Source: Alphaproteobacteria bacterium (GTDB lineage Bacteria; Pseudomonadota; Alphaproteobacteria; JAUHZY01). Taken from it: a DNA stretch of 64,000 bases. Under the pieces are notes generated by a model that saw only the letters and a program-made list of their open reading frames with translations, was not told the DNA's origin and did no database searches. The first letter of the stretch is position 1. The number at the start of each line of letters is the position of its first letter. The DNA lies in assembly GCA_030425825.1 (NCBI GenBank), contig JAUHZY010000001.1, positions 1,150,834 through 1,214,833 of the forward strand, written 5' to 3'. Positions 1 through 64,000 of this stretch are shown piece by piece. Position numbers and translations under genes: made by a program.

Positions 1-115
1 CTCGCTTAACATGCTCCATTTTTGATTTTCTTTTTGCTTCATCAACAGCAATAAAGCCAACAAAAGCCAGCACAGCAAAAGCGGCCCAGTAGAAATTTCT
101 AGATAATCGGTTCAT
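1..115 (-). CDS. Membrane protein, N-terminal part only
   Basis: An open frame runs from an ATG at 115 to the window edge with no stop, giving 38 residues starting MNRLSRNFYWAAF. Residues 6-25 form one hydrophobic helix, followed by a charged Lys/Arg-rich stretch, so this looks like the start of a single-pass inner membrane protein with a short cytoplasmic N-terminus. No strong ribosome site precedes it. It lies downstream of the helicase gene on the same strand. The family cannot be judged from so short a piece. Confidence 0.5.
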   Translation of the reverse strand, partial: MNRLSRNFYWAAFAVLAFVGFIAVDEAKRKSKMEHVKR

Positions 116-182
116 TTTTTTCACGTCTATCGTTTGCAATTAACAGTAATTGCGCCTATAAAACAATAAAGTTTCCGAAATG

Positions 183-2354
183 TCAAACAGCTTCGACAAA
201 GCGCTCGATAATTTTCTTTACACCGCTGTGCTCAAAATTAACTGTTAGCTTGTCGCCATCAATACCTGTCACACAGCCATAGCCAAATTTTTGATGAAAA
301 ACACGCTCTCCTTGCGAAAACTTTGAAGATGAAGAAATTGTTTTCATTTGTGGTGTTTGATTAAAAGACTGAGCTTGTTGTTGGTAAGAATGTGCGCCAT
401 GACTCACAGTGCCCCCCATATCTTCAAGTGCCTCTTGTGGAAGCTCAGAGATAAAGCGTGACGGCAAAGCATTGTGCCATTGATTATGGATACGGCGATT
501 TGCAGCATAAGAGATTACTGCGCGCTCACGCGCACGTGTAATACCAACAAACGCAAGGCGACGCTCTTCTTCTAAACCTTTTTCACCATCACCATCTAAT
601 GTGCGCTGTGATGGAAAAAGGCCTTCTTCCCAGCCTGGTAAGAAAACTGTATCAAACTCAAGTCCTTTAGCACTATGTAACGTCATTAAGCTAACCTGAT
701 CATCAACGTCGTTTGTGATATTTTCCATCACTAAACTAACATGCTCTAGGAATCCGCCTAAATTCTCAAAATCTTCCATCGCATGGATAAGTTCTTTCAA
801 GTTCTCTAAGCGTCCTGGACCATCTGGGCCTTTATGGTTTTGCCACATTGTGGTATATCCAGATTCATCTAAAACAATTTCTGCAAGCTCAGTATGACTG
901 TAACCATCAACCATTTCACGCCATCTTTCAAAGTCTTGCATCAATCGTGTTAAAGATTTTCTGGCTTGTGGGCGTAATTCTTCTGTTTGAATTAAACGTG
1001 TCGCTGCACGGTAAAGTGAAATATTTTGATGGCGCGATATCTCATGTAATTTCTTTGCAACCGCATCTCCAAGGCCTCGTTTTGGTGTATTCATAATACG
1101 CTCAAAAGCAAGAGAATCTTCTGGTTGTGCAATCACACGAAAATAAGCCATTGCATCACGAATTTCCATACGCTCATAGAAGCGTGCACCACCAATAACG
1201 CGATATGGAATACCCATTGTCAGCAAGCGCTCTTCAAACTCACGTGTTTGGAAGCCAGCGCGCACCAGTACAGCAATCTCATTTAATGAATGTTTTTTCA
1301 CATAGAGATTTTCAATAATATCACTGACAAAGCGGGCTTCCTCTGGGCCATCCCACACACCACGCAGCATGACCTTCTCACCGTCTTCTTCGGCCGTCCA
1401 CAGCTCTTTCCCTAAGCGTTCTTTATTATGTGAAATAAGATAAGAAGCAGCCTGTAAAATATATGGTGTTGAGCGATAGTTTTGTTCAAGTCGGATCGTT
1501 TTTGCACCCTCGAAGTCTTTTTCAAATTTCAAGATATTACCAACTTCTGCGCCGCGCCAGCCATAAATAGATTGATCATCATCACCTACACAACAGATAT
1601 TTTTATGTACTTGTGTCAGTAAACGTAACCACAAATATTGAGCAACATTTGTGTCTTGGTACTCATCAACCAGCAAGTACTGAAACTGTTCTTGGTATTG
1701 GCGCGCAACGTCTGGATGCTCACGAAAAAGCGTGAGATTATGTAAAATAAGATCACCGAAATCTGCAGCATTCAGTGTTTTTAAACGCTCTTGATAATCT
1801 GTATATAGCTGTAACATTTTACCATCAGCAACAGTTCCAACATCTGATAGATGGACTTTATCAGGTGTCATTGCACGGTCTTTCCAGCGTTGAATAATAG
1901 ACTGTATCAAACGCGGCGGATTTTTTTTCGTATCAATATCATGAAACTCTAGAAGCTGTTTGATAAGACGTTTTTGATCATCGTCATCCAGAATTGTAAA
2001 ATTTTGTTGCAAGCCAATACGCTCCGCATGAATGCGCAAAAAACGCACAGCGACTGAGTGAAAGGTGCCAATCCACAAAGATTCTGCCATCGGGCCAATT
2101 AATTTTGCCAAACGCATCCGCATTTCACGGGCAGCCTTATTGGTAAACGTCACAGCTAGGATTTCTTTGGGATGAGCTTGGCCTGTTTTTAATAAATAAG
2201 CCAAACGTGTAATCAAAACACGTGTTTTTCCTGTACCCGCCCCGGCCAAAACAAGAAGCGGTCCTTCGCCATGTTCAACAGCTTCCAATTGTGGAGGGTT
2301 TAGCGTAGAGAGATACCCCTCATCACCTGTATTCGATGTTGCGATTGATGTCAT
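183..2354 (-). CDS. uvrD: ATP-dependent DNA helicase, UvrD/PcrA type
   Basis: Superfamily 1A 3'-5' helicase of 723 residues, the usual full length, expected to unwind DNA in nucleotide-excision and mismatch repair and to remove RecA filaments. Visible motifs are the Q-motif region NPPQLEAV, Walker A GAGTGKT (38-44), Walker B region VDEYQDTN, motif III GDDDQSIYGWRGA, motif V TLHSAKGLEFD and motif VI VGITRARE. The tail (about 680-723, GERVFHQKFGYGCVTGID) matches the tudor-like C-terminal domain of PcrA/UvrD that contacts RNA polymerase. A ribbon-helix-helix gene ends 2 bases upstream of its start codon, so the two are probably co-transcribed. The family is clear; UvrD versus PcrA naming is a convention. 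Confidence 0.95.
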   Translation of the reverse strand: MTSIATSNTGDEGYLSTLNPPQLEAVEHGEGPLLVLAGAGTGKTRVLITRLAYLLKTGQAHPKEILAVTFTNKAAREMRMRLAKLIGPMAESLWIGTFHSVAVRFLRIHAERIGLQQNFTILDDDDQKRLIKQLLEFHDIDTKKNPPRLIQSIIQRWKDRAMTPDKVHLSDVGTVADGKMLQLYTDYQERLKTLNAADFGDLILHNLTLFREHPDVARQYQEQFQYLLVDEYQDTNVAQYLWLRLLTQVHKNICCVGDDDQSIYGWRGAEVGNILKFEKDFEGAKTIRLEQNYRSTPYILQAASYLISHNKERLGKELWTAEEDGEKVMLRGVWDGPEEARFVSDIIENLYVKKHSLNEIAVLVRAGFQTREFEERLLTMGIPYRVIGGARFYERMEIRDAMAYFRVIAQPEDSLAFERIMNTPKRGLGDAVAKKLHEISRHQNISLYRAATRLIQTEELRPQARKSLTRLMQDFERWREMVDGYSHTELAEIVLDESGYTTMWQNHKGPDGPGRLENLKELIHAMEDFENLGGFLEHVSLVMENITNDVDDQVSLMTLHSAKGLEFDTVFLPGWEEGLFPSQRTLDGDGEKGLEEERRLAFVGITRARERAVISYAANRRIHNQWHNALPSRFISELPQEALEDMGGTVSHGAHSYQQQAQSFNQTPQMKTISSSSKFSQGERVFHQKFGYGCVTGIDGDKLTVNFEHSGVKKIIERFVEAV

Positions 2355-2356
2355 TT

Positions 2357-2551
2357 TTAAGCCGTTTTCTTGTCAGTTTCAGTATATTGATCTTGCTCTC
2401 TGACAGTAAACTTTGGCTTGTAAGGTTGTCCACGACTGATTTCTTCTAGAATCATTTTAATTTCAGCATTCACCGAGCGATGGTTCACAGACGCAATTGC
2501 CTTTAACCAATAAGCTGTTTTTTCATCAAGTCCACGAATAAGTATATCCAT
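2357..2551 (-). CDS. FitA-like ribbon-helix-helix protein
   Basis: A 64-residue protein starting MDILIRGLDEKTAYWLK. The beta strand DILIRGL, helix DEKTAYWLKAIASVN, then RSVNAEIKMILEEI follow the ribbon-helix-helix pattern of FitA/VapB-type antitoxins, which bind operators as dimers. The start at 2551 is chosen because GGGAGAAGG lies just upstream; a longer upstream frame has no such site. The tail KPKFTVREQDQYTETDKK is charged and could be a partner-binding region. Such antitoxins normally precede a PIN-domain toxin gene, but the next gene 2 bases on is the uvrD-type helicase and no toxin gene is visible. It may be an orphan antitoxin or a stand-alone regulator of the helicase gene. Confidence 0.7.
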   Translation of the reverse strand: MDILIRGLDEKTAYWLKAIASVNHRSVNAEIKMILEEISRGQPYKPKFTVREQDQYTETDKKTA

Positions 2552-2682
2552 CAACCTTCTCCCTTTATATACAAACAAATAACAAGTATACAAACGATAT
2601 CATGTAGATATCTTTTAGAGAACAAGAAGGAAGAAAAAAGAACAGTCTCAGGTAAGATATATGATATGCATATCACATCTCT

Positions 2683-3645
2683 TTAATCTTTGAGTTTTGC
2701 ACCCAGTAGAATGCTTGCTGTTATTCCTGCTGAAATATTCTTCTTAAGTGTCATATCATATGATGTACTTTGTTGATTAGGATCTATACCTAAAAGGTTT
2801 ATTCCTTGATTATTGTATGTAATTGTATGTGTTTCTGGCCTCACATTCCAAGCCCCATAAACACCTAAGGAAATACGCCTTCCGACATCACCCCGAAAAT
2901 TGACGCTGGCACTTCCATAAGCTGTTAGCGGGTATTTTGCCGAATACGCACCAAGAACCTGGCCTGGAAACTTATCAGAAAGAACACTTAATTGACCTGT
3001 ATTAACTGGCAAGCGCACACCACCACGCAACATGCCATTCTTACCACGATATGTTGCCTGCCCTTCTAAATAAGGCGTCTTAAGATAACCTTGTGTATAT
3101 AAATGATTATCAGGGAAAAGCTCCTCACCAAATGTTTGCATAAAGTTGCGACCCTCTGTGCTGACGGCAAAGTGGTTTCCTGGCCTGATATCTATCCCCA
3201 ACCTGCCTTGGAAATCAATATACTGGCTCATATCCGCACGGTCGATATAGCTTCTTGAAAGGCCAACATAAAGCTTGGAAGAAAGGTCTCGAGAAACCTT
3301 TGGATCACCTGACCGATTAAATGTGTACTCTAACTCAGCACCTGGCTTTAGATATGTTAAAAAATTATTCCAAGAATTTGGATTTGATAAACGAAGTGGG
3401 TGTGTATACCCATATGTTTCAACAGACCATAATCCACGCCCTGTTTCAACAGGACGACCATTACGGTCAACACCAAGATTAAAATCCCCTCGATGACCGA
3501 AAGAGATTTCAGGTGCTTTTCTATAATCAATTGGGTTTATTTTTTTATTCGTGCCAGAACTCTTGGGTTGAGCCGCCTTCTTTTTTGCATCGCCTTCACG
3601 GGCAGTAACGCCAAATGGTTTCGTTGTAAATCCTGTATCTGCCAT
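2683..3645 (-). CDS. Unknown beta-strand-rich protein
   Basis: A 320-residue protein of no family I recognise. The start at 3645 follows AAAAAGGGGGCTCAAA, a good ribosome site. Residues 1-40 are polar and Lys/Ala-rich (KKKAAQPKSSGTNKK). From about 45 on it alternates short beta-type segments with Gly/Asn/Asp turns, such as GDFNLGVDRNG and ELEYTFNRSG, ending ISAGITASILLGAKLKD. This looks like an outer-membrane or porin-like barrel, yet there is no signal peptide. A protein at 50308-51426 has a similar composition but does have a signal peptide. It is monocistronic between gatB and the ribbon-helix-helix gene, with a TATAAT box upstream. Localisation is unknown. Confidence 0.6.
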   Translation of the reverse strand: MADTGFTTKPFGVTAREGDAKKKAAQPKSSGTNKKINPIDYRKAPEISFGHRGDFNLGVDRNGRPVETGRGLWSVETYGYTHPLRLSNPNSWNNFLTYLKPGAELEYTFNRSGDPKVSRDLSSKLYVGLSRSYIDRADMSQYIDFQGRLGIDIRPGNHFAVSTEGRNFMQTFGEELFPDNHLYTQGYLKTPYLEGQATYRGKNGMLRGGVRLPVNTGQLSVLSDKFPGQVLGAYSAKYPLTAYGSASVNFRGDVGRRISLGVYGAWNVRPETHTITYNNQGINLLGIDPNQQSTSYDMTLKKNISAGITASILLGAKLKD

Positions 3646-3691
3646 TTTGAGCCCCCTTTTTTACTATGAGTTTTTCTCATGGGATATGCTC

Positions 3692-3697
3692 ATTATA
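3692..3697 (-). promoter_or_regulatory. Candidate -10 box for the 2683-3645 gene
   Basis: On the minus strand this reads TATAAT, a full match to the sigma-70 -10 consensus, about 47 bases before the ATG at 3645. The -35 region is weak. The box overlaps an inverted repeat CTCATT...AATGAG that could be an operator or a weak 3' hairpin of the gatB transcript. Confidence 0.35.
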
Positions 3698-3751
3698 TCA
3701 AAAAAATGAGTAAAAGGAAATACACGCAGAAAATGACTTATTTAGTCAACT

Positions 3752-5206
3752 TTACTGAAGCTTCTCTTTCAAGCGGTCATTAACCATTTTTGGATTAGCT
3801 TTACCACCTGTCTGCTTCATGACTTGACCAACGAAGAAGCCAAATAGCTTATCTTTTCCAGATTTATATTCCTCAACCTTATCTGTATTATCAGACAAAA
3901 TCTGATCAATGATTGGATCAAGAGAAGATGAATCTGTGATTTGCTTTAGGCCTTTTTCTTCGACAATATCGCCTGGCTTTTTGCCAGACTCAATCATCTC
4001 GGCAAACACGTCCTTGGCAATACGGCCAGAAATCGTGTTATCTTCAATCAGCGCGATCAGCTCAACCAAGTAATCACTTGAAACAGGAGAATCTTCAATT
4101 GTCTTTCCTGATTTGTTCAAAGCACCAAACAATTCGACAGAAACCCATGTTGTCGCAAGCTTTGGATCCTTACAGTTCTTTGCAACCTCTTCAAAGTAAT
4201 GGGCGCGCGCTTGATCAGCGACCAAGACACTCGCATCATACGCTTTAAGCCCATAATCTTTGATAAAACGGGCCTTTTTCTCATCTGGTAGCTCTGGCAT
4301 ATTTGCTTTGATCGCATCAACATAAGACTGCTCTAGAATAAGTGGGGGCAAGTCAGGGTCCGGAAAATAGCGATAATCATGCGCTTCTTCCTTTGAACGC
4401 ATCGAGCGCGTTTCCATCTTATTTGCATCAAACAAACGCGTTTCTTGTTTAATTGTTCCGCCATCTTCCAAAATTTCGACCTGTCTTGCAGCCTCATAAG
4501 CAATAGCTTGAGACGCGAAACGAACCGAGTTCACGTTTTTAATCTCACAACGCGTTCCGAACTCTTCACCTGGACGACGCACAGAAACATTAACGTCGCA
4601 ACGCATTGATCCTTCATCCATATTCCCATCACAAGTGCCAAGATAACGCAGAATTGTACGAATTTTACGAATATAAGCAGCAACTTCATCAGCCGAACGC
4701 AAATCAGGATCAGAAACAATTTCCATCAATGCAATTCCTGAACGATTCAAATCGACATATGTTTTTGTTGGATGCTGATCATGTACAGATTTCCCTGCAT
4801 CTTGTTCCAGGTGAATACGCTCAATTCCAATAAATTTGGTTGTGCCATCTTCCAAATCAATCTCAATTTTACCATTCCCAACAATTGGATGGTAAAGCTG
4901 CGATATCTGATAACCTTGCGGCAAATCTGCATAAAAATAATTCTTACGATCAAATGCTGAATAAAGATTAATCTGCGCATTCAAACCAAGGCCTGTTTTG
5001 ACCGCCTGCTCGACACATTTCTTATTCAAGACAGGTAACATGCCAGGCATTGCTGCATCGACAAATGAGACTTGCGAGTTTGGATCAGCGCCAAAGTCTG
5101 TTGGCGATCCTGAGAAAAGTTTTGAGTTTGAAATGACCTGTGCATGAATTTCCAGCCCAATCACCATTTCCCAATTTCCTGTACGACCTTCAATAATGTA
5201 TGACAT
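3752..5206 (-). CDS. gatB: Aspartyl/glutamyl-tRNA(Asn/Gln) amidotransferase subunit B
   Basis: GatB binds and phosphorylates mischarged Glu-tRNA(Gln) (and Asp-tRNA(Asn)) so that ammonia from GatA can amidate it. The 484-residue length is typical. Family features are [10 protein letters not shown] near the N-terminus, [42 protein letters not shown] and [13 protein letters not shown], followed by the C-terminal helical and YqeY-like domains ending NDRLKEKLQ. The start at 5206 ([14 protein letters not shown]) is chosen because the longer frame upstream lies inside gatA. It begins 1 base after gatA ends and is the last gene of gatCAB. Presence of the complex implies the indirect Gln-tRNA (and perhaps Asn-tRNA) pathway. 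Confidence 0.97.
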
Positions 5207-5207
5207 C

Positions 5208-6677
5208 TTAGAAGCCCTCCGGTTTAGCTGTAAACTTTGCATCTCGCTCAAGCGCCAAAGCGGCATTAAACAAACGTGCTTCATCAAAGCGATTTGCAAT
5301 CAATTGAAGACCCAATGGAAGACCATCTTCAGCAAGCCCTGCAGGAACAGAAATTCCCGGCAATCCTGCCAAGTTCACTGTCACTGTGAAAACGTCATTC
5401 AAATATATTTTCACAGGGTCTGTTTCATCTTGATTAAGCGGAAAAGCTGTACTTGGAGATGTTGGCGTTAGCAACACATCAACATCTTTAAAGACAGCAT
5501 CAAAATCATTCACAATCAAGCGACGGACTTTTTGTGCTTTTGTATAATAAGCGTCATAATATCCTGCTGACAAAACATATGTACCAACCAAAATACGTCG
5601 AATCACTTCATTCCCAAAGCCTTCACCACGCGTTTTCGCATACATTTCGTTTAAATCATCACTCTCAACACGGTGACCGTAACGCACGCCGTCATAACGT
5701 GCTAAATTACTTGAAGACTCAGCAGGGTTTAAAACATAATAAGTTGGCAGTGCATATTTTGTATGTGGTAATGAAACCTCAATAATTTCTGCGCCGCGCG
5801 CCTTGAGCCATTCAGCACCCTTACTCCAAAGTGCACTAATTTCTGCTGGCAGCCCATCAATGCTATATTCTTTTGGAATGCCAACTCTTAAGCCCTTCAC
5901 ATCGCCTGTCATAAGACCTGCATAATGCGGAATTTCAACTTTTGCAGATGTTGAGTCTTTAGGATCATGCCCTGCCATTGATTCTAGCATAAGTGCCGTA
6001 TCTTTAACCGTTCTTGTCATTGGTCCTGCTTGATCCAAGGATGACGCAAACGCAACCACGCCAAAACGTGAGCACAAACCATAAGTTGGCTTCATACCAA
6101 CTGTTCCTGTCAAAGCTGCTGGCTGTCGAATAGATCCACCTGTATCCGTTCCTGTCGCACCAACACAAAGTCTCGCAGCAACAGCTGCAGAAGATCCACC
6201 TGAAGATCCACCAGGCGTTAAATCCTCAGACGACCCATTTGCTTTCCAAGGACTAATCACATGACCATATGCACTGGTACGGTTGGTTGATCCCATCGCA
6301 AACTCATCCATATTGGTTTTACCCAAAAACACTGCGCCATCTTTTTTAAGATTAGATGTCACTGTTGATTCATAAGGCGGTACAAAATTATCCAGGATCT
6401 TCGACCCTGCTGTCGTTCTTAGGTCTTTTGTGCAAAACAAGTCTTTGATCGCCAAAGGAATACCTTCCAACAAACCCGCATTACCTGCAGCATAGTTTTT
6501 ATCTGCTGCATCTGCCGCATCTAATGCACGATCAAAATCTGTCATCACATATGCGTTTAAATCTTTATGCTGTTCAATACGCTGAATATAAGTTTCTGTG
6601 ATTTCTCGAGAAGACAGCTCTTTGTTTGTCATCTTCTCTTTTAATTCAACAAGCGATAAATCTGATATATTTGTCAT
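5208..6677 (-). CDS. gatA: Aspartyl/glutamyl-tRNA(Asn/Gln) amidotransferase subunit A
   Basis: GatA is the glutaminase of the complex: it releases ammonia from glutamine and channels it to GatB. The 489-residue protein shows the amidase-signature catalytic triad: Lys in LAIKDLFC, and the two serines in [26 protein letters not shown], also seen, is the conserved oxyanion region. The start is set at 6677 ([15 protein letters not shown]); sequence further upstream lies within gatC. Genes on both sides are separated by a single base, indicating translational coupling in gatC-gatA-gatB. Confidence 0.97.
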
Positions 6678-6678
6678 T

Positions 6679-6969
6679 TTATTCAACCACCTTTGGCACA
6701 ACATAGAATCCATAAGCAGACTCAGGTGCATTTTTTGTTACATCTTCCATATACCCACCATCCGTAATGTCATCTTCACGCATTGTTATCGATGTCTCAT
6801 CAACAACAGCAAGTGGTTTCACATTATCTGTATCAACCTCTGAAAGTTGCTCAATCCAATCAACAACGCCTTTAATTTGGTCAGCAAAATAAGAGACATC
6901 TGCAGGATCAATTTCAATCCGTGCAAGATTGGCAACTTTTTCAATTGTTTTTTCATCAATAGATGACAT
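6679..6969 (-). CDS. gatC: Aspartyl/glutamyl-tRNA(Asn/Gln) amidotransferase subunit C
   Basis: A 96-residue GatC, which wraps around GatA and stabilises its contact with GatB. The typical pattern VANLARIEI near the N-terminus is followed by a helix [13 protein letters not shown] and by VKPLAVVDE; the tail [14 protein letters not shown] is the usual ending. It is the first gene of gatCAB and is transcribed divergently from ruvX, with 67 bases between the two start codons. Confidence 0.95.
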
Positions 6970-7036
6970 GGGAAAAACCTTCCTCTATAGTTTATAAATT
7001 CTACTTTTAGAACAAGAAATGAGCATATAAAAAAAC

Positions 7037-7498
7037 ATGATTCTAGGCAAGATTGAAGATCTAAAAAATAACATCCCCGAAGAAGGACGTCTTTTATGCC
7101 TAGACATCGGGACAAAAACAATTGGCCTTGCCCTTAGCGATGGCATGCGTATCGTAGCAACACCAACTGAAACCCTACAACGTGAAAAGTTTACAAAAGA
7201 TGCTGAAAAATTAATTCAGATGATTGAAGAATTCCGCATTTGCGCAATGGTCATCGGCCTTCCCATTAATATGGATGGCAGTGAAGGACCAAAATGTCAA
7301 TCCGTCCGTCAATTTGCCACAAACTTTCTTGAGAAATACGAAATACCTATTTTGATGTACGATGAGAGGCTTTCTAGCGTTTCAGCAGACAAGGCGATGC
7401 TAGAAGCAGACTATTCCCGCAGAAAAAGAAAAGAAAATATTGATAAAATCGCAGCAAGCTATATTCTACAACCCGTTTTAGATGGTTTAAGGACATAA
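7037..7498 (+). CDS. ruvX: RuvX/YqgF family nuclease
   Basis: A 153-residue RNase H-fold protein of the YqgF/RuvX family, which resolves Holliday junctions in some bacteria and processes pre-16S rRNA in others. Visible signatures are [17 protein letters not shown] (catalytic Asp in strand 1), [24 protein letters not shown] with the second acidic residue, and [10 protein letters not shown] with the C-terminal Asp. dcd starts 2 bases after its stop, so the two form an operon. Confidence 0.93.
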
Positions 7499-7500
7499 AA

Positions 7501-8052
7501 ATGATTTTATCAGATAAGTGGATTCGCGAAACAGCGCAAGATCATAAGATGATTGAACCTTTTGTTGAGAAACAAACACGGGAAAATATGATTTCTTATG
7601 GATTGTCATCTTACGGTTACGATGCGCGCGTTGGAAATGAATTTAAGATTTTTACCAATGTTGATAGCGCAGTCGTTGACCCTAAAAATTTCTCTGATAA
7701 AAGTTTTGTGACACGCGAAACGGATGTCTGCATCATTCCACCAAACAGCTTTGTGCTTGCACATACTGTAGAGTACTTTCGCATTCCACGCGATGTATTG
7801 GTGATTTGCTTAGGTAAATCAACTTACGCACGCTGCGGGCTGATTGTTAACGTCACACCGCTTGAACCTGAGTGGGAAGGTCACGTCACAATTGAGATAT
7901 CAAACACAACTCCCCTTCCTGCAAAGGTTTACGCGAATGAGGGCATCTGCCAGTTTCTTTTCTTTAAGGGAAATGAACCATGCGAAACGTCATACGCCGA
8001 TCGATCTGGTAAGTATATGGGACAAACAGGTGTAACCCTTCCAAAGCTTTAA
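7501..8052 (+). CDS. dcd: dCTP deaminase
   Basis: A 183-residue dCTP deaminase, which converts dCTP to dUTP on the route to dTMP. Family signatures are MILSDKWI at the start, [25 protein letters not shown] and [20 protein letters not shown] (catalytic Glu in the last), ending [12 protein letters not shown]. Length and sequence fit the mono-functional, homotrimeric proteobacterial enzyme. It lies 2 bases after ruvX. Confidence 0.96.
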
Positions 8053-8142
8053 TTTATCCAAAAAAAACCTTTACTTTTCCTTTTAAGATAATTATGCTGT
8101 TCCAAGAATGAATAAAAAAGCATATTACTGGGAGAAGAAATA

Positions 8143-9720
8143 ATGCGTATAAATCTAGGCATACCGCTAAACACACTGACGGGAAAACAAATAACGTCTG
8201 AACAAATTTCGCGCCTTTGGCAAGAAAGCAAACCGCACATTGAAAGACATGATGATAAGGTTTTGATCACAGACTTATTTGCCGAACAATCCGATGTTAA
8301 AAGCCCTGACAGTGCCAATTTTGATGTTCCCAATAAAACGGTTAGGGACGCTATCTCGCAATACAAAGACGTTATCTCTCAAACTCAAAAACCCTCAAAA
8401 AAGAGCGGGAGCTTTTTGGGACCTCTTATAAAAAGAAAAAAAACAAAAGATATCTCGCAAGAAATTTACGAGAAAAAAGAATACATCCAACTGATTCAAG
8501 AGAGCGGAAAATACTACAAAGTATCTATTTCTTCTAAATTTGAGAATGAAGGCAATCCAGGGATGTTTTACTTGGCAAGTTATAAACCAGAAAAAGATGG
8601 CCGCAACGTGCCCCTTTCAATAAAGGTTGCAACATTTGAGCGTGTCAAAAACACTGAAGCAGATGTGACATTAGAAAATCTAAATGATCTTTGCGTACGC
8701 ACAAAAGCCATTGTCGCAGAATACAAAGGAGATGGCACATTAAATAGAATGAAAATCATTGAAGGAAACAATAAAGAACGCCAGACACATTTTTACACAA
8801 GAAAGCAAGACAATACATCCTATGGAACGCGTCCAGGCATCAATATTGAGCATAGACACGAAACGTCTTACCCTGGGCAAACTAACAAGGAAACAGTTGT
8901 TGAAAAAAGCAGTATATCTTTGAAAGACACAAGATCTGCAAATTTAAACTCCTTAAACCCAGAGCTTTCTATTCAGTCAAACAACCTAAGTGTCGTTCTA
9001 AAGCCCGAGCAAGAACTTAATGGGATGGAAAAATCTGCGGCCAAAGATGTACGGCGCTATAATTTTTCACTGAACGTTAAAGGAAAAGATGCAAATAACG
9101 TTGATGGGCATAAAGTTAGAGAATACAACTTTCAAAGATCAAACTATGTTTATATAGATGGTGAAACAAATGAAGTCACAGGTATATCACATGGAAAGCT
9201 CTCAAAAGAGATTGAAATTCTTAGCGCAGATAAAAAAGAAATTTATCGCGGCAAATCTGCTGTTGAAAAACAAAGTGCCTCATCTAAAGGGCGCAAACTA
9301 GATACAAAAGACACTGTAACAGATGTATATGCCCCTGAAGATGAGTCTTATAAAGGCACATCCATTATCGCAGAAACGTCCGTTGACACACGAAGAGACA
9401 GAGGCTATATCCCAAGACCCATCCAAAGAACCATTGAAGTCTCACAAAAGGCAGGTGATTTTTTGGTGAAGAGAATCTTCTGGAAAAACGGCAACCAAAA
9501 ACGTCCTGGCCCTATTATGGTCAAGCAACCTGGTCACTTTGAATACGAAGTAAAGCGTGGCAACAAAAGAATAACACCACAATTAACAGTAGGTGAAAAG
9601 CCTTCTGAAACTTTAAAAAATGACCTTGAAGATGCAAACACTGAACTTAGAAAAGTTTCTGACAAAATTGCAGGATACAAAGCTGTTGCAAATAGTTTTT
9701 TCCAAGGTTTAACAAAATAA
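8143..9720 (+). CDS. Unknown 525-residue hydrophilic protein
   Basis: No family recognised. The start at 8143 has GGGAGAAGAAATA upstream. The protein is highly charged and Lys-rich, with no signal peptide and no membrane helix. The middle part (about 100-470) alternates polar and hydrophobic residues in short stretches, such as YYKVSISSKFENEG and KVREYNFQRSNYVYIDGETNEV, suggesting mostly beta structure. The C-terminal 45 residues (SETLKNDLEDANTELRKVSD) form a short coiled coil. It follows dcd after 90 bases and is followed by a possible hairpin. It could be a structural or secreted protein, but nothing shown here fixes a function. Confidence 0.6.
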   Translation: MRINLGIPLNTLTGKQITSEQISRLWQESKPHIERHDDKVLITDLFAEQSDVKSPDSANFDVPNKTVRDAISQYKDVISQTQKPSKKSGSFLGPLIKRKKTKDISQEIYEKKEYIQLIQESGKYYKVSISSKFENEGNPGMFYLASYKPEKDGRNVPLSIKVATFERVKNTEADVTLENLNDLCVRTKAIVAEYKGDGTLNRMKIIEGNNKERQTHFYTRKQDNTSYGTRPGINIEHRHETSYPGQTNKETVVEKSSISLKDTRSANLNSLNPELSIQSNNLSVVLKPEQELNGMEKSAAKDVRRYNFSLNVKGKDANNVDGHKVREYNFQRSNYVYIDGETNEVTGISHGKLSKEIEILSADKKEIYRGKSAVEKQSASSKGRKLDTKDTVTDVYAPEDESYKGTSIIAETSVDTRRDRGYIPRPIQRTIEVSQKAGDFLVKRIFWKNGNQKRPGPIMVKQPGHFEYEVKRGNKRITPQLTVGEKPSETLKNDLEDANTELRKVSDKIAGYKAVANSFFQGLTK

Positions 9721-9769
9721 ACACCCACTGAGATAGGCTGGACTCACCCGTTCAGCCATCATGTGTTTA
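9718..9769 (+). terminator. Possible hairpin after the 525-residue gene
   Basis: A two-part inverted repeat: outer arms TAAACAC (9718-9724, containing the stop codon) and GTGTTTA (9763-9769), inner arms GGCTG (9736-9740) and CAGCC (9753-9757). A short TTTT follows. The internal loops are large, so this may be a weak terminator or a structured 3' end. Confidence 0.3.
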
Positions 9770-9833
9770 CTTTTGCTATAATCCATTTTATCATCGCCCC
9801 TTCACACAGCATTTTATGTTTAACAGGAAGAAA

Positions 9834-11093
9834 ATGGATAAAATCAAAGTCACAGGCGGCACTCCACTTAAAGGACAAATTAGAGTTTCAGGATCAAAGA
9901 ACACTGCTTTGGCGATTATGCCTGTGTGTTTATTAACTGATCAGCCTGTAGAGCTTTCTAACATCCCCAATGTCAGTGATGTTCACACGCTTAACACACT
10001 TTTTCAGCAACACGGTGTTGATGCTTCTTTCAAAGAGGGCGTTGTACACCTACAAGCTTCAGAAATCACAAATACAACAGCACCTTATGACATTGTTTCA
10101 AAAATGCGCGCTTCTTTTTGGGTGCTCGGGCCCTTGCTTGCGCGTATGGGTGAAGCAAAGGTTTCGCTACCTGGTGGAGATGCAATTGGCGCACGTCCTG
10201 TGAATTTTCACCTTAAAGGTCTTGAAGTGCTTGGCGCCGATATTGAACTTGAAAGCGGTTATGTTATTGCCAAAGCACCAAATGGACTAACTGGTGGACG
10301 TATTACCATGCCACATGTTTCAGTCGGTGCGACAATTACGCTGTTAATGGCTGCGACTCTTGCAAAGGGCGAAACTGTTATTGTCAATGCTGCACGCGAA
10401 CCCGATGTTTGCGACCTTGGAGAGTGCCTGATTAAAATGGGCGCAAAAATTGAAGGACTTGGCACAAACATTATCCGCATTCAAGGTGTTGAAAGCTTAA
10501 GCAGTGTTTCTCATCGTATTATTCCTGATCGCATTGAGGCAGGGTCTTATGCGGTTGCAGCAGCAATCAGCGGTGGTGATGTAGAATTGTTGGACGCTGA
10601 CTGTACACATATCGAAACATTTCTCAATTTCTTACGTGCAACAGGTACAGCAGTTGATAAAAGCAGTGATCGCATCCGTATCACAGCACCTGATGGACGC
10701 TTGCAACCTGTCGATATAACAACAGAAGCCTATCCTGGATACCCGACAGACCTACAAGCACAAATGGTCGCTCTTATGACACTTGCAGAAGGCACATCAA
10801 CAATTACCGAAGGTATTTTTGAAAACCGCTTTATGCATGTACCTGAATTAAGGCGCATGGGTGCCAAAATTGACGTTCAAGGAAAAAGCGCGATTATTCA
10901 CGGCGTTGACGAACTGGTTGGTGCCGAAGTTATGTCGACAGATTTACGCGCTTCTGTATGCCTTATTTCTGCAGGCCTTAAAGCAAAAGGTGACACAGTC
11001 GTCAGTCGTGTTTATCACCTTGACCGTGGCTTTGAGAACCTAGAAGAAAAACTTAAAGCTTGTGGCGCCCAGATAGAGCGCCTTAAAAGCTAA
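9834..11093 (+). CDS. murA: UDP-N-acetylglucosamine 1-carboxyvinyltransferase (MurA), Asp variant
   Basis: MurA transfers enolpyruvate from PEP to UDP-GlcNAc, the first committed step of peptidoglycan synthesis. The 419-residue protein shows SGSKNTALAIMP near the start, RASFWVLGPLLARMG, and EAYPGYPTDLQAQ. The key loop reads LPGGDAIGARPV: residue 116 is Asp where most MurA enzymes have the PEP-reactive, fosfomycin-alkylated Cys (Cys115 in E. coli). The Asp form is known from naturally fosfomycin-resistant enzymes such as those of Mycobacterium and Chlamydia. The start at 9834 is preferred over 9816 because AGGA lies 6-7 bases before it. A small unknown gene converges on its end, 2 bases away. 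Confidence 0.96.
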   Translation: MDKIKVTGGTPLKGQIRVSGSKNTALAIMPVCLLTDQPVELSNIPNVSDVHTLNTLFQQHGVDASFKEGVVHLQASEITNTTAPYDIVSKMRASFWVLGPLLARMGEAKVSLPGGDAIGARPVNFHLKGLEVLGADIELESGYVIAKAPNGLTGGRITMPHVSVGATITLLMAATLAKGETVIVNAAREPDVCDLGECLIKMGAKIEGLGTNIIRIQGVESLSSVSHRIIPDRIEAGSYAVAAAISGGDVELLDADCTHIETFLNFLRATGTAVDKSSDRIRITAPDGRLQPVDITTEAYPGYPTDLQAQMVALMTLAEGTSTITEGIFENRFMHVPELRRMGAKIDVQGKSAIIHGVDELVGAEVMSTDLRASVCLISAGLKAKGDTVVSRVYHLDRGFENLEEKLKACGAQIERLKS

Positions 11094-11095
11094 AG

Positions 11096-11437
11096 CTACC
11101 GCAATACACGAACACAATCATGTGCTGCAACATATCCTGCAGGTGTCCCCCACTGGTCTTGTGAACTAGAGAGCGTTTCAACAGCTTCTGTACTGGTTAA
11201 ACCCAACTGCTCTATCAAACCGTCAGCATATTCTGGCAATTCGTATAAAATATCAAAAATAAGTGGAGAGCTCTCGCCATCACCGCTAATCAAAACGTTC
11301 AAGCGCTCTTCAGTCGTTGGAAAGGATTGGAAATATTCTTGTATAACGTTTATGGGGTCTGGCGCATCAATTGCTTCATTAATACCTTGACGTGCCCAAT
11401 CAATATCTTGTTTCAAAAGGTTTTGAAGAAATTTCAT
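11096..11437 (-). CDS. Unknown 113-residue acidic protein
   Basis: A small soluble protein with no family I recognise, beginning MKFLQNLLKQDIDWARQG. It is acidic and mostly helical by pattern, with no signal peptide or membrane segment. The tail QDQWGTPAGYVAAHDCVRVLR is more conserved in style than the rest. It converges with murA, its stop codon lying 2 bases from murA's. No function can be assigned. Confidence 0.5.
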   Translation of the reverse strand: MKFLQNLLKQDIDWARQGINEAIDAPDPINVIQEYFQSFPTTEERLNVLISGDGESSPLIFDILYELPEYADGLIEQLGLTSTEAVETLSSSQDQWGTPAGYVAAHDCVRVLR

Positions 11438-11864
11438 GTATAACTTCCTAAATTGAATCTATAAAAAAACACAAAATAATATTTCTACCGCGCCTCGGGT
11501 GAAATACTTAAAAACCTAAACTGATTGATTTTAATAAGACCCCAAAGCGCAAAAGAACTCGCGGTGGGATGAGGAAATTGATACTGACGAAGATGCAATC
11601 ACAGGAAGCGGTTCTTGAAAAAAAGAAACAGAAAACTGATTATTTAAAAATTTAGTTTTCACGTTATACAACCTTCAAAAACCTTTTTATCTAGGTAGAG
11701 ATGACACCGAAATATTTTTTCAGTGTACTACGCGTTCTTAAATGTCACCTCAGAGCGCAATACACACCACCTGCCTAGGGGAGTGTGCCAACATACTAAC
11801 ACAAAGATACTAATTGCGTCAATGAGAAAATACACTGACTTCATGTCACTTGAAACATTCTGTC
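11438..11864. other. 427-base gap without a recognised gene
   Basis: No coding frame with a plausible start is convincing here. Arms ACCGCG (11487-11492) and CGCGGT (11560-11565) could close a 67-base loop, and CACAC (11763-11767) with GTGTG (11783-11787) could form a hairpin downstream of the six-gene membrane cluster. These could be part of a small RNA or the 3' end of the cluster transcript, but I recognise no known RNA family (6S, tmRNA or RNase P motifs are not evident). Confidence 0.35.
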
Positions 11865-12233
11865 TTAGTTCAAGAAGTAGATAATTGCTTGGAACCCAGC
11901 GAGCACAAACAGTCCGCCACAAATAGCAAAAGCCCATTTCCAGTTCCACTTACCAACAGTTGCCATCAAGACCATTCCCAACAAACCAAGACCCGCTAAG
12001 ATATATGTGATTTGTTCAGCATAAACATAGGTTGTACCTGTTCTAGAAGTAACCGTTTCAAGGAAAGTAGAACGAACTTCACCCAGCTCTGCGCCAAACT
12101 CAACTTCACCTGATTTCTCACCTATAAATTTTCGAGGACTTTTAATGTAGTTCGATGGTGGCGTGTCTTGTGCAAACGCAGGGTCTGTTATAATTAAAAA
12201 AGCAGACATCAATAAGATAATTAAATACTTCAT
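11865..12233 (-). CDS. Exported double-helix (pilin-like) protein, copy 1
   Basis: 122 residues. A signal peptide (1-21) ends AFA before QDTPPS. A hydrophilic segment (22-74) follows, then membrane helix 1 (about 75-93, ITYILAGLGLLGMVLMATV), a basic aromatic turn GKWNWKW (94-100), and membrane helix 2 (101-121, ending QAIIYFLN at the C-terminus). The same plan is found in five neighbours. Topology would put both ends outside and the basic turn in the cytoplasm, the arrangement of VirB2/TrbC/TraA pilin precursors; some Icm/Dot small membrane subunits also have a comparable helix pair. That link is inference from architecture. It is the last gene of the six-gene run, 9 bases after the next one. 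Confidence 0.7.
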   Translation of the reverse strand: MKYLIILLMSAFLIITDPAFAQDTPPSNYIKSPRKFIGEKSGEVEFGAELGEVRSTFLETVTSRTGTTYVYAEQITYILAGLGLLGMVLMATVGKWNWKWAFAICGGLFVLAGFQAIIYFLN

Positions 12234-12242
12234 TTCTTTCTC

Positions 12243-12680
12243 CTAACTGAGGAACGCAACCATATACTGGAAGCCTGCCAAAATAGCTAAACCACCAATA
12301 ATTGCCGCAGAATGTTTCCAATTAAAGCGCCCCATAAATGCCATAATAACAAGATATAACATTCCCATTCCTGCAAGAATATAAGTCACGATATAACTTT
12401 GACGTGAAACTTCTTGCATACGATTGTTTGCTGTCACAAGAAAATGATCTGTGCTTGGCGTCGCATTTTCTGGTCTTGTTTCATAAGCTCTTGGGTCATA
12501 ATTATAATCCGTCTTATTCTGAAAGTCTCGATCAGATGTACGTGGATTAAAATGCGGGACAAATGTTTTATCAGGACTCTGTCCAACCCTATCGTAAATA
12601 GGACTGGTACCCGCCTCAACATCTGTAACCGCTGAAACAACTAAAATGACTACCAAGAAAAATACATTTAAATACTTCAT
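12243..12680 (-). CDS. Exported double-helix (pilin-like) protein, copy 2
   Basis: 145 residues with a signal peptide (1-23, ending VEA before GTSPI). A long hydrophilic, Asp/Asn/Pro-rich segment (24-95) precedes helix 1 (98-116, TYILAGMGMLYLVIMAFM), the turn GRFNWKH (117-123) and helix 2 (124-144), ending FQYMVAFLS. That ending is identical to the end of the three-module neighbour upstream, indicating recent duplication or strong constraint. His replaces the final Trp of the turn. The ectodomain differs from all other copies in length and sequence, so diversity is concentrated outside the helix pair. Confidence 0.7.
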   Translation of the reverse strand: MKYLNVFFLVVILVVSAVTDVEAGTSPIYDRVGQSPDKTFVPHFNPRTSDRDFQNKTDYNYDPRAYETRPENATPSTDHFLVTANNRMQEVSRQSYIVTYILAGMGMLYLVIMAFMGRFNWKHSAAIIGGLAILAGFQYMVAFLS

Positions 12681-12687
12681 TTTCTTC

Positions 12688-13602
12688 CTATGATAAAAAC
12701 GCGACCATATACTGGAAACCAGCGATAATAATCAATGCGCCACAAAGAGCCGTAAACCATTTCCACTGGAACTTACCCATAAAGGCCAAGATAACCATCG
12801 CCAACATACCCAGGCCAGAAACAATATAGGTAAAGGTTTCTGCATGACCATAAAAGTCTTGAATACGCTCGTTCGCAAGATCAAAACTGTTTTTCGCAAG
12901 CTGTGCATCATGTAGGTAACTAATCCAATACTGGAATCCACTTACCATCAACAACATACCCGATACCATAAAGAACCATTTCCAGCTAAACCTACCAATA
13001 AAGGCACCCATTGCCATCGCCAACACACCAACACCAGAAACTGTATATGTGAAAACTTCAAACCTCTCAGAAAGATATCCTGCACGCCAAATAACTTCGT
13101 TCCAGAGGCGCTTTGGATCACCCGCTGTGGTTTTATCCCCACCATTAGCACCTGTCCAGTCAGACATATTATCTGCATGCAGCCAACCATCACCAACATG
13201 CCCTGTGGTACCGCTCAAGAATTCGAATGTTCCAATGAAAAACAGGCCAAATGTCAGCATAAGAAGCCACTTCCATTGAAACTTACCAAAGAAAGCCATA
13301 ATCGCCAGCGCAAACACACCAAGCCCCGAAAGAATATAGGCTGTTGTTTTAAAGGACTCTTTCCAATGCTGCAGCATGTTTTTAGCACCCTGCGTTCCCC
13401 TTAAATTACCATGACCTGCGAAATTGGTTTTGTCAGGCAGCCCTACAAGCTGACCAGAAGCCGCATTTTTAGGGTCTTCTTTATACGTTCCTTTTGGCGG
13501 ACGAATGATTGTATCAAACGGAACACCCTGCGCAAGAGCAGGAGCCGTCAGGACAAAAAACGTCGCAAAAATAAGAAACAGACTACTTAAAACTTTACCC
13601 AT
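12688..13602 (-). CDS. Exported protein with three double-helix modules, copy 3
   Basis: 304 residues: signal peptide 1-24 (PALA before QGVPF), then three copies of the module at about 87-129, 184-230 and 257-303. Their turns read GKFQWKW (106-112), GRFSWKW (203-209) and GKFQWKW (276-282). Linkers between modules are hydrophilic, about 45-55 residues for the first and 26 for the second. Module 3 ends GFQYMVAFLS like copy 2. Six membrane helices are predicted after cleavage of the signal. This tandem fusion is unlike known VirB2 pilins, which have one helix pair per chain, and argues either for a pre-joined trimer or for a channel-like role. Confidence 0.72.
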   Translation of the reverse strand: MGKVLSSLFLIFATFFVLTAPALAQGVPFDTIIRPPKGTYKEDPKNAASGQLVGLPDKTNFAGHGNLRGTQGAKNMLQHWKESFKTTAYILSGLGVFALAIMAFFGKFQWKWLLMLTFGLFFIGTFEFLSGTTGHVGDGWLHADNMSDWTGANGGDKTTAGDPKRLWNEVIWRAGYLSERFEVFTYTVSGVGVLAMAMGAFIGRFSWKWFFMVSGMLLMVSGFQYWISYLHDAQLAKNSFDLANERIQDFYGHAETFTYIVSGLGMLAMVILAFMGKFQWKWFTALCGALIIIAGFQYMVAFLS

Positions 13603-13611
13603 TACGCTTTC

Positions 13612-13965
13612 CTAGTTGAGGAAGAATACCAATTGCTGCGCACCAGCAAGAACAAAAAGTCCACCAACCAAGGCGATAAACCATTTCCACTGGAACCTGC
13701 CAAACACAGCCAAAATAACCAAACCAATCACGCCGACACCGGAATAAATATAAGTCATACGTTTAATATAGATATAAGCAGACTCACTTCGCATTTCAGC
13801 TGTTTGTAGGGCTGTCGTGTCGCCCCCTTCACCGAACACATCTACGCGTGGTGGCGTCAGATGGTTGCGTGCTGTTTGCGCCATTGCAGGCGTTACTTGC
13901 AAGAAAAAGAAGGCAGCTATCAAAGTCATCAACACTGCTTTAAGTCTCTTTTTTTGTAACATCAT
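13612..13965 (-). CDS. Exported double-helix (pilin-like) protein, copy 4
   Basis: 117 residues, the most compact copy. The signal peptide (1-29, TPAMA before QTARN) is followed by only about 40 hydrophilic residues, then helix 1 (70-88, MTYIYSGVGVIGLVILAVF), turn GRFQWKW (89-95) and helix 2 (96-116) ending QQLVFFLN. Size, signal peptide and helix spacing are closest of the six to a classical VirB2/TrbC pilin precursor. It sits 9 bases before the three-module gene in the same run. Confidence 0.7.
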   Translation of the reverse strand: MMLQKKRLKAVLMTLIAAFFFLQVTPAMAQTARNHLTPPRVDVFGEGGDTTALQTAEMRSESAYIYIKRMTYIYSGVGVIGLVILAVFGRFQWKWFIALVGGLFVLAGAQQLVFFLN

Positions 13966-13979
13966 GAAACCTCGCTTAA

Positions 13980-14420
13980 TTATTCAAATAAAAAGTCTAT
14001 CAATGCTTGTACTGAACCCAGTAAAAAGACCGCAAACATCCAGCCAAACAGCCAGGACCAACGAAAGCGACCGATAAAAGCTAAAACAGCGATTCCCATC
14101 ATACCAAGCGCAGCAACAGAGTAAACGGCCATACGCATATTCCATGCAGCATCATTTAAATAACCTTCTTTACTGCCTGCTTTAGCAAAAGGCGAAAACA
14201 TCGCACCATTATCTGTAAAGATACCATCACCCGCACTTGGCTCTGAGGCCGTCGAAGAGCTTGAAGAAGTGTTCAATTGCTGTGGATCGCTTGCATTCCA
14301 AGCATCCAGGTTCTCTTTTATATTGTATAGCCCAAGGTCTTCCGTTTGTGCATGTGCAGGAAAAACCCACACAGATAAAACAAAAAAGACGCAAAGAAAC
14401 ACTCTTAATCTATAAGTCAT
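13980..14420 (-). CDS. Exported double-helix (pilin-like) protein, copy 5
   Basis: 146 residues. Signal peptide 1-24 (PAHA before QTEDL). The exported segment (25-97) contains a Ser/Thr-rich stretch (TSSSSSTASEPSAGDG) and is longer than in copy 4. Helix 1 (98-116) is followed by turn GRFRWSW (117-123) and helix 2 (124-145, ending VQALIDFLFE). Its helix 2 resembles copy 6 (LLGxVQALIDxL) more than copies 1-4, so the six fall into two subgroups. The gene starts 3 bases after copy 6 ends. Confidence 0.7.
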   Translation of the reverse strand: MTYRLRVFLCVFFVLSVWVFPAHAQTEDLGLYNIKENLDAWNASDPQQLNTSSSSSTASEPSAGDGIFTDNGAMFSPFAKAGSKEGYLNDAAWNMRMAVYSVAALGMMGIAVLAFIGRFRWSWLFGWMFAVFLLGSVQALIDFLFE

Positions 14421-14423
14421 TTT

Positions 14424-14792
14424 TTATAAGAAATTCCCATAATAAAGCAGATCAATTAATGCTTGAACGCCGCCTAACAAAAAGAGCCCTAATGCCCAAT
14501 AAAACAAGGTGCTCCACTTAAATTTTCCAAAAAAAGCTGCAACAGCAATCGCAATTGCACCAAGCGCAGCAACTGTATAAATCCCTTCACGGACATGACC
14601 ATAAAGATTATTCGCTCTTTTTCTTGCAAAATTGAAGATACGGCTAGCGCCTGTTTGATTGGCAACCTCAGCGCGCGCACTGTTATAGCCAACTGTTGGG
14701 GTCATAAGCATTGTAAAAACGCCCAGAAAACAAAGAAATTTTGAGATATTTTTTATGAATGACGACGGCTCAGAATCCTGCATACTCGACAT
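14424..14792 (-). CDS. Exported double-helix (pilin-like) protein, copy 6
   Basis: 122 residues, the promoter-proximal gene of the run. The N-terminus carries an extra polar leader MSSMQDSEPSSFIKN before the hydrophobic signal core, with a likely cleavage site at NSARA/EVAN (41). The exported segment is short and basic (RIFNFARKRANNLYG). Helix 1 (70-88), turn GKFKWST (89-95) and helix 2 (96-117) follow, and the tail YYGNFL extends beyond the usual end. The ribosome site GGGAG lies about 12 bases before the ATG, so the second Met is another possible start. It faces the HTH regulator gene across 294 bases. Confidence 0.65.
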   Translation of the reverse strand: MSSMQDSEPSSFIKNISKFLCFLGVFTMLMTPTVGYNSARAEVANQTGASRIFNFARKRANNLYGHVREGIYTVAALGAIAIAVAAFFGKFKWSTLFYWALGLFLLGGVQALIDLLYYGNFL

Positions 14793-14836
14793 TTGTTTAT
14801 TTATCTCCCTAAAAAGAACAAAGTTGTTATTACTCT

Positions 14837-14842
14837 ATTATG
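14837..14842 (-). promoter_or_regulatory. Candidate -10 box for the six-gene membrane cluster
   Basis: The minus strand reads CATAAT (5 of 6 to consensus), 44 bases before the ATG at 14792. No good -35 box lies at normal spacing, which would fit a promoter needing an activator. It is the best candidate in the gap shared with the divergent regulator gene. Confidence 0.3.
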
Positions 14843-14968
14843 CCTGAAAACTGATAAAAAATCTAGGGACTTCACAATCATTCATTATTCATGTATAAAG
14901 CTTTTGACTTTGATGTCACTTTAATTGATTCTTTTGCGAAAAAAACTTGTCTTTAAAGAAAAAAACCC

Positions 14969-14997
14969 TTGCCATTGTATTCAAAATGGTCCATAAA
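14969..14997 (+). promoter_or_regulatory. Promoter and inverted repeat upstream of the HTH regulator
   Basis: TTGCCA (14969-14974) and CATAAA (14992-14997) are spaced 17 bases apart, a fair sigma-70 type promoter for the plus-strand regulator. Within the spacer lies an inverted repeat CCATT (14972-14976), 8 bases, AATGG (14985-14989). A repeat placed inside the promoter is a natural site for self-repression, and perhaps for control of the divergent cluster. Confidence 0.4.
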
Positions 14998-15086
14998 GGT
15001 TCCTGACATTAAAAGTGAACAAATGCAAATTAAGCTTTGATCTCCGTTTTGGGGATACATTTAAATTTTAAATTAGGAGTACCAAA

Positions 15087-15755
15087 ATGAAAAAAGCCTA
15101 TGATGAACTTCCAAACAGGATTAAGGAATGGCGCAACCGTCGTCGTATGTCCCTTGCTGAACTAGGTGAAATTGTTAACTTGAGCCGTTCTGAAATTAGC
15201 AAGCTTGAAAATGGATCTCGTCGCGTGCGTTCAGACCACCTTTTAAAGCTTTCAAAAGCTTTGCGTGTTCGCCCGGAAGACCTGCTTTCTAAACAGGAAG
15301 CTGAAGAGTTATTAAACCACACAGCAGAAATCGCATCAGAGAACAATTCTCCTACTGCACGTATGTCTATGTCTATGGACCTACCTGTTTGTGGCCAAAT
15401 GACTGAAACAAAATTCACAGTTGATGAAGAAACGCCACAAACGTTCTCTCAACGCCCACCTCAGCTTGATCGTGTTGCTGGCGCATATGCTGTTCACGTA
15501 CCTTCAACTGACCTGGAGCCACATGTACGTGTTGGAACACTTCTTTATGTTAACCCTGTTCTTCCTGCACGCCCAGAAGATTTGGCTGTTGTTCGTTATG
15601 CAAGCGGCAAAAAAGCTGATGTTGTTTATGTTGTTCGTGACAACACAAATGGTTCTCTTGTTGGCAAGAAATATGGCAACGAAGAGCAAACAATTGACCT
15701 TGCAGCAAATGATGTTAAAGCGGTCCACCGTGTTGTGGGTAGCTGGTACTCTTAA
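15087..15755 (+). CDS. XRE-family regulator with degenerate S24 peptidase-like domain
   Basis: 222 residues. Residues 10-65 are a Cro/CI-type helix-turn-helix (MSLAELGEIVNLSRSEISKL). The C-terminal part (about 125-222) follows the S24/LexA-like fold: VPSTDLEPHVRVGTLLYV aligns with the usual VxGxSMxPxxxxGDLxxV, but the position of the nucleophilic Ser is Asp142, so RecA-stimulated self-cleavage is unlikely. It probably binds DNA as a dimer and may respond to something else. Ribosome site AGGAG at 7-8 bases. It is divergent from the six-gene membrane cluster and is followed by a strong terminator. Confidence 0.82.
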   Translation: MKKAYDELPNRIKEWRNRRRMSLAELGEIVNLSRSEISKLENGSRRVRSDHLLKLSKALRVRPEDLLSKQEAEELLNHTAEIASENNSPTARMSMSMDLPVCGQMTETKFTVDEETPQTFSQRPPQLDRVAGAYAVHVPSTDLEPHVRVGTLLYVNPVLPARPEDLAVVRYASGKKADVVYVVRDNTNGSLVGKKYGNEEQTIDLAANDVKAVHRVVGSWYS

Positions 15756-15781
15756 AACATTAATTGCGACAAGCATTTAAG

Positions 15782-15815
15782 AAAAACGGGAAGAATTAAT
15801 CTTCCCGTTTTTTTT
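15782..15815 (+). terminator. Intrinsic terminator after the regulator gene
   Basis: Stem arms CGGGAAGA (15787-15794) and TCTTCCCG (15800-15807) with a 5-base loop, followed by a run of eight T and preceded by a run of A. This is the clearest plus-strand intrinsic terminator in the window and ends the regulator transcript. Confidence 0.9.
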
Positions 15816-15869
15816 ATGCTTTTTTTCGTGTAGAATACCCTACAGATATCACAACGCTGGAATAAAAAA

Positions 15870-16202
15870 ATGAAAAATAATTTATTTACATTTTTATACA
15901 TCGCTATATGGGGCGGCCTTATGGTTTATGTAGGAGACACTGTTTTTCCCAATCTTTTTGGCGACAAAGTGATGCCAACAACAAAAGAATTTTGGATCAA
16001 TATGTACACCTACTTCAACGCAGGCGGCACAATCGGGTGGTCACTTGTTTTTTCTTTGTTAATTTGGATATTAATCACCAGTTTTGGCGCAATCACACTA
16101 CTTATGACAGGGCCATCAATTATTCCAGCACTTCAAAAATATCGCCACCTTAACCGTCGTGCGATGCCCAAGAAAAGAAAAGTACAATACCCGTCTTGTT
16201 AA
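15870..16202 (+). CDS. Small membrane protein, unknown
   Basis: 110 residues with two hydrophobic helices, about 4-22 (LFTFLYIAIWGGLMVYV) and 55-80 (IGWSLVFSLLIWILITSFGA). A polar loop with Phe/Asn/Tyr lies between, and the tail is basic (KYRHLNRRAMPKKRKV), placing the C-terminus in the cytoplasm. There is no clear signal cleavage site. It does not share the G[KR][FW]xWK turn of the nearby cluster. Its stop codon overlaps that of the convergent oxygenase-like gene by two bases. Family unknown. Confidence 0.55.
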   Translation: MKNNLFTFLYIAIWGGLMVYVGDTVFPNLFGDKVMPTTKEFWINMYTYFNAGGTIGWSLVFSLLIWILITSFGAITLLMTGPSIIPALQKYRHLNRRAMPKKRKVQYPSC

Positions 16203-16951
16203 GCAAGATATTTCTGGAAATCAACTAAAAGAACATCTCTCTCAATTTCCTGATCCTCAAGCATTTCAACGCCATGAAATGATCTATCAGACTTAATAAA
16301 AATAAGAGCAGAGTTAGGTTTATACTCGAACGTTTTAACACGATCAAAAGGCTCAAAAACATAGTGTGGACCACCTTCACACGTAAACCCACGCTCTTTT
16401 GGAATATAAAGAGAGGTTCCAGTGTGTTTATATTTATCATCTTTAGGTAAATAAAATAGCATTGATAGAAGACGACGAGGTGAATCTGTATGCGGACCAA
16501 TCTTATAACCTTTTAAGTCTTTCACAAACAGGCGGTCTAATAAAATATTCCCGACTTTATCAGAGAAAAAGGAGGAAAATTTTTGAAGAATTGTTTTAAT
16601 AACGAAAGAGTCTTTCAAAATATCTTGTGCAATCGCACCCAGAACTTCTTTTGATTCACCTTCTAGCTTCCCCACATTTTCAGCATTAGGCTCAAAAACA
16701 AAGCGGTTTGGGTTAATTTTAATATTATTACGCTCACCAACTTCATTAAGAGCTGTATAATGATCAATATGAGGCAGGGCGTTTAAGATTTTCTCATAAA
16801 ATCCCTGAGGCCACACGTTTTCGATATAAACATGGGGAAATGGGTAAGGTAAAATCGGTGCATTTAATATATTGTAGAGAAACTCGTGCTTAACGGTCGA
16901 ATATATGGTTGCCAATTCCTGCGAATGATCCTTCTTTTCTAACAGACTCAT
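16199..16951 (-). CDS. 2-oxoglutarate/Fe(II) oxygenase-like protein
   Basis: 250 residues. A His-x-Asp pair in IGPHTDSPRRLLSMLFYL and a distal His in SDRSFHGVEML match the metal-binding facial triad of the 2OG-Fe(II) dioxygenase superfamily; the fold also shows the double-stranded-helix spacing. Such enzymes hydroxylate proteins, sugars or small molecules, and the substrate here is unknown. The start at 16951 has GAGGAG upstream and puts the first 62 bases inside the FkbM methyltransferase gene, so the two are translationally coupled. It is last in a run with two RTX genes, suggesting modification of those proteins or of a linked surface glycan (inference). Confidence 0.75.
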   Translation of the reverse strand: MSLLEKKDHSQELATIYSTVKHEFLYNILNAPILPYPFPHVYIENVWPQGFYEKILNALPHIDHYTALNEVGERNNIKINPNRFVFEPNAENVGKLEGESKEVLGAIAQDILKDSFVIKTILQKFSSFFSDKVGNILLDRLFVKDLKGYKIGPHTDSPRRLLSMLFYLPKDDKYKHTGTSLYIPKERGFTCEGGPHYVFEPFDRVKTFEYKPNSALIFIKSDRSFHGVEMLEDQEIERDVLLVDFQKYLA

Positions 16952-17657
16952 TAACTTGCTCCTCAGATAATTTGAATCCCAAACCCGACATATAGTCAAT
17001 TAAATCAACATGCTCTTTAGCATGTGTATTTATTTCTATTAAAACAGACTTGACCTTTTTGTTCTCAAGCGTCTTTTTCATACCATGAATAATTTTGTGC
17101 TCTAAACCATCAACATCAATTTTGATGTGCGTTGGCACCTCCACGACAGACTGCGCTATAAGATCATCAAAAACCAAAGACACACAGCCTTGCTTGAAAG
17201 GAAACTTATGTGGCTTAAGGTGGTAATTAATTTCTTCGTTAAAACTGTGGCAAGATCCACCAATTTGTACAGAAGAAAGGTGTAACATCCCTACTTCGGC
17301 CTTATCAGACAAAGCAACAGGAAATGCTGTTATATTTTCTGATAATTCATTTAAAAGAATATTTCTTGAAAGAACAGCAAAGTTCTGGGCTTCGGGCTCA
17401 AAAGAAAAAACCTTTACACCCTTAACACCCGCCGCATACACTGTATACATACCAACATTGGCGCCAATATCAACAAGCACATCATCTGCATCCATAGAGT
17501 TCAACCAAGCAATGGTATCTGGCTCTTTATCAAAAAGAGATTTAACGCGCCATACTGTTTGTGAGTTAGGCGTCGAATAAACAAGCTTTTTACCTTCCAC
17601 ATCAAGTGACATTTTAGGATTCAAGCGCTCGTACTGCTTGATTGTAATAGCTTCCAT
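16890..17657 (-). CDS. FkbM family methyltransferase
   Basis: 255 residues with the class I SAM-binding motif DVLVDIGANVGMYTVYAAG, the FSFEPEAQNFAVLSRN strand-helix that follows, and THIKIDVDGLEHKII typical of the FkbM family. Members O-methylate sugars, macrolides or amino-acid derivatives. Here it lies between an RTX protein gene (67 bases upstream) and an overlapping oxygenase-like gene. An acceptor cannot be named; the context points to a surface or secreted product. Confidence 0.85.
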   Translation of the reverse strand: MEAITIKQYERLNPKMSLDVEGKKLVYSTPNSQTVWRVKSLFDKEPDTIAWLNSMDADDVLVDIGANVGMYTVYAAGVKGVKVFSFEPEAQNFAVLSRNILLNELSENITAFPVALSDKAEVGMLHLSSVQIGGSCHSFNEEINYHLKPHKFPFKQGCVSLVFDDLIAQSVVEVPTHIKIDVDGLEHKIIHGMKKTLENKKVKSVLIEINTHAKEHVDLIDYMSGLGFKLSEEQVNESVRKEGSFAGIGNHIFDR

Positions 17658-17724
17658 TTAACAACCTTTAACTTTAGAAATAAGGATCGTTAAGATACTT
17701 TTTTATTTTATTCTTTTCAAGAAA

Positions 17725-19074
17725 TTAAAGTGTGACGCCATTGAAGACGATATTGTAATCTTGGTCTTCTGCAAGCTCACGTAGGTTTGTTGCTGAGACA
17801 TAAGCTTGATTTTCTAAAACAATCATAAACTCTTCGTTGTTATCGATACGAATTTGAACAGCACTTGCCACATTGTCATAGAAAACAGAAATAAAGTCTT
17901 CATCGTATAGGACTGTTGCGTTTCCTGTAATAAATAAAGTTGCAGGGTTATTAATAATAATATCAATCACATCATAGGTTTTGTTAAAATCAGCAACAAT
18001 ATCTTCAGCGCCTGAAGCATTACTAATACCTTCTATCATCCCCATGAATTCTGGGAAATCTTCGTTCGCAGTTACATTCCTCATATCATATTGGAATGCA
18101 AAAACATCTGCGCCTGTGCCGCCAATTAAGGTATCATTTCCTTCCCAGCCAACAAGCGTATCATCACCTTCGCTACCTGATATTTCATCATCTCCCTTAC
18201 CACCACGAATATAATCCGCATCCAGGCCGCCATCAATTGTATCATCACCAAGATTGCCTTGAATACTATCATCATTCATGCCGCCTTGAATAAAATCGCC
18301 GTCTTTACCACCTAAAATCGTATCGTCGCCTTCACCACCATATAAGGTATCACCTTCTTGGTTTCCCTGCAGAAAATCATCTCCACCGCTTCCATAAATT
18401 TGATCGCTGCCATCACCGCCGTAAAGAACATCATTACTATCTCCACCACGAAGAGAGTCATCTCCTAAATCGCCGTATATCAGGTCTTCACCACTATCTC
18501 CACGAATCGTGTCATCGCCTTTGCCACCTCTTAATGTTGAGTTCCCAAATCCACCAATAATACTGTCATTATCTGCATTACCATTGACAAGGTTGTCACC
18601 ACTGTCACCAAAAATAGTGTCATTACCCATCCCGCCAAAAATGGTATCATTGCCATCGCTACCCTCCAGGTCATCGTCTCCTTTATTCCCTTGAATAAAG
18701 TCATCACCTTGACCACCATGCAAAGCGTCATTTCCACTTAGACCGGAGAGCCTATCATCAGCTAATGACCCAAACATATAATTCCCAACATCATCTTCTG
18801 ACGCTGTTGAGTTATCGCCAATAATAAGCTGACTGCCATCATCAAAACGAATATTGCCGTTACCTTGGCTATCAACAATTTGTGTTATATCGAGTGTTGG
18901 CACGATGAAAGCGCTTAAATGCGGCGCCTTAAAGAAGGTTCCACCATTAGCAAGGCCAATAACAGAGACTTCTGCGGCGCTAACACCAGTAAATACCAGA
19001 CGATCTGCCTCAGGATTAAAACCTTTAACGATCGAAGGATTTGCTGCGACATCCTGTGCTTTAAAAATTGTCAT
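17725..19074 (-). CDS. RTX calcium-binding repeat protein 1
   Basis: 449 residues. An N-terminal region (1-105) shared with its neighbour precedes about 22 glycine/aspartate nonapeptides (roughly 105-310), for example GGKGDDTIRGDSGEDLIYG, which fold into a Ca2+-binding parallel beta roll. The last 130 residues are not repetitive and end in a short hydrophobic stretch (YNIVFNGVTL), as in uncleaved C-terminal signals of type I secretion. No type I transporter genes are in the window. It lacks any toxin or enzyme domain I can see. It sits 68 bases downstream of the second RTX gene and looks like a tandem duplicate. Confidence 0.88.
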   Translation of the reverse strand: MTIFKAQDVAANPSIVKGFNPEADRLVFTGVSAAEVSVIGLANGGTFFKAPHLSAFIVPTLDITQIVDSQGNGNIRFDDGSQLIIGDNSTASEDDVGNYMFGSLADDRLSGLSGNDALHGGQGDDFIQGNKGDDDLEGSDGNDTIFGGMGNDTIFGDSGDNLVNGNADNDSIIGGFGNSTLRGGKGDDTIRGDSGEDLIYGDLGDDSLRGGDSNDVLYGGDGSDQIYGSGGDDFLQGNQEGDTLYGGEGDDTILGGKDGDFIQGGMNDDSIQGNLGDDTIDGGLDADYIRGGKGDDEISGSEGDDTLVGWEGNDTLIGGTGADVFAFQYDMRNVTANEDFPEFMGMIEGISNASGAEDIVADFNKTYDVIDIIINNPATLFITGNATVLYDEDFISVFYDNVASAVQIRIDNNEEFMIVLENQAYVSATNLRELAEDQDYNIVFNGVTL

Positions 19075-19142
19075 TACATACTCTTTTGCTCATCACCTTA
19101 TGGGAGGCAAAAAATGTGCCATGACAGACGTTTTTATGAATT

Positions 19143-20597
19143 TTAAATAAGCTGCAACGTTATATCGTAATTTGCAAGCGTTGACAGTTCGTCCAAACTA
19201 CTTGCTGAAGCGATGCCTAGACTTTGAATAATAATTTTCTGTGTCTCCAAAGAACCATTCAAATAAATCTCAAGATCTGACCCATTTTGTGTCACATCTA
19301 TTAACCCCGCAGAAAGTGTCGCAGGTGCTGTCGCTGAAAAAAGATGTGTTGTATCAGATAGCTGAATAATAATTGTATCAAAGTCAGCATCAAAATCAGA
19401 AACATAGTCTATACCATCACCATCCAGAGACCCCATCTGATCCGCACTTTGGTTGGCATCAACAGCGCTAGCAGAATAAGAAAAGGTAAATGTGTCTTCG
19501 CCATCACCACCCAACAATGTGTCATTACCATTGCCGCCTTCAAGCGCGTCATTGCCGTCGCCACCATCAATCGTGTCATTGCCGTCGCCGCCTAAAAGCG
19601 TATCTTCATTATTACCGCCATTGACAAGGTCATCACCAGAAGCGCCGTAAATCAGATCATCACCTTCGCCACCTTCTATACTGTCATTACCGCTACCACC
19701 ATCAAGACTGTCATTACCGAATCCACCTTCTAGCGTATCTGCGCCGTTAGATCCGAAAACGCTGTCATTGCCAAGGTTACCATTAATAAAATCATCGCCA
19801 TCATCGCCAACAGCAACATCATTTCCCTTGCCACCAAAAACCGTATCATTACCATTGCCACCGTTCAGCGTATCGTTGCCTTGGTTTCCCTGCAGAAAGT
19901 CATTTCCACTCTCACCATCGGCCTGATCTGCACCATCACCACCATATAAAAAATCGTTCCCATCACCGCCATCTAGAATATCATCGCCAAGATCACCGTT
20001 AATGATGTCATTTGCACTACCACCATCAACTGCATCATTCCCTTTACCGCCTCGAATATTATCATCGCCATCATCGCCCTTGACGATATCGTCTCCTTTA
20101 TTTCCATTCATATTATCATTTCCAGCACCGCCAGAAAGCGAGTCAGCACCCTGCCCGCCACGCAATACATCGCTGCCAAGCCCCCCAACAATCGTGTCAT
20201 CGCCTTGATTCCCATGAATAAAATCATCACCAGCCAAGCCATCTAAGCTGTCATTTCCTTCTAGGCCTGACAGCCGGTCTGCACGAACACTGCCCGTCAA
20301 TGCGTTGGCAGAAGCATCCAATGATGAAGCTGTTGTACCGTCGCCTACAAGAAGTAAGCTTAAATCAGAAAATTCCATGTTCCCATTCAGGCCATTGGAG
20401 GTCATTTTCTCAATAGGCAAGGTCGCCACAAAAAGGCTTCCAACACCCGCAACAGAAATAATAGAACCTGTTGAAAGTGCAGAAACAGAGACTTGTGACG
20501 CAGAAATGCCAGAAAAAAATAATGTATCAGAATCAGGATCAAAACTTGAGACCAAAGATGGCCGCGCAACAGCTCCTGAAAACAGATAAATAGACAT
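19143..20597 (-). CDS. RTX calcium-binding repeat protein 2
   Basis: 484 residues, paralogous to the next gene downstream: the same N-terminal pattern (PSLVSSFDPDSDTLFFSG against PSIVKGFNPEADRLVFTG), then about 30 GGxGxDxUx nonapeptides (roughly 115-385) and a C-terminal region ending NYDITLQLI. Within the repeats, Phe-containing units such as DFIHGN, DFLQGN and DFINGN recur at similar places in both proteins. The protein is very acidic, as usual for RTX proteins that fold only outside the cell in calcium. It starts 10 bases after the LOG-family gene ends. Likely exported by a type I system encoded elsewhere; role may be surface layer or adhesion (inference). Confidence 0.88.
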   Translation of the reverse strand: MSIYLFSGAVARPSLVSSFDPDSDTLFFSGISASQVSVSALSTGSIISVAGVGSLFVATLPIEKMTSNGLNGNMEFSDLSLLLVGDGTTASSLDASANALTGSVRADRLSGLEGNDSLDGLAGDDFIHGNQGDDTIVGGLGSDVLRGGQGADSLSGGAGNDNMNGNKGDDIVKGDDGDDNIRGGKGNDAVDGGSANDIINGDLGDDILDGGDGNDFLYGGDGADQADGESGNDFLQGNQGNDTLNGGNGNDTVFGGKGNDVAVGDDGDDFINGNLGNDSVFGSNGADTLEGGFGNDSLDGGSGNDSIEGGEGDDLIYGASGDDLVNGGNNEDTLLGGDGNDTIDGGDGNDALEGGNGNDTLLGGDGEDTFTFSYSASAVDANQSADQMGSLDGDGIDYVSDFDADFDTIIIQLSDTTHLFSATAPATLSAGLIDVTQNGSDLEIYLNGSLETQKIIIQSLGIASASSLDELSTLANYDITLQLI

Positions 20598-20607
20598 AAA
20601 AAAACCC

Positions 20608-21192
20608 TTATATTCTTTCGTCTTTTGCTTCGATTGTCGGCACAGGCATTTTAAGAATTGTTGGAATGATATCTTCTACCTTATCAACAACGGTATAAAG
20701 AGAACGCGTACTTTCGCTCGCAAAATTCTTCGAAATAATTGAATCAAAAAGCTTCAAAAGAGCATCCCAATAACCATCAACATTAACAATGATGACAGGA
20801 TAACTATGAAGGCGGAGCTGCTTCCAAGTAATAATCTCAAACATTTCATCCATCGTACCAAAACCGCCAGGCATGATCACAAAGGCTTCAGCCATCTTAA
20901 ACATTTGCTTTTTACGCTGGTGCATGTCTTTGGTAATTGTAAGCTGCGTAATGCCTGCATGTCCTTTTTCATAAGTTTCTAAATGCTCTGGCAAAACGCC
21001 GTAAACATTTCCTCCGCCCTCTAAGACAGCATCTGCAGTTGCACCCATAAGGCCAATTTGTGAGCCACCGTAAACAAGCGCGATATTTTCCTGAACCATC
21101 AGGCGCCCTAGCTGGACTGCATATTCTTTGTATTTAGGGTCAGCTTTCTCGGAAGCCCCACAATAGACACAAATAGCTGATACTTTTGGCAT
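20608..21192 (-). CDS. LOG family (TIGR00730-type) phosphoribohydrolase
   Basis: 194 residues with the two family signatures PGGFGTMDEMFEIITW and an N-terminal SAICVYCGASEKADP with GGSQIGLMGA. Members cleave nucleoside 5'-monophosphates; plant and some bacterial members release cytokinin bases. The exact substrate here is not shown by sequence. It is the first gene of a minus-strand run with two RTX genes, but it may simply be a housekeeping neighbour. The 220-base gap upstream is shared with the divergent MipA/OmpV gene. Confidence 0.88.
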   Translation of the reverse strand: MPKVSAICVYCGASEKADPKYKEYAVQLGRLMVQENIALVYGGSQIGLMGATADAVLEGGGNVYGVLPEHLETYEKGHAGITQLTITKDMHQRKKQMFKMAEAFVIMPGGFGTMDEMFEIITWKQLRLHSYPVIIVNVDGYWDALLKLFDSIISKNFASESTRSLYTVVDKVEDIIPTILKMPVPTIEAKDERI

Positions 21193-21412
21193 TTTTATTC
21201 CTTCTTGTTTGCTAAAAAAATTAAAAAACGCAATATATTGATGTTTTTCCTTTTATGAACTCAACATATAGCTTATTTTAAATTTTTGAAAGAGGTTTTT
21301 TGAAAGAAATTTGTTGCTGGAACATGGGTTTTTCCCTATTGTTACGTCACAGATTCAGCATGTTTTATTCGTGTCAGATTGACATCTTTTTGGGTATTTA
21401 GAAACATAATCT

Positions 21413-22375
21413 ATGAGCATTTTTAAACAAAAGCGGATTATTTTGGTGACTTGGCTGATTGCAGCAATGCTAACAGCCATGCAATCAGCCCATGCCGAAG
21501 ATTATTACGACCGCCGATACCAAAAAGAAGGTGCATGGTCACAAATGTTTGGTATTGGCATGCTATACATTCCTGAATGGGAAGGTGATGATGAGCTTGC
21601 TTTTCACGCCACACCCCTTTTTGACTTTAGATGGCGAGAACGCTTTTTCATCAGCTCTCGCGATGGTATTGGGTTTAATTTTTACAGAGGAAACCGTGTC
21701 AAAGCAGCACTTTCGATCGGATATATGCCAGGACGCAGTGAAGGTGACTCAGCAAACTTGACAGGACTTGGCGATATTTCAACGGCAGCAAGTGTTAACC
21801 TGTTCACAACAATTGAGCATCAAGGCTGGTTGTTCGGCATGGGTTTATCACGTGCCATCACAGGCGACCATGATGGTATGATCGCTGCATTCTCAGCAGA
21901 CAGATACTATGTCATTGATGATGAGACAACATTAAATTTTGGGACAACATTACGCCTTGCTGATGAAGAATATATGCAAGCATTCTACAGCATAAATGCA
22001 GCACAATCAGCAGCCAGCAGTCCAACAGCTACGACATCGACCAGTGGCGGCACAGAGTTTGAGGTTGTTGATCTAGATGCTTTTGAAAATGTTATTGTAG
22101 GCTTTGCAGAAGATGAAACAACTGACAATGACGAAACCGCTTCCGCACGCGATACAAGAGAAAAACAACAATTACCAACATATGAAGCTGGTGCAGGCTT
22201 AAAAGACATGGGGGTTCACTTAAACCTTTATCATAAATGGGATGACAACTGGGGTATTGGTGCCAGTGCTACGGCATCACAAATGCTTGGCGATGCAGCA
22301 GACAACCCACTTGTTGACTATCGTGGAAAATCACTCCAATTGGGTGGTGGACTTTACCTAACATATACATTTTAA
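21413..22375 (+). CDS. MipA/OmpV family outer membrane protein
   Basis: 320 residues. Signal peptide 1-28 (ending SAHA before EDYYDRR). The mature part matches the MipA/OmpV pattern: MFGIGMLYIPEWEGDDE, TPLFDFRWRERFFIS, GIGFNFYRGNRVKAALSIGY, SRAITGDHDGM. It ends LQLGGGLYLTYTF with a terminal Phe, the usual barrel insertion signal. An acidic Ala/Thr/Ser-rich loop of about 50 residues (around 200-250) is unusual in length for the family. No Shine-Dalgarno site is visible before the ATG; a TTGACA box is at 21379-21384. The family includes a scaffold protein for murein enzymes in E. coli. Confidence 0.88.
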   Translation: MSIFKQKRIILVTWLIAAMLTAMQSAHAEDYYDRRYQKEGAWSQMFGIGMLYIPEWEGDDELAFHATPLFDFRWRERFFISSRDGIGFNFYRGNRVKAALSIGYMPGRSEGDSANLTGLGDISTAASVNLFTTIEHQGWLFGMGLSRAITGDHDGMIAAFSADRYYVIDDETTLNFGTTLRLADEEYMQAFYSINAAQSAASSPTATTSTSGGTEFEVVDLDAFENVIVGFAEDETTDNDETASARDTREKQQLPTYEAGAGLKDMGVHLNLYHKWDDNWGIGASATASQMLGDAADNPLVDYRGKSLQLGGGLYLTYTF

Positions 22376-22383
22376 GGAAAAAC

Positions 22384-22932
22384 ATGATGAAAAAGTTTCT
22401 TATAGGCTGTATGCTCTCTGCTCTCATTTATTTAGGATCACATGAAGCAAAGGCACAAGATATGGAAAACACTCTTTACTTAGAACTTGAAAATGGACGC
22501 GTCACAATCGAAATGCGACCAGATCTTGCACCAAATCACGTTGCACGTATCAAAGAGCTGACACGAGAAGGCTTTTACGATGGTATTGTTTTCCACCGTG
22601 TTATTGACGGCTTCATGGCCCAAACAGGCGACCCGACAGGAACTGGAACAGGTGGCAGTGGAAAAAATTTGGATGCAGAGTTCTCTGATGAGCCTCATTT
22701 ACGTGGCGCTGTATCTATGGCACGTGCCAGCGACCCAAACAGCGCTGACAGTCAGTTCTTTATTGTCTTCGAAGCAGCTCCACACTTGGACAATCAATAC
22801 ACGCTTTGGGGGCAGGTAACAGAAGGCATGGAACATGTCGATGCCATTAAAAAAGGTGACGCTTATTCTGGTAAAGTCTCTGATCCTGACAAAATTATTT
22901 CTTTGAAAGTTGCCGCGGATGTCAGTGAGTAA
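22384..22932 (+). CDS. ppiA: Periplasmic cyclophilin-type peptidyl-prolyl isomerase
   Basis: 182 residues with a signal peptide (1-24, ending EAKA before QDMEN) and a full cyclophilin domain: GIVFHRVIDGFMAQTGDPTG, MARASDPNSADSQFFI and LDNQYTLWGQVTEGM are the active-site and binding segments. It accelerates proline isomerisation during folding in the periplasm. AAGGA precedes a double ATG; either Met may be used. The following gene overlaps its last codons, so trpE(G) may depend on its transcript. Confidence 0.92.
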   Translation: MMKKFLIGCMLSALIYLGSHEAKAQDMENTLYLELENGRVTIEMRPDLAPNHVARIKELTREGFYDGIVFHRVIDGFMAQTGDPTGTGTGGSGKNLDAEFSDEPHLRGAVSMARASDPNSADSQFFIVFEAAPHLDNQYTLWGQVTEGMEHVDAIKKGDAYSGKVSDPDKIISLKVAADVSE

Positions 22933-25105
22933 AGTTAATCTGGATGACGGATTAGAAATCCAATTAACCGATGAAGAAGTTGACTATGATCACGGCATAG
23001 ACTTTCTTATTGATCGCCTTAATGATCAAAAAGGTGCTTTTTTCTCTTCAGGTATTGAATATCCTGACCGTTATTCACGCTGGGAGATCGGCTTTCACAA
23101 CCCACCGGTCGAATTTATTGCGATTGATCGAACAGTTACTGTTACCGCGCTTAATCAGCGTGGTGAAGTAATTCTGGAACTTATAAAGCCGTACCTTACA
23201 AAAGATACATCTGTTGAAATCAAAACAGATAACCCAAACCGCCTGGAACTATATGTCAATAACTCAGATGCATTCTTTGAAGAAGAAAAAAGAAGTCATA
23301 AGCCAACGGTTTTAACGCCCATTCGTACGCTAACTGATCACCTAACAAATGCCTTTAAGAAAATTGAGGCTGACACAGGAAACAAGCTTCTTTCTGTATG
23401 TGGCCTTTATGGTGCATTTGCTTATGACCTTATTTTTCAATTTGACCCGATCACATTTCATCAAGATCGTTCAAAGAAAGACAAAATATTCCACCTTTTT
23501 CTTCCTGATCGCTTGTATGCGCTGGACCGCCAAAAAGAAAAAGCACAATGTCTAGAAATTGAGTTTAGAAAAGGCGACATCAATACTGCAGAATATGCCA
23601 TTGAGAAAGAAGACACGTCAAAAACAACCATCATCCCAGAAACTTTCGAAGCGCCTGCAATAACGTCTGACCACAAAGGGTCAGAATATGAAAAGAAAGT
23701 AGACATTGCGCGCGAGCGTATGCGTGTTGGTGATATTTTTGAAGTTGTCTTACGTCGAGAGTTCAAAACAAGCTTCCAAGCTTCTCAATCTTCTCTTTTC
23801 AAAAGATTTAGAAAGATCAACCCATCGCCTTATGAGTTCTTTTGTGCTTTTGGAGATGAGTCGCTTATCGGCACATCCCCAGAAATGTTCGTCCGTGTTG
23901 ATGGTAAGCGTATCGAGTCTTGCCCTATTTCTGGCACGATCAGACGTAGTGGGAACCCTATGGAGGATGCTGAACAGCTTCGTCTTTTAATGAACTCGGA
24001 AAAAGATGAAGTTGAATTAACAATGTGTACAGATGTGGATCGCAACGATAAATCACGTGTATGTGAAGCTGGGTCTGTCAAACTGCTTGGTCGACGTCAA
24101 GTTGAAGAGTATGCAGGCCTTTACCATACAGTTGACCATGTCGAAGGGCAGCTTCGAGAAGGCTTTACAGCCATTGACGGTTTCCTAAGTCATATGTGGG
24201 CCGTAACATTAACTGGCGCACCAAAAAAATGGGCTGTACAAATCATTGAAGAACAAGAAAAAAGCCCACGCGCGTGGTATGGTGGTGCAATTGGGTCCAT
24301 AAACTTTAATGGCAATATGAACACAGGCATCACAATTCGTACGATGCACCTGAAAGATAACCAAGTGAAATATAATGTTGGCGCAACGCTTGTTTATGAC
24401 TCGGAAGGTGACCTAGAAGAATTAGAAACCAGAACAAAAGCAACAGCATTCTTTAAGCTTTTTGGGCAAGCTTCAACAAAAAACACAATGGACACAAAGC
24501 CTATTATTACAGGTAAGTTTTTAGGTAAAAAAATTATCATGGTTGATAATGAAGACTCTTTTGTGAACACTTTATCTGACTATTTTAGACAAATGGGTGC
24601 TGATGTTTCAACATACCGCAGCCCCGTTAGTGCAGAGAAAATCATTGCTCTCAACCCTGATATGGTCGTGCATTCCCCTGGCCCCGGAAAACCCGAGCAA
24701 TTTGGCGTGCCAAAACTGGTTTTTGAACTAAGTCAGCATAATGTTCCTCAATTTGGTATTTGCTTAGGCCTGCAAGGTATGGTCGAGGCATTTGGCGGTA
24801 AGTTACGTCTACTTGAAACACCGCGCCACGGAAAAAGATGGACACTAAAACACAAGCAAGCAGATATTTTTGAAGGCCTACCAAGCCCTTGTCTTGTTGG
24901 CGCATATCATTCAATCGTCGCGGATGAAGACAGTTTTCCTGGCTGCCTAGAGGTTCTTGCAGAAAATGAGAGTGGTTTGATCATGGCGATTAAACACAAG
25001 ACAAAGCCAATACGCGCTGTACAATTTCATCCTGAATCAATTTTAACAATGAGTGGGAATACAGGGCTGCGCTTAATCGAAAACCTAATGAAAACGTTAC
25101 CCTAG
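22919..25105 (+). CDS. trpE(G): Fused anthranilate synthase TrpE(G)
   Basis: A single 728-residue chain joins the chorismate-using synthase (residues about 1-510) and the glutamine amidotransferase (about 530-728), which together make anthranilate for tryptophan synthesis. Synthase signatures are IDVARERMRVGDIFEVVL-type helix, GTSPEMFVRV, CPISGTIRR, VDRNDKSRVC and LTGAPKKWAVQ. The amidotransferase has Cys615 in FGICLGLQGM and His704/Glu706 in VQFHPES. The fused form is characteristic of many alphaproteobacteria. The ATG at 22919 is preferred to a TTG at 22910; it overlaps ppiA by 14 bases. No other trp genes and no leader peptide are seen. Confidence 0.95.
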   Translation: MSVSKVNLDDGLEIQLTDEEVDYDHGIDFLIDRLNDQKGAFFSSGIEYPDRYSRWEIGFHNPPVEFIAIDRTVTVTALNQRGEVILELIKPYLTKDTSVEIKTDNPNRLELYVNNSDAFFEEEKRSHKPTVLTPIRTLTDHLTNAFKKIEADTGNKLLSVCGLYGAFAYDLIFQFDPITFHQDRSKKDKIFHLFLPDRLYALDRQKEKAQCLEIEFRKGDINTAEYAIEKEDTSKTTIIPETFEAPAITSDHKGSEYEKKVDIARERMRVGDIFEVVLRREFKTSFQASQSSLFKRFRKINPSPYEFFCAFGDESLIGTSPEMFVRVDGKRIESCPISGTIRRSGNPMEDAEQLRLLMNSEKDEVELTMCTDVDRNDKSRVCEAGSVKLLGRRQVEEYAGLYHTVDHVEGQLREGFTAIDGFLSHMWAVTLTGAPKKWAVQIIEEQEKSPRAWYGGAIGSINFNGNMNTGITIRTMHLKDNQVKYNVGATLVYDSEGDLEELETRTKATAFFKLFGQASTKNTMDTKPIITGKFLGKKIIMVDNEDSFVNTLSDYFRQMGADVSTYRSPVSAEKIIALNPDMVVHSPGPGKPEQFGVPKLVFELSQHNVPQFGICLGLQGMVEAFGGKLRLLETPRHGKRWTLKHKQADIFEGLPSPCLVGAYHSIVADEDSFPGCLEVLAENESGLIMAIKHKTKPIRAVQFHPESILTMSGNTGLRLIENLMKTLP

Positions 25106-25431
25106 ACTGTTAAGTCTAATTCTTTTTTTTCAGCCTCTTTAACTGGTGTTCCAGACTCCTCTACCAGAAAACTTGACTCTTCAGGGATCACGGCTTTTTC
25201 TTCTTTCGGTAAATCTTTACTCTGCGCTTGTTCAGCAGCACGCTGAGCAGCTTGCTCGGCCTTTTCCCGCGCACGATCTTCAGCGGATTCCTGTTGAATT
25301 GTTTTTATTTCGCTTGTCGCATTATCAATAACATTAATCAAAGAGGCCTCCAAAGAAGGCAGCTTCCTTGTCGTAGAATCTGCGCCTAATGCTTGCGGCA
25401 ATAATGTCGAAATAACATTCTCTATTGTCAT
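25102..25431 (-). CDS. Unknown 109-residue coiled-coil protein
   Basis: A small soluble protein that overlaps the end of trpE(G) by 4 bases on the opposite strand. The ribosome site AAAAAGGGGG stands about 10 bases before the ATG. Residues 35-75 are an Ala/Glu/Gln/Arg-rich coiled coil (AREKAEQAAQRAAEQAQ), followed by an acidic Pro-containing tail. No signal peptide and no family recognised. Confidence 0.5.
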   Translation of the reverse strand: MTIENVISTLLPQALGADSTTRKLPSLEASLINVIDNATSEIKTIQQESAEDRAREKAEQAAQRAAEQAQSKDLPKEEKAVIPEESSFLVEESGTPVKEAEKKELDLTV

Positions 25432-25668
25432 TTCAAAACACCCCCTTTTTAGGAATCTTTCAAATAATCACTATTAATTACCCGTCCTGTTACCATTTCA
25501 TTATAACATCTTGCAAGTTATTCGTCTATATTCTGCGAGCAAACACACAATAAAATGCTTAATTTTTAAGCACAACATGTCTAATTCGAATTCAACAAAG
25601 GCACACAGACAGATGCCGATATACAACAGACAACAAAAACCAATGCTTTCGTGCTCTTTTCCCATCCA
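25432..25668. other. Intergenic region with one perfect hairpin
   Basis: No gene seen between the two small genes. TGCTTAA (25556-25562), TTT, TTAAGCA (25566-25572) is a perfect 7-base inverted repeat that could be a weak bidirectional hairpin or an operator. The rest is AT-rich without recognisable structure. Confidence 0.3.
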
Positions 25669-25697
25669 TTGATGTTTTAAGCCGTTTGTGGTACAAT
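25669..25697 (+). promoter_or_regulatory. Sigma-70 type promoter for the 45-residue gene
   Basis: TTGATG (25669-25674) and TACAAT (25692-25697) are separated by exactly 17 bases. Transcription would start near 25704, about 26 bases before the ATG. It is one of the better promoter matches in the window and supports the small downstream gene. Confidence 0.5.
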
Positions 25698-25729
25698 AGT
25701 ATTCATAAGTAATGAAAAGGAGTTATAAA

Positions 25730-25867
25730 ATGACCTCACATGAAGAATATCTACTTGCACAAAAAGATAAGGCATTCCAAGCTCAATATCATTCCTCAAT
25801 GCTTGATGTCCAAGCCGCTGGGATTGCTGAAGTTGTCGCAGGAAAGCTAGGATGGGGTAAAGGTTAG
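25730..25867 (+). CDS. Small protein of 45 residues, unknown
   Basis: An ATG at 25730 with a near-perfect ribosome site (AAAGGAG, 7 bases upstream) and a good promoter opens a 45-codon frame, MTSHEEYLLAQKDKAFQAQY through VVAGKLGWGKG, ending TAG. It is polar and probably helical, with no membrane segment. It overlaps the last codon of the convergent SDR gene by 4 bases. The combination of promoter, ribosome site and clean frame makes a real gene likely, though no family is recognised. Confidence 0.6.
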   Translation: MTSHEEYLLAQKDKAFQAQYHSSMLDVQAAGIAEVVAGKLGWGKG

Positions 25868-26643
25868 TCTTTTTTAGGCAAACGCTTTAACAGTATATCT
25901 GTGAAAGATGGCGGTAATGCGCCAAACAACCATGCTAAAAAAACAGTGGGCCAGGGAAATGCTATCCTGGCCCTGTTTTTTTGCAAAGATTTCTTAATAA
26001 CCAACGCTGATTTTTCGGCAGACACCATAAAAGGCATAAAAAAGTCATTTTTGTCTGTCATACGACTTTTTACATATCCAGGACAAATGACGTTTACAGC
26101 AACGTTATCGTGGCATAATTCGCCGCGCAACGCTTCACCATAGACTTTAACGTAAGCTTTTGTTGCACAATATGCAGGTGCCCCTGGGAAACCACGATAC
26201 CCTGCCAGTGATGCCATAATTGCAATTTGTCCAGATTGCTTCTTTTGCATCATTGGTATCAGAGCCCATATTGTATTCAAAACTCCATCAATATTAACGC
26301 TGTTCAAGTGGGAAATTTGCTCTTCGTTCTCGCCATCTCCTCCTGTACCACCAGAAATTCCTGCGTTTGCAACAAGCAAATCAACAGCATGTTCTGCATC
26401 AAATTTTCGTATCCATTTTTGTAGTTTTTCTTTATCACGCACATCAATTAATGCTGTTAAAACAGTTGCACCTGCAGCTTCACAGTATTTTTTCACAGCA
26501 GCTAGACGTGTCTTATTCCTGCCAATAAGCCCCAGTGTCATATCACTTTTTGCATAAGTTTTTGCAAGCGCCTCGCCAATTCCGCTAGATGCTCCTGTAA
26601 TAATGATTGATTTTGGATTTAAAATACGTTTATCTCTAGGCAT
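25864..26643 (-). CDS. Short-chain dehydrogenase/reductase
   Basis: 259 residues of the classical SDR fold: cofactor motif TGASSGIGEALA (18-29), NAGISGG, catalytic Ser in IMASLAG, and YCATKAYV with the Tyr-x-x-x-Lys pair. The Arg after strand 2 (GLIGRNKTRL) suggests NADP(H) preference. The C-terminus is hydrophobic and basic (FPWPTVFLAWLFGALPP), as in SDRs that sit on the membrane. Substrate unknown. Its ATG overlaps the gmk ATG on the other strand within CATG, and no ribosome site is visible. Confidence 0.88.
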   Translation of the reverse strand: MPRDKRILNPKSIIITGASSGIGEALAKTYAKSDMTLGLIGRNKTRLAAVKKYCEAAGATVLTALIDVRDKEKLQKWIRKFDAEHAVDLLVANAGISGGTGGDGENEEQISHLNSVNIDGVLNTIWALIPMMQKKQSGQIAIMASLAGYRGFPGAPAYCATKAYVKVYGEALRGELCHDNVAVNVICPGYVKSRMTDKNDFFMPFMVSAEKSALVIKKSLQKNRARIAFPWPTVFLAWLFGALPPSFTDILLKRLPKKD

Positions 26644-27307
26644 GGCAAATAATCATGATACTACAATTCGTCGACGTGGGTTAATGCTCGCTCTCTCCTC
26701 ACCATCAGGTGCAGGAAAGACGACTATATCGCGGAAACTTCTTGATAGAAATAAAAATCTTATTTTATCTATTTCAACAACAACCCGCCCCAAGCGCCCT
26801 GCAGAGAAAGATGGTGTTGATTATATTTTCAGCGATGTTGAGAAGTTTAAAGCAGACGCTGAAGATGGTAAATTTCTTGAGTATGCAAAAGTGTTTGGAA
26901 ATTATTACGGAACCCCTTTCGAGGTTGCAGAAAACACGCTGACAAAAGGTAAAGACATTTTATTTGACATTGACTGGCAAGGGACACAGCAAATTGCTCA
27001 AAAAGCGCGCCAAGATTTAGTTAGTGTCTTTATTCTTCCACCTTCCGTCGCCGAGCTTGAACGCCGCTTGATTGAGCGCTCACAAGATTCTATGGAAGTT
27101 GTACGTGATCGCATGTCCAAGGCAAGTGATGAAATGAGCCATTGGGCAGAATATGATTACATTATCATCAACCGAGATATTGATAAAAGTGTCCATAATG
27201 TCGAAGCTATTTTAGAGGCTGAACGCCTCAAGCGTGAGCGTCAAGTTGGCTTACCTGAGTTTGTTAATCAATTACGCGAAGAAGCTGTGGAATACAAAGA
27301 TAGCTGA
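26642..27307 (+). CDS. gmk: Guanylate kinase
   Basis: 221 residues. GMP is phosphorylated to GDP with ATP. The P-loop SSPSGAGKTTISRK follows the N-terminal RRGLMLAL, and the GMP-binding region STTTRPKRPAEKDGVDYIF and DIDWQGTQQI are typical. Starting at 26642 (MANNHDTTIRRRG) matches family length; an in-frame ATG at 26603 is less likely. The start codons of gmk and the divergent SDR gene share bases 26642-26643. Its 3' end overlaps the convergent rsmA by 40 bases. Confidence 0.96.
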   Translation: MANNHDTTIRRRGLMLALSSPSGAGKTTISRKLLDRNKNLILSISTTTRPKRPAEKDGVDYIFSDVEKFKADAEDGKFLEYAKVFGNYYGTPFEVAENTLTKGKDILFDIDWQGTQQIAQKARQDLVSVFILPPSVAELERRLIERSQDSMEVVRDRMSKASDEMSHWAEYDYIIINRDIDKSVHNVEAILEAERLKRERQVGLPEFVNQLREEAVEYKDS

Positions 27308-28113
27308 CAAAACTGTTCCACACTTAAGTCTTCTGGGCGTGCAGTAGAGTCAATTCCAGCTTTCTCAAAGCCTTTTTCATCGACAAGCCCTTTCAATGTT
27401 GATCGCAACATTTTTCGGCGGTTTCCAAAGGCTTTTTTAACAAGGTGTTCCAGCCTTTTTAAGGTTACCTGACCTTGCATAATCCTGTTCTTTCGTGGCA
27501 CCAAATGCACAATAGAAGAGGTTACTTTGGGTGGCGGCACAAAAGCAGTTGGCGGCACATCAAATGCTTTCTCAACATCACATAACCATTGCGTCATAAC
27601 AGAAAGACGCCCATAACTCTTTGATCCTGGCGCTGCAATTAAGCGATCAGCAACCTCTTTTTGGAACATCAAAGTTAAGCTACTAATATCATCCATCACT
27701 GAAAACCAATTCGTGAGTAATTTTGTTGAAATATTATAAGGTAAATTTGCGATCACCTTTTTCGGGTTACTCGACAATTTCGATATATCAACTTTCAGCG
27801 CATCTTTCTGTAAAACTGTAAACTTGCTTTCACCAACCACATCTTGAATTTGACGCTGTGCTGCAATTGCACGATCATCTTTCTCAATCACAAAAACATG
27901 CTTTGGGCTGCCTTCTAAGAAAAAAGAGCGCGTCAGCCCGCCTGGACCTGGACCAACCTCAATAACATCAAAGCCTTCTATACTCCCCGCTGCGCGAACA
28001 ATTTTACATGTAAGATTGAGGTCAAAAAGAAAGTTCTGCCCTAAAGACTTCTTTGGCTGCAAATCAAATTCTTCAACAACTTGCCGAAGGGGAGGAAGGC
28101 TTTGGATACTCAA
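27268..28113 (-). CDS. rsmA: 16S rRNA dimethyladenosine transferase
   Basis: 281 residues; dimethylates two adjacent adenosines in the 3'-terminal helix of 16S rRNA late in 30S assembly (KsgA). Signatures are LGQNFLFDLNL, the SAM motif DVIEVGPGPGGLT and the catalytic NLPYNIST. The gene starts inside the last codons of surA (4-base overlap), keeping the lptG-lptD-surA-rsmA order common in proteobacteria. No pdxA lies between surA and rsmA here. Confidence 0.97.
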   Translation of the reverse strand: MSIQSLPPLRQVVEEFDLQPKKSLGQNFLFDLNLTCKIVRAAGSIEGFDVIEVGPGPGGLTRSFFLEGSPKHVFVIEKDDRAIAAQRQIQDVVGESKFTVLQKDALKVDISKLSSNPKKVIANLPYNISTKLLTNWFSVMDDISSLTLMFQKEVADRLIAAPGSKSYGRLSVMTQWLCDVEKAFDVPPTAFVPPPKVTSSIVHLVPRKNRIMQGQVTLKRLEHLVKKAFGNRRKMLRSTLKGLVDEKGFEKAGIDSTARPEDLSVEQFCQLSLYSTASSRN

Positions 28114-29027
28114 AACTTTACTTCCAAATGTACGTTACGACGATGCTTATTCATGAGGTGCTTTGACAAAGCTGTAAGGTTTTTCTTACGCAAAGCCTCC
28201 TCCAGTGACTGGCGCCACTCTTCCCTTTTATCTTCATCTGGCAACTCTAAAGTGCGCATGCCCTGGACAAATAAAACATGGTACCCTTCATCAGACTTTA
28301 TAACGCTCGAAACCTCTTTTTCACTCAAATCTTTCGAGGCTTCTTTTAGATGTTTTTCCAAGTCTTCTAGACGAACCCAACCAATTTCTCCCCCTCTAGA
28401 GGCTGAAGGTGTTTTGGAGACCTCCTTCGAGGTTTGCACAAAGTTATTTTTAATATTCTTCCTTTTTTCCTCTAGCTCATTGCTATCAAAAGAAAACATT
28501 TCATATAGATGCTTTTGTTGCACACCTTCTTCTTTAGACAGTCTTGCAATGATATTCTCAACATCTTCTGCCTCACGAAAATCGCTTTCTCTGTACTTAA
28601 TACCAACATACTTACCCCACGAAACACCCGCTCGAATTTGCTGTTCTAGACTGTTAATCGGAACGCCTTTTTCTTTAAAAAAGTCATCTACCGTATCTGG
28701 TGTGACATCAGCAGAGTTCACCATTCTGAGCTTGGCATTCGTTATTTCTTCTTCCCTGACACGAATTGACTCACTTGCAGCCGCCTGTATTTGTATCTTC
28801 TCATCGATAAGCCCCTTCATGACCATTGGTAGAATTTTCTGACGCAACTCGAAAGAGTCTTTTATCTTATTAGAAGCAATAATAAGCTGCATACGGTCGA
28901 TAACATCCCCTGCTGTCACGATACTGCCGTTAACTTTCGCAACAATACGACTGCCAAATATAGGGTTAGCTTGAAGAGGAGGGGCAATCAGAACTAAGAC
29001 GATAAAAAGTTTAATTAATTTAATCAT
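28110..29027 (-). CDS. surA: Periplasmic chaperone / PPIase SurA
   Basis: 305 residues. Signal peptide 1-20 (ending LQA before NPIFG), then a SurA N-terminal helical domain (SRIVAKVNGSIVTAGDVIDR and following) and one parvulin-like domain (about 165-265, with GGEIGWVRLEDL and SSVIKSDEGYHVLFV). E. coli SurA has two parvulin domains, so this is the shorter form frequent in alphaproteobacteria. It helps outer membrane proteins such as LptD to fold. It overlaps lptD by 8 bases and rsmA by 4. Confidence 0.9.
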   Translation of the reverse strand: MIKLIKLFIVLVLIAPPLQANPIFGSRIVAKVNGSIVTAGDVIDRMQLIIASNKIKDSFELRQKILPMVMKGLIDEKIQIQAAASESIRVREEEITNAKLRMVNSADVTPDTVDDFFKEKGVPINSLEQQIRAGVSWGKYVGIKYRESDFREAEDVENIIARLSKEEGVQQKHLYEMFSFDSNELEEKRKNIKNNFVQTSKEVSKTPSASRGGEIGWVRLEDLEKHLKEASKDLSEKEVSSVIKSDEGYHVLFVQGMRTLELPDEDKREEWRQSLEEALRKKNLTALSKHLMNKHRRNVHLEVKF

Positions 29028-31155
29028 TTCCTACTGAATCTCCTAAATGTGTAAGTGATATACGCAAATTAATACTGTCTTCAGGGTCTAAATCACCATC
29101 CCTTGTGAAGCGTCTTTCCGCCTTCAATGTAAGAGACAGACACTCATCATTATAATATAACTGTAAAGCGGCCGAACGTGTCCCATCATTATTTTTCTCT
29201 AAAGAGTGTACAGCATCTGCAGACACTGACCAAAACTCGTTCAAGCGCACCCCAACCTGACCTGAAATTTGCTCACGATTTTTAGATGTTGCTAAACCAG
29301 GTTGTTCCACAAGATAAATATAATCCCCCATTACCCAATACATCGGGTCACGCACAATAACACCAAGCTCACTTCTTTCAGCATCTCCTGTCTCATCATC
29401 AAATCTAAAACGATATAAGAAATCTGCGTAGCTACCTGGCGTATAATGGATCTTCCCAACAATATCTGAGACATCTTCACGTAAACCTGACTGTTCTGGG
29501 AACGCTAAATCACTTTTACCATCTAGGCGATAAGATTGACCCAAGAAAGCCTCTAAAGTACCAAGCGAAGGATCAAAATGTTTGTAGTTAAAACCATAAT
29601 CAACGCGAGACCCTAATGTTAAAAGATCATAGCCAGCAAACCTGTTTAAGCTGAATAGGTTTGTCTCGTCAAAAACAAAACCTTCACTGTCTTCATTTGG
29701 TATATTATTAAGCTTTTTGTCATTTGGTGCGAAAACAAGGGACACAACAGGCTCAATCAAGTCATAAGATTTTTTGTTATATCTTATGAAAGGATAACGC
29801 ACACCAAGGCTTGCTTCTGGGAAAAAGCGCGCCTCTTTGCGCCAATCGTCTTCACCGTCATCTCGAACCAAAAAACCATCTGCTTGTGCAGATAAAGCCA
29901 CATCATAAATATAGCCCATTGAAGAATGGAAAGGTCTTTCCCATTTTCCTTTCACCGTAACACCGTGGCTTTTAGAACCTGTACGACGGCGTATCGAACG
30001 AAGGCGACTCTCAAACGATACCGTTCCACCAATTAAACTCGGCTTTCCTTCCACAAAGTATTCAATTTCTGGCAGCACAAGTGGAATCTGATCTTCATCA
30101 TCTGTCGAGCGTAAGCCTTGGAATTTGTAAGCTGAAGCCGAGAAATAAGATGCCTGATCCAAGCGTTCAAGGTAAGCTCTAGATGTGAGAGTGTCTTCGT
30201 CACTAAAGTCGTATTTTTTTAAATAAAGCCTGTCTTTTACACGATTAAGCTCTAACCCTCCTGTCCAATCCTCATCCATTTTATAACGCAATTTTGAGAA
30301 AATATGGCCTTGCCAATCATTTTGCTCGAACCCTGACTGTGATTCACTGAACTGTGCAATACTCCCTTTAATTTCAGCTTCACCATATTGAAATTTCTGA
30401 CGATAATGTGTTTCAAATATTGTTCCCTCTTTTGAAACAATCGTTGGGGTGATCGTGACGTCATAGCTGGGAGACGGTGCAACATAATAAGGAATGCGTG
30501 TAATAAAGCCATATTCACTCGACTGCTCAAAACTGGGCATTAAAAATCCGCTACGTCGCTTAACATCCGGAGCCGGATGGAAGAAATAAGGAACATAAAA
30601 AATGGGAACACCAAAAACTTCCAGCCAAGCGTGCTTGTAAAATAAATCTTTTTCTTTTAAATCATGCTCAATTTCATAAGCCCCCAAAGACCATAAAGGA
30701 ACCTCCGTCCCAAAAGCGTTACATAATTTGCAAGGAGAAAAGTGCGCCTTTTCAAGCTCGTGGGTTTCACCGTTAATACGTTTGCCATATTCTGCTGAAA
30801 GGCGGCTATGACCACCCATCTTGATGCGCACATTCTTCATGTCTGCATTCTTAAAGCCTTTACCTAACTCAGCTTTGTCTGCCAGCACTTCATCACCATT
30901 TTTTTCAGTGATTTTAATTTTTCCTTTGACTTTTATTTTACCTTTTTTCTCGTCATAACTCACTTCGTTCGCACGCAGTTTTGCACCATCTTGTTTTAAA
31001 ACAACATCTCCTTTTGCTTGATAAACTTTTTTTTCTTGATGATAGCTGAAATTATCCGCTTCAAAGTCAACAGGCGCATCACGGTTGCTTTGCGCCAAGA
31101 CGACAGAAGGCTGAAACAGTAAGAAAATAAGAAAAATAATAAACTTACCCCTCAT
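29020..31155 (-). CDS. lptD: LPS assembly outer membrane protein LptD
   Basis: 711 residues. Signal peptide 1-22 (FQPSVVLA before QSNRD), an OstA/LptA-like N-terminal jellyroll (about 30-140, with KGDVVLKQDGAKLRANEVSY), then a long barrel domain ending NLRISLTHLGDSVGND. A CxxC pair (SPCKLCNAFGTE) lies near the domain border and one Cys (NDECLSL) near the end, fewer than the four of E. coli LptD. The start at 31155 is preferred; the frame upstream is inside lptG. Its ATG overlaps the lptG stop by one base. Confidence 0.95.
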   Translation of the reverse strand: MRGKFIIFLIFLLFQPSVVLAQSNRDAPVDFEADNFSYHQEKKVYQAKGDVVLKQDGAKLRANEVSYDEKKGKIKVKGKIKITEKNGDEVLADKAELGKGFKNADMKNVRIKMGGHSRLSAEYGKRINGETHELEKAHFSPCKLCNAFGTEVPLWSLGAYEIEHDLKEKDLFYKHAWLEVFGVPIFYVPYFFHPAPDVKRRSGFLMPSFEQSSEYGFITRIPYYVAPSPSYDVTITPTIVSKEGTIFETHYRQKFQYGEAEIKGSIAQFSESQSGFEQNDWQGHIFSKLRYKMDEDWTGGLELNRVKDRLYLKKYDFSDEDTLTSRAYLERLDQASYFSASAYKFQGLRSTDDEDQIPLVLPEIEYFVEGKPSLIGGTVSFESRLRSIRRRTGSKSHGVTVKGKWERPFHSSMGYIYDVALSAQADGFLVRDDGEDDWRKEARFFPEASLGVRYPFIRYNKKSYDLIEPVVSLVFAPNDKKLNNIPNEDSEGFVFDETNLFSLNRFAGYDLLTLGSRVDYGFNYKHFDPSLGTLEAFLGQSYRLDGKSDLAFPEQSGLREDVSDIVGKIHYTPGSYADFLYRFRFDDETGDAERSELGVIVRDPMYWVMGDYIYLVEQPGLATSKNREQISGQVGVRLNEFWSVSADAVHSLEKNNDGTRSAALQLYYNDECLSLTLKAERRFTRDGDLDPEDSINLRISLTHLGDSVGND

Positions 31156-32243
31156 CACCCATCCTCCAAATGAAGAATAGCAGCCATACCAAGCAAAGAA
31201 ACAACAACACCAGGCACCCATGCGGAAACTGACACAGGCAATCGACCAACAAGACCCATCGCCATAATAACGTCAGACATAATATGCAGTAAGAAACTTG
31301 CAAAAATACATCCAACAAACGCATAAAAAACTTTTGCATGCCTTGAACGAATATGAACTGTAAACGCCATTGCGACCAAAATCATAGCACATAATAACAG
31401 TGGTGTAGAAAGCAAGACGTGGTAGTGCAAACGATGTCTTGCAGAAGAAAAACCTGAACTTTCAAGAGTATGAATAAAGTCTTTTAAATTCCAAAAAGAG
31501 ATTGTTTCAGGCGGCGCGAAACTGTCTTGGATTTTTTCAGGTGTTAGATCCGTCTCTAGAACATATTCTTTTTGATTTAGAATAGGATGATCAACTTTTG
31601 AAATTCGTACATTCTCAAGCCGCCATTTTCCTTGCATTAAAACGGCACGACCCGCATCAATTCGACTGATAAAAGAGTCTTTATTGTCATAAATAAAAAC
31701 AGACGGAAGTGTCAGATGTGATCCATCCGTTGAAATTTGTTGTGCATATATAATCGCATAATTCTCTTCAAGAGATTGACGCAACCATAAACCTGATGGA
31801 GAAACAGCCATAAAGCTTCCTTTACCTTTTAAATAACGCGCCTCTAAATGTTCAAAGCGAGAAAGAGTTGCAGCTTCAAAAGGGTTAAAAACAAAGGCTC
31901 TAAAAGTACCAAGAAGAAGGCCTAGGATTATTAAAGGTAAAAGAACCTGCCAAATTGATATGCCCGCGGCACGCACGACGACAAGCTCTTGATTACGAAT
32001 CATACGCCACAATGTCATCATAGAAGCAAAGAGAACAGAAAATGGCAAAAGCTTACCAGCCATTGATGGCGCCTTTAAAAAAGCCATTCTAAGCAAAACA
32101 CGCAAATCAATATTTTGATCAGAAGCACGCCTCAAAAGTTCCATAAAATCAACTAAGAAGACGATCACAAAAAAGATTGCCACGACATAAACAACCCAAA
32201 CGAAAAATTGACGTGCAAGATATTTATAAAAAGTTATTGGCAT
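31155..32243 (-). CDS. lptG: LPS export ABC permease LptG (LptF/LptG family)
   Basis: 362 residues with six predicted membrane helices and a periplasmic beta-jellyroll between helices 3 and 4 (roughly 130-265). The family signature RNQELVVVRAAGIS on the cytoplasmic coupling side is seen. It forms the transporter that pulls LPS from the inner membrane with LptB and LptF. LptF usually lies directly upstream, but here a chorismate mutase gene is divergent 62 bases away, so lptF must be elsewhere. LptG rather than LptF is inferred from its place next to lptD. Confidence 0.88.
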   Translation of the reverse strand: MPITFYKYLARQFFVWVVYVVAIFFVIVFLVDFMELLRRASDQNIDLRVLLRMAFLKAPSMAGKLLPFSVLFASMMTLWRMIRNQELVVVRAAGISIWQVLLPLIILGLLLGTFRAFVFNPFEAATLSRFEHLEARYLKGKGSFMAVSPSGLWLRQSLEENYAIIYAQQISTDGSHLTLPSVFIYDNKDSFISRIDAGRAVLMQGKWRLENVRISKVDHPILNQKEYVLETDLTPEKIQDSFAPPETISFWNLKDFIHTLESSGFSSARHRLHYHVLLSTPLLLCAMILVAMAFTVHIRSRHAKVFYAFVGCIFASFLLHIMSDVIMAMGLVGRLPVSVSAWVPGVVVSLLGMAAILHLEDG

Positions 32244-32261
32244 TTTTCATTTAACTGTTAA

Positions 32262-32290
32262 TTTATAGGTCGGACAGGCTACACTATAAT
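32262..32290 (+). promoter_or_regulatory. Promoter of the chorismate mutase gene
   Basis: TTTATA (32262-32267) and a perfect TATAAT (32285-32290) are 17 bases apart. The expected start near 32297 leaves a leader of about 9 bases before the ATG at 32306, with no Shine-Dalgarno site, so the mRNA may be nearly leaderless. Confidence 0.5.
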
Positions 32291-32305
32291 CACAAACGAA
32301 ACATC

Positions 32306-33031
32306 ATGACAGATAAAAAAACCTCCTTAGCAGAAATCAGACAAGAAATAGATGAGGTTGATAACAAAATCCTTTCACTTCTTGATCAAAGGAGCCAGAT
32401 CGTTGAACGTGTGAAGAAGATAAAAACAGGGCACATTTTTCGCCCCGCGCGCGAAGCAGACATGCTGCGCACTCTGCACCAAAAATACCAGGGAATCTAT
32501 CCTTTCAGTGCCATCTATACAATATGGCGTGAAATTATCGCCGCGACACTACGGCAAGAAGGTAAGTTCAATCTTGTAACACTTGGAGATGACCAAAACT
32601 TGACGAAGCTTTGCTATCACCAGTTTGGTGTTCTAACGCCTCTTGTTTGCATGAAAGATGTTGAACATTTTTTTGAAAAAATATCAAATGATGACGTCGC
32701 CGTGGGCATTGTAAAACTTGATGATTTTAAATCATGGGGTGCAGACCTCTATAAATATCAAAAAAACTTATCTATTGTCGGAGGACTACCTTATCTGACT
32801 TGCAACAATATACCTTATGCAATGATGATTTCTCAAACAATCCCAGAACCCTCTAAAAATGATCAAAAGCTTTATCTAGAGAAAACACTTCAAGCATCCG
32901 ACTCTACGATCACAATTGGGAATGACCTATATAAACTAACGCATATTGGTAACGACGAGAGAGCTCCTGAAGGCGCAGTTGAAGTCGGACGTTATGCAAC
33001 CCCTATTTTTGATGAATCAATTCCATTTTAA
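32306..33031 (+). CDS. Chorismate mutase domain protein
   Basis: 241 residues. The first 90 follow the AroQ chorismate mutase fold: LAEIRQEIDEVDNKILSLLD, then RSQIVERVKKIK and RPAREADMLRTL, with the Arg and Lys residues that hold the substrate. This converts chorismate to prephenate. The remaining 150 residues (95-241) are not a recognisable prephenate dehydratase; they are probably an alphaproteobacterial C-terminal extension of unknown role. It is divergent from lptG and 1 base from the convergent NDUFA9-like gene. Confidence 0.85.
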   Translation: MTDKKTSLAEIRQEIDEVDNKILSLLDQRSQIVERVKKIKTGHIFRPAREADMLRTLHQKYQGIYPFSAIYTIWREIIAATLRQEGKFNLVTLGDDQNLTKLCYHQFGVLTPLVCMKDVEHFFEKISNDDVAVGIVKLDDFKSWGADLYKYQKNLSIVGGLPYLTCNNIPYAMMISQTIPEPSKNDQKLYLEKTLQASDSTITIGNDLYKLTHIGNDERAPEGAVEVGRYATPIFDESIPF

Positions 33032-33032
33032 T

Positions 33033-33932
33033 CTATAAATAGCTTTTCAAAACAGGCTCAATGGGCATGGGGTGTACATCTAGATCACGCAATGACTTTG
33101 CATCTTTACTAACAATATTATCTTGGCGCAATAATTCAACTTGACCGCGCGTTAAAAGAGGAATGCGGAAAACCTCCATAAAACTTGCTTGTATCTTTGC
33201 CAACCAAAATGGGAGTGACATTATCAATGCTTTGCTTTTTGTAATACTTAACATTAACAGCATCAGCTCTTCGAATGTATAAGTCTTTGGTCCCCCTATT
33301 TCATAAACACCCCCTTGATAGGATGTCGAAGAAACTGCATTCACAATAGCCTCAGCAACATTTTCAACATAAACAGGTTGAAATTTTGTCTGCCCACCAA
33401 TCAAAGGTAAAACAGGCGAATATTTAGCCATTTTTGCAAACAGGTTAAAGAAATTGTCCTCCCTGCCACAAATAATACTGGGTCGCATAATGATTGCACG
33501 TGGCACATATTGACGAATTGTTTTTTCAGACTCTCCTTTTGTACGCGCATACTCTACGTTCGAAGATGTATCAGCTCCAATTGCCGAGACATGTACCAGT
33601 GAAGGCACAGCAAAATCTTTTACAGCCTTAGCAATGTATTTTGCACCGTCAACATGAACAGCTTGAAAATTCTGAAGTCCGCGCGGAAACATAATACCCA
33701 CAAGGTTTATGACAGCATCCGATCCTTTGACAGCCGCACGCACAGCAACTTCACTTTGCAAAGGGGCAGCAATTGGTGTCACTTGACCAACTTGTCCCAT
33801 GACTTTTAAGAACTTCGCTTTTTCAGGTGAATTAACAGCGGCGCGCACTATATAACCTGCTGTGGCAAGTCGTGCAACAACATGTCGTCCCAAAAAACCT
33901 GATGCGCCAAAAACAGTTACGATTTTTGCCAT
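33033..33932 (-). CDS. NDUFA9-like NAD(P)-binding protein
   Basis: 299 residues of the atypical SDR / NDUFA9 type. The dinucleotide motif is VFGASGFLGRHV at the N-terminus, followed by INLVGIMFPRGLQNF and VHVSAIGADTSS, and YARTKGESEK with the Tyr-x-x-x-Lys pair. The mitochondrial relative is an accessory subunit of complex I, and alphaproteobacteria often carry this protein; whether it associates with complex I here is inference. Ribosome site AAAGGGGG is 5-6 bases upstream. Confidence 0.86.
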   Translation of the reverse strand: MAKIVTVFGASGFLGRHVVARLATAGYIVRAAVNSPEKAKFLKVMGQVGQVTPIAAPLQSEVAVRAAVKGSDAVINLVGIMFPRGLQNFQAVHVDGAKYIAKAVKDFAVPSLVHVSAIGADTSSNVEYARTKGESEKTIRQYVPRAIIMRPSIICGREDNFFNLFAKMAKYSPVLPLIGGQTKFQPVYVENVAEAIVNAVSSTSYQGGVYEIGGPKTYTFEELMLLMLSITKSKALIMSLPFWLAKIQASFMEVFRIPLLTRGQVELLRQDNIVSKDAKSLRDLDVHPMPIEPVLKSYL

Positions 33933-34031
33933 TTTTACCCCCTTTAAATAAATTACACCCTATGTAAACATTGAAAGCTGTTGACAGCAATCATTTTTTC
34001 GGGCGGTATGATGACATAAGGAGGAATAAAA

Positions 34032-34673
34032 ATGACACAAGAACATTATATTAGTGGCCATCAAATCTTTGTTCACCAACAGGATTTACCTGACCATGTA
34101 GACCTTGGCAATATCGTTGCGATTGATACAGAAACAATGGGACTACGTTTTGAAAGAGATCGGCTTTGTGTTGTTCAACTTTCAAATGGTGATGGTTCAG
34201 CACATTTAGTTCAAGTTCACAAAGGACAAACCGAAGCGCCCAACCTTAAAAAAATTATTGAAGATCAAGATATTGTTAAAATATTTCACTTTGCACGCTT
34301 TGATATTGCAACACTGTACAAATATTTAGGGGCACTAACATCTCCCGTTTTTTGTACAAAAATTGCTTCAAAATTGATACGCACATACACAGATCGGCAT
34401 GGACTAAAAAACCTTACTAAAGACCTTCTTGGCGTTGAACTCTCTAAGCAACAGCAAACATCTGATTGGGGCGCACCGGACCTTGATGAAAATCAAATTC
34501 AGTATGCTGCCTCTGATGTTTTATACCTGCACCAAATTCGTGAAAAACTTATCGATCTTCTAGAACGCGAAGGAAGAACAGGCCTTGCAGAAGCATGCTT
34601 CGAATTTCTTCCAACGCGCTCTCTGCTTGACCTAGAGGGTTGGAATGACGTTGACATCTTTGCACATTCTTGA
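34032..34673 (+). CDS. rnd: Ribonuclease D, short form
   Basis: 213 residues, essentially the DEDDy 3'-5' exonuclease domain alone: VAIDTETMGLRFERDRLC (Asp and Glu of motif I), HFARFDIATLYKYLG (motif II Asp) and QYAASDVLYLHQIRE (motif III Tyr/Asp). The HRDC domains of E. coli RNase D are missing; this short form is frequent in alphaproteobacteria. It trims 3' ends of stable RNAs such as tRNA. Ribosome site AAGGAGGA at 7 bases. A tRNA gene follows 60 bases later. Confidence 0.93.
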   Translation: MTQEHYISGHQIFVHQQDLPDHVDLGNIVAIDTETMGLRFERDRLCVVQLSNGDGSAHLVQVHKGQTEAPNLKKIIEDQDIVKIFHFARFDIATLYKYLGALTSPVFCTKIASKLIRTYTDRHGLKNLTKDLLGVELSKQQQTSDWGAPDLDENQIQYAASDVLYLHQIREKLIDLLEREGRTGLAEACFEFLPTRSLLDLEGWNDVDIFAHS

Positions 34674-34733
34674 TTCACACAAAAGACTTGCACAGAACCT
34701 TCGTTTTAGGCTATCATTGCGCCTCTTTGATAT

Positions 34734-34810
<77 letters not shown>

Positions 34811-34848
34811 TCTCAATCATTTCATGAACTCGCCCAGGACTTTTAGTA

Positions 34849-34876
34849 TTCGAACTTCGTTCGCGGCGGCGCGCCA
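34849..34876 (+). repeat. Degenerate tRNA 3'-end-like fragment
   Basis: Thirty-nine bases past tRNA-Arg the sequence again shows TTCGAA (34849-34854) and ends GGCGCGCCA (34868-34876), the last nine bases of the tRNA. In between, CGAAC/GTTCG (34851-34863) forms a small hairpin. This could be the remains of an integration (att) duplication or a decayed tRNA copy. Confidence 0.35.
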
Positions 34877-34942
34877 ACAAAATCAATCTTTTATTCCAAT
34901 CAAAATTCTACGCACCCATAAAAAGTATGGATGCCACACTAT

Positions 34943-35623
34943 TCAAGCGTTCTTTTTTAATGCTGGGAATGCTTTAAAAAGAAAGAAGACACCTAAATAA
35001 ACAAAAGCTGTGTCACTTAATGCCAACATATAGCGCACTAGCAAATTATTGGTATACAAGCTTGTCCAGTTTTCAAAAGACATCGTGCCGATAAATGCGA
35101 TGGAAAGAAAAATTGTGTTTGCCAATGTTTGAGAGATCAATGTTGATAAATTATTTCTAATCCATAAATGCTTTCCCTTTGTTTTCTGACGAAGGATGCT
35201 AAAGATATAAATATCAAAAAACTGTGTAATAAGATATGAGACCAACGCAGCAACTGCAACACGCAAGCTTGTTCCTAAAACCAGCTGAAAAGCCTCTTGT
35301 TTCTGCCAAAAAGGGGCCGCAGGCATCGCAATAGAAAGTTGTATCGTAATAATGGCTAAAGCAAATGCGACAAAGCCACCTAGAACCATTTTATTGGCAT
35401 ATTTCCGACCATAAACCTCAGCCACAATATCTGAGCACGGATACGTTATCGCCCAGATAAAAACAGAAGATGGTAAAACCATTCCCCAAATCTCGACAAC
35501 CTTTGAAGCTACAATGACATTTGTCACAAGACCAGAAACAAAAACACCAAAAACAATGCAGTATCCTGTCATCGCTTGATGATCGACAGGTGACACTTCT
35601 TTTGAATTTTCTTTTTTTGACAT
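34943..35623 (-). CDS. yhhQ: Queuosine precursor transporter (YhhQ/DUF165)
   Basis: 226 residues with about six membrane helices. The family pattern is clear: NVIVASKVVEIWGMVLPSS, AITYPCSDIVAEVYGRKYA, and VSYLITQFFDIYIFSILR. E. coli YhhQ imports queuosine precursors (preQ0/preQ1) for tRNA modification; the substrate here is inferred from the family. No preQ1 riboswitch is seen upstream. A ribosome site AGGAG precedes the ATG. Confidence 0.88.
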   Translation of the reverse strand: MSKKENSKEVSPVDHQAMTGYCIVFGVFVSGLVTNVIVASKVVEIWGMVLPSSVFIWAITYPCSDIVAEVYGRKYANKMVLGGFVAFALAIITIQLSIAMPAAPFWQKQEAFQLVLGTSLRVAVAALVSYLITQFFDIYIFSILRQKTKGKHLWIRNNLSTLISQTLANTIFLSIAFIGTMSFENWTSLYTNNLLVRYMLALSDTAFVYLGVFFLFKAFPALKKNA

Positions 35624-35746
35624 GTAAAACTCCTATCTGTCATTTAATCTAAACAAAGAAAATAAACCAATACCTTTTGAAATATCTAACTTACAGTGGT
35701 ATTGTTCAAATTACTGTCGACATATTTCGACAACAAAGGCAGAAAA

Positions 35747-36571
35747 ATGTTAGAACAGATTTTTAAAGAGTTCGACCTCTCAGAGAAAGAAGCAGAAATT
35801 TATCTGTGCCTCTTAGAGCATGGCGCCAAAAACGCAACGCCACTTGCAAAGGATTTGGGACTGCCAAGAGCGACTCTTTACGGCCACCTTGAAAAGTTAA
35901 AAGATGCTGGATTTGTGATCGATGCTTTGCAAAATAATGTCAAAGTTTTTACAGCTGAGCACCCTGAAAAACTCAACCTTTTATATAAACAAAAACTCGA
36001 CAACATGCATATTACACAGCAGCAATTTGAAAAAACACTTCCAGAATTGATTGCTAAAGCAGGAAGCAAGAACTTAAAGCCTCGCCTGCAGTATTTTGAG
36101 AACAGAAACGCCTTACACAATATGCTGAATGACATTCTTCTTTATGAGAATATTGAGGTTTTTTCCTTCTGGCCTGTTCAATCAATGATTGCAGCAATTG
36201 GCGAAGATTACCTGACATATTTCAATATTGCGCGTATCAGAAAAAACATCAATTTAAAAGCCATATGGCCACCAGCACAGTCTATAGATGTAAAAAGGTA
36301 TCCATTTATGGGATCAGGCAAAGCTTTTTTAAGGGAAATGCGCATCGCACCAGAGAGAATTAATGCGCGATTAAGTTATATGGTTTACGAAGACAAAGTG
36401 ATGGTTACGTCTTCACGACATGAAGGATATGGCTTCATTTTACAAAGCTCCGATATGGCTAATATGCTGATCGATCAGTTTATGATGATTTGGAATACCT
36501 CTAAGCCAGTCTTGCATTCTGCAAGTGATGGCAATCGCTTCCTAAATTTACTAGAAGAAGGTCAAGAGTGA
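35747..36571 (+). CDS. TrmB-family-like transcriptional regulator
   Basis: 274 residues. The N-terminal 75 are a winged helix of the TrmB type (LSEKEAEIYLCLLEHGA, then LGLPRATLYGHLEKLKDAGF), followed by a helical linker and an effector-like C-terminal domain (about 105-265, RLQYFENRNALHNMLNDI). TrmB proteins in archaea sense sugars; bacterial relatives have unknown ligands. The start at 35747 follows AAAGGCAGAAA and is preferred to 35696. It is divergent from the queuosine transporter gene with 123 bases between starts. Confidence 0.8.
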   Translation: MLEQIFKEFDLSEKEAEIYLCLLEHGAKNATPLAKDLGLPRATLYGHLEKLKDAGFVIDALQNNVKVFTAEHPEKLNLLYKQKLDNMHITQQQFEKTLPELIAKAGSKNLKPRLQYFENRNALHNMLNDILLYENIEVFSFWPVQSMIAAIGEDYLTYFNIARIRKNINLKAIWPPAQSIDVKRYPFMGSGKAFLREMRIAPERINARLSYMVYEDKVMVTSSRHEGYGFILQSSDMANMLIDQFMMIWNTSKPVLHSASDGNRFLNLLEEGQE

Positions 36572-36781
36572 ATTTAGTTCACTAATCAATATCTTCAGTC
36601 ACCTTTACGCAACCAAATAAACTTTCTAACTGTTGGAACACCATATCTTATACTGACATTATTGACTTTCCCCTAAAAACCAACCAGTCTCTATCTTAGA
36701 TTGTGCATCGTCCAAAGATCGCAACTGGTGCTGTTTTCAGCTCAATCAAAACAAAGCCTGGCAGAGTTCAAAAGTATTAAA

Positions 36782-38689
36782 ATGAATGATACAGCAGAAA
36801 AAAAACCTCTATACCATGAAGTCAACGGCAAACCTATTGAGATTGGCTTTCAGACCGCAACTATTGATACTATTAAGCGTACTTACTATCGTGGCTATGA
36901 CGATATTTCCAAAAAATTATCTGAAGAAGCAAATATCAAAGATAATATCCTTGGAAATGCAAACATAGCAGTCGAAGTTCTTCTCAACCTGCAAGGAGAG
37001 AAAAAAGCACGGCGCATTCTTGGATCTGATGGTAAAACTGTCAAAAAATCATTTAAGTATAATACTGAACAGCAAGTTATCGAAGAGGTAGTCCTCAAAG
37101 ATAAGTCTCTGTTTAAAACGACCTTTGAGTATTCTAAAAAACACCTTGTCAAAAAAACCAGCTACCAAGATGATGGGCATACGTTAAAAACAGAAGAAAG
37201 TTTTAATCAAAACAAACAAGTCATCTCTTTTAAGCAATTTGATCAAAAAGGCCGCATTGATTTCACTGTTGATTACAGCTATTTCAGTAATGGTGTGCTA
37301 AAAGAAAAAAAACACTCTGATAAAGATAGACAAAAACTAATACAAACAGAGACTTTTGATGAAAAAGGCTTCTTAGTTTCAAAAGTCAATCATCTCGGAA
37401 AAAAATCAAATAATAGCGCGCAGCGCTATTTTTATGGCGACTCTTACCATCTTGAAAAAATCATTGAATATAGAGATGGCTCCGAAAAAATATCGAAAGT
37501 AAAAGAATATGATGAAGACCAACAAGTCTCGAAGCTAAAACTCTATCAAAGAAACGGCCATCAAGTTGCGACTGAAATTGAATTCCATCCAAACGGCAAA
37601 AAGAAAAAAGAAACTTTCTTTAAAGACAAAACCTCACTACCTGTAAAAATTACAGAGTATGACAATGATGAAAACTTAACACTTGCAACATCCATTCGCT
37701 ACAATGGGCGAAAAAGAAAAAAAACCACAATTGCCCAACAGCCCTATCATGGTGATGATGAAAGCTTGAAAGGAGAAACAGCATACACAAAGATTGTGAA
37801 ATATTATAATTCGAAATCTGGCAATGCAACCAAAGGAGATGTTTACGACCCTTTTGGTAACGTTATTATCCCTCTCTATTATCACCATAAGACAAATGAA
37901 CGCCTTGATGCCCACACTGTGACAGCAAAAAAATCTAATTTCAGAAGACTTGCTTTTGTTTCAATGACAATGGGAGTTGTTTCTTTTTTACTTGGTATGA
38001 TGTCATTAGAAACATCAAAAGGTGCATTTGCTCTTCTTTTTTTCGAGGTTTTGTCTGCCCTTCTTTATCTTTTCTCAGAAAAAATGGCGATCAATTCTAC
38101 CTTCAAAAAACATAAGATTATTCCCGAAGAGGTTACCTTTGAGAAAATAGGAGAAAAAATGGAACACCTTGAAGCTAACAAAAAGCTCTACAAAAAACAT
38201 GCCGACGAATACATACAAAAAGAAAAAGAAGATGCGTTAAAACAAACAAAAGAAAATATGAATCTTTTCAAAAAGAAGTATTTTGTTAAAGCCTTTGACA
38301 AAAAAACAATACTCTACCAAGAAATTATGGCAAAGTCTTTTGGCTATTTTGTTTCATCAAAAGACTTCTCAAAAACACAAAAAGACATTCATAGCCTGCT
38401 AAAGCTTATCAGTGATTGGAATAATTCTTTTGATGTGCAAGTGCGTGACGTTAAGGTTTATCGTAATCTCTATCAAAGATGTCTCACTGCACAAAAAAAA
38501 GCGCTCTTCTCAAAAGGCAACCTTGCTGACTTTGTGGATGAGTTTGCCCTTTTTTATAAAAGCATTCGTCCAATGATTGGGCCTGCTGTGAAAAATGCTG
38601 ATGCAAAAAATATTGATACATTATCAAGTGTAGAAATTCTTCTCATTGCAGAACAAGAAATTATGGAACTTGAAAAACTTGAAAACTAA
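36782..38689 (+). CDS. Unknown membrane protein with YwqK-like repeats
   Basis: About 635 residues if started at 36782 (MNDTAEKKPLYHEVNGKP); a TTG at 36701 would add 27. The first 380 residues repeat short beta-strand units ending in Lys-rich turns, such as EYDEDQQVSKLKLYQRNGHQ and EIEFHPNGKKKKETFFKDK, similar in style to MORN_2/YwqK repeats. Two membrane helices follow (about 388-440), then a 195-residue helical, Lys-rich C-terminal part. Topology suggests both ends on the same side. No ribosome site is obvious and no function can be given. Its stop overlaps that of hemW. Confidence 0.6.
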   Translation: MNDTAEKKPLYHEVNGKPIEIGFQTATIDTIKRTYYRGYDDISKKLSEEANIKDNILGNANIAVEVLLNLQGEKKARRILGSDGKTVKKSFKYNTEQQVIEEVVLKDKSLFKTTFEYSKKHLVKKTSYQDDGHTLKTEESFNQNKQVISFKQFDQKGRIDFTVDYSYFSNGVLKEKKHSDKDRQKLIQTETFDEKGFLVSKVNHLGKKSNNSAQRYFYGDSYHLEKIIEYRDGSEKISKVKEYDEDQQVSKLKLYQRNGHQVATEIEFHPNGKKKKETFFKDKTSLPVKITEYDNDENLTLATSIRYNGRKRKKTTIAQQPYHGDDESLKGETAYTKIVKYYNSKSGNATKGDVYDPFGNVIIPLYYHHKTNERLDAHTVTAKKSNFRRLAFVSMTMGVVSFLLGMMSLETSKGAFALLFFEVLSALLYLFSEKMAINSTFKKHKIIPEEVTFEKIGEKMEHLEANKKLYKKHADEYIQKEKEDALKQTKENMNLFKKKYFVKAFDKKTILYQEIMAKSFGYFVSSKDFSKTQKDIHSLLKLISDWNNSFDVQVRDVKVYRNLYQRCLTAQKKALFSKGNLADFVDEFALFYKSIRPMIGPAVKNADAKNIDTLSSVEILLIAEQEIMELEKLEN

Positions 38690-39828
38690 GTCAACAAGTG
38701 TTCTACAACTTTATTGAGACAGTTTCGCCCTTGGTCTGTCAGTCTAAAAGATGCTTCATCTTCTATATAAAAACCGTCAATCAATTTTATCTTGTTTACA
38801 TCCAACAACTCTGAAAAACAGTGACCGCCTGATATTTCTCGGAAGCTTGCCTTAGAAACACCTTCTTTTAAGCGCAGTCCCATCATTAAAAACTCTTCTA
38901 TTTGTGACTGTACAGAAAGAGCTTCAAATGTTTGTGTTGCATGACTTTCAGCTTTCACACGGTCAAGCCAAATCTGTGGCGCACGGTGCTGGCGCGTCGC
39001 ATATTTCTTACCATCAACCGTAATACGACCATGTGCGCCAGGCCCAACACCTATATAATCCTGATACTGCCAGTAAGCTAAATTATGTCGACAGGCATGA
39101 CCTGGCAGCGCATAATTTGAAACTTCGTAGGAAGAAAAGCCTTTCTCCTTTACCATTTGCTCTGTTAAGTCATAAAAGTCTGCTGACAAATCTTCGTCAG
39201 GCATAACAAAATCACCCTTCAAATACGCATGATAAAAAGGTGTGCCTTTTTCAATTGTCAACTGATACAGAGATAAATGAGAGCGCGCGAACTGTAATGC
39301 TTCGTCAAGCTCTGTTTGCCACTGGTTTAATGTTTGATCAGGCCGTGCATAAATAAGATCGAACGAATAGCGGTCAAATGTTGATGACACTTTCTCAAGA
39401 GCTTTCAAGGCATCACTTGCGCTATGTTGTCTTCCTAAAAATTTAAGTGCCTGGTCATCCAAAGACTGGATCCCCATTGAAAGACGATTAACGCCAGCTG
39501 TTTTAAAGTCTTTTAATTTACCTAACTCTATGGATGTGGGATTCGCCTCCAAGGTCACTTCAACATCTTGGTCCAACTGCATAAATGTTAATAGAGACTC
39601 AACTGTCTTGGTCTCCATCAAAGAAGGTGTGCCACCACCAAAAAAAACACTTGTGATCGCTGCGCAATCAATTTTCTCTAAATAATAGGCAAGCTCATCA
39701 ATCAAAGATTGAGACCACTGTTTGTGGTCAATATTTTCACTGACATGAGAATTAAAGTCGCAATAAGGACATTTTGACAAGCAAAACGGCCAATGAATAT
39801 ATATTGCAAGGTTTCTTTTTTCGACCAT
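38686..39828 (-). CDS. hemW: HemW-like radical SAM protein
   Basis: 380 residues. IYIHWPFCLSKCPYCDFNSH carries the Cys-x3-Cys-x2-Cys of radical SAM enzymes with the Phe after the third Cys that is typical of HemW/HemN. FFGGGTPSLM, LEANPT, RLSMGIQSLDD and QYQDYIGVGPGAH follow. HemW is a heme-binding chaperone related to the oxygen-independent coproporphyrinogen oxidase but lacks the extra N-terminal Cys of HemN. The start at 39828 (MVEKRNLAIYIHW) replaces a longer, AT-rich unlikely N-terminus. Divergent from the frameshifted small gene. Confidence 0.92.
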   Translation of the reverse strand: MVEKRNLAIYIHWPFCLSKCPYCDFNSHVSENIDHKQWSQSLIDELAYYLEKIDCAAITSVFFGGGTPSLMETKTVESLLTFMQLDQDVEVTLEANPTSIELGKLKDFKTAGVNRLSMGIQSLDDQALKFLGRQHSASDALKALEKVSSTFDRYSFDLIYARPDQTLNQWQTELDEALQFARSHLSLYQLTIEKGTPFYHAYLKGDFVMPDEDLSADFYDLTEQMVKEKGFSSYEVSNYALPGHACRHNLAYWQYQDYIGVGPGAHGRITVDGKKYATRQHRAPQIWLDRVKAESHATQTFEALSVQSQIEEFLMMGLRLKEGVSKASFREISGGHCFSELLDVNKIKLIDGFYIEDEASFRLTDQGRNCLNKVVEHLLT

Positions 39829-39850
39829 TTTATTCTTTTTGTAGTTTTTG

Positions 39851-39879
39851 TTGACAAATAGGATACATTTTATTATATT
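39851..39879 (+). promoter_or_regulatory. Near-consensus sigma-70 promoter
   Basis: TTGACA (39851-39856) and TATATT (39874-39879) are 17 bases apart, an 11 of 12 match. Transcription would start near 39886, 25 bases before the ATG of the frameshifted small gene. It is the best promoter match found in the window. Confidence 0.65.
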
Positions 39880-39910
39880 CATCCTGATTTTGGAAGGATA
39901 GCATAGAAAA

Positions 39911-40395
39911 ATGAAAAAATATCTTGGTATTATTTTAAGCTTTGTTGCGCCATCATTCTTTATAGCGAATGTGGAGGACGACCATAAAAAATCGTTGAGC
40001 TGCAAACAACAAACGACTCACTTACAGAGGCGCTGACAGATGAAAAGCTTAAGAGTGTTGGTATTCAGTCTCTATTAACACAATTCCAAAATCTCCAGAA
40101 CGACATTAAAGAAAATGATGACAACTTTGTTTACAAAGTAAATGCACTTGAAAGAATGACAACTCTTCCCGACAGCAGTGTTTTTTATGCTACTGAAAAC
40201 CTGAACATTGCCTATCATTGCGATACCGTCGGACCGCTCTGGGAAATAGAAAAGTCTATTTCGCAAATAATGATCCTCAAACATGAAGAAAGAATGAGTC
40301 AGTCAACATTAGACGTTGTTAAAAATGACTCAACACTCTCTGCAAATGAATTCCGGAAATATGTACAAGCCTACCGCAGCTTGATGAATAAGTAG
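39911..40395 (+). pseudogene. Small exported protein gene with one frameshift
   Basis: From ATG 39911 the frame encodes a signal peptide (MKKYLGIILSFVAPSFFIA) and NVEDDHKK, then runs to an early stop at about 40037. The frame one base over, open from just after 39987, continues as IVELQTTNDSLTEALTDEKL through to YVQAYRSLMNK and TAA at 40395. The two join if one A is added to the run of six A at 39986-39991, giving a protein of about 161 residues. It has a near-consensus promoter and GGAAGGA upstream. It may be a true pseudogene, a phase-variable gene, a slippage-decoded gene or a sequencing error. Family unknown. Confidence 0.65.
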
Positions 40396-40397
40396 TT

Positions 40398-40985
40398 TTA
40401 CGCAGAGAAATAATCCATCAAGTTAGCAAAAGCATGCGCGCGGTGATTCATTTTATTTTTTTCCAACTGCTTCATTTCACCAAAAGTGCGCGTATCATTT
40501 TCTGGTACAAACATTGGGTCATATCCAAATCCATTCTCGCCACGTGGCGGCCAAACAAGCTCACCATCGATGTGACCATCAAAAACATCCACTTCACCAT
40601 CTGGCCATGCCAAAGCCAGGGAACAAAAGAAAAATGCTGAACGATCTTTATTGTCACCAAGCTCATCATTGACACGTTTCATAGCAGCGTTAAAATCTTT
40701 TTTTTCTCCCCCCCAACGCGCAGAGTAAATTCCCGGCTGTCCATCAAGTGCATTAACACACATACCTGAATCATCAGCAAGCGCAGGTAATCCCGTCGCT
40801 TTCATCGCCAAAATTGCTTTAAGAGCTGCATTTTCTTGGAAGGTTTCCCCTGTTTCTTCTGGTTCGGGCAAGTCAAACTCGGCAGCAGAAATGATTTCAA
40901 CTTCATAACCATCAAACATTTCGCGAAATTCAGATACTTTTCCTTGGTTATGCGTTGCAAGTACTATTTTTTTAAATTTTTTCAT
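40398..40985 (-). CDS. rdgB: Non-canonical purine NTP pyrophosphatase (RdgB/HAM1)
   Basis: 195 residues. It hydrolyses dITP/XTP and cleans the nucleotide pool. Signatures are [13 protein letters not shown] at the start, [25 protein letters not shown] and [13 protein letters not shown]. The first residues MKKFKK are standard. It starts 3 bases after pth ends, in an rplY-pth-rdgB run, and converges with the frameshifted gene with 2 bases between stops. Confidence 0.96.
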
Positions 40986-40988
40986 CTT

Positions 40989-41564
40989 CTAATCCTTTGA
41001 AAGCGCCATTTTTGTCATAAACTTCTCAGGAGATGTTAAGGCCATATCAAAATTATCTAAGATACCCCCCAAAACATCTGGCAACCAACCATTCATTTCC
41101 GCCTTTGTAAAGTTTGAAAGAACATAATTCGAAACAGCGTCTTCATGGGTTGCATCTTGTGGACGGCCAATACCAACACGCATGCGATGATAATTCTTAC
41201 CAATATGTTTGTCTATGTCCCTGATGCCATTATGTCCACCATGCCCACCACCTTGCTTAAGGCGAATTTTTGCAGGAGGTAGTTCTAATTCATCATGAAC
41301 CACAAGAACTTCTTCAGGTTTAATTTTATAAAACTGCATGGCTTTTTGTACAGCATTGCCCGACAGGTTCATAAACGTCTGTGGTTTTAGGAAAATAAGC
41401 TTGTGCCCTGCAACCGCACCATCTGACAACTGACCATCAAACTTTTCACGCCATGGTGAAAAATGGTTATTATCGGCAAGCGCATCAAGGACTAAAAAGC
41501 CTATATTATGTCGATTAAGTTTATATTTATCACCAGGGTTTCCAAGGCCAACAATAAGGCGCAT
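40989..41564 (-). CDS. pth: Peptidyl-tRNA hydrolase
   Basis: 191 residues; releases tRNA from stalled peptidyl-tRNA. Signatures are IVGLGNPGDKYKLNRHNIGF with the catalytic His, FLKPQTFMNLSG, VVHDELELPP with the catalytic Asp, and GGGHGGHNGIRD and MRVGIGRP. It follows rplY by 15 bases, the standard rplY-pth pairing. Confidence 0.97.
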   Translation of the reverse strand: MRLIVGLGNPGDKYKLNRHNIGFLVLDALADNNHFSPWREKFDGQLSDGAVAGHKLIFLKPQTFMNLSGNAVQKAMQFYKIKPEEVLVVHDELELPPAKIRLKQGGGHGGHNGIRDIDKHIGKNYHRMRVGIGRPQDATHEDAVSNYVLSNFTKAEMNGWLPDVLGGILDNFDMALTSPEKFMTKMALSKD

Positions 41565-41579
41565 GGCATCCCCCAGCGA

Positions 41580-42239
41580 CTATTCTTCTGTAGAAGCTTC
41601 TTTAGAGCCTTCTTCGCCCTCTGCTTCTTCGCCTTCTGCTTCTTCATCAGCAGTTTCTTCAACAGCTTTCTCAAGACGTGGCGCAAGAATATTTGCGATT
41701 GTGTAATCACGTTGATTTGGCTCTTGCTCAACACCTTCAGGAAGATTGATGGCACTAAAGTGAACTGTCTCACCAACATTCAATGTCGTCAGGTCAACTG
41801 TCACATGTGTTGGAATATTTGCTGGAGAACAGTAAAGGCCAACAACTGCGCGTACAACATTTAAAACACCACCACGCTTCAGGCCTGGAGATTTCTCTTT
41901 TCCTTCGAAGTGAACAGGAATTGAAACCACAATTTTTGATTTCTCATCAACGCGTACAAAGTCTGCATGTAAAGGACGCTCAGTCACAGGGTGAAATTGA
42001 ACATCTTTTGTCAGAACCATTTGATTCTTACCATCAACCTTAATATCAAAAAGCTTTGCGAAAAATCCTTCTTTATGAAGTTCCTGCGTGAAAACCTTTT
42101 CTTCCATCAAAACATGATCTACAGCAGCGTTTCCACCGTAAATAACTGCAGGAAGGAGGCCTTCATTTCTATACGCGCGAGAATTTCCTGTACCAGTGCT
42201 TTCTCTTTTTTGAGCCTCAAGTGTAACTCTCTCAGACAT
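41580..42239 (-). CDS. rplY: 50S ribosomal protein L25/general stress protein Ctc
   Basis: 219 residues: an L25 beta-barrel domain binding 5S rRNA (1-95, AQKRESTGTGNSRAYRNEG and VIYGG) plus the C-terminal TL5/Ctc domain (about 96-190, VSIPVHFEGKEKSPG), ending in a Glu/Ala-rich acidic tail (EEAEGEEAEGEEGSKE). The ATG at 42239 (MSERVTL) is chosen over a TTG two codons upstream because AAAGG is 9 bases before it. Confidence 0.95.
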   Translation of the reverse strand: MSERVTLEAQKRESTGTGNSRAYRNEGLLPAVIYGGNAAVDHVLMEEKVFTQELHKEGFFAKLFDIKVDGKNQMVLTKDVQFHPVTERPLHADFVRVDEKSKIVVSIPVHFEGKEKSPGLKRGGVLNVVRAVVGLYCSPANIPTHVTVDLTTLNVGETVHFSAINLPEGVEQEPNQRDYTIANILAPRLEKAVEETADEEAEGEEAEGEEGSKEASTEE

Positions 42240-42402
42240 TTCCAAAACCTTTCTTATTATTTTTCTTTTATTTCAAAAAGTTACCTCACAAAAAGCAACT
42301 TAAAGATCATTAAATTCAATACAAGGAGGACCGTTCTACACCAAAAATTGAGCAAAAACAAGCCTAAATACGAAGAAAATAATGCTCACCGTAAATGTTT
42401 TT

Positions 42403-43350
42403 CTACTCAAATAGGGTAGAGACTGAACGCTCTTCATGAACACGACGCATCGCTTCACCGATAAGAGGGGCAATATCAAGGTACTCAACCTTATCACAAG
42501 CACCTTCTTTACTTGCGATTGTATTTGTCACAATAAGCTTTTCCAATGGCGAAGATTTTATTCTTTCAAAAGCAGGACCAGAAAAAACACCATGTGTCGC
42601 ATAGGCTGAAACAGCACTTGCACCGGCATCCACCAATGCTTTTGCCGCATTACAAAGTGTGCCTGCAGAATCAACAATATCATCAACCAAAATACATTTC
42701 TTTCCTTCAACATTCCCAATGATGTTCATCACCTCTGACACGCCAGCTTTTTCACGACGTTTATCAATAATTGCAAGCCCTGCATCAATACGCTTCGCAA
42801 GCTTGCGTGCGCGAACAACACCACCAACATCTGGTGAAACAAGAACGATATTATCACCTTCGCCGTAACGTTTTTTAATATCACGTGCAAAAACAGGCAG
42901 CGCGTAAAGGTTATCTGTTGGTATATCAAAAAATCCCTGTATTTGACCTGCATGCAAATCTAGTGTCAAAACACGGTCAGCACCCGCTGTTTGAATAAGG
43001 TTTGCAACAAGCTTTGCCGAGATTGGTGTTCTCGGGCCTGTTTTCCGATCTTGACGCGCATAACCATAATAGGGAATAACGGCTGTAATGCGACGTGCAG
43101 AACCACGTTTTACAGCATCAATCATCACCAGCAGTTCCATTAAATGGTCATTAGCAGGATAAGAAGTCGACTGGATCAAAAAAACATCTTCGCCACGTAC
43201 ATTTTCAAAAATTTCTACAAAAACTTCTTCGTCTAAAAATCTTTTAACACTTGCATCTGTTAGCGGCATTTCGAGGTGATCGCCAACACCAGAGGCAAAC
43301 TCTAAGTTACTGTTTCCTGTGATAATTTTCATTTTGCCGCGCGCACTCAT
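42403..43350 (-). CDS. prs: Ribose-phosphate pyrophosphokinase
   Basis: 315 residues from 43350 ([15 protein letters not shown]); starting at 43332 gives 309, also normal for the family. It makes PRPP for nucleotide, His and Trp synthesis. Visible are [45 protein letters not shown] and the PRPP loop [17 protein letters not shown] lies just before the upstream ATG, which is why I prefer it. It is a single minus-strand gene, divergent from rpiB. Confidence 0.96.
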
Positions 43351-43428
43351 GCCTTCAACCTTATTTTTATGTATGTCTGGGGAGGTCTTTATAGCACAAA
43401 ATAGTCCTCTTTCCACACGTTTTTTCAG

Positions 43429-43458
43429 TTTACAAAAAACCCTTTATATCTCTATATT
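43429..43458 (+). promoter_or_regulatory. Promoter of the rpiB-glyA-nrdR-ribD run
   Basis: TTTACA (43429-43434) and TATATT (43453-43458), 18 bases apart, 26 bases before the GTG start of rpiB. Each box matches 5 of 6. It would drive the four closely spaced genes downstream. Confidence 0.45.
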
Positions 43459-43484
43459 CATACTTCTAATTTTAGGAGATTTTT

Positions 43485-43958
43485 GTGTCAAATAACCGCC
43501 ACCATATGCCTGAAAACCCTGTCATCGCAATTGGCAGCGATCATCATGGCTTATCTTTAAAGCCAGCCCTTAAAAAAAGCATAGAAGCCTTAAAAGGCGA
43601 ATGGCTAGACCTGGGACCTCATAATGAAGACTCTGTTGACTATCCAGACTATGCAAATGATGTTGTGAATGCAATCACATCAGGGCGTGCACATTACGGC
43701 ATTTTAATTTGCGGCAGTGGTATTGGTATGAGTATGGTAGCAAATCGTGACCCCTCTATTCGTGCTGCACTATGCCACGATGTTGAAGCCGCAACGATGA
43801 CGCGCAAGCACAATGATGCAAATATTCTCGTCCTTTCGGCAAAAAGCACAGCGCCAGAAACAGCTGCCAATCTCATAAAGGCATTTTTAACAACTGACTT
43901 TGAAGGCGGTCGCCACCAACGACGTATTGAAAAATTCTCAGAAAGGCCCAAAACATGA
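43485..43958 (+). CDS. rpiB: Ribose-5-phosphate isomerase B
   Basis: 157 residues, RpiB/LacAB type. It interconverts ribose-5-phosphate and ribulose-5-phosphate. Signatures are [40 protein letters not shown] and [13 protein letters not shown]. The start is GTG at 43485 with TAGGAGA upstream. The stop overlaps the glyA start by 4 bases; rpiB-glyA is a common alphaproteobacterial pair. Confidence 0.95.
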
Positions 43959-45220
43959 GTTCTTTTTTCTCAAACACACTCCAAGAATCTGACAAAGCTA
44001 TTTTTGATATTATTGGCAAAGAAAAAAAGCGCCAACAAGAATGCATTGAGCTTATTGCCTCTGAAAACATCGTGTCACGTGCCGTTCTAGAAGCACAAGG
44101 ATCAATTCTGACAAATAAATACGCTGAAGGATATCCTGGCAAACGTTACTATGATGGCTGTGAATATGTTGACCAAGCCGAAGATTTAGCACGTGAACGC
44201 GCAAAAGAAATTTTTGGGTGTTCTTACGTCAATGTCCAACCACACTCTGGATCGACAGCAAATCAAGCTGTTTTTCTTGCCTTACTACAACCTGGCGACA
44301 CCTTTATGGGTATGTCATTGGATGCAGGTGGGCATTTGACACATGGCTCTCCTGTAAACCTTTCTGGAAAATGGTTTAATGCTGTTTCTTATGGTGTGCA
44401 GGCTGAAGACGGACTCATCGATTATGATGCACTGGAGGCACAAGCGGTCGCAACAAAACCTAAGTTAATCATTGCAGGAGGATCTGCATATCCAAGAACC
44501 CTCGACTTTAAAAGGTTCCGTGAAATTGCTGACAAAGTCGGCGCCTACTTACATGTTGATATGGCTCATTTTGCAGGGCTTGTCGCGGGTGGCCAGCACC
44601 CTTCTCCCTTTCCACATGCACATGTTGTCACAACAACAACACATAAAACGCTTCGTGGCCCAAGATCAGGGATGATTCTGAGTGATGATGAAGATTTGGG
44701 TAAGAAGTTTAATTCTGCAATTTTTCCTGGTCTTCAAGGTGGCCCACTGATGCATGTTGTTGCAGCAAAGGCTGTTGCGTTCGGTGAAATTCTACAGCCA
44801 TCTTTCAAAGAATATGCTGCACAAGTCATCAAAAATGCTCAAGCTTTGGGTAAGTCATTAATGGATCGTGGATATGATTTGGTCTCAGGTGGGACAGACA
44901 CACATCTTATCTTAATTGATTTGCGCGCAAAAAACTTAACTGGAAAAGCGGCGACAACATCTATGGACAAAGCAGGCTTAACATCAAACAAAAATACTGT
45001 TCCTTTTGACCCACAGTCTCCCTTTGTAACCTCTGGTGTACGCTTAGGGTCACCTGCCGGAACAACGAGAGGATTTAAAGAAGCCGAGTTTATAGAAGTT
45101 GGGAATCTTATCGCTGATGTCATTGATGGACTGGCGCAAGAAGGTGACAACAACGATGCTGCGGAACGCAAGGCACATGAGAAAGTTCTTGATTTATGTA
45201 CGCGTTTTCCTATTTACTAA
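43955..45220 (+). CDS. glyA: Serine hydroxymethyltransferase
   Basis: 421 residues, PLP-dependent. It converts serine and tetrahydrofolate to glycine and methylene-tetrahydrofolate. The PLP Lys is Lys231 in [16 protein letters not shown]. Other signatures are [10 protein letters not shown] near the N-terminus, [15 protein letters not shown] and [12 protein letters not shown]. It lies in the rpiB-glyA-nrdR-ribD run. Confidence 0.97.
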
Positions 45221-45249
45221 GCGCGAAACAAACACGGAGACTGAAGTAA

Positions 45250-45714
45250 ATGCGTTGTCCTTTTTGTGGTCACTTAGACACCCAGGTTAAAGATTCTCGT
45301 CCAACAGAAGACAACTCTGCCATCCGTAGACGTCGCGCCTGTACAAATTGTGGCGCAAGATTTACAACCTTTGAACGCATCCAATTACGCGAGCTGACTG
45401 TCGTTAAACGTGACAGCAAACGTGAGCCTTTCGATCGTGACAAACTAGCACGTGCGCTTCATATTGCTTTGCGCAAGCGCCCTGTTGAGTCTGAGCGTAT
45501 TGAACGTGTTGCCAACGGTATTGTCCGCCAACTTGAAAATGCTGGTGAAAGTGAAATTCCATCAGAAGCAATTGGGCAAGCTGTTATGGACGCTTTAGAA
45601 ACCCTCGACAAAGTGGCTTATATTCGCTTTGCCTCTGTTTACAAAAACTTCCGTGAAGCCAGTGACTTTGGTGAGTTTGTCGACAGACTTGATGACGACG
45701 CCCCTAAAAAATAA
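45250..45714 (+). CDS. nrdR: Transcriptional repressor NrdR
   Basis: 154 residues: a four-cysteine zinc ribbon ([10 protein letters not shown] and [13 protein letters not shown]) followed by an ATP-cone (about 48-140, [20 protein letters not shown]). NrdR senses ATP/dATP and represses ribonucleotide reductase genes. No nrd gene is in the window. It is 29 bases after glyA and 36 before ribD. Confidence 0.97.
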
Positions 45715-45750
45715 TTTCTTTTTATTACTCTAAGCAGTATTGTTCACATC

Positions 45751-46803
45751 ATGATTGATGAACGATTTATGCATATTGCACTTATGCTGGCACGCCGTGG
45801 CCTAGGTACAGCCGCGCCCAACCCTTCTGTAGGATGCGTGATCGTCAAAAACAATCAAATCATTTCACAAGGTTGGACACAACCAGGTGGACGACCGCAT
45901 GCTGAAGCACACGCACTCTCAAAAACAAAAGACACAGAAAATGCAACGGCTTACGTTACTTTAGAGCCCTGTGCGCACACAGGAAAAACACCACCTTGTT
46001 GCGAAGCCCTTGTGAAGGCGGGTATTAAAAAAGTTGTTATTGGTTGTATGGACCCAGATCCACGCGTCAATGGCAAGGGTATGACATACTTGAAAGAAAA
46101 CAATATCGAAGTGATATCTAATGTCTTAGAGAAAGAATCTTACGAGATAAACCGTGGGTTCTTCTTGTCAGTACAGGAAAACAGACCTTTGGTAACGCTA
46201 AAGCTTGCAACGTCAAAAGACTTTAAAATTGCATGGCCAAATCATAATCCAAAATGGGTTACCAACAAGCAATCACGCTTGAAAGGGCACCTTTTACGCC
46301 ACACACATGATGCAATTCTGGTTGGCATTGGCACAGTGCTGGCTGATGACCCCCTATTAACATGCCGCTTACCTGGTCTGAAAAACCCAATACGTGTTGT
46401 GCTTGATACAGATGGAAAAATACCAGCAGACTCAAAACTTTTATCTAGTTTAAATGAAGCACCTGTATGGGTATTCTCAAAAAACCAAACACCCAATGTG
46501 AGAAGTTTTGAAACTGAAATCGGAGATTCAGGCCTTGACCTGCACGCTGTGCTGAACACACTTAGCAAACAAGGAATCACACGCCTACTTATTGAAGGCG
46601 GCGCAAGAGTGGCAGCATCATTTCTAGAAGCTGGACTGGTCGATCAAATTTATCACTTTCAAAGCGATGATATTATTGGAGAGAAAGGCATCAAGGCACT
46701 ACACAATAATAGCTTAGAAAAAATACTTTCACATGACTTTATGAGAAGAGAAGTGAAAAAAATTGAGAATAACCACCTCAATATTTATCAAAAACTTAAG
46801 TAA
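45751..46803 (+). CDS. ribD: Riboflavin biosynthesis bifunctional deaminase/reductase RibD
   Basis: 350 residues in two domains. The deaminase (1-145) has the zinc motif HAEAHAL and EPCAHTGKTPPCC; the reductase (146-350) has VTLKLATSKDFKI and RLLIEGGARVAASF. Together they carry out steps 2 and 3 of riboflavin synthesis from the GTP cyclohydrolase product. The nrdR-ribD order is widespread. The ribosome site is weak. ribE/ribBA are not next to it; xthA converges. Confidence 0.95.
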   Translation: MIDERFMHIALMLARRGLGTAAPNPSVGCVIVKNNQIISQGWTQPGGRPHAEAHALSKTKDTENATAYVTLEPCAHTGKTPPCCEALVKAGIKKVVIGCMDPDPRVNGKGMTYLKENNIEVISNVLEKESYEINRGFFLSVQENRPLVTLKLATSKDFKIAWPNHNPKWVTNKQSRLKGHLLRHTHDAILVGIGTVLADDPLLTCRLPGLKNPIRVVLDTDGKIPADSKLLSSLNEAPVWVFSKNQTPNVRSFETEIGDSGLDLHAVLNTLSKQGITRLLIEGGARVAASFLEAGLVDQIYHFQSDDIIGEKGIKALHNNSLEKILSHDFMRREVKKIENNHLNIYQKLK

Positions 46804-46864
46804 AACGACAAATTCTGGAAAAGAGTGCGATCTTCTTCGACAAATGACCCACCAAAGGAATCTA

Positions 46865-47683
46865 TTACACCTTCAAAAGAACACTTGCGGGAGCATGGTC
46901 TGAAGGCCTTTCCCAATCTCTTGCTTCTGATTTTACAGAGAACTTTTTCAACTTATCTTCCAAAGAAGGGGTTGCCCAAATATGGTCTAAGCGCCTTCCT
47001 CGATTTGACTTCTTCCAATCACGATTACGGTAACTCCACCAGGTATAGAGCTTTTCTTCCATTGGCGTGAAATGGCGCCCGACATCTATCCAATTAAGAG
47101 TTTCATATAAGCCTGTCATCCGTTCGATCTCAGGTGCGGTATGTGAAACTACATTTCTCAATTGCTTAGAAGACCAAACATCATGTTCAAAAGGCGCTAT
47201 GTTCAAATCTCCAACCAGAATAATTTTGTCATCTTGAGAACGCCCTTTGAAAAGAGCTGTCATTTCATCAACATAATCAAGCTTGCACGCGTATTTTGGA
47301 TTTACCTTAGGGTCAGGTTCATCACCGCCTGCGGGGACATAAAAGTTGTGCACTTCAATATCATTTTCCAACACAACAGAGACATGGCGCCCCTTAAGCT
47401 GTTGATCCTGTTCGTATGAATTTTCTGCACAAAACTGATAGCTATCAACAGCCTTAAAAGGTATTTTCGAAAGAATCGCAACCCCATTATATCCTTTGTG
47501 CCCTGCATAATGTAAATGATCATATCCCTTTGCACGAATATCAACCTCAGGGAAAGCTTCATTGGGACATTTCGTTTCTTGCAAACAAATCACATCAGGG
47601 TTTTCTTGGTCCATTAAGTCAAAGAGTTGCGGTAGACGCAGTCGAACCGAGTTAATATTCCATGTCGTAATGTTTAGAAACAT
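46865..47683 (-). CDS. xthA: Exodeoxyribonuclease III
   Basis: 272 residues of the ExoIII AP-endonuclease family. Active-site segments are TTWNINSVRLR, DVICLQETKCP (Glu), VGDLNIAPFEHDVW (Asp, Asn), RGRRLDHIW and the C-terminal SDHAPASVLL. It cleaves at abasic sites and degrades 3' ends. Its stop lies 61 bases from that of ribD, converging. Confidence 0.96.
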   Translation of the reverse strand: MFLNITTWNINSVRLRLPQLFDLMDQENPDVICLQETKCPNEAFPEVDIRAKGYDHLHYAGHKGYNGVAILSKIPFKAVDSYQFCAENSYEQDQQLKGRHVSVVLENDIEVHNFYVPAGGDEPDPKVNPKYACKLDYVDEMTALFKGRSQDDKIILVGDLNIAPFEHDVWSSKQLRNVVSHTAPEIERMTGLYETLNWIDVGRHFTPMEEKLYTWWSYRNRDWKKSNRGRRLDHIWATPSLEDKLKKFSVKSEARDWERPSDHAPASVLLKV

Positions 47684-47759
47684 TTTGTGATTTCCTTCAA
47701 AGGTCGAAAATAGGTAGTTTACTTAGTCAATGTTTGAATGTACAGGCAGGAGAATAAAA

Positions 47760-48434
47760 ATGCCCGAAATCACACTTTCTTCCCCTGATGGAGAGTTTTC
47801 AGCTTACTTAACTGGCGATACTGGACCAGGAATCGTACTGGCTCAAGAAATATTTGGCGTTAATGATGTCATGCGTGAAACAGCTGATCAATTCGCAAAA
47901 CAAGGCTATAAAGTTATTTGTCCTGACCTGTTCTGGCGACAAGAACCAGGAATCCAAATTACTGACAAAACAGAAAAAGACTGGGAAAAAGCATTCTCAC
48001 TTTATCAGGGGTTCGATGAAGATAAGGGGATAGAAGACTTAAAACTAGCCCTCAATTTCTTGCGCGATCAAGGATGTAAAAAAGTTGGCTCTGTCGGATA
48101 TTGCTTGGGAGGAAAACTGTCCTATTTAATGGCAACACGCAGCAATGCTGATTGTAATGTAAGTTATTATGGTGTTGGTATTGATGCCGCATTAAGTGAA
48201 GCAGATAACATTAAAAACCCACTCATTCTTCATATCGCAGAAGAAGATGGCTTTGTTGATAAGGCGGCACAAGAGAAAATCAAACAGTCTCTAACGTCTA
48301 ATCATATTACAATTCACTCTTATACAGGTGTTGACCATGCTTTCGCGCGGATTGAAGGGATAAATTTTGATGAAAAAGCAGCGCAGTCTGCCAATGAAAG
48401 AACATCTACTTTCTTTGAGGAGCACTTGAAATAA
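47760..48434 (+). CDS. Dienelactone hydrolase family protein
   Basis: 224 residues, alpha/beta hydrolase of the DLH type. The catalytic triad is visible as Cys in GSVGYCLGGKLSYL, Asp in EEDGFVDKAA and His in VDHAFAR. The real substrate of these proteins is often unknown. The ATG at 47760 has AGGAGAATAAAA upstream. Its stop overlaps the glmS ATG (TAATG), so it is translationally coupled to glmS. Confidence 0.92.
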   Translation: MPEITLSSPDGEFSAYLTGDTGPGIVLAQEIFGVNDVMRETADQFAKQGYKVICPDLFWRQEPGIQITDKTEKDWEKAFSLYQGFDEDKGIEDLKLALNFLRDQGCKKVGSVGYCLGGKLSYLMATRSNADCNVSYYGVGIDAALSEADNIKNPLILHIAEEDGFVDKAAQEKIKQSLTSNHITIHSYTGVDHAFARIEGINFDEKAAQSANERTSTFFEEHLK

Positions 48435-50260
48435 TGTGCGGTATTATTGGAATTCTTAGCCAAGAAAATGTTGTACCACGATTAATTGAAGGTCTAAGAC
48501 GGCTGGAGTATCGTGGGTATGATTCTGCAGGAATTGCGGTTATCAACAATGAAATTGACCGCCGACGTGCCGAAGGAAAATTGGTTAACCTTGAGAAGCT
48601 TTTAGAAAAAACACCTTTATCTGGTACGATTGGAATTGGCCACACACGTTGGGCCACACATGGTATGCCTAATGAAGCAAACGCACACCCACACGCAAAT
48701 GACAAAGTAGCTGTCGTACATAATGGCATTATCGAGAACTTTGCAGAACTTCGTACACAATTAGAAGCGAAAAAACACATCTTTAAAAGCGATACAGACA
48801 CAGAAGTTATTGTGCATCTCATGACAGCATTTCTCGATCAAGGCCTTACAAATGAAGACGCATTCAAAAAAACGATTGCAGAACTGAAAGGTGCTTTCGC
48901 CCTCGTCGTTTTAACGTCATCAGATAAAGAAAAAATGTTTTGCGCGCGCAAAGGGTCGCCTCTTGCTATTGGATATGGCGAAAGTGAAATGTTTATTGGC
49001 TCAGATGCACTTGCTTTGGCGCCCTTAACACAAAAGCTAACCTATCTAGAAGAAGGTGATATCGCAATTGTCGAACAGAATCATGTGCATATATTTGATG
49101 CCGATTCTAATACCGTAGAACGCCCCATAAAAAAAACAAGCTTCAGTGGTGCGATGATCGGTAAAGGTAACTATCGACACTTTATGCAAAAAGAGATTTT
49201 TGAGCAGCCCGTTGTTCTTGGTGATACATTTCACACCTTTTTTAATACACATGACAAATGTATTGCGATGCCTGACTTGAAACTTAATCTTACCAATATC
49301 CCCAAAGTGACAATACTTGCATGTGGGACATCATTTTATGCAGGCATGGTAGCAAAATACTGGCTGGAACAAGTTGCTGAAATTCCAACGGAAGTCGATA
49401 TCGCATCAGAATTCAGGTACCGCGCCCCTAAAATGCCTAAAGATGGCCTTGTTATTTGCATTTCCCAATCAGGGGAAACAGCAGACACGCTTGCAGCACT
49501 TCGGTATGCAAAAACACAAAATCAAAAAGTACTTAGTATTGTAAATGTTGCGGAAAGCACAATGACACGCGAAGCAGATGCGCACCTATTAACGCTGGCT
49601 GGACCTGAAATTGGCGTTGCATCAACAAAAGCATTCACAACACAACTGATGACCTTGGCATGCTTAACCGTGCACCTGGCAAGTATAAACAAAACGATTA
49701 CACAAGAAAAGTCTGACGAACTGACACAAGCCTTAGCGGAAGTTCCTGCGCTGAGTGTACAGGTTCTAGAAAAAGATGCCCAAATACTCGCGCTGGCAAA
49801 AAAGCGGCTAGAGCATGTAAAAGGTGCTTTATATCTGGGGCGTGGGTCCAATTATCCAATTGCAATGGAAGGGGCACTAAAGTTAAAAGAACTTGCATAC
49901 ACCCATGCAGAAGGATACGCGGCAGGAGAAATGAAACATGGTCCTATCGCATTGATTGATGAAAACCTACCTGTCATCGTGATTTCTCCAACAGGTATGC
50001 TGTTTGAAAAAATGATCTCTAACCTACAAGAAGTCAAAGCACGTGGCGGACAAATTATTTTACTGAGTGATAGTCACGGCCTTGAGATTGCAGGCAAAGA
50101 CCCCAACATATCAACACTAGAAATGCCGCATGTTCATTCTTTCGTCGCGCCTATTCTTTATGCGTTACCTGTCCAAATGCTCGCATATCATACAGCCGCC
50201 TTGAAAGGAACAGATGTAGATCAGCCAAGGAATTTGGCAAAATCTGTCACGGTTGAATAA
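48434..50260 (+). CDS. glmS: Glutamine-fructose-6-phosphate aminotransferase (isomerizing)
   Basis: 608 residues. The N-terminal glutaminase has Cys as residue 2 (MCGIIGIL) and GHTRWATHG; the C-terminal half has two SIS sugar-isomerase domains (LACGTSFYAGM, ISQSGETADTLAAL) and ends PRNLAKSVTVE. It makes glucosamine-6-phosphate for peptidoglycan and LPS. No glmS ribozyme or GlmZ-like target is seen in the 5' side, since the upstream gene overlaps. Confidence 0.97.
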   Translation: MCGIIGILSQENVVPRLIEGLRRLEYRGYDSAGIAVINNEIDRRRAEGKLVNLEKLLEKTPLSGTIGIGHTRWATHGMPNEANAHPHANDKVAVVHNGIIENFAELRTQLEAKKHIFKSDTDTEVIVHLMTAFLDQGLTNEDAFKKTIAELKGAFALVVLTSSDKEKMFCARKGSPLAIGYGESEMFIGSDALALAPLTQKLTYLEEGDIAIVEQNHVHIFDADSNTVERPIKKTSFSGAMIGKGNYRHFMQKEIFEQPVVLGDTFHTFFNTHDKCIAMPDLKLNLTNIPKVTILACGTSFYAGMVAKYWLEQVAEIPTEVDIASEFRYRAPKMPKDGLVICISQSGETADTLAALRYAKTQNQKVLSIVNVAESTMTREADAHLLTLAGPEIGVASTKAFTTQLMTLACLTVHLASINKTITQEKSDELTQALAEVPALSVQVLEKDAQILALAKKRLEHVKGALYLGRGSNYPIAMEGALKLKELAYTHAEGYAAGEMKHGPIALIDENLPVIVISPTGMLFEKMISNLQEVKARGGQIILLSDSHGLEIAGKDPNISTLEMPHVHSFVAPILYALPVQMLAYHTAALKGTDVDQPRNLAKSVTVE

Positions 50261-50307
50261 GAGAATTTGAACCAAAATCTATCAAATACAAAATTAAAGG
50301 AAATAAA

Positions 50308-51426
50308 GTGAAAATAAAAAACATGCTCAAACTGGCAGCCATCAGTTTCATAACCTTACTACCACTAAAAGGCATTGCTCAAGTTAAAGACTCACTATCT
50401 GCCGACAAAAAGAAATATCCACATATTGGTTATGACGCTAAAGTCGACATACGACCAGAAGTTTTTCTACAAAACAACGAAGCATTCTTTAATCCATGGG
50501 CAACCCTGTCACCAGGAGACCTAAACATTTCCTTTTCAAAAAGATCCAGCGTTAATTTAAAAGCTTTCTTGGGCCCAGAAACGCAAAGCCTAGACTCAAT
50601 CCCCAATATGCCGCGAACACAACACCAAGGCCAAGTCTCTCAAGTAAGTTTTGACTATAATGCTAAAAACTTCTTTTCAAGGATTGGCGTGTTGCCTGCT
50701 ACGGCCCAAAACACTCTTTATCCACCTATCAACACATCGCTCAATGCGTCTTTAATATCGCGACGCAACATTCCTATTAATCCTGCTTTAGAAGTAGGAC
50801 TTCAAGGTCAGAAACAAGGAAAAGAAGGGTGGGTTTACAAAATAAAAGCTTCAACAATGATGCACTCCAACCGTTTTCAATTACCAAGCTACAGCGGTAT
50901 AAGAAGACAATTCTCTGGACTGCAAAAGCGCAACGAAAGAGATGTTATAAAAGGCATGTCCTTCTCTAGTAAAGGCACGATAATATCGCAAGAGCAAGAT
51001 TTCAAACTTAACGGCTCTCTCACTCTAAACCTTACACAAAATGCTTTCAGACAAATTGGTATAGACGCTGCGGCATCAGGAAACATTCAATATACTTATA
51101 AAAAGTCTTCTGTCGAAGCTGGCGGGCAGCTCGTATATAATACACCTGATCTTGAGGGCTATTATATAGGTTCTAATTTATATCTTTTGATAAAAGACCT
51201 AGAAAAAAAGAGATCTTTGGGAGTGGCAAGACACCACATTACACATAATCGCATTGATAACTCCTTCGGGGAAGGACAAAACTATGTTGTCCGAATTGAT
51301 AAAGAGCTCTCTCAGAAAACAAGTGTTGGGGCCAATGCATCTATTAGCTTTTTTAAGCATGGAAATACAGATTATCATTCATCTCTTGCTGCAGGCATAA
51401 GCGCACAATATCACTTTAAAAGATAG
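50308..51426 (+). CDS. Unknown outer-membrane-like protein
   Basis: 372 residues beginning with GTG after AAAGGAAATAAA. Signal peptide 1-24 (PLKGIA before QVKDS). The remainder alternates short amphipathic beta strands with polar turns (NLKAFLGPETQ, GLQGQKQGKEGWVYKIKAS, QKTSVGANASISFFKHGN) and ends SLAAGISAQYHFKR, consistent with a beta barrel. It is basic. No family recognised. It lies between glmS and the convergent flgE. Confidence 0.65.
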   Translation: MKIKNMLKLAAISFITLLPLKGIAQVKDSLSADKKKYPHIGYDAKVDIRPEVFLQNNEAFFNPWATLSPGDLNISFSKRSSVNLKAFLGPETQSLDSIPNMPRTQHQGQVSQVSFDYNAKNFFSRIGVLPATAQNTLYPPINTSLNASLISRRNIPINPALEVGLQGQKQGKEGWVYKIKASTMMHSNRFQLPSYSGIRRQFSGLQKRNERDVIKGMSFSSKGTIISQEQDFKLNGSLTLNLTQNAFRQIGIDAAASGNIQYTYKKSSVEAGGQLVYNTPDLEGYYIGSNLYLLIKDLEKKRSLGVARHHITHNRIDNSFGEGQNYVVRIDKELSQKTSVGANASISFFKHGNTDYHSSLAAGISAQYHFKR

Positions 51427-51430
51427 AGGT

Positions 51431-52945
51431 TTATATACTTGTCACCTCTTCAAGCAACTGAGAAGCAACTGTCACGATTCTAGCGTTCGCACTGTATGCT
51501 CGCTGGATCACAATCATTTTCGTGAATTCGTCTGCTAGATCCACATTAGACCTCTCTATCGAATTCGATGTGAAAGTGCCAACGCCATTCTCACCTGCAT
51601 GTGTATAAAAAGCGTCACCAGAAAAAGAGGTTACTGTGTAGGCATTGCCGTGTGTTAATTGCAATCCGTCATAGTTTGAGAATTGTGCCATTGGAATTTT
51701 GTAATAAGCCTGAGACGTGCCATTATCATAATCGATATTAACAACGCCATCTCCATCAATACTTAGATCCTGCATCGTGCCAGCTGGCTTACCATCTTGG
51801 CTCAATTCTAGAACGTCAACATCATCTGTATCCCATGAAACAGTAGAGTTTTCTAAAGACCTTGTTTCTCCAAGATCTATTGTTATATTTTGTGTTGTTC
51901 CCGTTAGGTAAGAACCTGAATAAGTTAACTCAAAACTGAAATCAGCCGAGACGTTACCAGTACCCCCTGACAAAGGAGGTACACCACCATCATCATAATA
52001 TGAAAGCCCAATTGTGTTTGTGATAATACCACCAATCGATCTTGGTTCTCCAGGTTGGTTCTCTCTGAAACCAATAAGAGCATCCATCATATCCATTGGA
52101 CCATTGATAGCAGTCCCTGTTATAGGACTGATACCACGCACCGTCATTGTATTTCCTGGAATGGTGGAATCGAACATAACCGTCAAAGCATAAAAACCAA
52201 AGTTAGGATTCGAGTATGCAGCTGGGGCTCCTGCACGCGTGTCTGTGAAACGCGTCCAATACAAAGACATTGTGTGTTCACCTCCCAATGAATCATAGAA
52301 AACGATTTGATCTGGGCCAAAAACAGAATTATGCGCGGGATGATTCGGGTCGTCTAAAATTGCTTGAGGACTCGCCTCAGCAGCAATATCAACTCTCTCA
52401 ACAGGTGTTACATCAGAAGGAACAATAGCCTGATAATCAACTTGTGTTGTTGCTGTAGGAGATGAAACAAGACCCGTAACTCTTAATGGTTGAATTTGTG
52501 ATACGTTTTGTACATCGCCATTTGCATCTAAATTCCAGCCTTGCAGGTAATATCCATTTCCATTTTTTAGATACCCGTTTTCATCAATGCCGAAATCACC
52601 TGCACGCGTATAATAGAAGTTCTGTCCAAAAGAGGTCAAAGGAGTATTAGAAACCTCATCTGTCACAACAAACATCCCTGAACCCGTTACAGACATATGT
52701 GTTCCCACATCCGACTGCTCCTGAAGTCCTTGAGCGTTAATCCTATATTGAGGGGTGGTTACTGCTCCCCCTGCAGAATGAACTCGACCATTTGATGTCG
52801 TTACAAGCGTTTGAAAACGTGTGTCCACACGCTTGTAACCAACCGTTGTTACATTCGCAATATTGTCAGATATATGATTCAAAGAAGAACCTGTTCCCTT
52901 TAAACCAGACACACCTGTCGTTAATGCACCAAAAATACCAGTCAT
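51431..52945 (-). CDS. flgE: Flagellar hook protein FlgE
   Basis: 504 residues. N-terminal rod/hook motif SSLNHISDNIANVTTVGYKR (about 20-39) and C-terminal VDLADEFTKMIVIQRAYSANARI are the paired coiled-coil ends shared by flagellar axial proteins; the central part (FlgE D1/D2) holds GYYLQGWN and VDYQAIVPS. It forms the external hook and is secreted by the flagellar export system, with no signal peptide. No other flagellar gene is within the window. Its ribosome site is locked in a perfect hairpin (see next entry). Confidence 0.95.
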   Translation of the reverse strand: MTGIFGALTTGVSGLKGTGSSLNHISDNIANVTTVGYKRVDTRFQTLVTTSNGRVHSAGGAVTTPQYRINAQGLQEQSDVGTHMSVTGSGMFVVTDEVSNTPLTSFGQNFYYTRAGDFGIDENGYLKNGNGYYLQGWNLDANGDVQNVSQIQPLRVTGLVSSPTATTQVDYQAIVPSDVTPVERVDIAAEASPQAILDDPNHPAHNSVFGPDQIVFYDSLGGEHTMSLYWTRFTDTRAGAPAAYSNPNFGFYALTVMFDSTIPGNTMTVRGISPITGTAINGPMDMMDALIGFRENQPGEPRSIGGIITNTIGLSYYDDGGVPPLSGGTGNVSADFSFELTYSGSYLTGTTQNITIDLGETRSLENSTVSWDTDDVDVLELSQDGKPAGTMQDLSIDGDGVVNIDYDNGTSQAYYKIPMAQFSNYDGLQLTHGNAYTVTSFSGDAFYTHAGENGVGTFTSNSIERSNVDLADEFTKMIVIQRAYSANARIVTVASQLLEEVTSI

Positions 52946-52952
52946 AATAATA

Positions 52953-52976
52953 CTCCTTATTCTGAAGAATAAGGAG
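52953..52976 (-). promoter_or_regulatory. Hairpin sequestering the flgE ribosome binding site
   Basis: On the minus strand, CTCCTTATTC and GAATAAGGAG form a perfect 10-base-pair stem around a TTCA loop. The 3' arm contains AAGGAG, the Shine-Dalgarno site 7 bases before the flgE ATG at 52945, so the folded RNA would block translation. Release would need a protein, a small RNA or heat. No U run follows, so it is not a terminator. Confidence 0.7.
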
Positions 52977-53062
52977 GCAGCAAGTATGCCAAAAGTGTTT
53001 TTGAGGTTTTTTTAAGAAGACTTCAAAAGTAAAAATGAAAAGAAGTGTGTCTTATTTACATC

Positions 53063-53095
53063 AAAAAAAAGCCCCGATCACACCGTGACCGAGGC
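53063..53095 (-). terminator. Intrinsic terminator after rpoC
   Basis: On the minus strand a GC-rich stem (11 pairs, two of them G-U, arms at 53085-53095 and 53071-53081, 3-base loop) is followed by eight T. It begins 27 bases after the rpoC stop and separates the ribosomal/RNA polymerase transcript from flgE. Confidence 0.92.
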
Positions 53096-53121
53096 CTCTT
53101 ATTTTCAAGAAAATGTTTGAT

Positions 53122-61528
<8,407 letters not shown>

Positions 61529-61627
61529 CCTGATTAACCCTTAAATCCGTGAAATGAAGACCTATCGACCCCAAAGTAAACATCTTTATCGATGCTTTTT
61601 AATTTTTAAAATACAAAAAACACAAGA

Positions 61628-61653
61628 AAGGGAGCTTTATACAAAGCACCCTT
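61628..61653 (-). terminator. rplL-rpoB spacer hairpin (partial attenuator or processing site)
   Basis: Inverted arms AAGGG-A-GCTTT (61628-61638) and AAAGC-A-CCCTT (61643-61653) with one internal mismatch and a 4-base loop. A T6 run on the minus strand comes 7 bases later. The placement between rplL and rpoB matches the attenuator/RNase III site known in E. coli, which tunes polymerase relative to ribosomal protein output; activity here is inference. Confidence 0.55.
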
Positions 61654-61673
61654 CCTCGCAATAAATTGGAAAC

Positions 61674-62051
61674 TTAAGAAAGTTTCGCTGTAGCACCTGC
61701 TTCTTGAAGCTTCTTAACAAGCTCTTCAGCTTCAGCCTTAGCAACACCTTCTTTAAGTGTTTTAGGCGCGCCTTCAACCAAGTCTTTTGCTTCCTTAAGA
61801 CCAAGACCTGTGATACCACGAACCTCTTTAATGATCGCAATTTTCTTATCAGCTGGGAAAGCCTCAAGAACGATGTCAAACTCATCTTTCTCTTCAGCAG
61901 CAGCTTCACCACCAGCAGCGCCAGCAGCAGCAACAGCAACAGGAGCAGCAGCAGAAACGCCCCACTTTTCTTCCAACATTTTAGAAAGCTCTGCAGCTTC
62001 CAAAACAGTTAAAACTGATAATTCTTCTACAATTTTATCTAAATTAGCCAT
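61674..62051 (-). CDS. rplL: 50S ribosomal protein L7/L12
   Basis: 125 residues. N-terminal dimerisation helices ([20 protein letters not shown]), an Ala/Gly-rich hinge ([20 protein letters not shown]) and the C-terminal factor-binding domain ([33 protein letters not shown]). It binds L10 in several copies and recruits GTPase factors. AAGGA precedes the ATG. It follows rplJ by 70 bases. Confidence 0.98.
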
Positions 62052-62121
62052 TTTAAATTCCTTTTCTAACTTCTAATTTTTAAACAAATTTTGTTCAAGA
62101 GCTTGTAAATTTCCAAACAGA

Positions 62122-62634
62122 TTAACTGTTTGAAGATCCATAAGCACCGAAAACACGTGCCAATTGCCCCGCTGGAGCCTGAGTCACGCTGGCAATTTTC
62201 CCTGCAGGTGCTTGCAAAAGACCCACAATTTTGCCGCGCAGCTCGTCCAGTGAAGGAAGAGAGGCGAGTGCTTTCACTTGATTAACTTCTAGTACCTGGT
62301 CGTTATACCCAGCACACAAAACGACAAGTTTCTCGTTCTTTTTCGCGAAATCGACTGTTACCTTCGCAGCAGTCACGGGATCATTAGAATAAGCAATCGC
62401 CGTTGTTCCTGAAAAATAGGATTCCAACGCTTCATACTTTGTTCCTTTGAGAGCTAATTTCGTTAAACGATTCTTTGTCACTCGAAACTGAGCACCAGCT
62501 TCACGAACCTGCTCGCGAAGAGACGTCATCTCTTCTGCGTCAAGACCATTCTGCTGAGCAACGACAACAAGCTGAGCTTCTTGAAAAACTTGATTCAAGG
62601 ACTCAACAACTTCTATTTTTTGAGCTCGTTGCAC
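62122..62634 (-). CDS. rplJ: 50S ribosomal protein L10
   Basis: 170 residues, starting with GTG at 62634 and GGAG 7 bases before. The N-terminal globular domain contacts 23S rRNA (KIEVVESLNQVFQEAQLVVV, VREAGAQFRVTKNRLTKLAL); the C-terminal helix carries L7/L12 dimers. It is preceded by a structured 200-base leader, the usual site of L10(L12)4 autoregulation. Confidence 0.97.
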   Translation of the reverse strand: MQRAQKIEVVESLNQVFQEAQLVVVAQQNGLDAEEMTSLREQVREAGAQFRVTKNRLTKLALKGTKYEALESYFSGTTAIAYSNDPVTAAKVTVDFAKKNEKLVVLCAGYNDQVLEVNQVKALASLPSLDELRGKIVGLLQAPAGKIASVTQAPAGQLARVFGAYGSSNS

Positions 62635-62835
62635 TTTTTTTCTCCGAACAAAAGTTAAACCAATAAACCAATCTGCCCGTAGAAAAAAAATAAAACTTTT
62701 ATTTTCTTTCTTCGTCTCATGCGGGCCATATATTTAAACCATTCACCCCTAAAGGCTTCAAGCACCCACAATCTCGGACAGCAAACAGTTAAGAGTTACC
62801 CCTTAACCGATATCGACCCGAAAGCCGATATTCCG
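62635..62835 (-). promoter_or_regulatory. Structured leader of rplJL (candidate L10 autoregulatory site)
   Basis: A 200-base untranslated stretch between rplA and rplJ. On the plus strand, GCCCG (62675-62679) and CGGGC (62722-62726) close a stem around an A/T hairpin with arms AAAATAAAA (62687-62695) and TTTTATTTT (62697-62705). GTTAAG/CTTAAC (62788-62807) adds another. Position matches the L10 leader RNA that binds L10-L12; match to the consensus was not computed. Confidence 0.5.
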
Positions 62836-63531
62836 TTACGCTGCAAAACTTGCAACGTCAATCTTAACACCAGGACCCATCGTAGAACTGATCGCAACTT
62901 TTTGCATATAAGTCCCTTTGGCACCTGATGGCTTTGCTTTATTTAAAGCGTCGATGAAAGCCAATACGTTCTCTTTAAGTTTTGGTAAATCAAAGCTTGC
63001 CTTACCAACACCTGCATGAATAATGCCTTCTTTTTCAACGCGAAACTCAATTTGACCAGCTTTTGCAGCATCAATAGCCTGTGTAACATCCATTGTTACC
63101 GTGCCAAGCTTTGGATTAGGCATCAAACCTTTAGGGCCAAGAACTTTACCTAGACGACCAACAACTGCCATCATATCAGGCGTTGCAACAATACGGTCAT
63201 AATCAAGGTTACCGGCCTGCATATCTTCCATAAGATCTTCAGCACCGACCTTGTCAGCCCCTGCTTTTTTTGCTTCTTCTGCTTTTGCGCCACGCGCAAA
63301 AACAGCAACCTTCATTGCTTTACCCAAACTGTTCGGCAGCGTGATCATGCCACGAACATTTTGATCAGCATGACGTGGATCAACACTTAATTGAATTGCA
63401 ACATCAATCGTCTCATCAAACTTTGTTTTTGAGTTTTCCTTAACAAGCTTCAAAGCATCATCCAAAGCGTAGAGCTTATCGATCTCAACAGCTTTTTGTG
63501 CTTCAACAAATCTTTTTCCTGCTTTTGCCAT
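62836..63531 (-). CDS. rplA: 50S ribosomal protein L1
   Basis: 231 residues. Signatures are [20 protein letters not shown]-type strand, [34 protein letters not shown] and [15 protein letters not shown]. It forms the L1 stalk at the E site and in E. coli represses its own operon. It starts 5 bases after rplK. Confidence 0.98.
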
Positions 63532-63536
63532 TTTTA

Positions 63537-63971
63537 TTATCCTTCCAGTACTTCGATTCCCATGGAACGAGCTGTTCCAGCAATCATACTTGCAGCTGCA
63601 TCCATATCACCTGCGTTTAGATCTTGCATTTTTTGCTCTGCAATCTCATGAATTTGCTTCATTGTAACTTTACCAGCAAAACCACCGCGACCAACTGTCC
63701 CAGAACCTTTTTTGATTTTTGCTGCCTGCTTTAAGAAAAAGCTCACAGGAGGCTGCTTTGTTACAAATGTAAAGCTACGATCTGCATAAACAGTAATCTT
63801 TACAGGAATAGGAATTCCTGGCTGCAAAGACTGTGTTGCCGCATTAAACGCCTTACAGAATTCCATAATATTTACACCTTTTTGACCCAAAGCTGGACCA
63901 ACAGGAGGAGAAGGGTTCGCCTTCCCCGCCGCAATCTGTAGACTTATATATCCATCAATTTTTTTTGCCAT
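63537..63971 (-). CDS. rplK: 50S ribosomal protein L11
   Basis: 144 residues. N-terminal domain [20 protein letters not shown] with the proline-rich thiostrepton-binding loop, [12 protein letters not shown], and the RNA-binding C-terminal domain ending [16 protein letters not shown]. It supports the GTPase-associated centre. AAGGTGAGG lies before its ATG at 63971. nusG/secE would be expected just beyond the window end. Confidence 0.98.
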
Positions 63972-64000
63972 TTTATTGCCTCACCTTACTTTTAATTTAT

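What the first reader, a model, noticed from the sequence alone, without database searches (positions are those of the whole stretch)
11865..14792. Six-gene tandem family of exported double-helix (pilin-like) proteins, one with three fused modules
Six adjacent minus-strand genes, spaced 3-14 bases apart, all encode a signal peptide with an AxA site, a variable exported segment, and a helix pair joined by G[KR][FW]xW[KS], ending at the C-terminus. The gene at 12688-13602 holds three pairs, so there are eight modules in all. Exported parts differ while the helix pairs are kept. Architecture fits VirB2/TrbC pilin precursors or small Icm/Dot subunits, but no type IV secretion gene is nearby and a three-module chain is not known to me from either. 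It could be a multi-subunit pilus, a channel, or a new envelope complex.
Basis: partly seen in the sequence, partly recalled or inferred. Interest (0 to 1): 0.8.

Follow-up and report, generated by a model that had tools for sequence, protein, structure and literature searches.

The report
Fused and tandem VirB2-type secretion pilins
The six genes encode VirB2-type pilins, the small membrane proteins that build the pilus or channel of a type IV secretion machine, here duplicated into a large family whose outer parts differ and with one gene that joins three pilin units in a single chain.

Summary
Six minus-strand genes (11865-14792, gaps 3-14 bp) carry eight copies of a two-helix module, three of them in the 304-aa protein. 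The modules are homologous to each other; the exported segments are not. The genome holds five more such genes at three other loci: 11 genes and 13 modules in all.

They are VirB2/TrbC pilins. The triple protein passes the Pfam TrbC/VirB2 cut-off, and 32 of 35 modules hit that family. In alphaproteobacterial relatives the same module is encoded directly upstream of virB3-virB4, the canonical virB2 slot, and co-occurs with that VirB4 clade. The genome has a dispersed chromosomal type IV system (VirB3, B4, B6, B8, B9, B10, B11, D4) whose virB3-virB4 operon has no virB2 of its own. The window cluster keeps neighbours seen beside virB2-virB3-virB4 elsewhere.

Tandem variable VirB2 arrays are already known (Anaplasma, Ehrlichia, Bartonella, Patescibacteria). 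Chains of two or three fused pilin units I did not find described. They recur in other uncultured Alphaproteobacteria, and the triple fusion probably arose independently in the window lineage and in a Holosporaceae genome. Verdict: a new variant of a known kind. Heteropolymer assembly, surface display and a role in effector delivery are inferred.

The parts
14424..14792 (-). pilin gene 1 (122 aa): signal peptide (ARA), short exported segment, one VirB2-type module
   Evidence: (TrbC E 7.9e-6, 26.5 bits, just under the cut-off)
13980..14420 (-). pilin gene 2 (146 aa): signal peptide (AHA), 62-aa exported segment, one module
   Evidence: (TrbC E 6.3e-4)
13612..13965 (-). pilin gene 3 (117 aa): signal peptide (AMA), one module; AlphaFold2 H52-88 / H93-116
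   Evidence: (TrbC E 1.6e-5)
12688..13602 (-). pilin gene 4 (304 aa): signal peptide and three fused VirB2-type modules (about 13398-13207, 13116-12904 and 12891-12691)
   Evidence: (TrbC E 7.4e-8, above cut-off)
12243..12680 (-). pilin gene 5 (145 aa): signal peptide (VEA), 61-aa exported segment, one module
   Evidence: (56% identical to the third module of gene 4)
11865..12233 (-). pilin gene 6 (122 aa): signal peptide (AFA), exported segment, one module
   Evidence: (TrbC E 0.0021)
15087..15755 (+). divergent HTH (Cro/C1-type) regulator with a weak S24-like C-terminus; homologue is divergent from virB2-virB3-virB4 in a relative (45% over 219 aa)
9816..11093 (+). murA, convergent downstream flank; homologues lie convergent downstream of virB2-virB3-virB4 in L090 and L095 (50%), which suggests an ancestral virB slot. 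Flank only, not a part of the machine

Best explanation
The cluster is a lineage-specific expansion of VirB2/TrbC-family pilins serving the chromosomal, dispersed P-type type IV secretion system of this alphaproteobacterium. SHOWN BY SEQUENCE: family membership, the virB2 position in relatives, the rest of the machine in the same genome, and the triple fusion. INFERRED: each product is exported by Sec and its signal peptide removed. The mature protein sits in the inner membrane as a helix hairpin with the basic G[KR][FW]xW[KS] loop on the cytoplasmic side and the variable segment and C-terminus in the periplasm. VirB4 then extracts the pilins into a mixed (heteropolymeric) pilus or channel. 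In it the conserved hairpins pack as the wall, the basic loop lines the lumen, and the variable N-terminal segments are displayed outside. The 304-aa protein contributes three covalently joined protomers at once. Because N- and C-termini of such pilins lie together on the outside, head-to-tail fusion is topologically allowed. No PF03432 relaxase was found and a VirD4 homologue is present, so protein delivery on contact is a more likely role than conjugation.
For: PF04956 hits. BLASTP of all three modules of the 304-aa protein to an annotated TrbC/VirB2 protein encoded next to a VirB3-family gene on a Microvirga plasmid: E 9e-11, 2e-9 and 9e-8. In relatives the module gene lies directly before virB3-virB4. 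All 52 module hits in 80 VirB4 loci lie upstream of VirB4 on its strand. Co-occurrence: all 10 relatives with modules fall among the 11 of 57 with this VirB4 clade, p = 2.5e-10. Own machine: VirB3-VirB4-VirB8-VirB9 on C5 and VirB10-VirB11-VirD4 at one end of C2; VirB6 at C2:1558302-1559354. Own VirB4 is 48-49% identical to VirB4s that sit beside modules, but only about 22% to the genome's mobile-element VirB4s. The own virB3-virB4 operon has no virB2 before it; lon starts about 115 bp away on the other strand. Synteny of regulator, murA and fabI-aroC. Predicted helix - short turn - helix per module. Known pili: basic loop faces the lumen (PMC12037004); [quoted passage not shown]
Against: Five of the six window proteins score below the Pfam cut-off individually; NCBIfam gives no name. 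No sequence match to solved VirB2-type pilins and no Foldseek hit in the PDB, though a short hairpin model is a weak probe. The four pilin loci are not next to the T4SS genes in this genome, so the link is by homology, co-occurrence and synteny with relatives. The closest VirB4 by match score (L068 genome) has no module anywhere. No expression, localisation or pilus data. The secretin-domain lipoprotein and the lipobox-bearing VirB10 make the outer part of this machine unusual.
Confidence: 0.82

Rival explanations
1. The proteins are VirB2 homologues, but the multi-module one is not a pilus subunit. It acts as a fixed platform or adaptor in the inner membrane, like VirB6, possibly an intermediate between VirB2 and VirB6.
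For: Six transmembrane helices in one chain. A published comparison reports that the N-terminal part of archaeal CedA (VirB6-like) is homologous to nearly the whole CedA1 pilin, with a weaker similar signal for VirB2/VirB6 (PMC9905601). PF04610 alone finds no VirB6 for the chromosomal system.
Against: A profile of relatives' VirB6 proteins finds a 741-761-aa VirB6 in this genome. The genome with the other triple fusion (G060) has four VirB6-type hits. So the triple protein does not replace VirB6. Its modules keep the same loop motif and length as the single pilins.
Confidence: 0.12
2. The array is a reservoir for variation: only one or a few pilins are made at a time, and the different exported segments change what the surface structure looks like to a host, prey or phage.
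For: Exported segments are unalignable while modules are conserved. Anaplasma phagocytophilum has 8-15 virB2 copies with hypervariable regions (PMC3556328), and variable Trw pilins are proposed for Bartonella (PMC12857230).
Against: Six intact genes 3-14 bp apart look like one co-expressed operon. Best module pairs are only moderately alike, and no silent cassettes or promoter inversion were looked for or seen. In Patescibacteria a whole six-pilin array is reported essential (PMC12857230), which points to joint use.
Confidence: 0.25
3. The pilins belong to the conjugative or mobile-element T4SSs in the same genome (contigs C11, C6, C8) rather than to the chromosomal system.
For: Those systems are complete enough to need pilins.
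Against: C11 has its own TrbC-like pilin frame between its virB11-like and virB3-like genes, and C6/C8 carry a TraA-like ORF of about 100 aa. Their VirB4s are only about 22% identical to the VirB4 clade that travels with the modules.
Confidence: 0.04
4. Small Icm/Dot subunits or an unrelated membrane complex.
For: General architecture only.
Against: No Icm/Dot family hit; virB2 gene order and P-type components.
Confidence: 0.02

Closest known systems
VirB2/TrbC pilin family (PF04956; Agrobacterium VirB2, RP4 TrbC, TraA/TrhA pilins)
   Same: Signal peptide, two helices joined by a short basic loop, gene directly before virB3-virB4 in relatives, presence of a matching T4SS.
   Different: Larger and unalignable exported segments before the first helix; 11 genes at four loci away from virB3-virB4; three modules in one chain.
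virB2 paralogue arrays of Anaplasma phagocytophilum (8-15 copies, PMC3556328) and Ehrlichia (4-5, PMC7789307)
   Same: Tandem, divergent virB2 copies in a dispersed T4SS of an alphaproteobacterium; variation concentrated in exposed parts.
   Different: Those are described as single-module proteins of about 120 aa; no fused chains are described in the passages read.
VirB2 arrays of Patescibacteria (441 arrays of 2-11 genes, PMC12102498; the six-pilin array essential in Southlakia epibionticum, cited in PMC12857230)
   Same: Six adjacent, sequence-divergent VirB2-like genes; average identity within arrays about 25%.
   Different: Those belong to a monoderm-type (MPF-FATA-like) T4SS; here the machine is the diderm VirB type with VirB9, VirB10, VirB11 and VirD4. 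Fusions are not reported in the passages read.
Multi-module proteins found here in other Alphaproteobacteria MAGs (L070 three modules; L073, L074, L088, L089, L147 two modules)
   Same: Signal peptide and two or three VirB2 modules in one chain, encoded upstream of virB3-virB4.
   Different: There the genes are still linked to virB3-virB4; trees suggest the triple fusion of L070 arose separately from that in the window.

Membership tests
VirB2/TrbC pilin (PF04956) | Match to the family profile | tested here: met
   304-aa protein E 7.4e-8, 32.9 bits against cut-off 27.9; 32 of 35 modules from window and relatives at E below 0.01. Five single-module window proteins are under the cut-off on their own.
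VirB2/TrbC pilin (PF04956) | Signal peptide and two hydrophobic helices joined by a short basic loop | tested here: met
   Hydropathy, AlphaFold2 secondary structure, loop motif in 8 of 8 modules. Signal peptides judged by eye, not by a dedicated predictor.
VirB2/TrbC pilin (PF04956) | Gene position directly before virB3-virB4 | tested here: met
   Met in relatives. In this genome the genes have moved away, but neighbours of the virB slot remain.
VirB2/TrbC pilin (PF04956) | A cognate T4SS in the same genome | tested here: met
   VirB3, B4, B8, B9, B10, B11, D4 and VirB6.
VirB2/TrbC pilin (PF04956) | Structural similarity to solved VirB2-type pilins | tested here: inconclusive
   No PDB match by profile or Foldseek; small helical hairpins are hard to match.
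VirB2/TrbC pilin (PF04956) | Assembly into a pilus with phospholipid | not testable with these tools
   Needs purification and cryo-EM.
Rickettsiales rvh T4SS | Dispersed P-type T4SS with duplicated VirB2 and enlarged VirB6, no VirB5 | tested here: inconclusive
   Dispersed genes, many VirB2, one large VirB6, relatives with up to four VirB6-type hits. Duplicated VirB4/B8/B9 and VirB7 were not searched for systematically; secretin lipoprotein and lipobox VirB10 are extra. Not filed as rvh.
Icm/Dot small subunits | Match to an Icm/Dot profile | tested here: not met
   None in Pfam or NCBIfam scans.

The most novel reading that the evidence does not exclude
Covalently fused VirB2 protomers (two or three per chain) are built into the pilus or channel wall of a T4SS together with several single pilins. 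The machine would then be an ordered or mixed heteropolymer with displayed, lineage-specific decorations, a pilin arrangement not described so far, and one that arose more than once.
Probability: 0.4. Interest if true: 0.65.

Novelty: new variant of a known kind. Interest (0 to 1): 0.48.

Why it matters
T4SS pili whose structures I read about are homopolymers of one small pilin. Natural chains of two or three pilins, found in several uncultured Alphaproteobacteria, would test whether such filaments can be heteropolymers and whether subunit order or stoichiometry is fixed. They also bear on how VirB2 and multi-spanning VirB6 relate. The case further shows that large virB2 expansions are not confined to Anaplasmataceae, Bartonella and Patescibacteria.

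Tried and rejected
VirB6 replacement by the triple protein: considered because PF04610 found no chromosomal VirB6, rejected after a profile of relatives' VirB6 found one and relatives with fused pilins proved to have VirB6.

Mobile-element T4SS as owner: rejected.

Icm/Dot: no hits.

Fold comparison: no PDB match, not informative for a hairpin.

Alignment-based search of genome contigs with the modules failed because no stretch was conserved enough; the single-protein scan found no relative; the VirB4 scan worked.

PF03432 relaxase search: none found, but other relaxase families were not searched.

Promoter and terminator scans: 13 promoter-like sites against 8.4 expected, 4 terminator-like against 4.0; not informative.

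Alignments A1 and A4 held one mistyped residue (first residue of one module, A for G); harmless for the searches and corrected in A6.
Full report
OBSERVATION. Each starts with a signal peptide (AxA in five; VEA in 12243-12680), continues with an exported segment of variable length, and ends with a helix pair joined by G[KR][FW]xW[KS]. The 304-aa product holds three such pairs. Among the 11 paralogues found in the genome, module pairs score a median 19.3 sd above shuffled sequence (minimum 8.3). Exported segments score a median 0.0 (maximum 3.1) and are in practice unrelated.

GENOME-WIDE. A six-frame search of the host genome (1.95 Mb, 11 contigs, completeness 99%) finds 13 modules in 11 genes: eight in the window, two genes on L010, two on L011 and one on L012. 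The class is Alphaproteobacteria: relatives marked 'same class' are the named MAGs L147, L071, L072 and L082.

FAMILY. The triple protein passes the Pfam cut-off for TrbC/VirB2 pilins (PF04956, E 7.4e-8); the others score 8e-6 to 0.04, under the cut-off. With modules from relatives, 32 of 35 match PF04956 at E below 0.01. The only plasmid hit of the triple protein is an annotated TrbC/VirB2 protein of Microvirga encoded just before a VirB3-family gene. Pairwise BLASTP matches all three modules to it (E 9e-11, 2e-9, 9e-8). AlphaFold2 gives every module a helix of 36-40 residues, a short turn and a helix of 23-27 residues, the plan of VirB2-type pilins. Structure searches were uninformative.

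GENE POSITION. In most relatives with a module (G002, G010, G014, G019, G021, G032, G038, G050) the module gene lies directly before a VirB3-like gene and virB4; in G047 it lies before virB4. A VirB4 scan returned 80 loci. In these, 52 module hits were found, and every one lies upstream of virB4 on the same strand. Across 57 other genomes, the 10 with modules all fall among the 11 with this VirB4 clade (hypergeometric p = 2.5e-10).

THE MACHINE IN THIS GENOME. Contig C5 carries VirB3 (weak profile match), VirB4, VirB8, VirB9 (CagX) and a secretin-domain protein; one end of C2 carries VirB10, VirB11 and VirD4. VirB6 was missed by PF04610 but found with a profile of relatives' VirB6 at C2:1558302-1559354 (E 2.7e-24; ORF of 741 aa in L173). 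The virB3-virB4 operon has no virB2; the divergent lon gene starts about 115 bp upstream. The own VirB4 is 48-49% identical to VirB4s next to modules and only about 22% to the mobile-element VirB4s on C11 and C8. The C11 system has its own TrbC-like frame. No PF03432 relaxase was found.

SYNTENY. The regulator divergent from the window cluster (15087-15755) is 45% identical over 219 aa to a regulator divergent from virB2-virB3-virB4 in G032. murA, convergent downstream in the window, lies convergent downstream of virB2-virB3-virB4 in L090 and L095. The L010 pilin pair follows fabI-aroC, and in L074 fabI-aroC is followed by a pilin array and virB3-virB4 (62% and 64%). The simplest reading, an inference, is that pilin arrays stayed at old virB sites while virB3-virB4 moved, or the reverse.

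FUSIONS. L070 (uncultured Holosporaceae MAG) encodes a 327-aa protein with a signal peptide and three modules, followed by single-module frames, virB3 and virB4; it also passes PF04956 (E 1.9e-8). Two-module proteins occur in L073, L074, L088, L089 and L147. In a module tree all own modules fall on one side of a branch, and so do all L070 modules. The third module of each triple protein groups with a single-module gene from its own array (support moderate). The two-module proteins of L147 and L074 pair module by module, so that fusion is shared. Hence fusions probably arose several times. The tree rests on 74 columns and many branches are weak.

MECHANISM. Shown: homology, gene order, co-occurrence, a nearly complete machine, the fusions. 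Inferred: in solved T4SS pili the loop between the two main helices is basic and faces the lumen (H-pilus, PMC12037004), and Gly1 and Asp69, joined by cyclisation, are exposed on the surface (PMC13031515 abstract). Transferred here, the basic G[KR][FW]xW[KS] loop would line the lumen, the variable segments would be displayed outside, and fusion through the termini would be possible. VirB2 pilins are needed for most Gram-negative T4SSs even where no pilus is seen (PMC12857230), so a channel role alone is also possible.

KNOWN AND NEW. Tandem, divergent virB2 arrays are established: 8-15 copies in Anaplasma phagocytophilum (PMC3556328), 4-5 in Ehrlichia (PMC7789307), variable copies in Bartonella Trw (PMC12857230), 441 arrays of 2-11 genes in Patescibacteria (PMC12102498). 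I found no description of fused VirB2 modules in the held literature, which is incomplete. The finding is therefore a new variant of a known kind: a known pilin family, strongly expanded, in a machine related to known ones, with natural multi-pilin chains as the new element.

LIMITS. Uncultured organism; no expression or imaging data. The link between pilins and machine in this genome is by homology, co-occurrence and synteny. Individual single-module proteins are under the Pfam cut-off. The closest VirB4 by match score comes from a genome without modules (L068), so the pairing is not absolute.

Noticed in passing
L020:12587-14326 (own C2 end): VirB10 homologue (579 aa) begins with a lipobox-like signal (FVFVAAC) and a DUF1573/Ig-like region and shows only this one N-terminal hydrophobic segment; usual VirB10 is anchored in the inner membrane.
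   Followed up: partly
L021:946-2346 (own C5); counterpart L055:99-1346: Secretin-domain (PF00263) lipoprotein encoded directly after virB9; a weakly similar lipoprotein sits beside virB9 in G010 (E 2.3e-8 over residues 90-244). A secretin-like part in a VirB-type T4SS would be unusual.
   Followed up: partly
L010, L011, L012 pilin genes: The exported segments of four of the five pilins outside the window carry two cysteines each (possible disulphide); none in the window proteins do.
   Followed up: no
L058:2454-5675 (G047), L059:3972-5684 (G032), L063:5997-7325 (G031): A VirB2-like module is the C-terminal part of long exported proteins: coiled-coil-like (1073 aa), YD-like repeats (570 aa) and Pro/Gly-rich (442 aa). 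Possibly decorated pilins or pilus-tip proteins.
   Followed up: no
window 17725-19074 and 19143-20597: Two adjacent minus-strand proteins with hemolysin-type (RTX-like) calcium-binding repeats; a larger one (1352 aa) lies at L012:815-4873.
   Followed up: no
L022 (C6) and L023 (C8): Two near-duplicate F-type Tra clusters (TraA/L/E/K/B-like order) on small contigs, plus a VirB-type cluster with transposase-like genes on C11 (L019): mobile-element T4SSs or binning carry-over.
   Followed up: partly
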